From a virus, in the IMG/VR virus record IMGVR_UViG_3300032050_000478, positions 1-33,534 of that record: DNA of 33,534 nt; one strand, given 5' to 3'. Of the stretch, positions 1 through 33,534 are shown in pieces. The position numbers and the translations under genes are program-made. Every line of letters starts with the position of its first letter. The stretch's first letter is position 1. Below the pieces are notes generated by a model. The model ran no database searches and was not told where the DNA came from. It was given only the letters and a program-made list of their open reading frames with translations.

Positions 1-159
1 TTGGATGCTTCGGGAAGACTTGGTATAGGTACGACTTCCCCGACAAACAAATTAACAGTAGTTGGCGGTAATGGTAATCAATTATTATTAAACAATACAG
101 GTGAAAGATATACTCAATTAACCTTTGATTATAATAGTTCAGGTACTACTAAAGGTGCT
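1..159. repeat. Left copy of terminal direct repeat (circular overlap)
   Basis: These 159 bases recur at 33376-33534 with a single difference (G at 33, A at 33408). Both copies lie in the same reading frame of the same fibre gene, so closing the molecule by merging them restores one uninterrupted gene. The simplest reading is an assembly overlap of a circular or circularly permuted genome. A true short terminal redundancy or a tandem duplication inside the fibre gene is possible but less likely. Confidence 0.9.
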
Positions 160-969
160 ATTTGGTGGGATAATAATGAAAGTTCATTTAATATGTATGC
201 TGCAACAAGCAGTTATTTGGCATTATGGACAAATGCTACCGAAAGAATGCGTATAACCTCAGGTGGCAATGTAGGTATAGGTACAACTGGAGATGCATCT
301 TATAAATTATTAGTTAAAGGAAACAATGCTTCAGTAGACGCTAACGGTCAAAACACAATATATTTATCTGCTGGAACATCGGTATCATATCTTGCAACTT
401 CTTATATTGGTGGCGGTTCTTACGTTCCTATAGCGTTTGAAGTAGGCGGAAGTGAGCGAATGAGAATAACAAGTGGGGGTAATGTACTTATCGGAAAATC
501 AGTAGAAAATGTAGATACAAGAGGTATTAGGTTTGATTCAGATGCTTCAATATATGTAAGCATACCAAATGCAGAATCAACTTATTATTTAAGAGATATA
601 ACAAATGCCGCATATAGATTTTATGTTAGTGGTGCAGGTACAATTTATGCCACTAATACTACAATATCTGCTATCTCTGATGGAAGGTTAAAAGAAAACA
701 TAAGAGATTTAGATATTGGATTAGATGCTATAATGTCATTAAGACCAAGAAAATATGATTGGAAATCTGAAAGCGGTAATAATGGGAAAAATGTAAGAGG
801 GTTTATTGCTCAAGAAGTTGAAGCTATTTTCCCTGATTTAATTGATGAGTGGAAAAGAAATCCTGATGACACAATAACTTATAAATCATTAAGGCAAGAT
901 TTTATTCCTATAATAGTAAAAGCAATACAAGAACTCAAAGCAGAAATTGAAATACTTAAAAACAAATAA
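1..969 (+). CDS. Tail fibre, C-terminal part with S74 intramolecular chaperone
   Basis: This is the 3' part of the fibre gene that begins at 31963; the true start is not at base 1. The visible 322 residues carry fibre repeats of the type GIGTTSP..KL (residues 8-18) and ERMRITSGGNVGIGTT (81-96, with a degenerate copy at 152-163). The last 97 residues match the Peptidase S74 chaperone: SDGRLKENI with Ser226 and Lys231 as the likely Ser/Lys self-cleavage dyad, LRPRKYDW, GFIAQEVE, and a C-terminal helix. In this family the chaperone helps the fibre trimerise and then cuts itself off, so cleavage just before Ser226 is expected. The protein is probably the host-binding fibre. The fold call is strong; the receptor is unknown. 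Confidence 0.9.
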   Translation: MDASGRLGIGTTSPTNKLTVVGGNGNQLLLNNTGERYTQLTFDYNSSGTTKGAIWWDNNESSFNMYAATSSYLALWTNATERMRITSGGNVGIGTTGDASYKLLVKGNNASVDANGQNTIYLSAGTSVSYLATSYIGGGSYVPIAFEVGGSERMRITSGGNVLIGKSVENVDTRGIRFDSDASIYVSIPNAESTYYLRDITNAAYRFYVSGAGTIYATNTTISAISDGRLKENIRDLDIGLDAIMSLRPRKYDWKSESGNNGKNVRGFIAQEVEAIFPDLIDEWKRNPDDTITYKSLRQDFIPIIVKAIQELKAEIEILKNK

Positions 970-971
970 AA

Positions 972-1307
972 ATGACAAATTACTCTTGGATTATCTCTCA
1001 ATTAGACACCGCCCCTCAGGATGGTAACTTACACGATGTTGTTAAAGTTATTCATTGGCGTTATCAGGGAACAGAAATCGTAGGCGATAAAACCTACACC
1101 GCTGAGGTTTATTCCTCTTACGGATGTGCTCAGCCTTCTGAAACTGATTTTACGGCCTACCCTGACCTGACCGAAGAGCAGGTGGTTTCTTGGCTCGAAG
1201 CCGGTTTGGATGTATCTTCGTTACAAGCTAACATCGATGCACAAATCGAAAATCAAAAGAACCCACCCATCGTTAACCTCGGTTTACCTTGGCAAACGCA
1301 AGCCTAA
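972..1307 (+). CDS. Small phage protein next to fibre (DUF7936-like)
   Basis: A 111-residue protein starting two bases after the fibre stop codon. It opens with MTNYSWIISQLDTAP, has VVKVIHWRYQG near residue 23, FTAYPDLTEEQVVSWLE near 60-75, and ends with NPPIVNLGLPW. This pattern (YxW start, HWR, LTEEQVxxWLE, LPW end) resembles a family of small phage proteins that sit beside tail fibre genes and are grouped, as far as I recall, as DUF7936. No catalytic motif is visible. The spacing suggests co-expression with the fibre, perhaps as a fibre-associated or assembly protein. Codon use is richer in G+C than the preceding fibre gene, so the fibre end and this gene may have different histories. Confidence 0.65.
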   Translation: MTNYSWIISQLDTAPQDGNLHDVVKVIHWRYQGTEIVGDKTYTAEVYSSYGCAQPSETDFTAYPDLTEEQVVSWLEAGLDVSSLQANIDAQIENQKNPPIVNLGLPWQTQA

Positions 1308-1310
1308 AAT

Positions 1311-1328
1311 CTATTTAATATAAAACCT
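1311..1328 (+). promoter_or_regulatory. CTATTTA leader element, long-gap class
   Basis: TCTATTTAAT lies 11 bases before the ATG at 1329, followed by an A-rich spacer. It is one of seven CTATTTA-like sites found just before start codons of spaced genes on the plus strand. TTGGCA at 1289-1294 lies 17 bases before TATTTA, so it could also act as a sigma70-like -10 element. Confidence 0.4.
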
Positions 1329-1739
1329 ATGAACTTGAAACTACACGAAGTAATCGCTCTCTATTACGAACTAAACGGAGTAACAAGACAAGGAGAAAGC
1401 ACAGAGGTTCTTTCCCAAGGTATGTTAAAGCAGAAAATGTCCTTAAAGACAAAGGTCTATCTTCAGCGTTTGAACAAAGTAGTAAGTGAGGAACTGAAAC
1501 TTTACGAAGAGGCTAAGAATGAACTTTTCAAAAAGTATGGCGAAGAAAAAGAGGGTATGATTGAAATTCCCTCCGATAAGGTTGCCGACTTCAATAAGGA
1601 GCATTTAGAGTTACTAACGGCTGAAAAAGAAATCAATGTTAGTGAACTTTGGGGTGCAGACCTCAAACTTGAACACCTTGAAAGTGTAGAAACCGATGAG
1701 TACTATCCTGCATTATTCAGTTTGATAGATAACAAATGA
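1329..1739 (+). CDS. Hypothetical protein (DUF1617-like pattern)
   Basis: A 136-residue, charged, mostly helical protein. It begins MNLKLHEVIALYYELNG and has an internal Glu/Lys-rich helix (about residues 38-70) followed by an acidic C-terminus. The arrangement (short N-terminal helix before a small loop, long Glu-rich helix, IPSDKVADFNKE stretch) recalls DUF1617 phage proteins, but the match is from memory and weak. It has no signal peptide or membrane segment. Its stop codon overlaps the start of the next gene (ATGA), so the two are probably translationally coupled. It sits between fibre and lysis genes. Function unknown. Confidence 0.6.
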   Translation: MNLKLHEVIALYYELNGVTRQGESTEVLSQGMLKQKMSLKTKVYLQRLNKVVSEELKLYEEAKNELFKKYGEEKEGMIEIPSDKVADFNKEHLELLTAEKEINVSELWGADLKLEHLESVETDEYYPALFSLIDNK

Positions 1740-1954
1740 CAGAGGTAATCATTTTTATTGCTGGTCAAGCCATCTTAATTTTGGGTGGTTTGATTGGCAT
1801 ATATGTAAAGGTTTCGTTGAAACTTAAAGAATTAGAGATTAGAGTTAACGTAGTAGAAAAGCAAGATGACCAAATATCTAAGAAATTAGATAACATCTTC
1901 AATCAGTTAACGCACTTGACTATTCAGTTACAAAACAAACAAGACAGAGAATGA
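1736..1954 (+). CDS. Small membrane protein with coiled coil, lysis cassette
   Basis: A 72-residue protein with one N-terminal membrane helix (about residues 4-26, rich in Ile, Leu and Gly) followed by a charged amphipathic coiled coil ending in KQDRE. It overlaps both neighbours by four bases (ATGA), which places it in the same translational unit as the holin-like gene that follows. Proteins of this shape occur in phage lysis cassettes as holin-like or accessory membrane proteins (the haemolysin XhlA type has a coiled coil plus one membrane helix, in the opposite order). The exact role cannot be told from sequence. Confidence 0.65.
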   Translation: MTEVIIFIAGQAILILGGLIGIYVKVSLKLKELEIRVNVVEKQDDQISKKLDNIFNQLTHLTIQLQNKQDRE

Positions 1955-2154
1955 AGTTCGGGTGGAAGCAATATTTTCAACCTACTCCTAAGAGGATAAG
2001 AATTTTCGGGGATAGCTTAGCTGCTGCCGGAACCTTCGGGGCTTCTATTGTTATTCTGAATGGTCATCCTTTGATGGGTACGATTATTATGGGATTGGCG
2101 GTCGTGGGTAAGTTTATATCAAACTTCTTTAGCGATGAGAATACTCCTTCTTAG
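1951..2154 (+). CDS. Holin-like membrane protein
   Basis: A 67-residue protein with a basic N-terminus (PTPKRIRI), two predicted membrane helices (about residues 20-37 and 40-59) joined by a short NGHP turn, and an acidic C-terminal tail. That is the topology and size of class II holins, which make pores in the inner membrane and release the endolysin. It lies between a small membrane protein and a spanin-like lipoprotein, and the M15 endolysin is one gene further on, so the context fits well. The membrane helices contain several small residues (Ala, Gly), as usual for holins. Confidence 0.7.
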   Translation: MKFGWKQYFQPTPKRIRIFGDSLAAAGTFGASIVILNGHPLMGTIIMGLAVVGKFISNFFSDENTPS

Positions 2155-2614
2155 TTTATTTTTATTGGCCTGTAACCCGGTAAAGCAAGTCCTAAGGGAT
2201 AAGCAGAAACTCGACAAGGTTGCTGAGTATGTCATTTCCGAGGGGTATTGTGCTAATGACACCATCATCCAAACCAAAAGCGATACCCTAATCACTTACG
2301 ATACTCTTTACGAAAGAAACGATATAATTCGTGATTTTTACCACACAGACACGCTTAGAGTACCCCTTACTAAAACATTAGTAAAAACCATTAGGATTAG
2401 AGACACCATCCAGAGTGTGGTTGTTGACAATGCTCGTATAAAGCAATTAGAGGCGAAATTAGCCCTTCAAACCGAAAAGACAGAGGAATACAAGGGTAAA
2501 GCAAAAAGCCGCTTAAATTGGCTTATTTTACTTATTGGAATAATGTGTCTTAGGTTAATCTTCCCCTACCTTAAAAAACTACTTTTATGGCACTTCTCAC
2601 CGATGCTCAAATAA
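2135..2614 (+). CDS. Unimolecular spanin-like lipoprotein (u-spanin)
   Basis: A 159-residue protein with a lipoprotein signal peptide (MRILLLSLFLLAC, lipobox Cys at residue 13), a long periplasmic section with a short coiled coil at about 98-120, and a C-terminal membrane helix at about 127-145. A lipid anchor at the N-terminus plus an inner-membrane helix at the C-terminus is the topology of unimolecular spanins such as T1 gp11, which link and fuse the two membranes in the last step of lysis of Gram-negative hosts. It overlaps the holin-like gene by 20 bases and the endolysin by 28 bases. The family name is inferred from topology and context only. Confidence 0.7.
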   Translation: MRILLLSLFLLACNPVKQVLRDKQKLDKVAEYVISEGYCANDTIIQTKSDTLITYDTLYERNDIIRDFYHTDTLRVPLTKTLVKTIRIRDTIQSVVVDNARIKQLEAKLALQTEKTEEYKGKAKSRLNWLILLIGIMCLRLIFPYLKKLLLWHFSPMLK

Positions 2615-3057
2615 TTAGCAAATACGGTCAGCCCGGCAATGCGGATAACTTTACCATCATCCCTTTGCCTTATCCGATGCGGATAGCTTGGGATACGAAG
2701 GTTGGGGTTCAAAAGATGCAATGCCACGAACTCGCTGCCGATAACTTCACAAATGTTTTCAATCAATTACTGGCTCATTACGGCCTATCTAAGATACAAA
2801 GATTAGGTATCGACCTCTTTGGGGGTTGCGTTAATGTACGAACAATGCGAGGTTCTAAAACTCGTTGGAGTAGGCACGCTTGGGGAATCGCCATAGACCT
2901 TGACCCGGCTCGTAATGGCTTAAAGGTTAAGAAACCTTTGGCTCAGTTTAGCAAACCTGAGTACAAAGCAATGATTGATATTTTCTATGCGAACGATTTT
3001 ATTTCTTATGGAATAGAGAAAGATTTTGACTGGATGCACTTAGAGTTGGCAAAATAG
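2587..3057 (+). CDS. Endolysin, M15 family peptidase
   Basis: A 156-residue protein with the zinc-peptidase motifs of the M15 family (L-alanyl-D-glutamate / D-Ala-D-Ala peptidases). SRHAWGIAIDLD (residues 95-106) supplies His97 and Asp104, and DWMHLELA supplies His151 as the third zinc ligand. It has no signal peptide, so export should depend on the holin-like protein. It is the last gene of the lysis cassette and its start lies inside the spanin-like gene. The expected activity is cutting the peptide stem of peptidoglycan. The length is typical for single-domain phage M15 endolysins, and no separate cell-wall binding domain is visible. Confidence 0.9.
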   Translation: MALLTDAQIISKYGQPGNADNFTIIPLPYPMRIAWDTKVGVQKMQCHELAADNFTNVFNQLLAHYGLSKIQRLGIDLFGGCVNVRTMRGSKTRWSRHAWGIAIDLDPARNGLKVKKPLAQFSKPEYKAMIDIFYANDFISYGIEKDFDWMHLELAK

Positions 3058-3067
3058 TCATCAATAC

Positions 3068-3079
3068 CTACTTACATAT
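3068..3079 (+). promoter_or_regulatory. Degenerate CTATTTA leader element, 5-base gap
   Basis: CTACTTA at 3068-3074 lies five bases before the ATG at 3080. It differs by one base from CTATTTA, and the gap equals that of the three best copies (before 18619, 25309 and 28490). Confidence 0.3.
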
Positions 3080-3796
3080 ATGAAACGAAAGCGACTTTAC
3101 TTCGACATCGAAACAAGCCCGAATGTCGGTTTGTTTTGGTCAGCCGGGTACAAACAAAAGATTGACTACTCCAACATCATCAAGGAACGAGCCATCATTT
3201 GTATTTGTTACAAATGGGAAGATGAGAAGCAAGTTTATTCTTTGAATTGGGATAAAAACCAATGCGATAAAAAACTCTTACAAGAATTTATCAAGGTAGC
3301 AAATCAGGCCGATGAATTAGTCGGCCATAACGGAGACAAGTTCGACCTACCTTGGATAAGAACCAGATGCCTCTATCATAGGGTTAACCTATTCCCTAAG
3401 TACACTACCATTGACACCCTCAAACTTTCTCGGAGGCAGTTTCGTTTCAACTCAAATAGGTTAGATTACATTGCTTCATTTTTGGGTATAGGAAAGAAGA
3501 TTAAGACCGATTTTAATCTCTGGAAAGATATTGTCTTGAATAAGTGCGACAAAGCAATGACTAAGATGATTGAGTATTGCAAGCAAGATGTTAAACTATT
3601 GGAGCAGGTACACAAAGAATTGAGGTTGCACGATAGTCCTAAAACGCATTACGGAGTGATTGAAACAGGGGATAAAAGAACTTGTCCGGAGTGTGGCTCG
3701 AATAATATTAAGATAAGCAAGAGCCGGATTACGGCTTTAGGAACGAAGCATACTCAGTATCAATGTAACGATTGCGGTAAATACCATACAAAATGA
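3080..3796 (+). CDS. DEDDy 3'-5' exonuclease with C-terminal zinc ribbon
   Basis: A 238-residue RNase H-like exonuclease. Motif I is FDIETSP (Asp9, Glu11), motif II is NGDKFDLPW (Asn84, Asp89), and motif III is YCKQD (Tyr166, Asp170), giving the DEDDy set of DnaQ/DNA polymerase B-type proofreading domains. The C-terminus adds a zinc ribbon with CPEC at 202-205 and CNDC at 229-232. It is a stand-alone exonuclease with no polymerase attached. It may trim DNA during replication or recombination, or degrade host DNA. It lies downstream of lysis but upstream of MazG- and HExxH-type genes, so this end of the rightward unit seems to carry nucleic-acid metabolism genes. Confidence 0.85.
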   Translation: MKRKRLYFDIETSPNVGLFWSAGYKQKIDYSNIIKERAIICICYKWEDEKQVYSLNWDKNQCDKKLLQEFIKVANQADELVGHNGDKFDLPWIRTRCLYHRVNLFPKYTTIDTLKLSRRQFRFNSNRLDYIASFLGIGKKIKTDFNLWKDIVLNKCDKAMTKMIEYCKQDVKLLEQVHKELRLHDSPKTHYGVIETGDKRTCPECGSNNIKISKSRITALGTKHTQYQCNDCGKYHTK

Positions 3797-4038
3797 GCCA
3801 AGTGTTAGCCAAGGTATTCTCTGAGTTTATCGAAAGAGAAGAGATAGGAAAAAGGAAATATGGAACGACAATGGATAGGAAAGACCTATCTTTGGATGAG
3901 TGGATAGAACATATGAAGCAAGAATTAATGGATGCAATTTTATATCTCGAAAAAATCAAATCAATATATGACACACAAAGACCTGCCGATTATCAAGAAA
4001 CAAATCCAAGAAATGATGAAAGTATTGACACCGATTGA
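3793..4038 (+). CDS. MazG-like nucleotide pyrophosphohydrolase family protein
   Basis: An 81-residue, all-helical acidic protein. The segment KYGTTMDRKDLSLDEW followed by a helix containing ELMDAILYLEKI (about residues 22-56) resembles short phage proteins of the MazG-like NTP pyrophosphohydrolase superfamily, in which the ExxD pattern (here QELMDA) binds metal. Full MazG enzymes have more acidic residues, so catalytic activity is uncertain. Its start overlaps the exonuclease stop by four bases. A role in clearing unusual dNTPs would suit a phage with modified DNA, but that is speculation. Confidence 0.55.
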   Translation: MSQVLAKVFSEFIEREEIGKRKYGTTMDRKDLSLDEWIEHMKQELMDAILYLEKIKSIYDTQRPADYQETNPRNDESIDTD

Positions 4039-4162
4039 GAAACTGTCTATATTGGAGCCTCTTTGTGATAAATATAGAAAGCAAAGCAGAGCCGAAGTAG
4101 AAAAGGATGTGATTGAATTTTCAAGAAGGAAAGGTATTCCACGAATTAAAACTGATTACTAA
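3968..4162 (+). CDS. Hypothetical small basic protein
   Basis: From the ATG at 3968 this encodes 64 residues (MTHKDLPIIKKQIQEM...), Lys/Arg/Glu-rich and helical, ending RRKGIPRIKTDY. An upstream ATG at 3932 would overlap the previous gene by over 100 bases and is less likely. ATGs at 4013 and 4016 would give a shorter protein starting MKVLTPIEKLSILEPL. The stop overlaps the next start by one base (TAATG), so it is probably part of a coupled set of small genes. No motif was recognised. The start is uncertain, the reading frame is likely real. Confidence 0.5.
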   Translation: MTHKDLPIIKKQIQEMMKVLTPIEKLSILEPLCDKYRKQSRAEVEKDVIEFSRRKGIPRIKTDY

Positions 4163-4392
4163 TGGAAGATGTTATTGAGCCGTTGAATATAACACCGCAC
4201 GAAGATATAGCTGCTTGTACCAATGCCTTGAATGCTATTGGGGAGTATGATTATGCAATGTTAGATGATGAGGAAAAGGAGTTGGTAATGATGATTAGAA
4301 AGATGGCTTTGTATATTATCCATATTGGCATTCAAGAAATTTATACCTCAAATTTTTATGGCGAAGAAAGTACACCAAGTAGTTCATCGTAA
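4162..4392 (+). CDS. Hypothetical acidic protein
   Basis: A 76-residue acidic protein with two likely helices: DIAACTNALNAIGEYDYAML and a DDEEKELVMMIRKMALYIIHI stretch. It ends in a Ser-rich tail, and the following gene starts inside that tail. No known motif. The start shares a base with the preceding stop (TAATG), typical of the tightly packed gene strings in this phage. Function unknown. Confidence 0.55.
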   Translation: MEDVIEPLNITPHEDIAACTNALNAIGEYDYAMLDDEEKELVMMIRKMALYIIHIGIQEIYTSNFYGEESTPSSSS

Positions 4393-4609
4393 GTTAGGCA
4401 AAGAGCGTGCTTATGGTATTGCCTATACCGAAGAGAACACGATGGAAATTGATGAGCGATTGAGGGGGTATAGATATATGCTTTATCTATTGCACGAGCA
4501 TTTTCATTTGAAGCATCCCGATTGGTCAGAAAGTAAAGTTGTAAAGGAAAGCAGAAAGACCGCACGATTTATGTGGCAGATGGGTTTCCGTTATGTGGAA
4601 TTAAAATGA
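4358..4609 (+). CDS. Small HExxH metallopeptidase-like protein
   Basis: From the ATG at 4358 this encodes 83 residues. It contains EIDERLRGYRYMLYLLHEHFHLKHP, where HEHFH (residues 46-50) is a zincin-type HExxH motif, preceded by a strand with a conserved-looking acidic IDERL. A later Glu (DWSES, residue 58) could be the third zinc ligand. The layout resembles tiny phage and bacterial proteins related to ImmA/SprT-like zincins. A start at 4325 is possible but overlaps the previous gene more. The stop overlaps, tail to tail, the stop of the leftward operon by nine bases. The substrate is unknown. Confidence 0.6.
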   Translation: MAKKVHQVVHRKLGKERAYGIAYTEENTMEIDERLRGYRYMLYLLHEHFHLKHPDWSESKVVKESRKTARFMWQMGFRYVELK

Positions 4610-4813
4610 TTTTCTCTTTCTGGTTGTGATTGTTCTTTCAAAGTACATATGTCTCCATTCCTCTTTACCTACGAATAGGTTATAAAAACTTTCTGGATGC
4701 AGAAAGAACGTACTGGATGCTTTTGAGCATACTCGACATTCCTTATTGCGATACCCTTTGAATAAAGCAAAGTCATCGATTGTTTTATTCTCCTTACATT
4801 TCTTGCATTTCAT
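4601..4813 (-). CDS. Small zinc-finger protein
   Basis: A 70-residue protein with two CxxC pairs, CKKC at residues 3-6 and CRVC at 26-29, separated by KTIDDFALFKGYRNKE. This is the layout of small zinc-binding domains common in phage proteins (C-x2-C, aromatic DDF, then a second C-x2-C). The remainder is basic, ending RTITTRKRKSF, which would suit nucleic acid binding. It is the last gene of the leftward operon, and its start overlaps the upstream gene's stop (ATGA). Function beyond zinc binding is unknown. Confidence 0.65.
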   Translation of the reverse strand: MKCKKCKENKTIDDFALFKGYRNKECRVCSKASSTFFLHPESFYNLFVGKEEWRHMYFERTITTRKRKSF

Positions 4814-5121
4814 TTCTTAATGATTGAATATATTATTAACATAAACTCAGCTAACCCTTTTTTGTATTTATCATCGACATCTTGTCTATTTGCCCAATCG
4901 GTAAAATCTTTCCCGAGGGCTTTACATTCCTCGAATGCTCCTATGTATTTGTAGGTATAGACAATCCAATTACAAACTAACCTGATTGAGTTATACCGTT
5001 TGTAGGAGTTGATAAAAGCTTTTGGGTTCTTTTCATAACTCCGGGCATAGGTCAGGCTTAGTTCAACGAATGAACTATTGGTTATCTCGGTAAATACTTT
5101 GTATTGTTCGGCTCCTGTCAT
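4810..5121 (-). CDS. Hypothetical helical protein
   Basis: A 103-residue protein, largely helical, starting MTGAEQYKVFTEITNSSFVEL. It has an aromatic-rich middle (SIRLVCNWIVYTYKYIG) and a charged segment (DFTDWANRQDVDDKYKKG) and ends in a hydrophobic helix plus KK. No signal peptide. Its start overlaps the stop of a 51-codon gene upstream (ATGA), so it belongs to the leftward early operon. Not recognised. Confidence 0.6.
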   Translation of the reverse strand: MTGAEQYKVFTEITNSSFVELSLTYARSYEKNPKAFINSYKRYNSIRLVCNWIVYTYKYIGAFEECKALGKDFTDWANRQDVDDKYKKGLAEFMLIIYSIIKK

Positions 5122-5273
5122 TTTGGTTTTCTATGTTTAATTGGTTGCTTGTATTTTTCATCATTTACAAATCCACCCTTATTCCAATTATTTATTGTGA
5201 TTTTTGTTTCAGGGTAACGCTCATAAATTTCAGCAATCTTTTCTTGTAAAGATTTTTTCTTTTTCTTTTTCAT
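5118..5273 (-). CDS. 51-residue Lys-rich protein
   Basis: A short reading frame that starts with a Lys homopolymer (six Lys after Met) and continues SLQEKIAEIYERYPETKITI, ending HRKPK. Both ends are coupled: the start overlaps the upstream stop (TAATG at 5271-5275) and the stop overlaps the downstream start (ATGA at 5118-5121). It fills what would otherwise be a 150-base hole in a tightly packed operon. The composition suggests a nucleic-acid binding or inhibitory peptide, but nothing specific is recognised. Confidence 0.65.
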   Translation of the reverse strand: MKKKKKKSLQEKIAEIYERYPETKITINNWNKGGFVNDEKYKQPIKHRKPK

Positions 5274-5806
5274 TACTTAATAAAATAAATATATGAATAA
5301 CCTTTCTTTTTGCAGTCGTTAAAATAATCTTTGAGGACTAATTGCTTTGCTTCCTCGACACTATCGGAGTAGTATTTAAGATAGCTATTCATTTCGATTT
5401 TATTATCCACCATCAACCGGTCGTAAATATGCTGATGCATTTCTAAAGTACTAACACCATTCAAAAAACAAGTGTAACTTTTATTTACTTCCTTATTCCA
5501 GTCCTCTTGCTTTTCTGGATAGCGTTGGTCATAGATAGATATATCCTTTGTAAGCATTGGGGTTTCGTAATAGCTTCTTTGTTGGCCCTTTCCTTTTGTG
5601 TGTGCTTTAATCCAATCTAAGATTGTCTCAGGGTCGGCTGCATAAACCTTACCATATTCCCCGGCTATTCCGTTCTCAAATATTTTTACCAATTCGTTGA
5701 CACCAATCTCGGGATATTTCTTTTTAATAAACTTAATTACAAGTTCTTCGGTTTCTTTGCTTACCTTTTTGAACTGTCTGAGATAATCAAAGGCAGGGTT
5801 TGTCAT
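5273..5806 (-). CDS. Conserved phage protein, DUF6633-like pattern
   Basis: A 177-residue protein. The stretch FENGIAGEYGKVYAADPETILDWIK (about residues 43-67) resembles proteins common in Bacteroidetes phages and mobile elements, where a GxxGxYGxxYG-type segment precedes an Ile-x-x-Trp helix; from memory this is DUF6633. The second half is helical, with many Tyr and Lys residues. Members are usually found near replication genes, as here, upstream of the DnaT-like gene's downstream neighbours. No catalytic motif is evident, and the family name is tentative. Confidence 0.6.
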   Translation of the reverse strand: MTNPAFDYLRQFKKVSKETEELVIKFIKKKYPEIGVNELVKIFENGIAGEYGKVYAADPETILDWIKAHTKGKGQQRSYYETPMLTKDISIYDQRYPEKQEDWNKEVNKSYTCFLNGVSTLEMHQHIYDRLMVDNKIEMNSYLKYYSDSVEEAKQLVLKDYFNDCKKKGYSYIYFIK

Positions 5807-5820
5807 AATATTTTATTATT

Positions 5821-6042
5821 TTAATAATATAATTCTTCAAATGGTGTTTCACTTTCTTCCAATTCTACATCAGATAAGTAGTCTGCAATTTGTTCCCACG
5901 TTTGCAAGTTTTCTTCTACTATATCTTCCTTCGCTCCATAAATGTAACTGCGGAAACTTTCAATAAGTTTTTGCATACTACTATCATTGTAGCCAGTCGC
6001 AAAGTAAACTCCCCTTTGGTGGTCTAATACTCGATAATACAT
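5821..6042 (-). CDS. Hypothetical acidic protein
   Basis: A 73-residue protein beginning MYYRVLDHQRGVYFATGYN and ending in an acidic helix (LSDVELEESETPFEELYY). The N-terminal half looks like a small beta sheet (YRVLD, GVYFATGY), the rest helical. It is separated from the upstream DnaT-like gene by 72 bases with no start codon in the leftward sense. That gap is AT-rich and could hold an internal promoter or leader, although no clear element is visible. Function unknown. Confidence 0.6.
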   Translation of the reverse strand: MYYRVLDHQRGVYFATGYNDSSMQKLIESFRSYIYGAKEDIVEENLQTWEQIADYLSDVELEESETPFEELYY

Positions 6043-6114
6043 ATTTTTGTTTTATTTTTATTAAATTACTTGTATTTTGTTTTTGTGTAGCCAATATGTC
6101 TGCTTCTTAAGGTT

Positions 6115-6735
6115 TCACAGTTCGCTAAATTTTTTATTTCCTAAGATAGCTAATTTTTCGGCAATACTTTCCTGAGTGGGTTCTATTTTTGTTCGTGCCA
6201 TCCATCCCGATACTGCGTGCCTCCAAGATTTCATTTTGTTCTTACCTACAAACCATCCGTTGCTTTCGTAATAATCATAAAATCTATTGGCCTGATAAGT
6301 AGCGTTGCGCTCATCCCATTTGTTCATCATCTCGGCTTTGATTTCCTCAATCGTTGGTTTATTAAAACCTTTGGCCACTACATTTTTTGTTTCGTGTTCT
6401 ATCTCATATCGGGAAAGAATATCAATAACCTTTCTATGAATAGGGCTGCTTGGGTTTAATTCAGTTCCGTACTGGAATCGCACAAAATCTATACATAATA
6501 TCTTACCATCAGGTAAGGCTTGGAATTGTTTACCGTTATCGATGTTGGTCAATCGTTCCTCGTTAACCTTATCTCCGATAACATAAGAAGCTAATGTGTA
6601 ATTCGGTTTCCATATCCCTGCAAGGTCGCATTTATCTCTTACATATTTAACTAAGCATTTCTCAGCAGGGGGTAAACTCATAAACCATTCTTTCTCCCAA
6701 ATGTCGGTGTCAGTAAATCTTTTAGGCATTTTCAT
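6115..6735 (-). CDS. Replisome organizer / DnaT-like replication protein
   Basis: A 206-residue protein with two recognisable parts. The N-terminal region (about residues 5-55: RFTDTDIWEKEWFMSLPP..., then a helix-turn-helix-like KYVRDKCDLAGIWKPNYTLASY) matches winged-helix domains of phage replication initiators. The C-terminal segment 151-181 (RFYDYYESNGW, VGKNKMKSW, AVSGWMAR) is the DnaT/replisome-organizer motif that loads the host helicase. Since no helicase or polymerase is encoded here, this protein probably recruits the host replisome to the phage origin. It overlaps the DnaA-C-like gene upstream by 14 bases, so the two are likely partners. Confidence 0.8.
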   Translation of the reverse strand: MKMPKRFTDTDIWEKEWFMSLPPAEKCLVKYVRDKCDLAGIWKPNYTLASYVIGDKVNEERLTNIDNGKQFQALPDGKILCIDFVRFQYGTELNPSSPIHRKVIDILSRYEIEHETKNVVAKGFNKPTIEEIKAEMMNKWDERNATYQANRFYDYYESNGWFVGKNKMKSWRHAVSGWMARTKIEPTQESIAEKLAILGNKKFSEL

Positions 6736-7165
6736 AGTATTTGATGTTTTCTAAAAAAGAGGTGTCGCTTTCATATCTTACGAAAGGAATTGTCTGAGTA
6801 GGTATTCTTTGGTATTTAGTATCAATCCCTAATTCGGTAGCCAAATTTACTAATGAAGAATAATATGGCATAAAATAACCATCATTATTTTCAATGTAAG
6901 ATTTTATTTGTTTGCGTTGTGAACTCAAAGGAGAGTGGTCAGTATATCCCACGAGTAGGGCTATCTCTTTAATCCGCAAGGGGAAATGTAAAAATAAAAA
7001 GTACCCAAGTGCCATCCGCATCGATGCGATGTTTATGTAATTACTATTTTTAACAACTACCTTCATTGGATAACCCGATTTCCTCGGTCTTAAATCTTTC
7101 GGTTCTAAGCCATAAAATTGGCAGTACGCTCTGATTAGTTCTTTCGCTTGTTCTTGTGTGTTCAT
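6722..7165 (-). CDS. DnaA C-terminal-domain-like DNA-binding protein
   Basis: A 147-residue protein whose middle region (about residues 47-92) has the layout of DnaA domain IV: ASMRMALGYFLFLHFPLRIKEIALLVG followed by YTDHSPLSSQRKQIKSYIEN. In DnaA the helix-turn-helix GxxDHSTV... reads the DnaA box. Here the signature is YTDHSPL, a close relative. No AAA+ ATPase domain is present. It could mark a phage origin or compete with host DnaA. Directly followed by the replisome organizer gene, it likely forms the initiation module with it. Confidence 0.7.
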   Translation of the reverse strand: MNTQEQAKELIRAYCQFYGLEPKDLRPRKSGYPMKVVVKNSNYINIASMRMALGYFLFLHFPLRIKEIALLVGYTDHSPLSSQRKQIKSYIENNDGYFMPYYSSLVNLATELGIDTKYQRIPTQTIPFVRYESDTSFLENIKYYENA

Positions 7166-7518
7166 TTGGTTATTAGATTTATTGGTATTAAAATTCCGCT
7201 TGATGTGTTACTATCTCCACCTCTTGTCAAGCCGTTTATCTGAAACATAACCCGACAAATATCCCTCAACTTTTGCACACTAACAAGCAAAGAATAATCT
7301 TTTTTTTCTATTATGAATATCCAGTAATTTGCTTTTGTGGTTGAGATGCCCGATGCTTTGCCTCTGGAATAAACCTCGACATAAACATTTCCGGTTTCGT
7401 GTGCCATTCGGTCGGTCTTTACTTCGACCTTCGTGCCATCTTTCAAAAGTTCATTTAGCCAATCCTCCCCTTTCTCTCCAAAGTCAAGGTCGTAATAAAA
7501 GCTATTTGAGTGCTTCAT
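7162..7518 (-). CDS. Small PD-(D/E)XK nuclease-like protein
   Basis: A 118-residue protein resembling compact phage nucleases of the PD-(D/E)XK fold. Residues 14-36 read GEKGEDWLNELLKDG then VEVKTDR, giving Glu15 and the E-x-K core (Glu32, Lys34) with Asp27 before it. This is followed by NVYVEVYSRGKASGISTTKANYWIFII, a strand-loop-strand that in this family carries Glu48 and a conserved SGI-Ser/Thr-AxxW. The neighbours (NinG downstream in the pathway, ERF) support a role in recombination intermediates. The canonical Pro-Asp pair is not obvious, so activity is likely but unproven. Confidence 0.65.
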   Translation of the reverse strand: MKHSNSFYYDLDFGEKGEDWLNELLKDGTKVEVKTDRMAHETGNVYVEVYSRGKASGISTTKANYWIFIIEKKDYSLLVSVQKLRDICRVMFQINGLTRGGDSNTSSGILIPINLITK

Positions 7519-7892
7519 TTGTAGGTTTCAATGATAATTTCAAGTTCAGCCCTACTCCACTTCTTTAACCGATTGGTATCGGCTTCGGCCTCTAATTGCA
7601 AAACAAACTCCTCTCCAAACCTACTAACTAATCCTTGTCGGTATTTTATCAGGTTTCCGTGTAAGAACATATTGCACCTAATACATTGACCATTGGTATT
7701 AAAGTAAGCCAAGGTGTGGGGTAACCCGAACCTTAAAGCAGAGTGATTGCCCTGAGAAAAGTAGTGCCCTGCTTGTTCTACTTTGCCACCGCAAGAGATA
7801 CAACCCAACTTCTCATCACGCTTACGAATGTGAGCATTATAGATTGTTTGTGCTTTCTTTAATAGTTTCGGGAGAGGAGTTAGCTTTGCCAT
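7515..7892 (-). CDS. ninG: NinG/Rap-like recombination endonuclease
   Basis: A 125-residue protein from the ATG at 7892, which overlaps the upstream stop (TAATG) and is preferred over a longer frame. It shows lambda NinG features: helix AQTIYNAHIRKRD (14-26), CISC (31-34), QAGHYFSQGNHSALRF (40-55), CIRC (70-73), and NMFLHGN (74-80). The cysteine pairs bind zinc and the His/Asn residues form an HNH-type site. Lambda NinG/Rap resolves branched DNA during homologous recombination, so it should work with the ERF annealing protein encoded nearby. It is shorter than lambda NinG (204 residues), lacking the N-terminal extension. Confidence 0.85.
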   Translation of the reverse strand: MAKLTPLPKLLKKAQTIYNAHIRKRDEKLGCISCGGKVEQAGHYFSQGNHSALRFGLPHTLAYFNTNGQCIRCNMFLHGNLIKYRQGLVSRFGEEFVLQLEAEADTNRLKKWSRAELEIIIETYK

Positions 7893-8134
7893 TAGAAGGG
7901 TAAATCGTTGGGGGAATCGTTTGTTGGTTGTCTTTCCGGCTTCCAAGTATCAATTGTGATTGCGACATCCTTTCCGTATTGGTCAGGCTCAGCCTTTACA
8001 TTGATGTTGACTTTGATAAACTTGCTGCCGTTGTACTCTTGGATATGCTCTTTAATCTTGTCAAGATTAATGGTGGCACTAATCCAATTGTCGCTTCGTT
8101 TTTTACCGCTTCCGCAGTAGATTTTTTTTTCCAT
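7892..8134 (-). CDS. Small protein with SSB-type acidic C-terminal tip
   Basis: An 80-residue protein: strand-rich N-terminal part (MEKKIYCGSGKKRSDNWISATINL, KFIKVNINVKAEPDQYGKDVAITIDTW) then a short Pro/Asn-rich linker ending DSPNDLPF. The last five residues closely resemble the SSB tail (acidic residues then IPF or LPF), which docks host repair and replication proteins. The body is too short for a full textbook OB-fold SSB, but the strand pattern is compatible with a reduced one. Position between NinG and ERF fits ssDNA handling. SSB-like is an inference from the tail and context. Confidence 0.6.
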   Translation of the reverse strand: MEKKIYCGSGKKRSDNWISATINLDKIKEHIQEYNGSKFIKVNINVKAEPDQYGKDVAITIDTWKPERQPTNDSPNDLPF

Positions 8135-8154
8135 TTTGTTTGAGTTTTAATTCG

Positions 8155-8218
8155 TAGTCGGTGCAGGACTCGAACCTGCACTTTTCACACGCTGTGCTTC
8201 CAATTACACCAACCGACT
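8155..8218 (-). tRNA. Shortened tRNA-like element (anticodon arm missing)
   Basis: Read on the minus strand, the 64 nt form a perfect 7-bp acceptor stem (AGTCGGT with ACCGACT), a D arm with GTGT/GCAC stem and an AATTGGAA loop, and a perfect T arm (GCAGG-TTCGAGT-CCTGC). Between the D and T arms are only about 14 nt, instead of the roughly 22 needed for an anticodon arm plus variable loop, and no 5-bp anticodon stem can be drawn. A GTG (His) or similar triplet in TGTGAA is the closest remnant. CCA is not encoded. A functional elongator tRNA is doubtful; a tRNA-derived element is well supported. Confidence 0.55.
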
Positions 8219-8225
8219 TACCTTA

Positions 8226-8354
8226 CTAAACACCGAGTTTCTTGCGGAACTGCAATGCCTGTTTACGGCTCGTGAAGTTTTTACTTACACGCTTTCCGTT
8301 TTTCTGAACTCGCACTCTGTACGATGTTCCGACTTTCTGAATGTTCGCTAACAT
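8226..8354 (-). CDS. 42-residue integrase-arm-like (AP2-type) DNA-binding protein
   Basis: A very short gene, too small for most gene callers. The product starts MLANIQKVGTSYRVRV, continues QKNGKRVSKNFTSRKQALQF and ends RKKLGV. It matches the N-terminal arm-binding domain of tyrosine integrases (three strands and a helix: I-x-K-x-G-x-S/T-Y-R-V-R-V, G-K-R-x-S-K-x-F, then a helix with K-x-A). No catalytic integrase domain follows. It may be a free-standing DNA-binding or accessory protein, or a relic. It lies between the tRNA-like element and an unknown gene. Eleven of 42 residues are Lys or Arg, consistent with DNA binding. Confidence 0.7.
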   Translation of the reverse strand: MLANIQKVGTSYRVRVQKNGKRVSKNFTSRKQALQFRKKLGV

Positions 8355-8365
8355 TGACTTTGGTT

Positions 8366-8605
8366 TTAAGGATTAAAAAATTGCATGATATCAAATATAC
8401 TAATTTTATCTATCTCATCCGTTATTTGGTCCTCAGAAATATTATCCGGTGCATTGTGCCAAATAATCTCATAAGTAAAATCATAGGGTTCTCCGTACGG
8501 ATAGATGGGGCTTGGCGGTAACTCAGGGTTATACCACCACCGGATAATAGCCAGAACGGTTACCCCTTGAATAAGGATAGGAAGTTCGGCCTTTCCTCTT
8601 TTCAT
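8366..8605 (-). CDS. Hypothetical protein, Pro/Tyr-rich
   Basis: A 79-residue protein with a hydrophobic N-terminal part (LPILIQGVTVLAIIRWWY), a Pro/Tyr-rich middle (NPELPPSPIYPYGEPYDF) and an acidic helical end. The N-terminal stretch is not a clear signal peptide. Its start overlaps the ERF stop (ATGA-type), so it is co-translated with the recombinase. Not recognised. Confidence 0.55.
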   Translation of the reverse strand: MKRGKAELPILIQGVTVLAIIRWWYNPELPPSPIYPYGEPYDFTYEIIWHNAPDNISEDQITDEIDKISIFDIMQFFNP

Positions 8606-9198
8606 AAAGATTTTTTTAGGTGTTTGCTGATATCTTTCTGAGTGGGATTAACTATCTGGTCAAGCGGTCTTTTGCGATTTTCTAACCGATATTGAATAGC
8701 TTGGTAGGTTTTATAGTCGGTGCATTCGTTGATTGCTTTTGTTGCTGCTTCTTTCTCTTTATCAGAAAGGTCTGTATCGTAAAGCAAATTTAATAATATT
8801 GATTTCTCTTCTTGGCTTGGGATATCGTGGTTATTTGTGGCATCAGCATCCTTAGTATCATCGATGGCGAACAATCCATTGAGAGCGTATTTACGAGCGT
8901 AAGATGAGGCACTCCCGGTTATCTGAGCTGCATCCATTCCTTTCTTTGTTTCTTCTTCTCTGGCATAAGCAGAAGCGGTATAAGTGTGTTCTCCATTTGA
9001 TAAGGTAGCGGTTGCCTTTACATAAATTCTATCCCCGATAGATACAATCTCATCCGTAATGGTTAGGTAATAACCAAGTGGATTGATGACTAACTTGACT
9101 GCTTCGACAATATCCTCGCAAGAGCGATATTTGTAGTTGCCGAATTTGTTTACTTGACCTTTGGGTGCTTTTACAAGCGATTGAATTTTTGATAACAT
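8602..9198 (-). CDS. erf: ERF family single-strand annealing recombinase
   Basis: A 198-residue protein with the ERF superfamily core over residues 1-115: IQSLVKAPKGQVNKFGNYKY, then EAVKLVINPLGYYLTITDEI, a strand block with IYVKATATLSNGEHTYTASA, and MDAAQITGSASSYARKYAL. The last is the signature GxxxSYxRKYAL helix. ERF proteins anneal complementary single strands, as in phage P22, and help circularise terminally redundant genomes. The helical C-terminal third is variable in the family. With NinG and the PD-(D/E)XK-like protein it makes a recombination module. No exonuclease partner gene adjoins it, though a DEDDy exonuclease exists at 3080-3796. Confidence 0.9.
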   Translation of the reverse strand: MLSKIQSLVKAPKGQVNKFGNYKYRSCEDIVEAVKLVINPLGYYLTITDEIVSIGDRIYVKATATLSNGEHTYTASAYAREEETKKGMDAAQITGSASSYARKYALNGLFAIDDTKDADATNNHDIPSQEEKSILLNLLYDTDLSDKEKEAATKAINECTDYKTYQAIQYRLENRKRPLDQIVNPTQKDISKHLKKSL

Positions 9199-9201
9199 AG
9201 A

Positions 9202-9282
9202 TTAGTTTTTAAGTGCGTAAAGAATAGCGGTTAAGAATAGACAAGCTAATATAAGCAAGATTATTGATAGAAGATATATCAT
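9202..9282 (-). CDS. 26-residue membrane microprotein
   Basis: MIYLLSIILLILACLFLTAI then LYALKN. It is almost entirely one membrane helix. Its start overlaps the stop of the next upstream gene (ATGA at 9279-9282) and its stop is three bases before the ERF start, so it is translationally coupled on one side and fills a gap in the operon. Such single-helix microproteins may regulate host membrane proteins. No family recognised. Confidence 0.5.
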   Translation of the reverse strand: MIYLLSIILLILACLFLTAILYALKN

Positions 9283-9554
9283 AACTCTTTATTTATTTGT
9301 TGTAAGATGTAATCAAATCGCTCATCGATATGGTTTTGGATTTCTTTATTTTGTTCCTCAGTATAAAGCGACTTATCCCATTCGTAGCTATCGGACTCGT
9401 AATAGTCCTGTCCTTCATCAAACCCGGTAAAGCCCCAAAACTCATAATGCCCCTCTCCTGAGTTTTCTTTGCGTAGGATAAATTCAACCGTAACTGTATC
9501 AATATAGGTATCTCCAATCTCAATATTAACGCTTATATCTTTTTTATATCTCAT
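9279..9554 (-). CDS. Hypothetical acidic protein
   Basis: A 91-residue strongly acidic protein. The N-terminal half is beta-rich (ISVNIEIGDTYIDTVTVEFILRK), followed by an aromatic/acidic segment (YEFWGFTGFDEGQDYYESDSYEW) and a C-terminal helix (EEQNKEIQNHIDERFDYILQQINKEL). High negative charge and many aromatics are typical of phage DNA-mimic or inhibitor proteins, but this is only a resemblance in composition. Overlaps the downstream membrane microprotein start. Confidence 0.6.
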   Translation of the reverse strand: MRYKKDISVNIEIGDTYIDTVTVEFILRKENSGEGHYEFWGFTGFDEGQDYYESDSYEWDKSLYTEEQNKEIQNHIDERFDYILQQINKEL

Positions 9555-9633
9555 AGTTTTTTAGAATGTGGGGGGAGCGACCATAACCCAATTTTCTCCC
9601 CCCTGATTACTAATTCGGTGCATATTTATGTCC

Positions 9634-9723
9634 TTACCGACATGGACTATTTAGTAGTGAATAGATGTACCGCATCCATTCGTTAAAATCTTTCGGAGGG
9701 TCTGGAGGATATACTGTTCTCAT
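9634..9723 (-). CDS. 29-residue putative protein
   Basis: MRTVYPPDPPKDFNEWMRYI then YSLLNSPCR. The start overlaps the stop of the upstream 69-residue gene (ATGA at 9720-9723), the same coupling used across this operon. The Pro-rich start and amphipathic helix look like a real peptide rather than chance, but length alone cannot prove it. Confidence 0.4.
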   Translation of the reverse strand: MRTVYPPDPPKDFNEWMRYIYSLLNSPCR

Positions 9724-9929
9724 ACCTTAGAAGTTATTATATCCATACCAATTGATAACCCAGCGTGGAAGATACCTAGTATGACTAACTCTTCATAGAG
9801 TTCGTTAAACCAAAAGGTAATGTGTTCTTCCTGATACTCGACATTACAAATATTGGGGTAATGTCTGTTAAAGTAGTTGAGGAGTTGTAATCCTCTATCC
9901 TCGGAGATTAAAAAGGTAATTTGTTTCAT
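9720..9929 (-). CDS. Hypothetical protein, paralogue-like to the next gene
   Basis: A 69-residue protein: beta-rich first half (MKQITFLISEDRGLQLLNYF), aromatic middle, and a C-terminal ELVILGIFHAGLSIGMD. The C-terminal pattern E-x-L-x-x-G-x-F-x-A-G matches the gene at 9926-10147 (ETLAMGMFFAGQD) and the total lengths are nearly equal, suggesting two diverged copies of one small family. The start overlaps the upstream stop (ATGA). Function unknown. Confidence 0.55.
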   Translation of the reverse strand: MKQITFLISEDRGLQLLNYFNRHYPNICNVEYQEEHITFWFNELYEELVILGIFHAGLSIGMDIITSKV

Positions 9930-10147
9930 AGTTCGGCTTTTAAGATTTTCTTTAACTCATCTGTTGTCTTGTCTTGTCCTGCAAAGAACATCCCCATAGC
10001 AAGGGTTTCACAATTTAAGGAAGATAGCTGAAGGGTAATCTCTCCTGTCCTTGCATCTGCTTTTAGAAAGGTTGTTTTGATTAGAGGCGATTTCCTTTCG
10101 AGTAGGAAGGTAGCCGTTTCTGCCGAAAAGTTTAATTCGATAGTCAT
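9926..10147 (-). CDS. Hypothetical protein, paralogue-like to the previous gene
   Basis: A 73-residue protein with a beta-rich first half (MTIELNFSAETATFLLER, KTTFLKADARTGEITLQL) and a helical end with ETLAMGMFFAGQDKTTDELK. It shares the E-x-L-x-x-G-x-F-x-A-G pattern and size of the gene immediately downstream (9720-9929), consistent with a duplication. No motif identifies its role. Confidence 0.55.
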   Translation of the reverse strand: MTIELNFSAETATFLLERKSPLIKTTFLKADARTGEITLQLSSLNCETLAMGMFFAGQDKTTDELKKILKAEL

Positions 10148-10165
10148 TGGTGTTTAGTTTAAGTA

Positions 10166-10249
10166 TTAAAGAAAATATGTGTCTTGCAATTTACCGATAA
10201 GGTAGCATACTACCAAGATTGCGATTAGGAGTTTTGTCTGAGGTTTCAT
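10166..10249 (-). CDS. 27-residue membrane microprotein
   Basis: MKPQTKLLIAILVVCYLIGK then LQDTYFL: a short basic start, one membrane helix, and a polar tail. It is the only leftward frame in the gap between DUF932 and the next gene. It is not overlapped with a neighbour, so the support is weaker than for the 26-residue one at 9202-9282; the similar design (single helix, tiny) is the main argument. Confidence 0.4.
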   Translation of the reverse strand: MKPQTKLLIAILVVCYLIGKLQDTYFL

Positions 10250-10295
10250 AGTGTTTAGTTAATTGTGCGTTACCGAGCCGCACCCCTCGTTTTAT

Positions 10296-11168
10296 TTACG
10301 AATAAATTTCTTCGCCAAGTTCTTGCATTAACATTTCGTAAGTTAAATTAGATAGGCGATATCCTGTTCCAACCATTAAATAATCTTGCTTTGCAGATGG
10401 ATTAGATGGTGCAGCAATATGGTTAGTATATCTTGTTACTGCATTAAACAATCCCCAAATTGTAGCACCCTCTAATTTAATTTCAGTATCTAATGCGTCA
10501 GCAAAACTTTGGATAATGTTTGTTTTACGTGTGCTGATATCTTCTTGTTTTGTTGTTCCCGATACATTAAATATTTTGCGTATTACTTTTTCAATCATTT
10601 CATCACGCAAAGGAACTTCAGCCATACGTTTAAAGTTGTTCATTAGTTGTTCGTCAGCTAAAATTGCAGCGTTCATATCCATTGCCAAAGATTTAACCTT
10701 TTCAGGTGCAGATATAGAATGGCGAAATTTAGTTAAATCGCGGTATGCTCTAAAAAAAGTATTTTCACATACTACAACCGTATTAGAACTGCCAAAAGCT
10801 ATAGAAGTTGAACCATCGTGAGAATTTAAGGCGGTTAAGTTTCTTTTTACATTGCTTTTCCCAATAAATTCATCAGGCAAACTTGCTTGTAAAAATACTC
10901 GGCGACCGCCTTTCATTTCACCACCATCAGTATAATCAACATTAATACTATCAGCAGCCATAATAATACTTTCGGCAAGTTGATAGTTTTGATATACTGC
11001 ATAGCGGTCACGAACCATACCTAAAAATTGTCGTGATGTTTTCTTAAATGTTCCGTATGCTTCCGTTGGTGCGTTATCAATTGAACTAATTAAAGGTTCT
11101 TTTGATACTTCCCAATTTAGACCTGTTTTTTCGAGTAGGTCAAAAACTCGTTGGTTAATGTTTTCCAT
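10296..11168 (-). CDS. DUF932 family phage/plasmid-like protein
   Basis: A 290-residue protein from the ATG at 11168; a longer frame to 11222 would run into the promoter region and is rejected. Features of DUF932 (phage/plasmid-like TIGR03299 group): early GLNWEVSKEPLI, SRQFLGMVRDRYAVYQN, GGRRVFLQASLP, SHDGSTSIAFGSSNTVVVCENT, a helical region with AMDMNAAILADEQ, and the late LEGATIWGLFNAVTRYTNH. Members occur in many phages and conjugative elements; the biochemical role is unknown. It is the first gene after the leftward promoter, so it is probably made early and in quantity. Confidence 0.85.
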   Translation of the reverse strand: MENINQRVFDLLEKTGLNWEVSKEPLISSIDNAPTEAYGTFKKTSRQFLGMVRDRYAVYQNYQLAESIIMAADSINVDYTDGGEMKGGRRVFLQASLPDEFIGKSNVKRNLTALNSHDGSTSIAFGSSNTVVVCENTFFRAYRDLTKFRHSISAPEKVKSLAMDMNAAILADEQLMNNFKRMAEVPLRDEMIEKVIRKIFNVSGTTKQEDISTRKTNIIQSFADALDTEIKLEGATIWGLFNAVTRYTNHIAAPSNPSAKQDYLMVGTGYRLSNLTYEMLMQELGEEIYS

Positions 11169-11219
11169 TTTTTTGTTTTTTGTGTTTAGTAATCGGGTTT
11201 TTGTTGTCCCTTTCGAAAA

Positions 11220-11250
11220 CAAATATCAAACCTTTTATACACATAACAAA
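11220..11250 (-). promoter_or_regulatory. Bacteroidetes-type promoter for the leftward operon
   Basis: On the minus strand TTTG (11247-11250) is followed after exactly 19 bases by GATATTTG (11220-11227). The Bacteroidetes housekeeping consensus is TTTG-N19-21-TAnnTTTG, so this is one mismatch away. It faces the DUF932 gene with a leader of about 45 bases. Confidence 0.6.
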
Positions 11251-11336
11251 ATATTTGAGCATCTTTTTTTTGGTTTTTTTTGCCTTTTTTCTAACTTATT
11301 GATAATCAAATAGTTAAAGTATTGATTTTGTGCGTT

Positions 11337-11395
11337 TTATAGGGTATGGCATACCTATTGCCTACCTAAGGCATACTCTACCAGATACCCTATAA
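11337..11395. promoter_or_regulatory. Nested inverted and direct repeats (operator or origin candidate)
   Basis: An 11-bp perfect inverted repeat (TTATAGGGTAT at 11337-11347, ATACCCTATAA at 11385-11395) encloses a GGTATG-G-CATACC palindrome (11343-11355, overlapping the outer arm), a TGCCT-ACCTA-AGGCA hairpin (11359-11373), and two direct copies of GGCATAC (11348 and 11370). It lies between the divergent DUF932 and sigma-like genes. This density suggests protein binding, either a transcription switch or a replication origin. Confidence 0.6.
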
Positions 11396-11438
11396 TAATA
11401 ATATAAAGAATAAGAAGAGGTATAATAAGAGGAATAAT

Positions 11439-11969
11439 ATGTATTATATTGAGGAACGATTTGCAATGAATAAACGTAATTTTATCATACAAGAAATGTA
11501 TCTCAGTACCGATATAGGCGATGCCATCGGTAAGATGCAGCCAAGGGAATTACAGGATGACCTTCGGCAAGAGGTCTTTCTTGTGCTTTGTGAAATGGAT
11601 GAGGCGAAGCTATTTGAGATGTACGACCAAGGATATCTAAGATACTTTATTGTTCGAACCATCTTGAACATGGCTAAGAGTGATAGAAGTAACTTTTACA
11701 AAAAATTCAGACAGGTATATCAGGAAATACCTTTAACCTACGAAGTAAAGAAGGAAGATTATGATGAGGGGTTAATGAACAAACTCGAAAAGGGATTAGA
11801 GGTACTGCATTGGTATGAAGCGGAACTGTTAAAGCTATATGCTAATAACGGAAAGAATTTATTGGCGATTAGTAGAGAAACCAAGATACCTTATCGGTCC
11901 CTAATCAAAACAATACGTAAAGCAAAGATTTTGATGAAATACAAAATAAGAAACTATGCAGATAATTGA
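11439..11969 (+). CDS. Phage sigma-70-family-like transcription factor
   Basis: A 176-residue protein with a region-2-like segment (DDLRQEVFLVLCEM..., then LRYFIVRTILNMAKSDRSNFYKKFR, about residues 40-92) and a C-terminal helix-turn-helix (LLAISRETKIPYRSLIKTIRKAK, about 141-163) like sigma region 4. Similar small sigma-like proteins occur in Bacteroidetes phages. It is the first rightward gene after the repeat-rich control region, an ideal place for a factor switching on late genes. ATG at 11439 has AAGAGGA a few bases upstream, one of the few SD-like sites; ATG at 11466 is an alternative start. DNA specificity is unknown. Confidence 0.65.
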   Translation: MYYIEERFAMNKRNFIIQEMYLSTDIGDAIGKMQPRELQDDLRQEVFLVLCEMDEAKLFEMYDQGYLRYFIVRTILNMAKSDRSNFYKKFRQVYQEIPLTYEVKKEDYDEGLMNKLEKGLEVLHWYEAELLKLYANNGKNLLAISRETKIPYRSLIKTIRKAKILMKYKIRNYADN

Positions 11970-12213
11970 AATCATATTGGCGGCTAACTTCTTTAGCTTT
12001 TACTTTATAGTACAAAACGAGTTCCCTCGCAAGTGGAATATAAACTTTAAGCCGTTTAATTGTACCTTATGCTTAACTGCTTGGGTAGGGTTTGCACTTT
12101 TCTGGTTGCCCGATTGGACAACCGATGCCGTTGTCTGTATGTTTGGTGCAGGGGTTATCGCTCCTTTCTTTAGAAACTTTTTAATGAATTTATATGAACC
12201 AAAAAGACATTGA
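11956..12213 (+). CDS. Small membrane protein with CxxC
   Basis: An 85-residue protein with three hydrophobic segments (about residues 3-19, 36-51, 57-77) and a CTLC motif (36-39) in NCTLCLTAWVGFALFW. Short membrane proteins with this CxxCxxxW segment occur next to sigma-like and glycosyltransferase genes in related phages as far as I recall; no function is known. It overlaps the sigma-like gene by 14 bases and the following gene by 20 bases. Confidence 0.6.
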   Translation: MQIIEIILAANFFSFYFIVQNEFPRKWNINFKPFNCTLCLTAWVGFALFWLPDWTTDAVVCMFGAGVIAPFFRNFLMNLYEPKRH

Positions 12214-12469
12214 TTTTTGCAATCAACACATTATCAACTTTGAGTCGGTAAAACTCGGCTTCACTCGTAACATTCCCTTTGATGTACTCGGAGAATACGA
12301 AAGAATGTACCGGGATTATTTAGATAGGCAATTCGTTTTAACCTATTGGTGTGGCGAGTGTGTTTTTGATATGCTCAAAAGAATTATAGTGGTTTTTGAA
12401 CAATCGATTGTGCAAAATAATGTACAACCTGATGTACAACCTAAAAAAAGAGGCAGACCAAAAAAATGA
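12194..12469 (+). CDS. Hypothetical protein with C-terminal AT-hook-like tail
   Basis: A 91-residue protein with helical body, a CGEC motif (residues 53-56, in TYWCGECVFDMLKRI), and a tail ending KKRGRPKK. The RGRP core is the AT-hook that binds the minor groove of AT-rich DNA. Both ends overlap neighbours; the stop overlaps the glycosyltransferase start (ATGA). It may be a small DNA-binding adaptor in the accessory block, but the body was not recognised. Confidence 0.6.
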   Translation: MNQKDIDFCNQHIINFESVKLGFTRNIPFDVLGEYERMYRDYLDRQFVLTYWCGECVFDMLKRIIVVFEQSIVQNNVQPDVQPKKRGRPKK

Positions 12470-13473
12470 GATTACTAATACTTACAACTCAGAACTCCGG
12501 TGTAGGGTATCATAGGTTAATGCTACCTATTTACTACTTAGAGAAAACCTATGCCTATTTTACCGATGTGCTTACCGATGAGGTACTAAAGGAGAACTTT
12601 GATATTGTTCTATTCAACCGCTTTATTCCGGGAGTTCAGTTAGAAACTTTATTAGAGAAAAGAAAAGAGTACGGCTTTAAGATGATTTGCGACATCGATG
12701 ATTATTGGATATTGGATAGTTCACATATCCTATATTCAGTTTATCCTACGCAAGAGATACTCAACCACATACAAGCTGCCGACTTAGTTACCTGCACGAA
12801 CGAAAGGTTATGGAATGCCATTAGGCCTTACAATTCTAACGTAACTATCCTACCGAATGCTTTGCCTTATGGTAACGACCAATTCACAGATGTAAGGGAG
12901 TACACCGATAAGGTTAAGTTTGTCTATACAGGTTCTATAACACACGAAGAAGATATTAAGTTGGTTCAGTTTCCTTTTAAGAGGGTTGCCTCAGATATGA
13001 ACCTAAGAAACAAAGTACACTTTCAATTGTGTGGCTTTGATGATAGGGGAGAAGGCTCAGCACATATCTGGCACAGGATGATTTCTAATTTTACTTGTGG
13101 GTTAAAGTTAGGGGATGTCAGAAGGTTTCTCCCAGTAACGGAGTATATGAATTTTTACAACGATGCGGATTGTTCTATCGTTCCGTTAAGGGCAACGAGG
13201 TTTAACTCAATGAAATCAAACCTTAAACTCTTAGAGGCAGCAAGTAAGAAGATACCTGTTATTGGTAGCCATGTTGAACCCTACTTAAATTCTCCGATGA
13301 TACCTGTTAATTATCAAGGGGATTGGTATCGTGAGATTAAAAAAGTAACCGAAGATGCTATTTATAGGCAAGAGAAGGGTTTGGAATTGTTCGACTGGGC
13401 GGTAACAAACTTTAATCTTTTTAAGGTAAATGAAATAAGAAAACAACTATATCTAAATTTGAATGGTCGTTGA
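12466..13473 (+). CDS. GT-B fold glycosyltransferase (GT4-like)
   Basis: A 335-residue protein with two Rossmann-like halves. The first has LLILTTQNSGVGYHR at the start, DIDDYW at 76-81, DLVTCTNERL (106-115) and ILPNALP (128-134). The second starts KFVYTGSITHEED and contains EYMNFYNDADCSIVPL and the region LKLLEAASKKIPVIGS that in GT4 enzymes holds the nucleotide-sugar site. Glycosyltransferases of this kind in phages modify DNA bases, virion proteins or host surfaces. Two further glycosyltransferase-like genes, an acyltransferase, a ParB-like protein and a dioxygenase follow, favouring a modification cassette. The acceptor cannot be told from sequence. Confidence 0.8.
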   Translation: MRLLILTTQNSGVGYHRLMLPIYYLEKTYAYFTDVLTDEVLKENFDIVLFNRFIPGVQLETLLEKRKEYGFKMICDIDDYWILDSSHILYSVYPTQEILNHIQAADLVTCTNERLWNAIRPYNSNVTILPNALPYGNDQFTDVREYTDKVKFVYTGSITHEEDIKLVQFPFKRVASDMNLRNKVHFQLCGFDDRGEGSAHIWHRMISNFTCGLKLGDVRRFLPVTEYMNFYNDADCSIVPLRATRFNSMKSNLKLLEAASKKIPVIGSHVEPYLNSPMIPVNYQGDWYREIKKVTEDAIYRQEKGLELFDWAVTNFNLFKVNEIRKQLYLNLNGR

Positions 13474-13476
13474 GTT

Positions 13477-13599
13477 ATGGCTAAATCTGGAACTATTGGA
13501 AAGCAAACATTTGGGAAGCGAAGAAAAGGAAAATCTCATAAGAAGCATAATAAACACAATCGAAAGGAAAGAAACTATCGAGGACAAGGGAGAGTTTGA
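13477..13599 (+). CDS. 40-residue highly basic protein
   Basis: MAKSGTIGKQTFGKRRKGKS followed by HKKHNKHNRKERNYRGQGRV. Nearly half of the residues are Lys, Arg or His. It sits in a gap between the glycosyltransferase and the acyltransferase, three bases after the former's stop. Small proteins of this composition are seen in Bacteroidetes phages and resemble ribosomal-protein tails. A nucleic-acid binding role is plausible, nothing more can be said. Confidence 0.65.
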   Translation: MAKSGTIGKQTFGKRRKGKSHKKHNKHNRKERNYRGQGRV

Positions 13600-13626
13600 G
13601 ATTAACTATCTAAAGCTAATGAACTA

Positions 13627-14100
13627 ATGATACACCCAACTGCAATAATCTACCCGAATGTAATCATCGAACCCGGTGTTTACATAGGACCTTATTGCAT
13701 AATAGGGGCTCCGGCTGAATGGAAAGGTTATGAGCATCACGAAGGATTAGTAACGATAATGTCAGGGGCGAGATTAACCGGGATGGTAACGGTAGATAGT
13801 GGAACGATTAGGAGAACGATTATTAGTGCTGGTTGTTATTTAATGAAGCACAGCCACGTTGGGCACGATGCTATTTTGTGTGAGAATGTTACGTTGAGTT
13901 GTGGAGCAAAAGTCGGTGGGCATACGATAGTAGAAAAGAATTGTAACATTGGATTAAATGCGGTCTTACATCAAAAGATAAGAATACCAGAAGGGTGTAT
14001 GATAGGTGCTTCGGCTTTTGTCGGAAAGAAATCTGTCTTACAACCCTTTCATAAATACGCTGGAGTACCTGTAAAAGAAATCGGAGAAAATGCTCGTTAA
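13627..14100 (+). CDS. LpxA-like left-handed beta-helix acyltransferase
   Basis: A 157-residue protein made of hexapeptide repeats from IHPTAIIYPNVIIEPGVYIG through SCGAKVGGHTIVEKNCNIG to MIGASAFVGKKSVL, ending PVKEIG. It resembles the LpxA/ acyl-ACP or acetyl-CoA O/N-acyltransferases. The His residues in MKHSHVGHDA are positioned as in LpxA catalytic sites. In phages these enzymes can acylate sugars on nucleotides, virions or host LPS. The start at 13627 follows the 40-residue gene by 27 bases. It fits a sugar-tailoring step next to three glycosyltransferases. Confidence 0.8.
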   Translation: MIHPTAIIYPNVIIEPGVYIGPYCIIGAPAEWKGYEHHEGLVTIMSGARLTGMVTVDSGTIRRTIISAGCYLMKHSHVGHDAILCENVTLSCGAKVGGHTIVEKNCNIGLNAVLHQKIRIPEGCMIGASAFVGKKSVLQPFHKYAGVPVKEIGENAR

Positions 14101-14710
14101 TATTATCTTATTAAACTACGAACGCAAGCAACACACCCAAAGGGTTAAGAATGTAAACTTCTCGAATGCAGGTTTTAACTTTGACTTTATAGAGGTTGAA
14201 ATGAAAGGGATAGCCAGAGCCATAAACTACGGAATAAGTAGAAGCTATCAATACGATGCGATAGTAACAATGGCTAATGATATTTTAATGCCTGAGAATT
14301 GGCTGCAAAGAATGGTAGAGGCTGCCTATGCTATACCTAATACAGGAATGTGCGGTATTCATTGCGTAGAAATGTTAGGAGAGAGAACTTACATAAACGA
14401 TATCCCAATTCATAAAGCCGATGCGGTGTTTGGGAATGTCTTAATCCCTATGCAAGCCATCGAGAAGATAGGAAAGTTCAACGAGGTGTACGACCCTTAT
14501 GGAATGCAGGATAGTGATTACTCTTTTAGATTAAAGCAAACAGGACATTTGAATTACTACTTAGGTGGGTTAACCGCTGAGCATATCGGACACGATGTCG
14601 GCCAAGATACCCCTTATAGAAAAATGAAGGATGAGGGGTTAAGTAAGTGTGATAAACTATGGGCACAGGAAACCGCTAAATATCAATCAACAAATAATTA
14701 CAAAATATGA
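14090..14710 (+). CDS. GT-A fold glycosyltransferase (GT2-like)
   Basis: A 206-residue protein with a GT2-type start (LVNIILLNYERKQHTQ), an internal AIVTMANDILMPENWL segment (about 57-72) where MAND stands in the place of the usual DxD, a donor/acceptor loop around DAVFGNVLIPMQAIEKIGKF, and the typical GMQDSDYSFRLKQTGH (E/D-x-D-x-x-x-R). It overlaps the acyltransferase by 11 bases. Many phage GT2-like enzymes look like this. The altered DxD (ND) could mean different metal use or reduced activity. Confidence 0.75.
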   Translation: MLVNIILLNYERKQHTQRVKNVNFSNAGFNFDFIEVEMKGIARAINYGISRSYQYDAIVTMANDILMPENWLQRMVEAAYAIPNTGMCGIHCVEMLGERTYINDIPIHKADAVFGNVLIPMQAIEKIGKFNEVYDPYGMQDSDYSFRLKQTGHLNYYLGGLTAEHIGHDVGQDTPYRKMKDEGLSKCDKLWAQETAKYQSTNNYKI

Positions 14711-15288
14711 AAGCACAAAAAGTTTCTATTGGTAAAATCAAGTTAAACCCAAGTAATCCGAGAATTATCAAAGATGATAAGTTTCAAAAACTTGTTAAGA
14801 GTATACAAGATTTTCCCGAGATGAAAGAGGTACGACCTATTGTTGTGAACGAAGATATGGTAATCTTAGGTGGCAATATGCGTTTTCGAGCAATGCAAGA
14901 AGCAGGAGTAAAAGAAGTTCCTGTCGTTGTTGTAGATTGGAACGAAGAAAAGCAAAAAGAGTTTACCATAAAAGATAATTTGAGCTTTGGCGAATGGGAT
15001 TGGGATGCCTTAGCGAATGATTGGAATATTGAAGCGTTAAGAGATTGGGGAGTTGATGTTCCTAGTTTTAATATAGATTTAATTGAGCCGGAGATAGATA
15101 CAACTCGTTTAGGTGAGAATATGGATAAGTATATAAACAATTCTATTAAACAAATTGTTTTATATTATGATACCGAAAAATTTGAACAAATGTTAAACGA
15201 TTTAGATAAAATTGCCAATGAAAAAGGCTTTGAAGATAATAGTGAAGTAGTTCAATACCTAGTAGAACAATTCAAGAAAAATGTTTAA
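14707..15288 (+). CDS. ParB-like N-terminal domain protein
   Basis: A 193-residue protein with a ParB/Srx-type N-terminal domain: VSIGKIKLNPSNPRI, a helix with FQKLVKSIQDFPEM, IVVNEDMVILGGNMRFRAMQ (GGNMRFRA at 55-62) and EVPVVVVDWNEE. ParB-like phage proteins of this type bind CTP or act as nucleases or methylation-linked factors and often lie beside terminase and DNA-modification genes. The rest lacks a ParB DNA-binding helix-turn-helix. It follows the glycosyltransferase with a four-base overlap. It could target modification enzymes to DNA; that is inference. Confidence 0.8.
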   Translation: MKAQKVSIGKIKLNPSNPRIIKDDKFQKLVKSIQDFPEMKEVRPIVVNEDMVILGGNMRFRAMQEAGVKEVPVVVVDWNEEKQKEFTIKDNLSFGEWDWDALANDWNIEALRDWGVDVPSFNIDLIEPEIDTTRLGENMDKYINNSIKQIVLYYDTEKFEQMLNDLDKIANEKGFEDNSEVVQYLVEQFKKNV

Positions 15289-16183
15289 GAATAGATTATT
15301 CTATCTAAGTAATAGCGATTATGGTGGTTGGGTATCTTTTACCTATCATTTGGCTAATTTATTACAGGAAGATAGTGTTATTAAAATTAAGCCTACATTG
15401 AAAGGTGGAGGTACATTCTACGGGAATGTCAGATATTTTAATGTACCGAAGGAAGTTATTAAGAAATTCGAGCAGCCTATAATTACTGCGGTAGATAAAG
15501 CGCATTATCAATATCTGAGATTATTCAAGAATCCTATTATTGTTATTCACGACCCAACGGAGCTATCTGAGGAAATGCTACAAATAGCTAAAACAAATAA
15601 AGTAATTACGATAAGGGAAAGCGTTCATAATTTACTACTGTCCTTAGGTATTAACAATCAATTCCTCAAACACCCTTTCTATAAGTATAAAAAGGAGAAA
15701 GGAAATAACGCAATTAATAGGTCATTGTCTAGAGTAGACTTTGATAAGAATACCCATATAATTTGCAAAGCTAATAACCTAGGAGCAGGAATAGAAATCT
15801 ATGGTTACAAAAATCATATTTATTACTTCCATAAATTAAAAGAATTAGGTTTCGATAGCCAATATAAAGGGTATTATTCTAAAAAGATTAATGATATATC
15901 AAGTTTATACGCTAATACAAAATACTTAGTTGACCTATCTACTATAAAGCAAGATGGCGGTGGAACACAATATACGTTTTTGGAAGCAGAATATCATCAT
16001 TGCGGTTTGATATTGCATAAAGATTGGTGTAATGTTCCTAATAGTGTTTATCGAAACGGTGAAAATTGCCACACGATAGCCGATGAGCACGAATTACTAG
16101 AAGCAATAAATAAACCTATTCTAAAAAGCAACCTCGTTCCTACGGAAGAAGAAAACAATAAATGGATAAAACTATGCAAGTAA
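15281..16183 (+). CDS. Glycosyltransferase-like protein (third)
   Basis: A 300-residue protein with the layout of a GT-B enzyme. The N-terminal part has DYGGWVSFTYHLANLL and PIIVIHDPTELS; the C-terminal nucleotide-sugar half contains YLVDLSTIKQDGGGTQYTFLEA (about 215-236), followed by HKDWCNVPNSVY and HELLEAI. The GGGTQYTFLEA loop matches phage GT-B proteins of this class. It overlaps the dioxygenase gene by 22 bases and the ParB-like gene by eight. Substrate unknown; likely part of the same cassette. Confidence 0.65.
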   Translation: MFKNRLFYLSNSDYGGWVSFTYHLANLLQEDSVIKIKPTLKGGGTFYGNVRYFNVPKEVIKKFEQPIITAVDKAHYQYLRLFKNPIIVIHDPTELSEEMLQIAKTNKVITIRESVHNLLLSLGINNQFLKHPFYKYKKEKGNNAINRSLSRVDFDKNTHIICKANNLGAGIEIYGYKNHIYYFHKLKELGFDSQYKGYYSKKINDISSLYANTKYLVDLSTIKQDGGGTQYTFLEAEYHHCGLILHKDWCNVPNSVYRNGENCHTIADEHELLEAINKPILKSNLVPTEEENNKWIKLCK

Positions 16184-17076
16184 TTGAGATTCAACCAAAA
16201 GAAATAGACATAGCTAGTTTCAAAAAAAGAACTGCTTTGGATAGCGACGCAGAACACTTAATAAAAGAAGATACTGTTATTACTACTAATGGAGTTCCTG
16301 TTATTATGTACTGCAAAATTAAAGAAAATTTAGACGCATTGCGTTGGTCAGTATGTAGTATTCCTTATTCAAAGTCTGATAGAACTGGAGGATTGGTTAC
16401 ACAAAGTGCTATCTTCGGGTATAAGCCGAAAATATCTATGCGTTCAGATTTTTGTAGCGCAACGGCTATGGCTAGAACCTATCCAAAACAACACTATGTA
16501 ATAACTGAATTTGCTAAAAATCTTACCAATTACTATAACGAACACTTCCCCGAAGTATTTTCGAAACATACCGAAATCGTAGAACATAAGGTAAAAAAAG
16601 ATTGGGTAATAGATGGCTCACCTTTTACATCAGGTATTGTTAATAAAGATAACCCCTTGAAATACCACTTCGATGCAGGAAACTTCAAAGGCGTTCTTTC
16701 AAATATGGTAGCCTTTAAAAAAAATATTATTGGTGGCAGACTAATAATTCCTGCATATAACATTAAATTAGAAATTCAAGATGGTAGTTTATCGGTATTC
16801 GATGGGCAAAGTATTCTTCACGGAGTTAGTCCCTTTGAAAAAACTAATGAAGACGCTTATCGTTATACGATAGTTTACTACACATTAGAACAAATGTGGA
16901 AGTGTGAAACAATTACCGATGAGCTTATTAGGATAAGGAAAAAGAAAAAGGAACGTGAGTTTAATAGGCTTAATCCTGAGCATATGGAAAAGCTAAAAGA
17001 AATTAAATCTAATATAGATAAAAAAGTTCAAAAGGAACTCGTAAACCATATCAAACAACGAGAAAACAATGGCTAA
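16162..17076 (+). CDS. TET/JBP-like 2-oxoglutarate Fe(II) dioxygenase
   Basis: A 304-residue protein whose C-terminal half is a double-stranded beta-helix oxygenase. HFDAGN supplies His169 and Asp171, GGRLIIPAYNI is a strand pair, DGQSILHGVSPF gives His220 as the third iron ligand, and YRYTIVYY gives Arg234 for 2-oxoglutarate. This arrangement fits the TET/JBP group that oxidises 5-methylpyrimidines in DNA (5mC or thymine). A Lys/Glu-rich helical tail (252-304) follows. The N-terminal 150 residues are not recognised. The start is 16162 or 16174. It lies beside ParB-like and glycosyltransferase genes, and terminase follows, as described for phage DNA-modification operons. Closely related oxygenases act on other targets, so the substrate is inferred. 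Confidence 0.75.
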   Translation: MDKTMQVIEIQPKEIDIASFKKRTALDSDAEHLIKEDTVITTNGVPVIMYCKIKENLDALRWSVCSIPYSKSDRTGGLVTQSAIFGYKPKISMRSDFCSATAMARTYPKQHYVITEFAKNLTNYYNEHFPEVFSKHTEIVEHKVKKDWVIDGSPFTSGIVNKDNPLKYHFDAGNFKGVLSNMVAFKKNIIGGRLIIPAYNIKLEIQDGSLSVFDGQSILHGVSPFEKTNEDAYRYTIVYYTLEQMWKCETITDELIRIRKKKKEREFNRLNPEHMEKLKEIKSNIDKKVQKELVNHIKQRENNG

Positions 17077-17440
17077 TGCAAATAATTTAGTTGGTAAAGG
17101 TTTTGACGCTCACCCTGAGAGAATTAACAGGAACGGCAGACCAAGGAAGTACACAAGCCTCTTACGTGAGGAAGGCTATCGCCTATCAGAAATTAACGAT
17201 ACGATACAGGCTATGATGCAGATGACGATTGAAGAATTAAAGGAAGTTTGGGAAAACCCCGAGGCTACTATCCTAGAAAAGACTATCGCCAACGCAATGC
17301 GTAAAAGCCTTGAAAAAGGCTCTCTTTATTCTATGGAAACATTGCTTACTCGAGTATACGGAAAGCCTAAAGAAACGCAGCAGGTAAGCTCTGATAGCAA
17401 AATAGAAGTAGTGTTCGTTAATGGCAAGACTATATTATGA
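17069..17440 (+). CDS. terS: Terminase small subunit-like protein
   Basis: A 123-residue helical protein with an N-terminal NRNGRPRKY basic patch and a helical middle (EELKEVWENPEATILEKTIANAMRKSL), ending in YGKPKETQQV and a short strand. This resembles small terminase or DUF5681-type proteins that lie directly upstream of the large subunit and bind pac/cos DNA. Stop overlaps the large-subunit start (ATGA). It starts eight bases inside the dioxygenase gene. Recognition site is not visible. Confidence 0.75.
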   Translation: MANANNLVGKGFDAHPERINRNGRPRKYTSLLREEGYRLSEINDTIQAMMQMTIEELKEVWENPEATILEKTIANAMRKSLEKGSLYSMETLLTRVYGKPKETQQVSSDSKIEVVFVNGKTIL

Positions 17441-18588
17441 AGATTGAACTACCTAATCCTCATATTAATCAATCCGCAATCCTAGAATCTAAAGCTAGGT
17501 TTCGGGTTGTTATGGCAGGAAGAAGGTTCGGTAAGTCAGAATTAAGCCAAATAGAAATAATAGTTAATGCTTTACAAGGCAAGCAGGTATTTTATGTTAC
17601 CCCTACCTACAATCTGGCTCGTGTATTCTTTGACCAATTAGCCAAGGCAGTACCTTTTGAAGCTAACAAATCGGAACTATCAATCAAGTTCCCAAATGGC
17701 GGTGCGGTTTACTTTTTTACAGGCGAACGCTTAGACAACCTCAGAGGTCGCAAGTTTCATTTCGGGGTTATAGATGAAGCATCGTTTATACCTGATTTAG
17801 AAAATGGATGGCTCAATTCAATCCGACCTACCTTAACCGATTACAAGGGTAAAGCTTTATTCATCTCCACACCTAAAGGCAAGAACTTCTTTTATTCTTT
17901 ATTCCTTAAGAACGGAGAACCCGATTGGGAGAGTTTTAAATTCACTACCTATGACAATCCGCATATTGATAAAACCGAAATAGACGATGCCCGAACCCAA
18001 TTACCTGAGGTAGTATTCGAACAAGAGTATATGGCAAACCCGGCTGAAAATGCCGCTAATCCTTTCGGCAGTATCTACATCAAGCAATGTACATTTGGAT
18101 TGACTAATGAGCCTCCTATTGCGTTTGGGGTAGACTTGGCGAAGTCGGTTGACTATACTGTTATTATCGGCTTAGATAAGAACGGCTCTGTTTGTTACTT
18201 TGACAGGTTTCAAAAGGATTGGAGACAGACAAAGCAAGTCATATCTCAGTTACCTAAAGTACCGACTCTGATTGATAGCACCGGAGCCGGAGACCCTATC
18301 TTCGAAGATTTACAAAGGGATGGTTTACCTGTTAGTGGTTTTAAGTTCAGTTCAACCTCTAAGCAGCAACTTATGGAAGGATTGGCATCAGCTATCCAAC
18401 AAAGAAAGATTACATTCCCCGAAGGGCATATCACTCAGGAACTTGAAATCTTTGAGTATCAATACACCGCTACTGGAGTTCGCTATTCAGCACCGCAAGG
18501 CTTCCACGATGACTGCGTGATGGCTTTAGGATTGGCTTGGCATCACTATATCAGAAATCAAGCACAAGGCAAGTATTCGTTCGCATAA
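17437..18588 (+). CDS. terL: Terminase large subunit
   Basis: A 383-residue packaging ATPase-nuclease. Walker A AGRRFGKS (27-34), Walker B GVIDEAS (110-116), motif III FISTPKG (142-148), and nuclease residues Asp233 (GVDLAKS), Asp280 (LIDSTGAGD) and Asp358/Asp359 (FHDDCVMAL). The protein cuts and pumps DNA into proheads, with the small subunit upstream. Its length is short for a terminase but all core motifs are present. The downstream gene is preceded by the CTATTTAGT leader rather than overlapping. Confidence 0.92.
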   Translation: MKIELPNPHINQSAILESKARFRVVMAGRRFGKSELSQIEIIVNALQGKQVFYVTPTYNLARVFFDQLAKAVPFEANKSELSIKFPNGGAVYFFTGERLDNLRGRKFHFGVIDEASFIPDLENGWLNSIRPTLTDYKGKALFISTPKGKNFFYSLFLKNGEPDWESFKFTTYDNPHIDKTEIDDARTQLPEVVFEQEYMANPAENAANPFGSIYIKQCTFGLTNEPPIAFGVDLAKSVDYTVIIGLDKNGSVCYFDRFQKDWRQTKQVISQLPKVPTLIDSTGAGDPIFEDLQRDGLPVSGFKFSSTSKQQLMEGLASAIQQRKITFPEGHITQELEIFEYQYTATGVRYSAPQGFHDDCVMALGLAWHHYIRNQAQGKYSFA

Positions 18589-18605
18589 CAATTTATCGGG
18601 GTTTA

Positions 18606-18621
18606 TCTATTTAGTTGTATG
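18606..18621 (+). promoter_or_regulatory. TCTATTTAGTNGTATG leader element, copy 1
   Basis: TCTATTTAGTTGTATG ends at the start codon of the tail chaperone gene (ATG 18619). Identical at 15 of 16 positions to the sites before 25309 and 28490. Function unproven: late promoter -10 with near-leaderless transcript, or a translation-initiation signal. Confidence 0.55.
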
Positions 18622-19353
18622 AACTGGAAAGATATAACCGTATTCCAATGGCAGCAACTGAATGACTTGTTTATTAAGTCAAAGAACTTGACTGAGTTAG
18701 ACCTTGCCGTACAATCAGCCGCTATCTGTACAAACAAAACCGAAAACGAAATCGACTCCTTACCCTTAAAGGAGTTGAACAATTTATTAAAGCAGATTAG
18801 CTTTATCCACGAAGAGATTAAGCCCCAACCTCAGAAGTTTATCCAGATAAACAAAAGGCGGTATAAGTGCATTTATGACGTTCGTAAGATACCAGCAGCG
18901 AGGTATATAGAGACAAAGCATTTCGGCCAAGATGTAAACGGAAACTTGCATAAGATTGCAGCCTGTATGGTTGTACCTATGAAAAAGAGTTGGTTTGGTT
19001 GGAAGGTTGATAAATACGAAGCAGCAAGACACGAAGAGTACGCTCAGGATATGTTAGAGGCTCCGATTACTGCCATCCTCGGTAGTGTGGTTTTTTTTTA
19101 TCAAGTTTACAAAAACTGGATAAAGAGTTCGAAGGATTATTTGATAAAGGAGATGATGACCAAGATGACAAGGTATCAGGCAGAAGTAGTGTATCAAACT
19201 TTATGCGATACTATGGATGGATATACCAGACCGAGTTGGTCGCTAACTTCGAGAAAATCACACTCGAGCAATGTTATGAACTCCCGCTATTACAATACCT
19301 TAATGACTTGGCTTACCTTAAAGCGAAAGGAGAATACGAAGCAGAGCAGCTAA
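18619..19353 (+). CDS. Tail assembly chaperone, unshifted product
   Basis: A 244-residue protein. The first 160 residues look like a tail assembly chaperone N-part (MNWKDITVFQWQQLNDLF..., CTNKTENEIDSLPLKELNNLL). After ILGSVVFF the frame continues as an unnatural Ser/Thr/Lys-rich tail to 19353. A T9 run at 19091-19099 ends the good stretch. The -1 frame from that run reads LSSLQKLDKEFEGLF and on to YGKKY (stop 19377-19379), which looks like a real protein. Either a programmed -1 frameshift, as in gpG/gpGT chaperones, or a homopolymer error. The expected full-length form is 253 residues. Confidence 0.7.
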   Translation: MNWKDITVFQWQQLNDLFIKSKNLTELDLAVQSAAICTNKTENEIDSLPLKELNNLLKQISFIHEEIKPQPQKFIQINKRRYKCIYDVRKIPAARYIETKHFGQDVNGNLHKIAACMVVPMKKSWFGWKVDKYEAARHEEYAQDMLEAPITAILGSVVFFYQVYKNWIKSSKDYLIKEMMTKMTRYQAEVVYQTLCDTMDGYTRPSWSLTSRKSHSSNVMNSRYYNTLMTWLTLKRKENTKQSS

Positions 19354-19379
19354 GAAAAGCGTATGGCAAAAAGTATTAA
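19102..19379 (+). CDS. Frameshifted (-1) C-terminal part of tail chaperone
   Basis: Continuation in the -1 frame after the T9 run, about 91 residues. It reads LSSLQKLDKEFEGLFDKGDD, then VSGRSSVSNFMRYYGWIY, ITLEQCYELPLLQYLNDLAY and YEAEQLRKAYGKKY. It has balanced amino-acid composition and no internal stop for 91 codons, unlike the 0-frame tail. The slippery heptamer T-TTT-TTT in the 0 frame fits -1 slippage. The end overlaps the next gene by 17 bases. The fusion protein would chaperone the tape measure during tail assembly. Confidence 0.6.
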
Positions 19380-20034
19380 GCAATTACAGGCCGATTTGTT
19401 GAGCGATGGTTTACTAAATGAGTTAGGAGCCAAGCGAAGCGATGTCAATCAATTACCTGTATTAGAGCAGTTATTGATTAGGTCGGCTGCAAACTTTATC
19501 TTAAAGGTAAAAGAGAATATCGAGGTCTTAGGGATTAGCGATACCGGGGCTTTAAGTGATGATATTAGTTCAGGAGATTTAGTCAGGCAAGGGAATGTTT
19601 ACTCGATTGAAATGGGTTATCCTGCTGGCTCAAAAGCGGCTAAGTATTATGACTTTATCAACAAAGGGGTTAAGGGAGTACAATCAGGAACACCGAACTC
19701 TCCATATGCCTTCAAGAACCTGGGGGTTAGTAGAGCATTCCAGAATAATATATCGGCTTGGATAAAGAGAAACAATATCAAGGGCGATGTATCTATAACG
19801 AAGAGACAATCGAAGAGGCAATCGCTATCTAAGATGGTAAGTCAGAGTACAAGGCAAAAGAGTTTAGCTTATGTGGTGGCTCGGTCGATAAAAAAGAAGG
19901 GATTAAAAAAGACAGGCTTCTTTGATAGTGCGGTAAATAGCTTTTTTGGAAATGACTTTACAACTGCGGTAAGCAAGATTATAGGACAAGATGTAAGAAT
20001 TTTAATTAGGCAAAATGGCAATAACAATCAATAG
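19363..20034 (+). CDS. Probable tail/neck completion protein (HK97 gp10-like pattern)
   Basis: A 223-residue protein following the chaperone. It begins MAKSIKQLQADLLSDGLLNEL and has KVKENIEVLGISDTGALSDD, a stretch with AAKYYDFINKGVKGVQSGT near the middle, and a basic helical region (KRQSKRQSLSKM). The layout, a helix then a YYDFINKG-type loop, recalls HK97 gp10-like tail/neck proteins. It overlaps the next gene by 20 bases. Structural role is inferred from position; family assignment is weak. Confidence 0.5.
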   Translation: MAKSIKQLQADLLSDGLLNELGAKRSDVNQLPVLEQLLIRSAANFILKVKENIEVLGISDTGALSDDISSGDLVRQGNVYSIEMGYPAGSKAAKYYDFINKGVKGVQSGTPNSPYAFKNLGVSRAFQNNISAWIKRNNIKGDVSITKRQSKRQSLSKMVSQSTRQKSLAYVVARSIKKKGLKKTGFFDSAVNSFFGNDFTTAVSKIIGQDVRILIRQNGNNNQ

Positions 20035-21223
20035 TTTCCCCGGTAATTACAGTACAATGCACGCTCCTTTATGGTTCGTGGTTAGTTCTACTAACACATC
20101 ACAAACTAACTTTAAGTATGTGTTTGATATTTATATCGCTGGCAACTTAGTGACAAGGATAAAGCAATTCCCTCAGCCAGTATCATCGAAGGGTATCTTC
20201 AATGCAGCACCGATAGTTAGAAACTATTGGAACTCATATTTTAAGCCGAGTATCTCTCCCTTTACTGCAATATCTTATACAGGCTCAGATATTTATATCG
20301 AATACGAGGTTAAGTTTGGAGAAGAGTACAACGGAACGACCTATACTAATTTAGAAGAGCAAAGTAACTTTGCTTACAACTATGTTCAGGATTATCTATA
20401 CAATACAAGTTCTAATCTCATCTTAACTCCTACGGCATACGATACAAATTATGCAGGGTTCTATTTAACAAACCGGGATAAGACACAGGTTCAATTCCCT
20501 TATTCTTTACTGACAACCAATACGTTATTTACCTCGTTTCTTAGTGATGCAGAGAATACATCAAAAAATCTATCTTTAGATGTGGTTGTATTTAATGGCT
20601 CTACATCTACGACCTATACAGGGGCAACAAGTTCTTGGAAAGATTTTGCTTTATTAGATATTTCCCCAAGGGCATTGAACGCTTATATTGGCTCAACAAT
20701 TATCGATGCGACTACAAAATATTACGATGTAAGAGCAAAGATTGCCGGGGTTCAAGTAGATACAATAAGGATTACTTTGTCTTGCACACAATACGATGTT
20801 GTTCCTTTGCATTTCCTGAACTCGGTCGGTGGATATGAAACCTTTCACTTTAGCTTAGTGAATAGGCAAACAAGAGCAATAGAAAAAAAGTCATTTCAAA
20901 GATTACAATATGAGTATGAGTCAGCGACTACGGCAATGGATATGGTCGATGCTTACGGCCGTCTTTATGGTGGCACAATCCCCTTCTCTACGCAACAAAA
21001 AGTAACCTATAAGCTAACAAGCGATTGGGTAAACTTTACCGATTACAATTGGCTGAAAGAAATGATTGCTTCTCCTGAGGTTTACTTAGAAAGAAACAAT
21101 CAGTTTATGCCGATAAATATCACGACAACCAATTGGACAGAGAAGAAACGATTTGCTGATAAGACCTTCAACTTAGAATTAGACATCGATTTGGGATTGC
21201 AAATAAATTCACAGTTTAGATGA
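20015..21223 (+). CDS. Structural tail protein
   Basis: A 402-residue beta-rich protein with a start of MAITINSFPGNYSTMHAPLW and repeated strand-turn patterns, many Tyr, Thr and Asn residues, and YYDVRAKIAGVQVDTIRIT near 235-253. Phages of this type carry such proteins between the neck gene and the large tail protein. It overlaps its downstream neighbour by four bases. A tail-tip or baseplate component is likely; nothing more specific can be recognised. Confidence 0.6.
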   Translation: MAITINSFPGNYSTMHAPLWFVVSSTNTSQTNFKYVFDIYIAGNLVTRIKQFPQPVSSKGIFNAAPIVRNYWNSYFKPSISPFTAISYTGSDIYIEYEVKFGEEYNGTTYTNLEEQSNFAYNYVQDYLYNTSSNLILTPTAYDTNYAGFYLTNRDKTQVQFPYSLLTTNTLFTSFLSDAENTSKNLSLDVVVFNGSTSTTYTGATSSWKDFALLDISPRALNAYIGSTIIDATTKYYDVRAKIAGVQVDTIRITLSCTQYDVVPLHFLNSVGGYETFHFSLVNRQTRAIEKKSFQRLQYEYESATTAMDMVDAYGRLYGGTIPFSTQQKVTYKLTSDWVNFTDYNWLKEMIASPEVYLERNNQFMPINITTTNWTEKKRFADKTFNLELDIDLGLQINSQFR

Positions 21224-23370
21224 TAACCGAAATTTACATCGAGGATAACAGATTAGATTTAAGTCAGGACTTATCATCGGAATACACCTATACCATTGAT
21301 GAGATACAGGACTTTGCTGCAAGGAATACAAACTTTTCTAAAACCATAATCTTACCCGGTAATGCAGTTAACAATAAGCTATTCGGCCATATATTCGAGT
21401 TCAATTCAGCCAACTTCTATAACCCAGCCGAAGATAATGTGGGTTACAACTACAACGCTTCCAAATCAGCAAGTTGTGTTATTTATGTAGATAAGATACA
21501 AATCTTCAAAGGTATTATCCGGCTTTTGGAGATTACCATTGACAGAGGTAGTATCGAATATGAGTGTGTCGTATTTGGGGAGTTGGGTGGTTTTGTTACT
21601 GCTCTAAATAACTACAAGTTAGAGGAATTGGATTTCTCCCAGTATAATCATAATTGGACATATCAGAATATCTTAGCCAGTTGGGAACAAGCATCTGGAA
21701 CGACCGCATCAGGAATGGGTTATTACTATCCATTGATTGATTATGGTCAAGTCAGTACAAATAAAAAGCATTGGAGTTACAAAGCCTTCCGTCCTGCTCT
21801 ATTCGTTAGGGAATATGTAGATAAGATTATCACAGGAGCCGGATATACTTGGGAAAGCGATTTCTTTAACTCTGATTTATTTAAGAGGTTGGTTATCCCT
21901 AATAACCAAAAGTATTTAGGTAACTACTCAGATATTTCTTTTTATGGAACATTTGAAAACATACAAAGAAGTTACTCGGGTTCTCCTACCCCTCGACCTT
22001 TGTTAGCTATTTATGATATTGTCAACTCGGGATATTTTACTGCAAGCAACGGATTAACAAGGTTCACTTATACCGGAAGTCAGAGTTTAACCATAGCTTT
22101 TGAATTTACCATTATCGGTAATACAAGTGATTTTACAGATATTACGATGCTAAAGAATGGGGTATCTGCTACAACGGTGTTCTTTGGGTCAGGAGATTTT
22201 GATGTTGTTGAAACATCGCAATATGTTACGCTTGCCACAAACGATTACATAGAGTTTAGATTAGGATGGCAAACGTGGGCAACCGGAGACCCTATCTATT
22301 TGGAAACTTCTTTATTCGAGGTTCGGTTTAAGACATCAAGCACACAAGCAGTACCGTTACAATATGGCGAGGCTATCATAATTAACAACTCAATTCCAAG
22401 GGGTGTATTCCAAAGGGATTTTATTAGTTCAATTATGAAGATGTTTAACCTTTATATCGTTGAAGATAGCCAAAGGGAAAAACACTTAAAAATAATTCCG
22501 TTCATAGATTTCTATACTACAAGTGCTAACTTTTTACAAGTTACCGACTTAGAAGAAGAATTAAAGATTGATGATACCTTCTTGCTTTTGTTGGATGATT
22601 ACAATTCCACCCATATAGATTGGACATATAAGATTGATAGAAACAAACCATTTAAGATTAAGCCAATGAGCGAGCTTAATGGTAGGTTCTTTGAGTTCCG
22701 TTACAAGCAAGATGCTGATTATTACAACGAGGACTATAATAAAAAATATGCTTTAGGTTACGGAGATTATATCGAAGATACCGGTTTTGAATTTGCCAAC
22801 GATATTAAGAAAACAGAATTGGTATTTGCAGCTACTCCTTTGCTAAACTATGCCGGAGATGATAAAGTATATCCCACTATATTCAAAAAGAGTAACACAC
22901 AAAATGCCGTATCAGAGGACCAAGTAGAAAGCGTTATCCGTATTATGCAGGTTCATAAGGTTACAGGGGTTTCTAATTGGGATATGAAAGGCGATACTGG
23001 AAACTTAGTAACCAATCTTTCTTACTACGGATATGCAGGTCATTTGAACGACCCTGATGCTTCGACCGCTGATATTAACTTCGGAGTACCCAAAGAGATA
23101 TATTTTGATTTAAGTACGGCTTATCCGAGTGCGAACCTTTATAATGCGTTTTGGAGTTCTTATATTGCTGAGATTACAGACAAAGATAGTAAGCTACTTA
23201 CCTGTTCAGTTTATCTCCAATTAACGGATATATTCTCTTTAGATTTCTCAAAGCTAATCTATATCGATGGTGCTTTATGGAGATTAAATAAAGTCATTGA
23301 TTTTAACCCTACCGTTCCCGATGCTACGAAATGCGAATTTCTTAAAGTAATTGAATTAACTTATACATAA
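21220..23370 (+). CDS. Large tail-tip/baseplate protein
   Basis: A 716-residue protein, mostly beta, starting MITEIYIEDNRLDLSQDL with a Dit/Tal-like early segment (TKTIILPGNAVNN-type strand, KTIILPGN near 43-50) and VYVDKIQIFKGIIRL near 88-103. The middle is divergent and Ser/Thr-rich; the end has YLQLTDIFSLDFSKLIYIDGALWRL. In siphoviruses such large proteins sit at the tail tip and contact the host. Unusually, it lies before rather than after the tape measure gene. Exact role inferred. Confidence 0.6.
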   Translation: MITEIYIEDNRLDLSQDLSSEYTYTIDEIQDFAARNTNFSKTIILPGNAVNNKLFGHIFEFNSANFYNPAEDNVGYNYNASKSASCVIYVDKIQIFKGIIRLLEITIDRGSIEYECVVFGELGGFVTALNNYKLEELDFSQYNHNWTYQNILASWEQASGTTASGMGYYYPLIDYGQVSTNKKHWSYKAFRPALFVREYVDKIITGAGYTWESDFFNSDLFKRLVIPNNQKYLGNYSDISFYGTFENIQRSYSGSPTPRPLLAIYDIVNSGYFTASNGLTRFTYTGSQSLTIAFEFTIIGNTSDFTDITMLKNGVSATTVFFGSGDFDVVETSQYVTLATNDYIEFRLGWQTWATGDPIYLETSLFEVRFKTSSTQAVPLQYGEAIIINNSIPRGVFQRDFISSIMKMFNLYIVEDSQREKHLKIIPFIDFYTTSANFLQVTDLEEELKIDDTFLLLLDDYNSTHIDWTYKIDRNKPFKIKPMSELNGRFFEFRYKQDADYYNEDYNKKYALGYGDYIEDTGFEFANDIKKTELVFAATPLLNYAGDDKVYPTIFKKSNTQNAVSEDQVESVIRIMQVHKVTGVSNWDMKGDTGNLVTNLSYYGYAGHLNDPDASTADINFGVPKEIYFDLSTAYPSANLYNAFWSSYIAEITDKDSKLLTCSVYLQLTDIFSLDFSKLIYIDGALWRLNKVIDFNPTVPDATKCEFLKVIELTYT

Positions 23371-25292
23371 TGGCACAGGAAACAATAGGCATAAAAATAC
23401 AGGTTGAAGGTGGCGATGCGGCCAAATCGGTAGGCTCACTTAAACAACAATTAAGGGAAGCACAAAACGAGGTTAATGAGTTATCTGAAAAGTTTGGTGC
23501 GACATCAAAAGAGGCGGTACAAGCAGCAAGAAGAGCAGCGGAATTAAAAGATGCTATTGGGGATGCCAAAGCGTTAACCGATGCCTTTAACCCGGATGCT
23601 AAGTTCAAAGCATTCACTTCTACTTTATCAGCGGTTGCTGGTGGCTTCGGTGCCGTGCAAGGTGCTTTAGGATTGATAGGAGTAGAAAGTGAAGCGGTTG
23701 AGGAAACTTTATTGAAGGTTCAATCCGCTATGGCAATCTCTCAGGGATTACAAGCGATTGGAGAGGGTATCGACTCTTTCAAACAATTAGGAGCGGTAAT
23801 TCAAAACAGTACATTATTTCAAAAAGCCAATAATGCAGCTACAATCATTGCTGCTCAGGTGCAACGTGCTTTTGGTGTTGCGGTAACTGGAACGGGTACT
23901 GCTTTCAAAGCATTGCGGGCTGCTATTATGACAACAGGTATCGGTGCTTTAGTTGTCGGTATTGGAATGCTTGTTACTGCAATAATGGATTGGACAAGTT
24001 CATCGGAAGATGCAGAAGAAGCTCAGGCAAGGTTGAATAGTGAAATCGAAAAGCAAAATGATTTATTAAAAACCCAATTAGGAGAGTTAGATTATGTAAC
24101 AAGAGCCCAAATAGCAAGAGCAAAACTGGCTAATAAATCTGAGGCTGAAATCACAAAGATTGCAGCAGATGGTCAACAAAAGAGATTAGAAATCTTAAAA
24201 AAAGATTTTGAAGATGCCATTAAAAGAGAAAGTTCAGCAGATTTTGCCAAACTTGGATTAGAAGAGCAAGATAAAATACGGAAAGAAAATACAGAAAAGC
24301 AAAGAAGTTATGCTAACGAAAGAGATAAAATAGAACTTGAAGGCTTGGAAAAACAGGCCAAGAACTTAGAGGAAGCAAATAAAAAGGCTTCTGAGATTGC
24401 AAAATCAAATGCTCAAAAGAATGCAGAAAATGAGATACAATATCAAAACCAGATAGAGCAATTACGAGTAAGCAGATTACAGCGAAGCACTGACTTTGCT
24501 AACAAGTTGAGAGATGCAGATATAGAGAAAAAGAAATTACAACAAGAAAAAGAATTAGAGAACGAAAAAAACTTACTTGAGACAAGAGATAATTTAGTTC
24601 AAGAGAGCATTGATAGGAACTTTGATAACATCAAAAAGCTACAAGAAGGTTCAAAAGAAAGAAGTGATGTTTTGCGTGAATTGTTATTTTCACAAACGGA
24701 AATCGAAATCGCCAACCTTGATAATGAGTTTCAAAGAAAATTCAATATTATTAAGGGTAACAAAGAAGCAGAATTGGCTTTAGAGGAACAATACGAGGGA
24801 TTAAAAAAGAACCTTCGTATGAATGCCTTAAATCAAGAATTGGGTAACTATGCAAGTGCAGCCGGAAACATTGCTCAAATATTAGGACAGACAACGGCTG
24901 CTGGTAAAGCGTTTGCAATTGCTGAAGCTACCATCAATACTTATAAAGCAGCATCTCAGGTATTTGCTGCTCCTGTTCCCGGTGTTGCTCCTGTTTCTTT
25001 GGGTGTTAAGATTGCCACGATGGTTTCGGCTTTGGCAACAGGTTTCAAGAATGTAAAATCAATTATCGGAACAAAAGCAACTGGTTCGGTAGGCACTCCA
25101 ACAATTACAACACCTTCTGCATCAGCCCCGATTGCTCCTGCCGTAACACCTCAGGTTCAAGGTACTTTATTAAATGCTCAGGCAATACAACAATTAGGAA
25201 ACGCAACAAGCAGAGCCTATGTCGTTGAAAGTGATGTAACAAGCTCGCAGGAAAGGATAAGAAGGATTAACAGAGCGGCAAGATTAGGATAA
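23370..25292 (+). CDS. Tail tape measure protein
   Basis: A 640-residue protein with the usual profile: N-terminal coiled coil (GSLKQQLREAQNEVNELSEKFG), a hydrophobic segment (about 190-210, GIGALVVGIGMLVTAIM) that could insert in the host membrane, long Glu/Lys/Gln-rich coiled coil (about 215-480), and a C-terminal Gly/Ala-rich region with GNIAQILGQTTAAGKAFAIAEA. Tail length is set by such proteins, at roughly 1.5 Angstrom per residue, so about 95 nm. Its start overlaps the tail-tip gene stop by one base. Confidence in the call is high; the length is approximate. Confidence 0.85.
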   Translation: MAQETIGIKIQVEGGDAAKSVGSLKQQLREAQNEVNELSEKFGATSKEAVQAARRAAELKDAIGDAKALTDAFNPDAKFKAFTSTLSAVAGGFGAVQGALGLIGVESEAVEETLLKVQSAMAISQGLQAIGEGIDSFKQLGAVIQNSTLFQKANNAATIIAAQVQRAFGVAVTGTGTAFKALRAAIMTTGIGALVVGIGMLVTAIMDWTSSSEDAEEAQARLNSEIEKQNDLLKTQLGELDYVTRAQIARAKLANKSEAEITKIAADGQQKRLEILKKDFEDAIKRESSADFAKLGLEEQDKIRKENTEKQRSYANERDKIELEGLEKQAKNLEEANKKASEIAKSNAQKNAENEIQYQNQIEQLRVSRLQRSTDFANKLRDADIEKKKLQQEKELENEKNLLETRDNLVQESIDRNFDNIKKLQEGSKERSDVLRELLFSQTEIEIANLDNEFQRKFNIIKGNKEAELALEEQYEGLKKNLRMNALNQELGNYASAAGNIAQILGQTTAAGKAFAIAEATINTYKAASQVFAAPVPGVAPVSLGVKIATMVSALATGFKNVKSIIGTKATGSVGTPTITTPSASAPIAPAVTPQVQGTLLNAQAIQQLGNATSRAYVVESDVTSSQERIRRINRAARLG

Positions 25293-25295
25293 AAC

Positions 25296-25311
25296 TCTAT
25301 TTAGTAGTATG
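25296..25311 (+). promoter_or_regulatory. TCTATTTAGTNGTATG leader element, copy 2
   Basis: TCTATTTAGTAGTATG, ending in the ATG at 25309 of the protease gene. It begins three bases after the tape measure stop codon, so it is too close for a long untranslated leader. Confidence 0.55.
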
Positions 25312-26196
25312 GAAAAAGAATTACCAATATATCGCTTAGATATTAGCGAAGATTTAGATAGCAACGTAGAGGTCGATTTTGTAGCCTTGGTTGATAGGCC
25401 TGCAATCGAAAAGTCCTTCCTTGCGTTTCAAGATAGTTACTCGGATTACCCCGATGCGGTCAAGAACAATGCACAAAACGCTCTGGATTGGGCAGAAGAA
25501 AACGGATGGGGTTCTTGTGGTACACCTGTCGGTAAACAACGAGCCAATCAATTAGCCAAGGGCGAACCGATTAGTGTCGAGACAATCAAAAGGATGTATT
25601 CCTTCCTTTCCCGGCACCAAGAGAATGCCAAGGCTTCTAAGGGTTATGGAGATGGGTGCGGTCAACTGATGTACGATGCGTGGGGTGGTGCAAGTGCTTT
25701 GAGTTGGGCAGAGAGTAAGCTAAAGCAAATCGAAAGACAATCCTTTGCCATTCAAGATGAGGAAGAGAGGATAATTACCGGGGCTTTGATGTTGGCTGAC
25801 ACCCCTATTTACAGAAACGATGGAAACGGAGAATACTATGTTGTATTTAGTAAAGACACTATTAAGAAAATTGCTCAAAAATATTTTAAGAAAGGTTACC
25901 AAAATAATGTAAATTTGATGCATGATAGCGGTCAAGTGATGGATGGGGTAACGATGTTTGAGAGTTGGATAGTGGATGAGAAAAGAGGGGTTAAACCAAT
26001 GAAGGGGTTTGAGGATGTAAATGATGGCTCGTGGTTTGGCTCTTTCAAGGTTGAAAACGATGATGTCTGGAATATGGTTAAGGATGGCAAGATTAGAGGT
26101 TTTTCAGTTGAGGGTATCTTTAACTATTCCAAGCCGATGAGTAAAGAGGAAAAGATGATGGAGGATATTATTTCAATTTTGAAGCAAATAGATTAG
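25309..26196 (+). CDS. XkdF-like prohead protease with N-terminal domain
   Basis: A 295-residue protein. Residues 155-271 match XkdF-like phage proteases: RIITGALMLADTPIYRN, VNLMHDSGQ with His205, then GSWFGSFKV and GKIRGFSVEGIF with Ser266 as likely nucleophile. The N-terminal half (about 45-140) is a different domain, YPDAVKNNAQNALDWAEENG followed by GKQRANQLAKGEPISV and IKRMYSFLSRH, which is often fused to phage head proteases. Cleavage of scaffold and capsid during maturation is expected. The scaffold-like and capsid genes come next, after a terminator. Confidence 0.75.
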   Translation: MEKELPIYRLDISEDLDSNVEVDFVALVDRPAIEKSFLAFQDSYSDYPDAVKNNAQNALDWAEENGWGSCGTPVGKQRANQLAKGEPISVETIKRMYSFLSRHQENAKASKGYGDGCGQLMYDAWGGASALSWAESKLKQIERQSFAIQDEEERIITGALMLADTPIYRNDGNGEYYVVFSKDTIKKIAQKYFKKGYQNNVNLMHDSGQVMDGVTMFESWIVDEKRGVKPMKGFEDVNDGSWFGSFKVENDDVWNMVKDGKIRGFSVEGIFNYSKPMSKEEKMMEDIISILKQID

Positions 26197-26220
26197 GTTT
26201 TTCATAGTTTGGTTAAGTTC

Positions 26221-26249
26221 GGGGGGTGTTTCTACACTCCCCTTTTTTT
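26221..26249 (+). terminator. Rho-independent terminator
   Basis: A 9-bp stem (GGGGGGTGT with ACACTCCCC, one G-T wobble), four-base loop and seven T. It follows the protease gene and precedes the scaffold gene, so the capsid genes need their own or read-through transcription. Confidence 0.85.
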
Positions 26250-26278
26250 GTCTATATGGTAACCTGAAATGTATTTAA

Positions 26279-26297
26279 CTATTTATCAATAAATTTT
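26279..26297 (+). promoter_or_regulatory. CTATTTA leader element, long-gap class
   Basis: CTATTTA lies 12 bases before the ATG at 26298 of the scaffold gene, directly after the terminator. It is a good candidate for a promoter restarting capsid transcription. Confidence 0.4.
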
Positions 26298-26846
26298 ATG
26301 ACTGCACAAGAAGCACTATTGAAAATCAAAGCAATGTTTGCCGAGGCTCAGCCCGAGGTAGTTGCTGCCACTTTCGCCGAGTATGTACTCGAGGGAGGTG
26401 TTAAAGTAATGATTGACAAACTTGAACTTGGCGGTAAGGTTTCTATTGTTGACGAAGCTGGTAATGAACTTCCTGCTCCTGCCGGAGAGCATAAGCTCGC
26501 TGATGGCACGGTAATTACTTTGGATGAGAATGCCACAATCGTTGAAATTGAAAGCCCCGAAGTTCCAGTTGAAGAGCCAGAAACAGAAGTTGAACTCTTG
26601 AAAAAGAAGGTTGCCGAAATGGAAGCCCAACTTGCTGACTATGGTAAGAAAAAAGATGAGGAAAAAGTTATGATGGCTGACCAATCTGCTAAGTTCTCAC
26701 AAGCTATTCAAGAACTTACTGATGTCGTTATCGAATTGACTAAGACCCCTCAGGTTGCTCCTACTCAACCTAAAGAAGTTTTCGAAAAGCATTTCCCAAG
26801 CAAGAATGACAAAATCTCTCGCTTTCTTTCAAATTACGCAAAATAA
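26298..26846 (+). CDS. Scaffolding-like protein
   Basis: A 182-residue acidic protein: helix-rich start, a beta segment (KVSIVDEAGNELPAPAGEHKL, DGTVITLDENATIVEIES), then a Glu-rich coiled coil (VELLKKKVAEMEAQLADYGKKKDEEK) and a C-terminal KEVFEKHFPSKNDKISRFLSNY. Acidic coiled-coil proteins between protease and capsid genes are usually the internal scaffold, degraded before packaging. The order protease, scaffold, capsid supports this. No specific family recognised. Confidence 0.65.
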   Translation: MTAQEALLKIKAMFAEAQPEVVAATFAEYVLEGGVKVMIDKLELGGKVSIVDEAGNELPAPAGEHKLADGTVITLDENATIVEIESPEVPVEEPETEVELLKKKVAEMEAQLADYGKKKDEEKVMMADQSAKFSQAIQELTDVVIELTKTPQVAPTQPKEVFEKHFPSKNDKISRFLSNYAK

Positions 26847-26873
26847 TCTTTCAAAAATTAAAATTTAAGTAAA

Positions 26874-27815
26874 ATGGCTTTTGACGTTTCAGCATTAGCA
26901 AACTATACCAAAGAGAATGAAGCTCTGTTGGTAACATCTTCCGTACTCGGAAGCAAAACCGCTGGGTTAATTAAATCTCAGGGTAACGTAATGGTCGGTG
27001 TAAAATCTGCCGAGACCATTAACATTATGGATACTGACGCTATCTTCCAAGCTGGTGGTTCTTGCGGTTTCAATGCCTCAGGTTCTACTACCTTCACTCA
27101 GCGTACTGTAACCGTAGGTAAAATCAAAGTAAACGAGTCTCTGTGTCCTAAAGACCTCGAGGCTAAGTATCTCCAGAAGGCTCTGCCTGAGGGAAGCCGT
27201 TACGATTCTATCGCTTTCGCTGCTGACTATACAGACAAGAAGGCTGCTCGTATCTCTTCTCAGTTGGAAACTGCTATCTGGCAAGGTGCTACTGGTTCAG
27301 CTAACGTAAACCTTAACAAATTCCAAGGTTTGGTTACCCTGATTGGTACTTCTGCTGTTGAAGCCAACAACGCTACTTATTACGGTGGTACTGCTACTGC
27401 AATCACTACTGCTAACGTAGTTGCCATCTTCGATGCCCTTTACAAGGCTATCCCTGCTACCGTTGTTGCTAAAGATGATATGACTATCTGGTGTGGTCAA
27501 GACGTTTTCCGTACTTACACAATCGCTCTGAAGAACGCTAATATGTTCAACTATGCTTTTGATGGTAAGGCTGACAGCGAGTTCTTCCTGCCAGGTACTC
27601 CAATCAAAGTCGTAGCTACTCCCGGTCTGAATGGTACTAACAAGATTTATGCTATCCGTTTGAGCAATATGTTCCTCGGAACTGACCTGCTTAATGAAGA
27701 AGAGCGTTTCGAGTTGTTCTATGCCAAAGAGGCTGACCAAGTTCGTTTCGTATCTGAGTTCAAGATGGGTGTGAATGTTGCCTTCTTGGATGAGATTGCT
27801 TCTTTCATTATCTAA
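26874..27815 (+). CDS. Major capsid protein
   Basis: A 313-residue protein of the size and composition of HK97-fold major capsid proteins. MAFDVSALANYTKENEALL starts it, with KSAETINIMDTDAIFQAGGS in the N-arm region, GKIKVNESLCPKDLEAKYLQ, and a long stretch of ordered Ala/Thr/Gly-rich beta segments ending VNVAFLDEIASFII. It uses more CTG, CGT and GCT codons than its neighbours, consistent with strong expression. Flanking hairpins downstream and a terminator upstream of the scaffold also fit an abundant product. Confidence 0.85.
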   Translation: MAFDVSALANYTKENEALLVTSSVLGSKTAGLIKSQGNVMVGVKSAETINIMDTDAIFQAGGSCGFNASGSTTFTQRTVTVGKIKVNESLCPKDLEAKYLQKALPEGSRYDSIAFAADYTDKKAARISSQLETAIWQGATGSANVNLNKFQGLVTLIGTSAVEANNATYYGGTATAITTANVVAIFDALYKAIPATVVAKDDMTIWCGQDVFRTYTIALKNANMFNYAFDGKADSEFFLPGTPIKVVATPGLNGTNKIYAIRLSNMFLGTDLLNEEERFELFYAKEADQVRFVSEFKMGVNVAFLDEIASFII

Positions 27816-27820
27816 TTAAA

Positions 27821-27850
27821 AGGTGGGTAATCTTTCGGGGTTACCCACAC
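27821..27850 (+). terminator. Hairpin after capsid gene
   Basis: GTGGGTAA (27823-27830) pairs perfectly with TTACCCAC (27841-27848); the stem extends to 10 bp through a T-G and a C-G pair. There is no U tract, so it may stabilise the capsid mRNA 3' end or reduce read-through rather than act as a full terminator. Confidence 0.6.
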
Positions 27851-27877
27851 TTTCATAACTCTTAAAAATTATTAAAA

Positions 27878-28390
27878 ATGGCTTGTGCTTTAACACAAGG
27901 ATACACACTCGATTGTCGGGAAAGTTTAGGCGGTATCAAAGCGGTATGGCTGATTGCTCACGCTAACGTGAGTTCAGTTACAGAGGCCTCTGGTATCGTT
28001 TCTGCTATCACGAAGTCGGCTGGTAAGGTATTCTACAAATATGAGTTAGTAAAGAATACAGGTGCTTTGACTGAAACCATTACCGCTTCTGTTGAGAACG
28101 GAACTGTGTTTTATGCCCAAGAGATGACTGTCGTTCTGAACAAACTCCAAGCTAATACAAGAAACGAAATCTTGTTATTGGCTAAAAATACTCTGATGGC
28201 TGTTGTGCAAGATGCTAACGATAAATATTGGTTAGTAGGTCGCTACACAGGATTAGATGTAACTGGTGGAACTGCTGCCACCGGAACTGCCCAAGGAGAT
28301 AGAAGTGGTTACTCACTTACTTTCACAGGCGGAGAAAAGGAACTTGCTCCTGAGGTTAGCAGCTCAATCATTGCAGGTTTAACTTCCTAA
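27878..28390 (+). CDS. Major tail tube protein (probable)
   Basis: A 170-residue beta-rich protein: MACALTQGYTLDCRESLGGI, then KAVWLIAHANV, TVFYAQEMTVVLNKL, NEILLLAKNTLMAVV, DANDKYWLVGRYTGLDVTGG, then YSLTFTGGEKELAPEV. The late strand-turn-strand (YWLVGRYTG...GYSLTFTGGE) matches tail-tube proteins. It lies in its own segment between a hairpin and a strong terminator, consistent with a very abundant product. The alternative of a capsid decoration protein remains possible given the location among head genes. Confidence 0.6.
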   Translation: MACALTQGYTLDCRESLGGIKAVWLIAHANVSSVTEASGIVSAITKSAGKVFYKYELVKNTGALTETITASVENGTVFYAQEMTVVLNKLQANTRNEILLLAKNTLMAVVQDANDKYWLVGRYTGLDVTGGTAATGTAQGDRSGYSLTFTGGEKELAPEVSSSIIAGLTS

Positions 28391-28425
28391 TTGCTTTCGT
28401 AGTTCGTTATAGGTAGGTAGATTAG

Positions 28426-28451
28426 AGCCATCCCTTTGGGGTGGCTTTTTT
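28426..28451 (+). terminator. Rho-independent terminator
   Basis: AGCCATCCC pairs with GGGGTGGCT (nine pairs, one G-T) around a TTT loop, followed by TTTTT. It follows the tail tube gene and separates it from the portal operon. Confidence 0.85.
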
Positions 28452-28476
28452 CTTTGTTGTAAAATTCCTTAATTTT

Positions 28477-28492
28477 TCTATTTAGTGGTATG
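28477..28492 (+). promoter_or_regulatory. TCTATTTAGTNGTATG leader element, copy 3
   Basis: TCTATTTAGTGGTATG, ending in ATG 28490. It lies 26 bases downstream of the terminator, so transcription of the portal operon must restart or read through here. Confidence 0.55.
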
Positions 28493-28867
28493 ATATATTT
28501 AACGAAGGGGCAGACAAATTCTATCATATTGACATTGAAGGAGAAGCAGACCTTAGCCTCTCCTAATTATCTTTTCGTGTTTACGCATCGTGGTAGCAAT
28601 ATTGTGAGAAGTTTTGTTTTATTGCAGGCTGCAAATATCTCGGCACATAAAGAAAGATATGATGAGTTTTCGATTGTAACGAACACCTATTTTGCTACTT
28701 ACGATAGTGGGGAATGGGAATACGAGATTTATGAGCAGACATCTTCAACAAACACCGACCCTGCATTGGCTACTTCTAAAATAGAAACCGGGATAATGAG
28801 ATTGAACGATGCGACCTCTTTTGCCTATACGAAATATCAAACAAACAATACATTTATAGTACGATGA
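28490..28867 (+). CDS. Conserved hypothetical structural protein
   Basis: A 125-residue protein of mostly beta structure (MIYLTKGQTNSIILTLKEKQ, YLFVFTHRGSNIVRSFVLL, FATYDSGEWEYEIYEQTS). The sequence pattern (TKGQTNSIILTL, then GEWEYEIYEQTSS) is seen in small proteins upstream of Bacteroidetes-phage portal genes as far as I recall. It may be an Ig-like structural protein. Stop overlaps the portal start (ATGA). Function unknown. Confidence 0.6.
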   Translation: MIYLTKGQTNSIILTLKEKQTLASPNYLFVFTHRGSNIVRSFVLLQAANISAHKERYDEFSIVTNTYFATYDSGEWEYEIYEQTSSTNTDPALATSKIETGIMRLNDATSFAYTKYQTNNTFIVR

Positions 28868-30846
28868 TGGATAACATAATTATATTAAACTTTGCAGAGG
28901 CAAAGCAACCAGAGTATAGAGAAAAGAAAGGTCAGGGGTATATTGAGTTCGGAGAAAGAAACGATTATCCTAACTATCTTTTGTCTTTATACAACAAAAG
29001 CGCAAAGCATAACGCAATCGTTCGTGGTAAGGTAAACTACATTACTGGAAACGGATGGGCAACAAAAGAGCAGGATGCAGCCGCTGAGTTGTTTATCAAC
29101 AAGCCTAACGAGTACGAGAATTTGACCGATTTAACCCGTAAGGTATCAATTGATATTGAGGTATTCGGTGGTGCTTATTTAGAGGTTATCTGGTCACAAA
29201 TAGGGGGCAAGATTGCAAGTTTGTGTCATATCGACTATACAAAGTTGAGGTCAAATAAAGACAATACTCAGTATTGGTATAAGAGTAATTGGGAAGATAG
29301 AAAAGAGCAGGTCGAGGTTATCCCTGCTTACAACACTTTGAATAAGGTTGGTAAGCAAATTTTGTATATCAAGGAATATAGACCCGGGTTAGATACTTAC
29401 GCTTTGCCTTCTTATATGGGTGCTTTGAATTACATTGAAAGTGATGTCGAAGTTTCAAGGCACGTCTTGGGAAATGCTCAGACAGGGTTCTCGGCTTCTA
29501 AGTTAATTACTTTACCGAATGGCGAACCTTCTCCTGATGAGAAACGAAATATCGAAAGAAGATTTACCGATAGATTTTCTGGCTCAGATGGTAAGAAGTT
29601 TATCCTTTCTTTTGTTAGCGATATTGCTAAAAAACCTGCCGTTGAAGATTTGGGTGCATCTGACTTGACTAAGGAAGATTTTAATCAGGTCGATAAGATG
29701 ATACAACAGAACATCTTTGCAGGTCATCAAATCACTACTCCTTCTTTGTTTGGTGTATTGGTAGAGGGTTCGTTAGGTACTCGTTCGGAGATTCGTGATG
29801 GCTACGAGGTATTTAAGAATACATACGTTAACGATAAGCAGCAATTCTTAGAGAGTATCTTTAACAAGTTAGCTAAGATTAACGGAGTTTCAACTGAACT
29901 TTATATCAAACCTGTTGAGCCGATTAGCTTTGAATTTAGCGAGGCGGTTATTGCTGCCAATGCTCCTAAGGAGTGGATATTAGAAAAGATTGGTATCGAC
30001 CCAAATCAATATCAGAATGTCGCTACTCCGGAGCCTACTCAGGCGATGGTTAACGAGCATCTGAAGGGAATGAAAGGTCGGGAATGGCAGAACTTTCAAA
30101 GGATTATCAGGGAGTTTAACAAAGGTAAGATAACAAGGCAGCAAGCGGTTTCAATGTTAAAGCAGGGTTATGGCTTGGATGATGATGCGGTAAACACTTG
30201 GCTTGGGGATGATACTTACGAGGAAAGGTTTGATGATATTGATAGTACAATCAATTTATTTGCTCAATTTGGGGAGAATGTAGATAGCTATAAGGTGGTG
30301 GCTCGTAAGAAGATGTTTACAGGCGATTTAGAGGCGCAAGAATTGGCTTTCAGGGATGAGGTGATAGATGATACCACCGACAAGAAAATCCTTGATACAA
30401 TCGCCAAAAACAAGCGTATTCCACCTGAGGATATTGCCAAGGCCTTAGAGATTGAAAAGGAAGAGGTATTGGATAGGATTAACAAGTTGGTTGCTTTGGA
30501 TGTTTTGGATTACGACCCTGATACAAAAATCAGCAAGCTAAAGAAACCCTTGAAGGAGATTATCGATGAGCCAGTAAAGACAACTTTTCTGGTAAGATAT
30601 GAATATTCTTGGGATTATCTAAGGACTGATGCTAAGGATAGAAATATAAAAACTTCAAGACCTTTTTGCCAAAAGCTAATGGGATTAGAAAGGGTTTATA
30701 CAAGGGGCGAGATTGAGCAAATATCCGCACGCTTAGGGTATGATGTTTTCGCTCGTGCTGGTGGATGGTGGACAATACCTGATACTGGAATACACTCCCC
30801 TAAATGTCGGCACACTTGGAACGCAGTAGTAGTTATTAAAAAATAA
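28864..30846 (+). CDS. Portal protein fused to winged-helix and MuF-like C-terminal domains
   Basis: A 660-residue protein. Residues 1-400 match phage portals: GYIEFGERNDYPNYLLSLYN, KVSIDIEVFGGAYLEVI, HITQTGF-like VLGNAQTGFSASKLITL, and TPSLFGVLVEGSLGTRSEIRD. The middle (about 400-500) is helical. About 505-560 is winged-helix-like (KKILDTIAKNKRIPPEDIAK). The end (598-660) starts SRPFCQKLM and ends PKCRHTWNAVV, with Cys602, Cys648 and His650, as in head morphogenesis (MuF/gp7-like) proteins. Portals are normally about 400-500 residues, so this is a fusion of portal and minor head proteins. Confidence 0.8.
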   Translation: MMDNIIILNFAEAKQPEYREKKGQGYIEFGERNDYPNYLLSLYNKSAKHNAIVRGKVNYITGNGWATKEQDAAAELFINKPNEYENLTDLTRKVSIDIEVFGGAYLEVIWSQIGGKIASLCHIDYTKLRSNKDNTQYWYKSNWEDRKEQVEVIPAYNTLNKVGKQILYIKEYRPGLDTYALPSYMGALNYIESDVEVSRHVLGNAQTGFSASKLITLPNGEPSPDEKRNIERRFTDRFSGSDGKKFILSFVSDIAKKPAVEDLGASDLTKEDFNQVDKMIQQNIFAGHQITTPSLFGVLVEGSLGTRSEIRDGYEVFKNTYVNDKQQFLESIFNKLAKINGVSTELYIKPVEPISFEFSEAVIAANAPKEWILEKIGIDPNQYQNVATPEPTQAMVNEHLKGMKGREWQNFQRIIREFNKGKITRQQAVSMLKQGYGLDDDAVNTWLGDDTYEERFDDIDSTINLFAQFGENVDSYKVVARKKMFTGDLEAQELAFRDEVIDDTTDKKILDTIAKNKRIPPEDIAKALEIEKEEVLDRINKLVALDVLDYDPDTKISKLKKPLKEIIDEPVKTTFLVRYEYSWDYLRTDAKDRNIKTSRPFCQKLMGLERVYTRGEIEQISARLGYDVFARAGGWWTIPDTGIHSPKCRHTWNAVVVIKK

Positions 30847-30849
30847 AAG

Positions 30850-31440
30850 ATGAGCAGAAATATATTATTCATTTCGGTAGATACGATAAAAGACAGAACG
30901 GGCCTGCATTTCAATACTGATGAAAAGTTGGTTAATCCAGAAATTCTAACGGCTCAGGATATGTATATCCTTCCAGCTTTGGGAACGGCTTTATACGAAA
31001 GGTTGCAGGATGGCATTCAAAATAACAACCTCACACAAACGGAGAGCAATTTATTAGATACTTATATCACTCCGACATTGGTTTATTATGTGATGAGTGA
31101 ACTTCCTATGGGGTTGAGTTATCAGTTTTACAATAAGGGATTGATAAGAAAATCAGGCGAAGGTCAGGAGAACCCAAGTGCTGCCGAGTTAATCGATGTA
31201 GCCGATAGATACAAATCAAGAGCCGAGTTCTACAAGCAAAGATTGGTTAAGTATTTATTGGATAGAAGTGGCTTTAATACATTCCCTGAATACAACAATC
31301 CAGGAAGCACTTACGATACTATTGTTCCAGAAAGACAAGCATATACGACCTCAATTTGGTTAGGGGATGATGACTGTTGCAAGGGTATGACCTTTGAGGA
31401 AAAATATCAAGGTAACATAAACCGTTGTTGTGGCGAATAA
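30850..31440 (+). CDS. Head-tail connector-like protein (DUF6712-like)
   Basis: A 196-residue protein with the pattern of small head-completion/adaptor proteins: NPEILTAQDMYILPALGTAL (about 29-48), NLLDTYITPTLVYYVMSEL, an all-helical middle, and a Cys-rich end (DDDCCKGMTFEEKY, NRCCGE). The AQDMYILPALGTALYERL segment is characteristic of a family I recall as DUF6712 in Bacteroidetes phages. It follows the portal fusion with three bases between stop and start, so it is likely a portal-bound connector. The C-terminal Cys pairs are unusual and may bind metal. Confidence 0.65.
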   Translation: MSRNILFISVDTIKDRTGLHFNTDEKLVNPEILTAQDMYILPALGTALYERLQDGIQNNNLTQTESNLLDTYITPTLVYYVMSELPMGLSYQFYNKGLIRKSGEGQENPSAAELIDVADRYKSRAEFYKQRLVKYLLDRSGFNTFPEYNNPGSTYDTIVPERQAYTTSIWLGDDDCCKGMTFEEKYQGNINRCCGE

Positions 31441-31496
31441 AACCTACTCACTAAAAAACCAAAAGAAGCTAAAAATCTTCTTACAAAAACAGGAAA

Positions 31497-31943
31497 ATGA
31501 CACTCAATCAAGTCGTAACGACAGTAACAAATCTTGCGAACGCACACGAACAGATAAAAAGTGTGTACTTCGGAGACCTAAGTGATTACTTGTCGAGAGG
31601 TACGGAGAATATCTACCCATCGTTATTCTTTGACTTGACAGGTGGTAACATAGCTGAGAAAAGCACTACCTTGAACTTTTCGTTGTATTTCTTTGACCGA
31701 ATGCTACCGGAAGATACAAACGAAACCGAGGTACTTAGCGACCAATTAGAAATCTGTCAAGATATTATCGCTCAGTTAAGATATAACAATTTTGAGTTCG
31801 ATGAGGGGTTGAGTGCTACTCTTTCTTTCTTTACTGAGGACACCCCTGATTTGTTGGCAGGTGTTCGGGCTGATATTACGATTGAATTACCTTATACGGC
31901 AAATCGCTGCGTAATTCCAACAAACTACCAATACCCTGCTTAA
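31497..31943 (+). CDS. Tail completion/terminator-like protein
   Basis: A 148-residue alpha/beta protein: MTLNQVVTTVTNLANAHEQI, then IYPSLFFDLTGG, TLNFSLYFFDRMLPEDTNET, LEICQDIIAQLRY, and a final strand VRADITIELPYTANRCVIP. The fold pattern (helix, strands, then a central NETEVLSDQLEICQDI helix) is like tail terminator proteins (gpU or gp17 type). It lies between the connector and the fibre gene. The preceding gap (31441-31496) has a weak AAGAAG/CTTCTT hairpin only. Confidence 0.55.
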   Translation: MTLNQVVTTVTNLANAHEQIKSVYFGDLSDYLSRGTENIYPSLFFDLTGGNIAEKSTTLNFSLYFFDRMLPEDTNETEVLSDQLEICQDIIAQLRYNNFEFDEGLSATLSFFTEDTPDLLAGVRADITIELPYTANRCVIPTNYQYPA

Positions 31944-31944
31944 T

Positions 31945-31962
31945 TCTATTTAATAAAAAACA
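31945..31962 (+). promoter_or_regulatory. CTATTTA leader element, long-gap class
   Basis: TCTATTTAAT lies 10 bases before the fibre ATG at 31963, just after the preceding stop, with an A-rich spacer. It shares TCTATTTAATA with the site before 1329. Confidence 0.4.
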
Positions 31963-33534
31963 ATGGCTAACAAGAAAATATCCGAATTACAGAGTAGAAC
32001 CCCGAGTTTAAGTGATTTATTATTAGTGGGGGACCCTTCTTCGGGTTATTCGTATAAGTGTACAGTTACGGATTTAGCGACTATCATTGAAACAGATATT
32101 GCTGATGGCTATGTAACTATTGGTACGACCCAAACAATTAGTGGAGCAAAGACCTTCTCTAATAACTTGACGTTAACGAGCGTATCCAATGCGAACACAG
32201 ATACGGATAAATTTTTGGTTCTCAATGCTTCTAATATAGTAAACTTTAGAACCGGGGCCGAGGTGTTGAGTGATATTGGCGGTCAGGGTGCTTTGACTTT
32301 AACGACAACAGGTTCAAGCGGTGCTTCGACATTAGTGGGGAATACGTTGAACATTCCTACTTATACTCTCTCAGGATTGGGTGGTATATCGGGTTCTGGA
32401 AGTACTGGCTACTTACCAAAGTTTACAGGTACGACTTCTATTGGTAACTCTATTGTTCAAGATAACGGAAGTACATTAAACATTGCAGGGGGAATAATTT
32501 GTAACGCAATTTCTGCTTCAAGTTTAACCTCTGACCAATATATAGCATTTCAAAATATAAACACATCGTATTCTCTTTCGGGATATACTATGTTATATGC
32601 TACATTGACTAACCCTGGTTTTATTTTTAATTTCGGGGATGGTACAAGGAGTGCTATTTTCCGTTATGCTGCTGGAAGCTATACTTATACGTTGCCGAGT
32701 GCAACAGGTACGTTAGCTTTGACTTCGGATATTACAAATTCGGTATCTGGAACGATTGGTTTTATTGCTAAGTTTACAGGCACAGGTTCAGTAGGAATAA
32801 GCCAAATTTATGAAAGTGGCACGAGTATCGGTATAGGTACAACTTCCCCAAGCGGTAAAACTGAAATATCTGGCTCTGCAAGTGGTAGTACATTTGTAGC
32901 ATTAAATTTAAGAAATATTGATGAGGTTGTGGGAAGTGATGCTTCTATGTATTTTTCAACTGGAAGTGGTGCATTAGCTTCTACTAATATCACAGGTTTA
33001 ATTCGTTCTTCAGTAACACAGGCTAACCCAAGTGCATTAAAAGGAAATCTCAAATTTTATGTAAATAGTGGAGATAATATTATCGAAGGAATGCAGCTTG
33101 ATACTTCGGGAAATCTTGGCTTAGGAGTAACACCAAGTGCGTGGAGTGGAGTTAAAGCCTTACAAATAGGTTCTGATGTATCAGGTCTTTCATTGTTTGG
33201 GTATAGTGGTACTGGGGCTGAAATTGGCTCAAATACTTGGTTTAATGGTACTAACTATATCTATGGAACAACTGCTGCATCTACAAGATATGTTTTAAGT
33301 GGTGGACAACATAGGTGGTATATCGCACCTTCAGGCACAGCTGGTAACGCCATATCCTTTACACAAGCTATGACCTTGGATGCTTCGGGAAGACTTGGTA
33401 TAGGTACAACTTCCCCGACAAACAAATTAACAGTAGTTGGCGGTAATGGTAATCAATTATTATTAAACAATACAGGTGAAAGATATACTCAATTAACCTT
33501 TGATTATAATAGTTCAGGTACTACTAAAGGTGCT
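31963..33534 (+). CDS. Tail fibre, N-terminal part (runs off the window; continues at 1)
   Basis: The open frame starts at ATG 31963 and has no stop to the end of the window. It begins MANKKISELQSRTPSLSDLL and continues with many Thr/Ser/Gly-rich repeats and SGSGSTGYLPKF-type segments. Joined at base 33375 to base 1, it reads 471 plus 322 residues in one frame (793 total). N-terminal residues attach to the virion; the repeats form the shaft; the C-terminal S74 domain is in the fragment at 1-969. A 20-bp repeat, GGTATAGGTACAACTTCCCC (32830 and 33398), recurs within the gene, with a one-base variant at 22-41. Confidence 0.9.
   Translation, partial: MANKKISELQSRTPSLSDLLLVGDPSSGYSYKCTVTDLATIIETDIADGYVTIGTTQTISGAKTFSNNLTLTSVSNANTDTDKFLVLNASNIVNFRTGAEVLSDIGGQGALTLTTTGSSGASTLVGNTLNIPTYTLSGLGGISGSGSTGYLPKFTGTTSIGNSIVQDNGSTLNIAGGIICNAISASSLTSDQYIAFQNINTSYSLSGYTMLYATLTNPGFIFNFGDGTRSAIFRYAAGSYTYTLPSATGTLALTSDITNSVSGTIGFIAKFTGTGSVGISQIYESGTSIGIGTTSPSGKTEISGSASGSTFVALNLRNIDEVVGSDASMYFSTGSGALASTNITGLIRSSVTQANPSALKGNLKFYVNSGDNIIEGMQLDTSGNLGLGVTPSAWSGVKALQIGSDVSGLSLFGYSGTGAEIGSNTWFNGTNYIYGTTAASTRYVLSGGQHRWYIAPSGTAGNAISFTQAMTLDASGRLGIGTTSPTNKLTVVGGNGNQLLLNNTGERYTQLTFDYNSSGTTKGA
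33376..33534. repeat. Right copy of terminal direct repeat (circular overlap)
   Basis: Copy of bases 1-159, differing only at 33408 (A versus G at 33). See the left copy. The difference falls inside the 20-bp fibre repeat (33398-33417). Confidence 0.9.

Follow-up and report, generated by a model that had tools for sequence, protein, structure and literature searches.

Six genes ahead of the terminase

The window, meaning the whole stretch of DNA that we analyzed, is a freshwater virus record of 33,534 bases (IMGVR_UViG_3300032050_000478). It carries six head-to-tail genes ahead of the terminase genes, all on the + strand, with neighboring open reading frames (ORFs) that overlap or nearly abut. 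The six genes of a first-pass annotation of this DNA were all present where it had placed them, and the genes for the small and large terminase subunits come next:

12466..13473, +, GT-B glycosyltransferase, backbone (PHROG 7162, phrog_7162, glycosyltransferase, E 1.3e-59)
13627..14100, +, LpxA/NeuD-like hexapeptide acyltransferase, backbone (Pfam Hexapep, 9.5e-17; PDB 8e62, 9.5e-41)
14090..14710, +, GT-A glycosyltransferase, backbone and left border of the slot (Glycos_transf_2, 5.9e-5, 23.5 bits against a cut-off of 23.3)
14707..15288, +, ParB-like protein of 193 aa with an N-terminal domain of ParB/Srx fold (Pfam ParB_N, 7.1e-11)
15281..16183, +, GT-B of an unnamed family, 300 aa (AlphaFold model and Foldseek)
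16162..17076, likely start 16174, +, TET/JBP Fe(II)/2-oxoglutarate oxygenase (Tet_JBP, 2.5e-11, 43.5 bits against a cut-off of 34.9)
17069..17440, +, probable terminase small subunit, marking the slot's right border (assigned from its position ahead of TerL and its conservation there)
17437..18588, +, terminase large subunit (Terminase_6N, 2.7e-15)

The first 159 bases of the window match the last 159 at 158 of 159 positions, and one tail-fiber ORF of about 846 codons spans the join. Since the ends repeat and a single ORF crosses them, the window probably represents a whole genome of about 33.4 kb in circularly permuted form. The alternative is a tandem repeat within the fiber gene, which would explain the matching ends and also place both of them in one gene. 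A Bacteroidota host is likely because the nearest terminases in genomes, at 63-66% identity, sit in Chitinophagaceae (Pollutibacter soli and the MAG UBA8137). The host is inferred; a Bacteroidota-type promoter pattern had one match in the window against 2.3 expected and none in the cassette operon.

The oxygenase belongs to the TET/JBP family

The iron and 2-oxoglutarate residues quoted in the first-pass annotation are correct: His169, Asp171 and His220 (the HxD...H iron triad) and the 2-oxoglutarate arginine, Arg234, are invariant in all 31 sequences of the alignment, which reaches as low as 23% identity. The AlphaFold model of the oxygenase has a pLDDT of 93.2. When we made the fold comparison with TET/JBP that the same annotation had proposed, the 26 top PDB matches were all TET family proteins (NgTET1, TET2, CcTet and CMD1; NgTET1 at 9.9e-13), mostly 5-methylcytosine (5mC) enzymes, and AlkB/FTO proteins came next, far behind, at E values of 7e-8 or weaker. 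By sequence, a search of the PDB with the TET profile gave CMD1, at 0.006, as the sole relevant match, and a scan of genome contigs with the TET alignment found no relative. By Pfam, invariant residues and predicted fold, this protein is a true TET/JBP family member, predicted to oxidize a 5-methylpyrimidine in DNA. The name "queuine tRNA-ribosyltransferase" that PHROG and RefSeq give to these TETs (phrog_6059) is a misannotation, as both fold and Pfam give TET. Translation probably starts at Met5 (16174), where close relatives begin.

A GT-B of an unnamed family accompanies TET

The glycosyltransferase immediately upstream, at 15281-16183, has no match in Pfam, PHROG or NCBIfam, and none among 50,697 phage records. 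Since a PDB profile search also found nothing, we took its fold from AlphaFold and Foldseek. The model is of moderate quality (pLDDT 76, pTM 0.77, with a weak stretch at 152-181), and at an E value of 0.001 or better it retrieved 41 PDB structures, the great majority of them GT-B enzymes. Leading these are GT4-type transferases of a general kind, for surface glycans or metabolites, the best being 7qsg at 8.1e-8; phage T4 beta-glucosyltransferase (T4 BGT) stands at rank 36, at 5.7e-4. BFVD holds one closer phage homologue, an uncharacterized protein with 27% identity (2.8e-16). A GT-B fold is thus predicted, and the protein is expected to decorate a hydroxymethyl base. It occupies the position between ParB and TET that TAGT holds elsewhere. 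Relatives carry proteins there that match the TAGT model (PF20691); this one, with 0 Pfam families, does not.

Among the three glycosyltransferases of the block, this third one alone tracks TET. Its relatives of about 50% identity or more all have a TET as neighbor, and a ParB too wherever DNA on that side is available. The one exception among the family's loci is a 42% relative (L305) that has no TET or ParB in reach and adjoins a capsule-type glycosyltransferase, so membership of the family does not by itself imply a role on DNA. The TET partners of the family fall into two clades, 23-29% identical to each other, and the association therefore persists when the TET is a different one. The order is reversed in a few loci, with TET ahead of the GT-B.

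The block splits into a backbone and a cassette

The first-pass annotation had joined all three glycosyltransferases and the acyltransferase with TET and ParB in a single cassette. The per-gene scans, which covered about 280 loci, several of them on the same contigs, do not bear this out. TET is absent from 67 of the 72 distinct segments running from GT-A to the terminase, and 27 contain no recognized DNA-modification gene; nearly all retain the GT-B at 12466 and the acyltransferase upstream. Viewed from the other side, 37 distinct TET loci have at least 2.8 kb of DNA upstream of ParB. Only one of these, identical to the window, carries the GT-A and the acyltransferase, and 10 carry a relative of the GT-B at 12466. 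Because the genes at 12466-14710 are kept in segments lacking TET, and the GT-A and acyltransferase are nearly absent from TET loci, the three form a backbone module, and 14707-17076 alone is the base-modification cassette. The gene-neighborhood comparison thus upheld part of the earlier picture: the ParB, glycosyltransferase and TET set recurs in related phages, while the other two glycosyltransferases and the acyltransferase separate from it.

The acyltransferase belongs to the backbone, and the acylated base that had been suggested is not supported. Among solved structures the acyltransferase comes closest to a UDP-GlcNAc acyltransferase (8e62), with NeuD-type enzymes also close, and its relatives also occur without the other genes, in contigs of more than 100 kb. 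The backbone module probably serves a surface or virion glycan. The first-pass annotation had offered surface or virion sugars as its alternative; this is the better fit for the GT-B at 12466, the acyltransferase and the GT-A, and it does not extend to the third glycosyltransferase, which follows TET.

One slot holds several DNA-modification sets

In sister phages, the slot between GT-A and the small terminase gene varies in content. The 72 distinct segments, drawn from the best 80 per search and not to be read as population frequencies, contain:

ParB fused to N6/N4 methyltransferase, 20
ParB with Mom, 10
ParB alone, 7
ParB with ABC/GNAT protein, 3
ParB-GT-B-TET, 2
ParB-TAGT-TET, 2
ParB-FkbM-TET, 1
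none recognized (this class and "ParB alone" may conceal unrecognized genes), 27

One ParB family thus recurs in relatives, either ahead of TET, Mom or ABC/GNAT genes or in fusion with an N6/N4 methyltransferase. Whatever their partner, most slot ParBs share about 60-65% identity with the window's ParB domain. On the ParB tree, which has few columns and many unresolved forks, partner labels are clustered, yet they change 13 times where 4 is the least possible, and strict co-inheritance of ParB and its partner is ruled out.

The order ParB-X-TET-terminase is conserved. ParB lies upstream in 77 of 77 distinct TETs with upstream DNA available, nearly always with at least one gene between and usually with one; the tally wrongly scores a few ORFs, whose starts are extended, as having no intervening gene. 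The gene between is TAGT in at least 34 of the 77 and a member of the window's GT-B family in at least 13. The rest are ADDT (amino-acid:DNA transferase), FkbM (a methyltransferase) or unclassified ORFs of 160-312 aa. One related locus (L286) has ParB-TAGT without TET. Cultured phages of actinobacterial and cyanobacterial hosts keep the ParB-TET order, with the terminase next in many: ParB-TET-TerS-TerL in phage Nigel, ParB-TET-TAGT in Altadena, ParB-TET-ADDT in Rhodococcus phage Tonitrus and ParB-(FkbM)-TET-TerL in Prochlorococcus phages MED4-184 and MED4-117. Altadena, an Arthrobacter phage, also has a deacetylase after TAGT, and the cultured Nonlabens phage P12024L carries TET-TAGT.

The ParB-like protein itself has a ParB_N domain with the P-motif arginine (GGNMRFRA), and its best PDB matches are ParB CTPase domains. 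In Pfam, ParB_N alone passes; an HTH domain is lacking, as is a full partition-family score (TIGR00180, 29.7 bits against 58.45).

Proposed mechanism and alternatives

The first-pass annotation had grouped the TET/JBP oxygenase with glycosyltransferase and ParB-like genes. Base oxidation followed by decoration is still the best reading of that arrangement, as a prediction. We consider it likely that ParB, GT-B and TET act together as follows. Once the phage DNA has been replicated, TET would hydroxylate a 5-methylpyrimidine in it at the methyl group, most likely converting thymine to 5-hydroxymethyluracil. As when base J is made, the slot GT-B would then put a sugar on that hydroxyl. The ParB-like protein may be a nucleotide-gated DNA-binding partner that recruits the modification enzymes to the phage genome just ahead of packaging, and the modified genome would be shielded from host nucleases. 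This reading is supported by the slot's other contents, which are DNA-modification enzymes.

The substrate is probably the methyl group of thymine, as in base J. We favor it over 5mC made by the phage because a search for C5-methyltransferases (PF00145) found none in the window genome. Of 50 TET records, a set that includes many fragments, only one has such an enzyme above the curated cut-off, with a sub-threshold match in one more. The authors of the Tonitrus study likewise read its ParB-TET-ADDT genes as thymidine hypermodification (PMC11955845). The same cassette could instead act on 5mC supplied by the host or by another enzyme, giving sugar-decorated 5hmC. In its favor, the closest structures to the oxygenase are mostly 5mC enzymes, one of the 50 TET records does have a C5-methyltransferase, and PMC12730594 cites a characterized phage TET that acts on cytosine and, from Burke 2021, phages with a C5-methyltransferase, TET and glycosyltransferases. 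We find this version rather improbable: PF00145 is absent from an apparently complete genome, and dependence on host methylation would leave the decoration sparse and host dependent.

It is unlikely that the slot GT-B acts on a glycan or virion protein, leaving TET to work alone or with an unlinked partner. The GT4-type enzymes at the head of its Foldseek matches and the capsule-type neighbor of L305 point in that direction; the constant company of TET among its closer relatives, and its place in the position of TAGT and ADDT, point away from it. A single six-gene pathway for a large glycosylated and acylated base is more improbable still. The genes are neighbors on one strand and mostly overlap, but the gene distribution described above, with a GT-A or acyltransferase in 1 of 37 TET loci and the backbone retained where TET is missing, largely refutes it.

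A broader role of ParB can be proposed tentatively, with well under even confidence. ParB would be a shared nucleotide-gated adaptor that loads unrelated modifiers (TET with its decorator, Mom, N6/N4 methyltransferase, ABC/GNAT) onto phage DNA near the terminase genes, and the gene between ParB and TET would choose the decoration: a sugar by GT-A or GT-B, an amino acid, or a methyl group by FkbM.

Comparison with known systems

Iyer in 2013 and Burke in 2021 are said to have described phage TET/JBP-glycosyltransferase hypermodification systems linked to TAGT. The window resembles such systems in its TET/JBP oxygenase, adjacent glycosyltransferase, ParB-like partner and following terminase, and differs in having an unrelated, unnamed GT-B for TAGT and no C5-methyltransferase; this lack also sets it apart from cytosine hypermodification by C5-methyltransferase, TET and glycosyltransferase. 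With the kinetoplastid base J pathway (JBP and a glucosyltransferase) it shares an oxygenase and a glycosyltransferase, and a cytosine methyltransferase would be unneeded if thymine is the substrate. Unlike that pathway, the system here is viral, its transferase has a predicted GT-B fold, and its substrate is inferred. In the Tonitrus set (PMC11955845), ParB is likewise followed by TET, and a relative of the window (L009) has ADDT between the two, whereas Tonitrus has an amino-acid transferase and a kinase where the window has a glycosyltransferase. Phage ParB-N6/N4 methyltransferase fusions have already been described (PMC12704722); they share the ParB family and, in sister phages, the slot, but the ParB of the window is a separate protein whose partners are TET and a glycosyltransferase. 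The kind of system is known, its chemistry here is predicted, and what differs is a GT-B of an unnamed family in the TAGT position.

Paired with phage TETs and absent from the searched family libraries, this GT-B family is a candidate new DNA-sugar enzyme. The FkbM-TET version is present in cultured phages, Prochlorococcus MED4-184 and MED4-117. A literature search, mostly outside subscription journals, found no paper that brings TET, Mom and methyltransferase together at a single slot with a common ParB. At this slot, close relatives swap no fewer than four unrelated sets of DNA-modification enzymes while the ParB family stays constant, and this diversity makes the role of ParB in these operons a testable question. 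If the adaptor reading is true, the chemistry of phage DNA would change by gene swap behind one constant loader.

Genome ends and upstream gene

Comparison of the two ends of the window showed that positions 1-159 and 33376-33534 are identical at 158 of 159 bases. The record is classed as linear. This end repeat lies inside a single tail-fibre ORF (31963-33534 joined to 1-969), and the window probably represents the whole of a circularly permuted genome about 33.4 kb long. One gene is kept 5′ of TET cassettes and non-TET cassettes alike:

Window 11439-11969: conserved protein, 176 aa

Its product matched no Pfam family and, by eye, looks like a sigma-factor-type helix-turn-helix protein.

Gene content of related cassettes

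The TET/JBP oxygenases are labelled "queuine tRNA-ribosyltransferase" in phrog_6059 and many phage records (NC_011044.1 gp2 is one example), evidently a propagated error.

In a Chitinophagaceae MAG (UBA8137; L286:8871-9605), the slot holds ParB and TAGT without TET. Nonlabens phage P12024L, a cultured marine phage of Bacteroidota, has adjoining TET, TAGT, and N6/N4 methyltransferase genes (L307:4728-6993), with no ParB annotated beside them. At L305:4989-5936, a protein distantly related to the slot GT-B (42% identity) adjoins a capsule-type glycosyltransferase; neither TET nor ParB was found within the DNA examined around it.

In the DNA-modification slot of two related loci, ParB is paired with a protein that combines an ABC/AAA-type ATPase domain with a GNAT domain and is 358-366 aa long:

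L114:7145-8245: ATPase-GNAT partner
L136:7129-8205: ATPase-GNAT partner

Elsewhere, an FkbM-type methyltransferase has ParB on one side and TET on the other, an arrangement that cultured cyanophages also have:

L121:1693-2388: FkbM-type methyltransferase
L306:4261-4962: FkbM-type methyltransferase, Prochlorococcus phage MED4-184

This enzyme might O-methylate a hydroxymethyl base.
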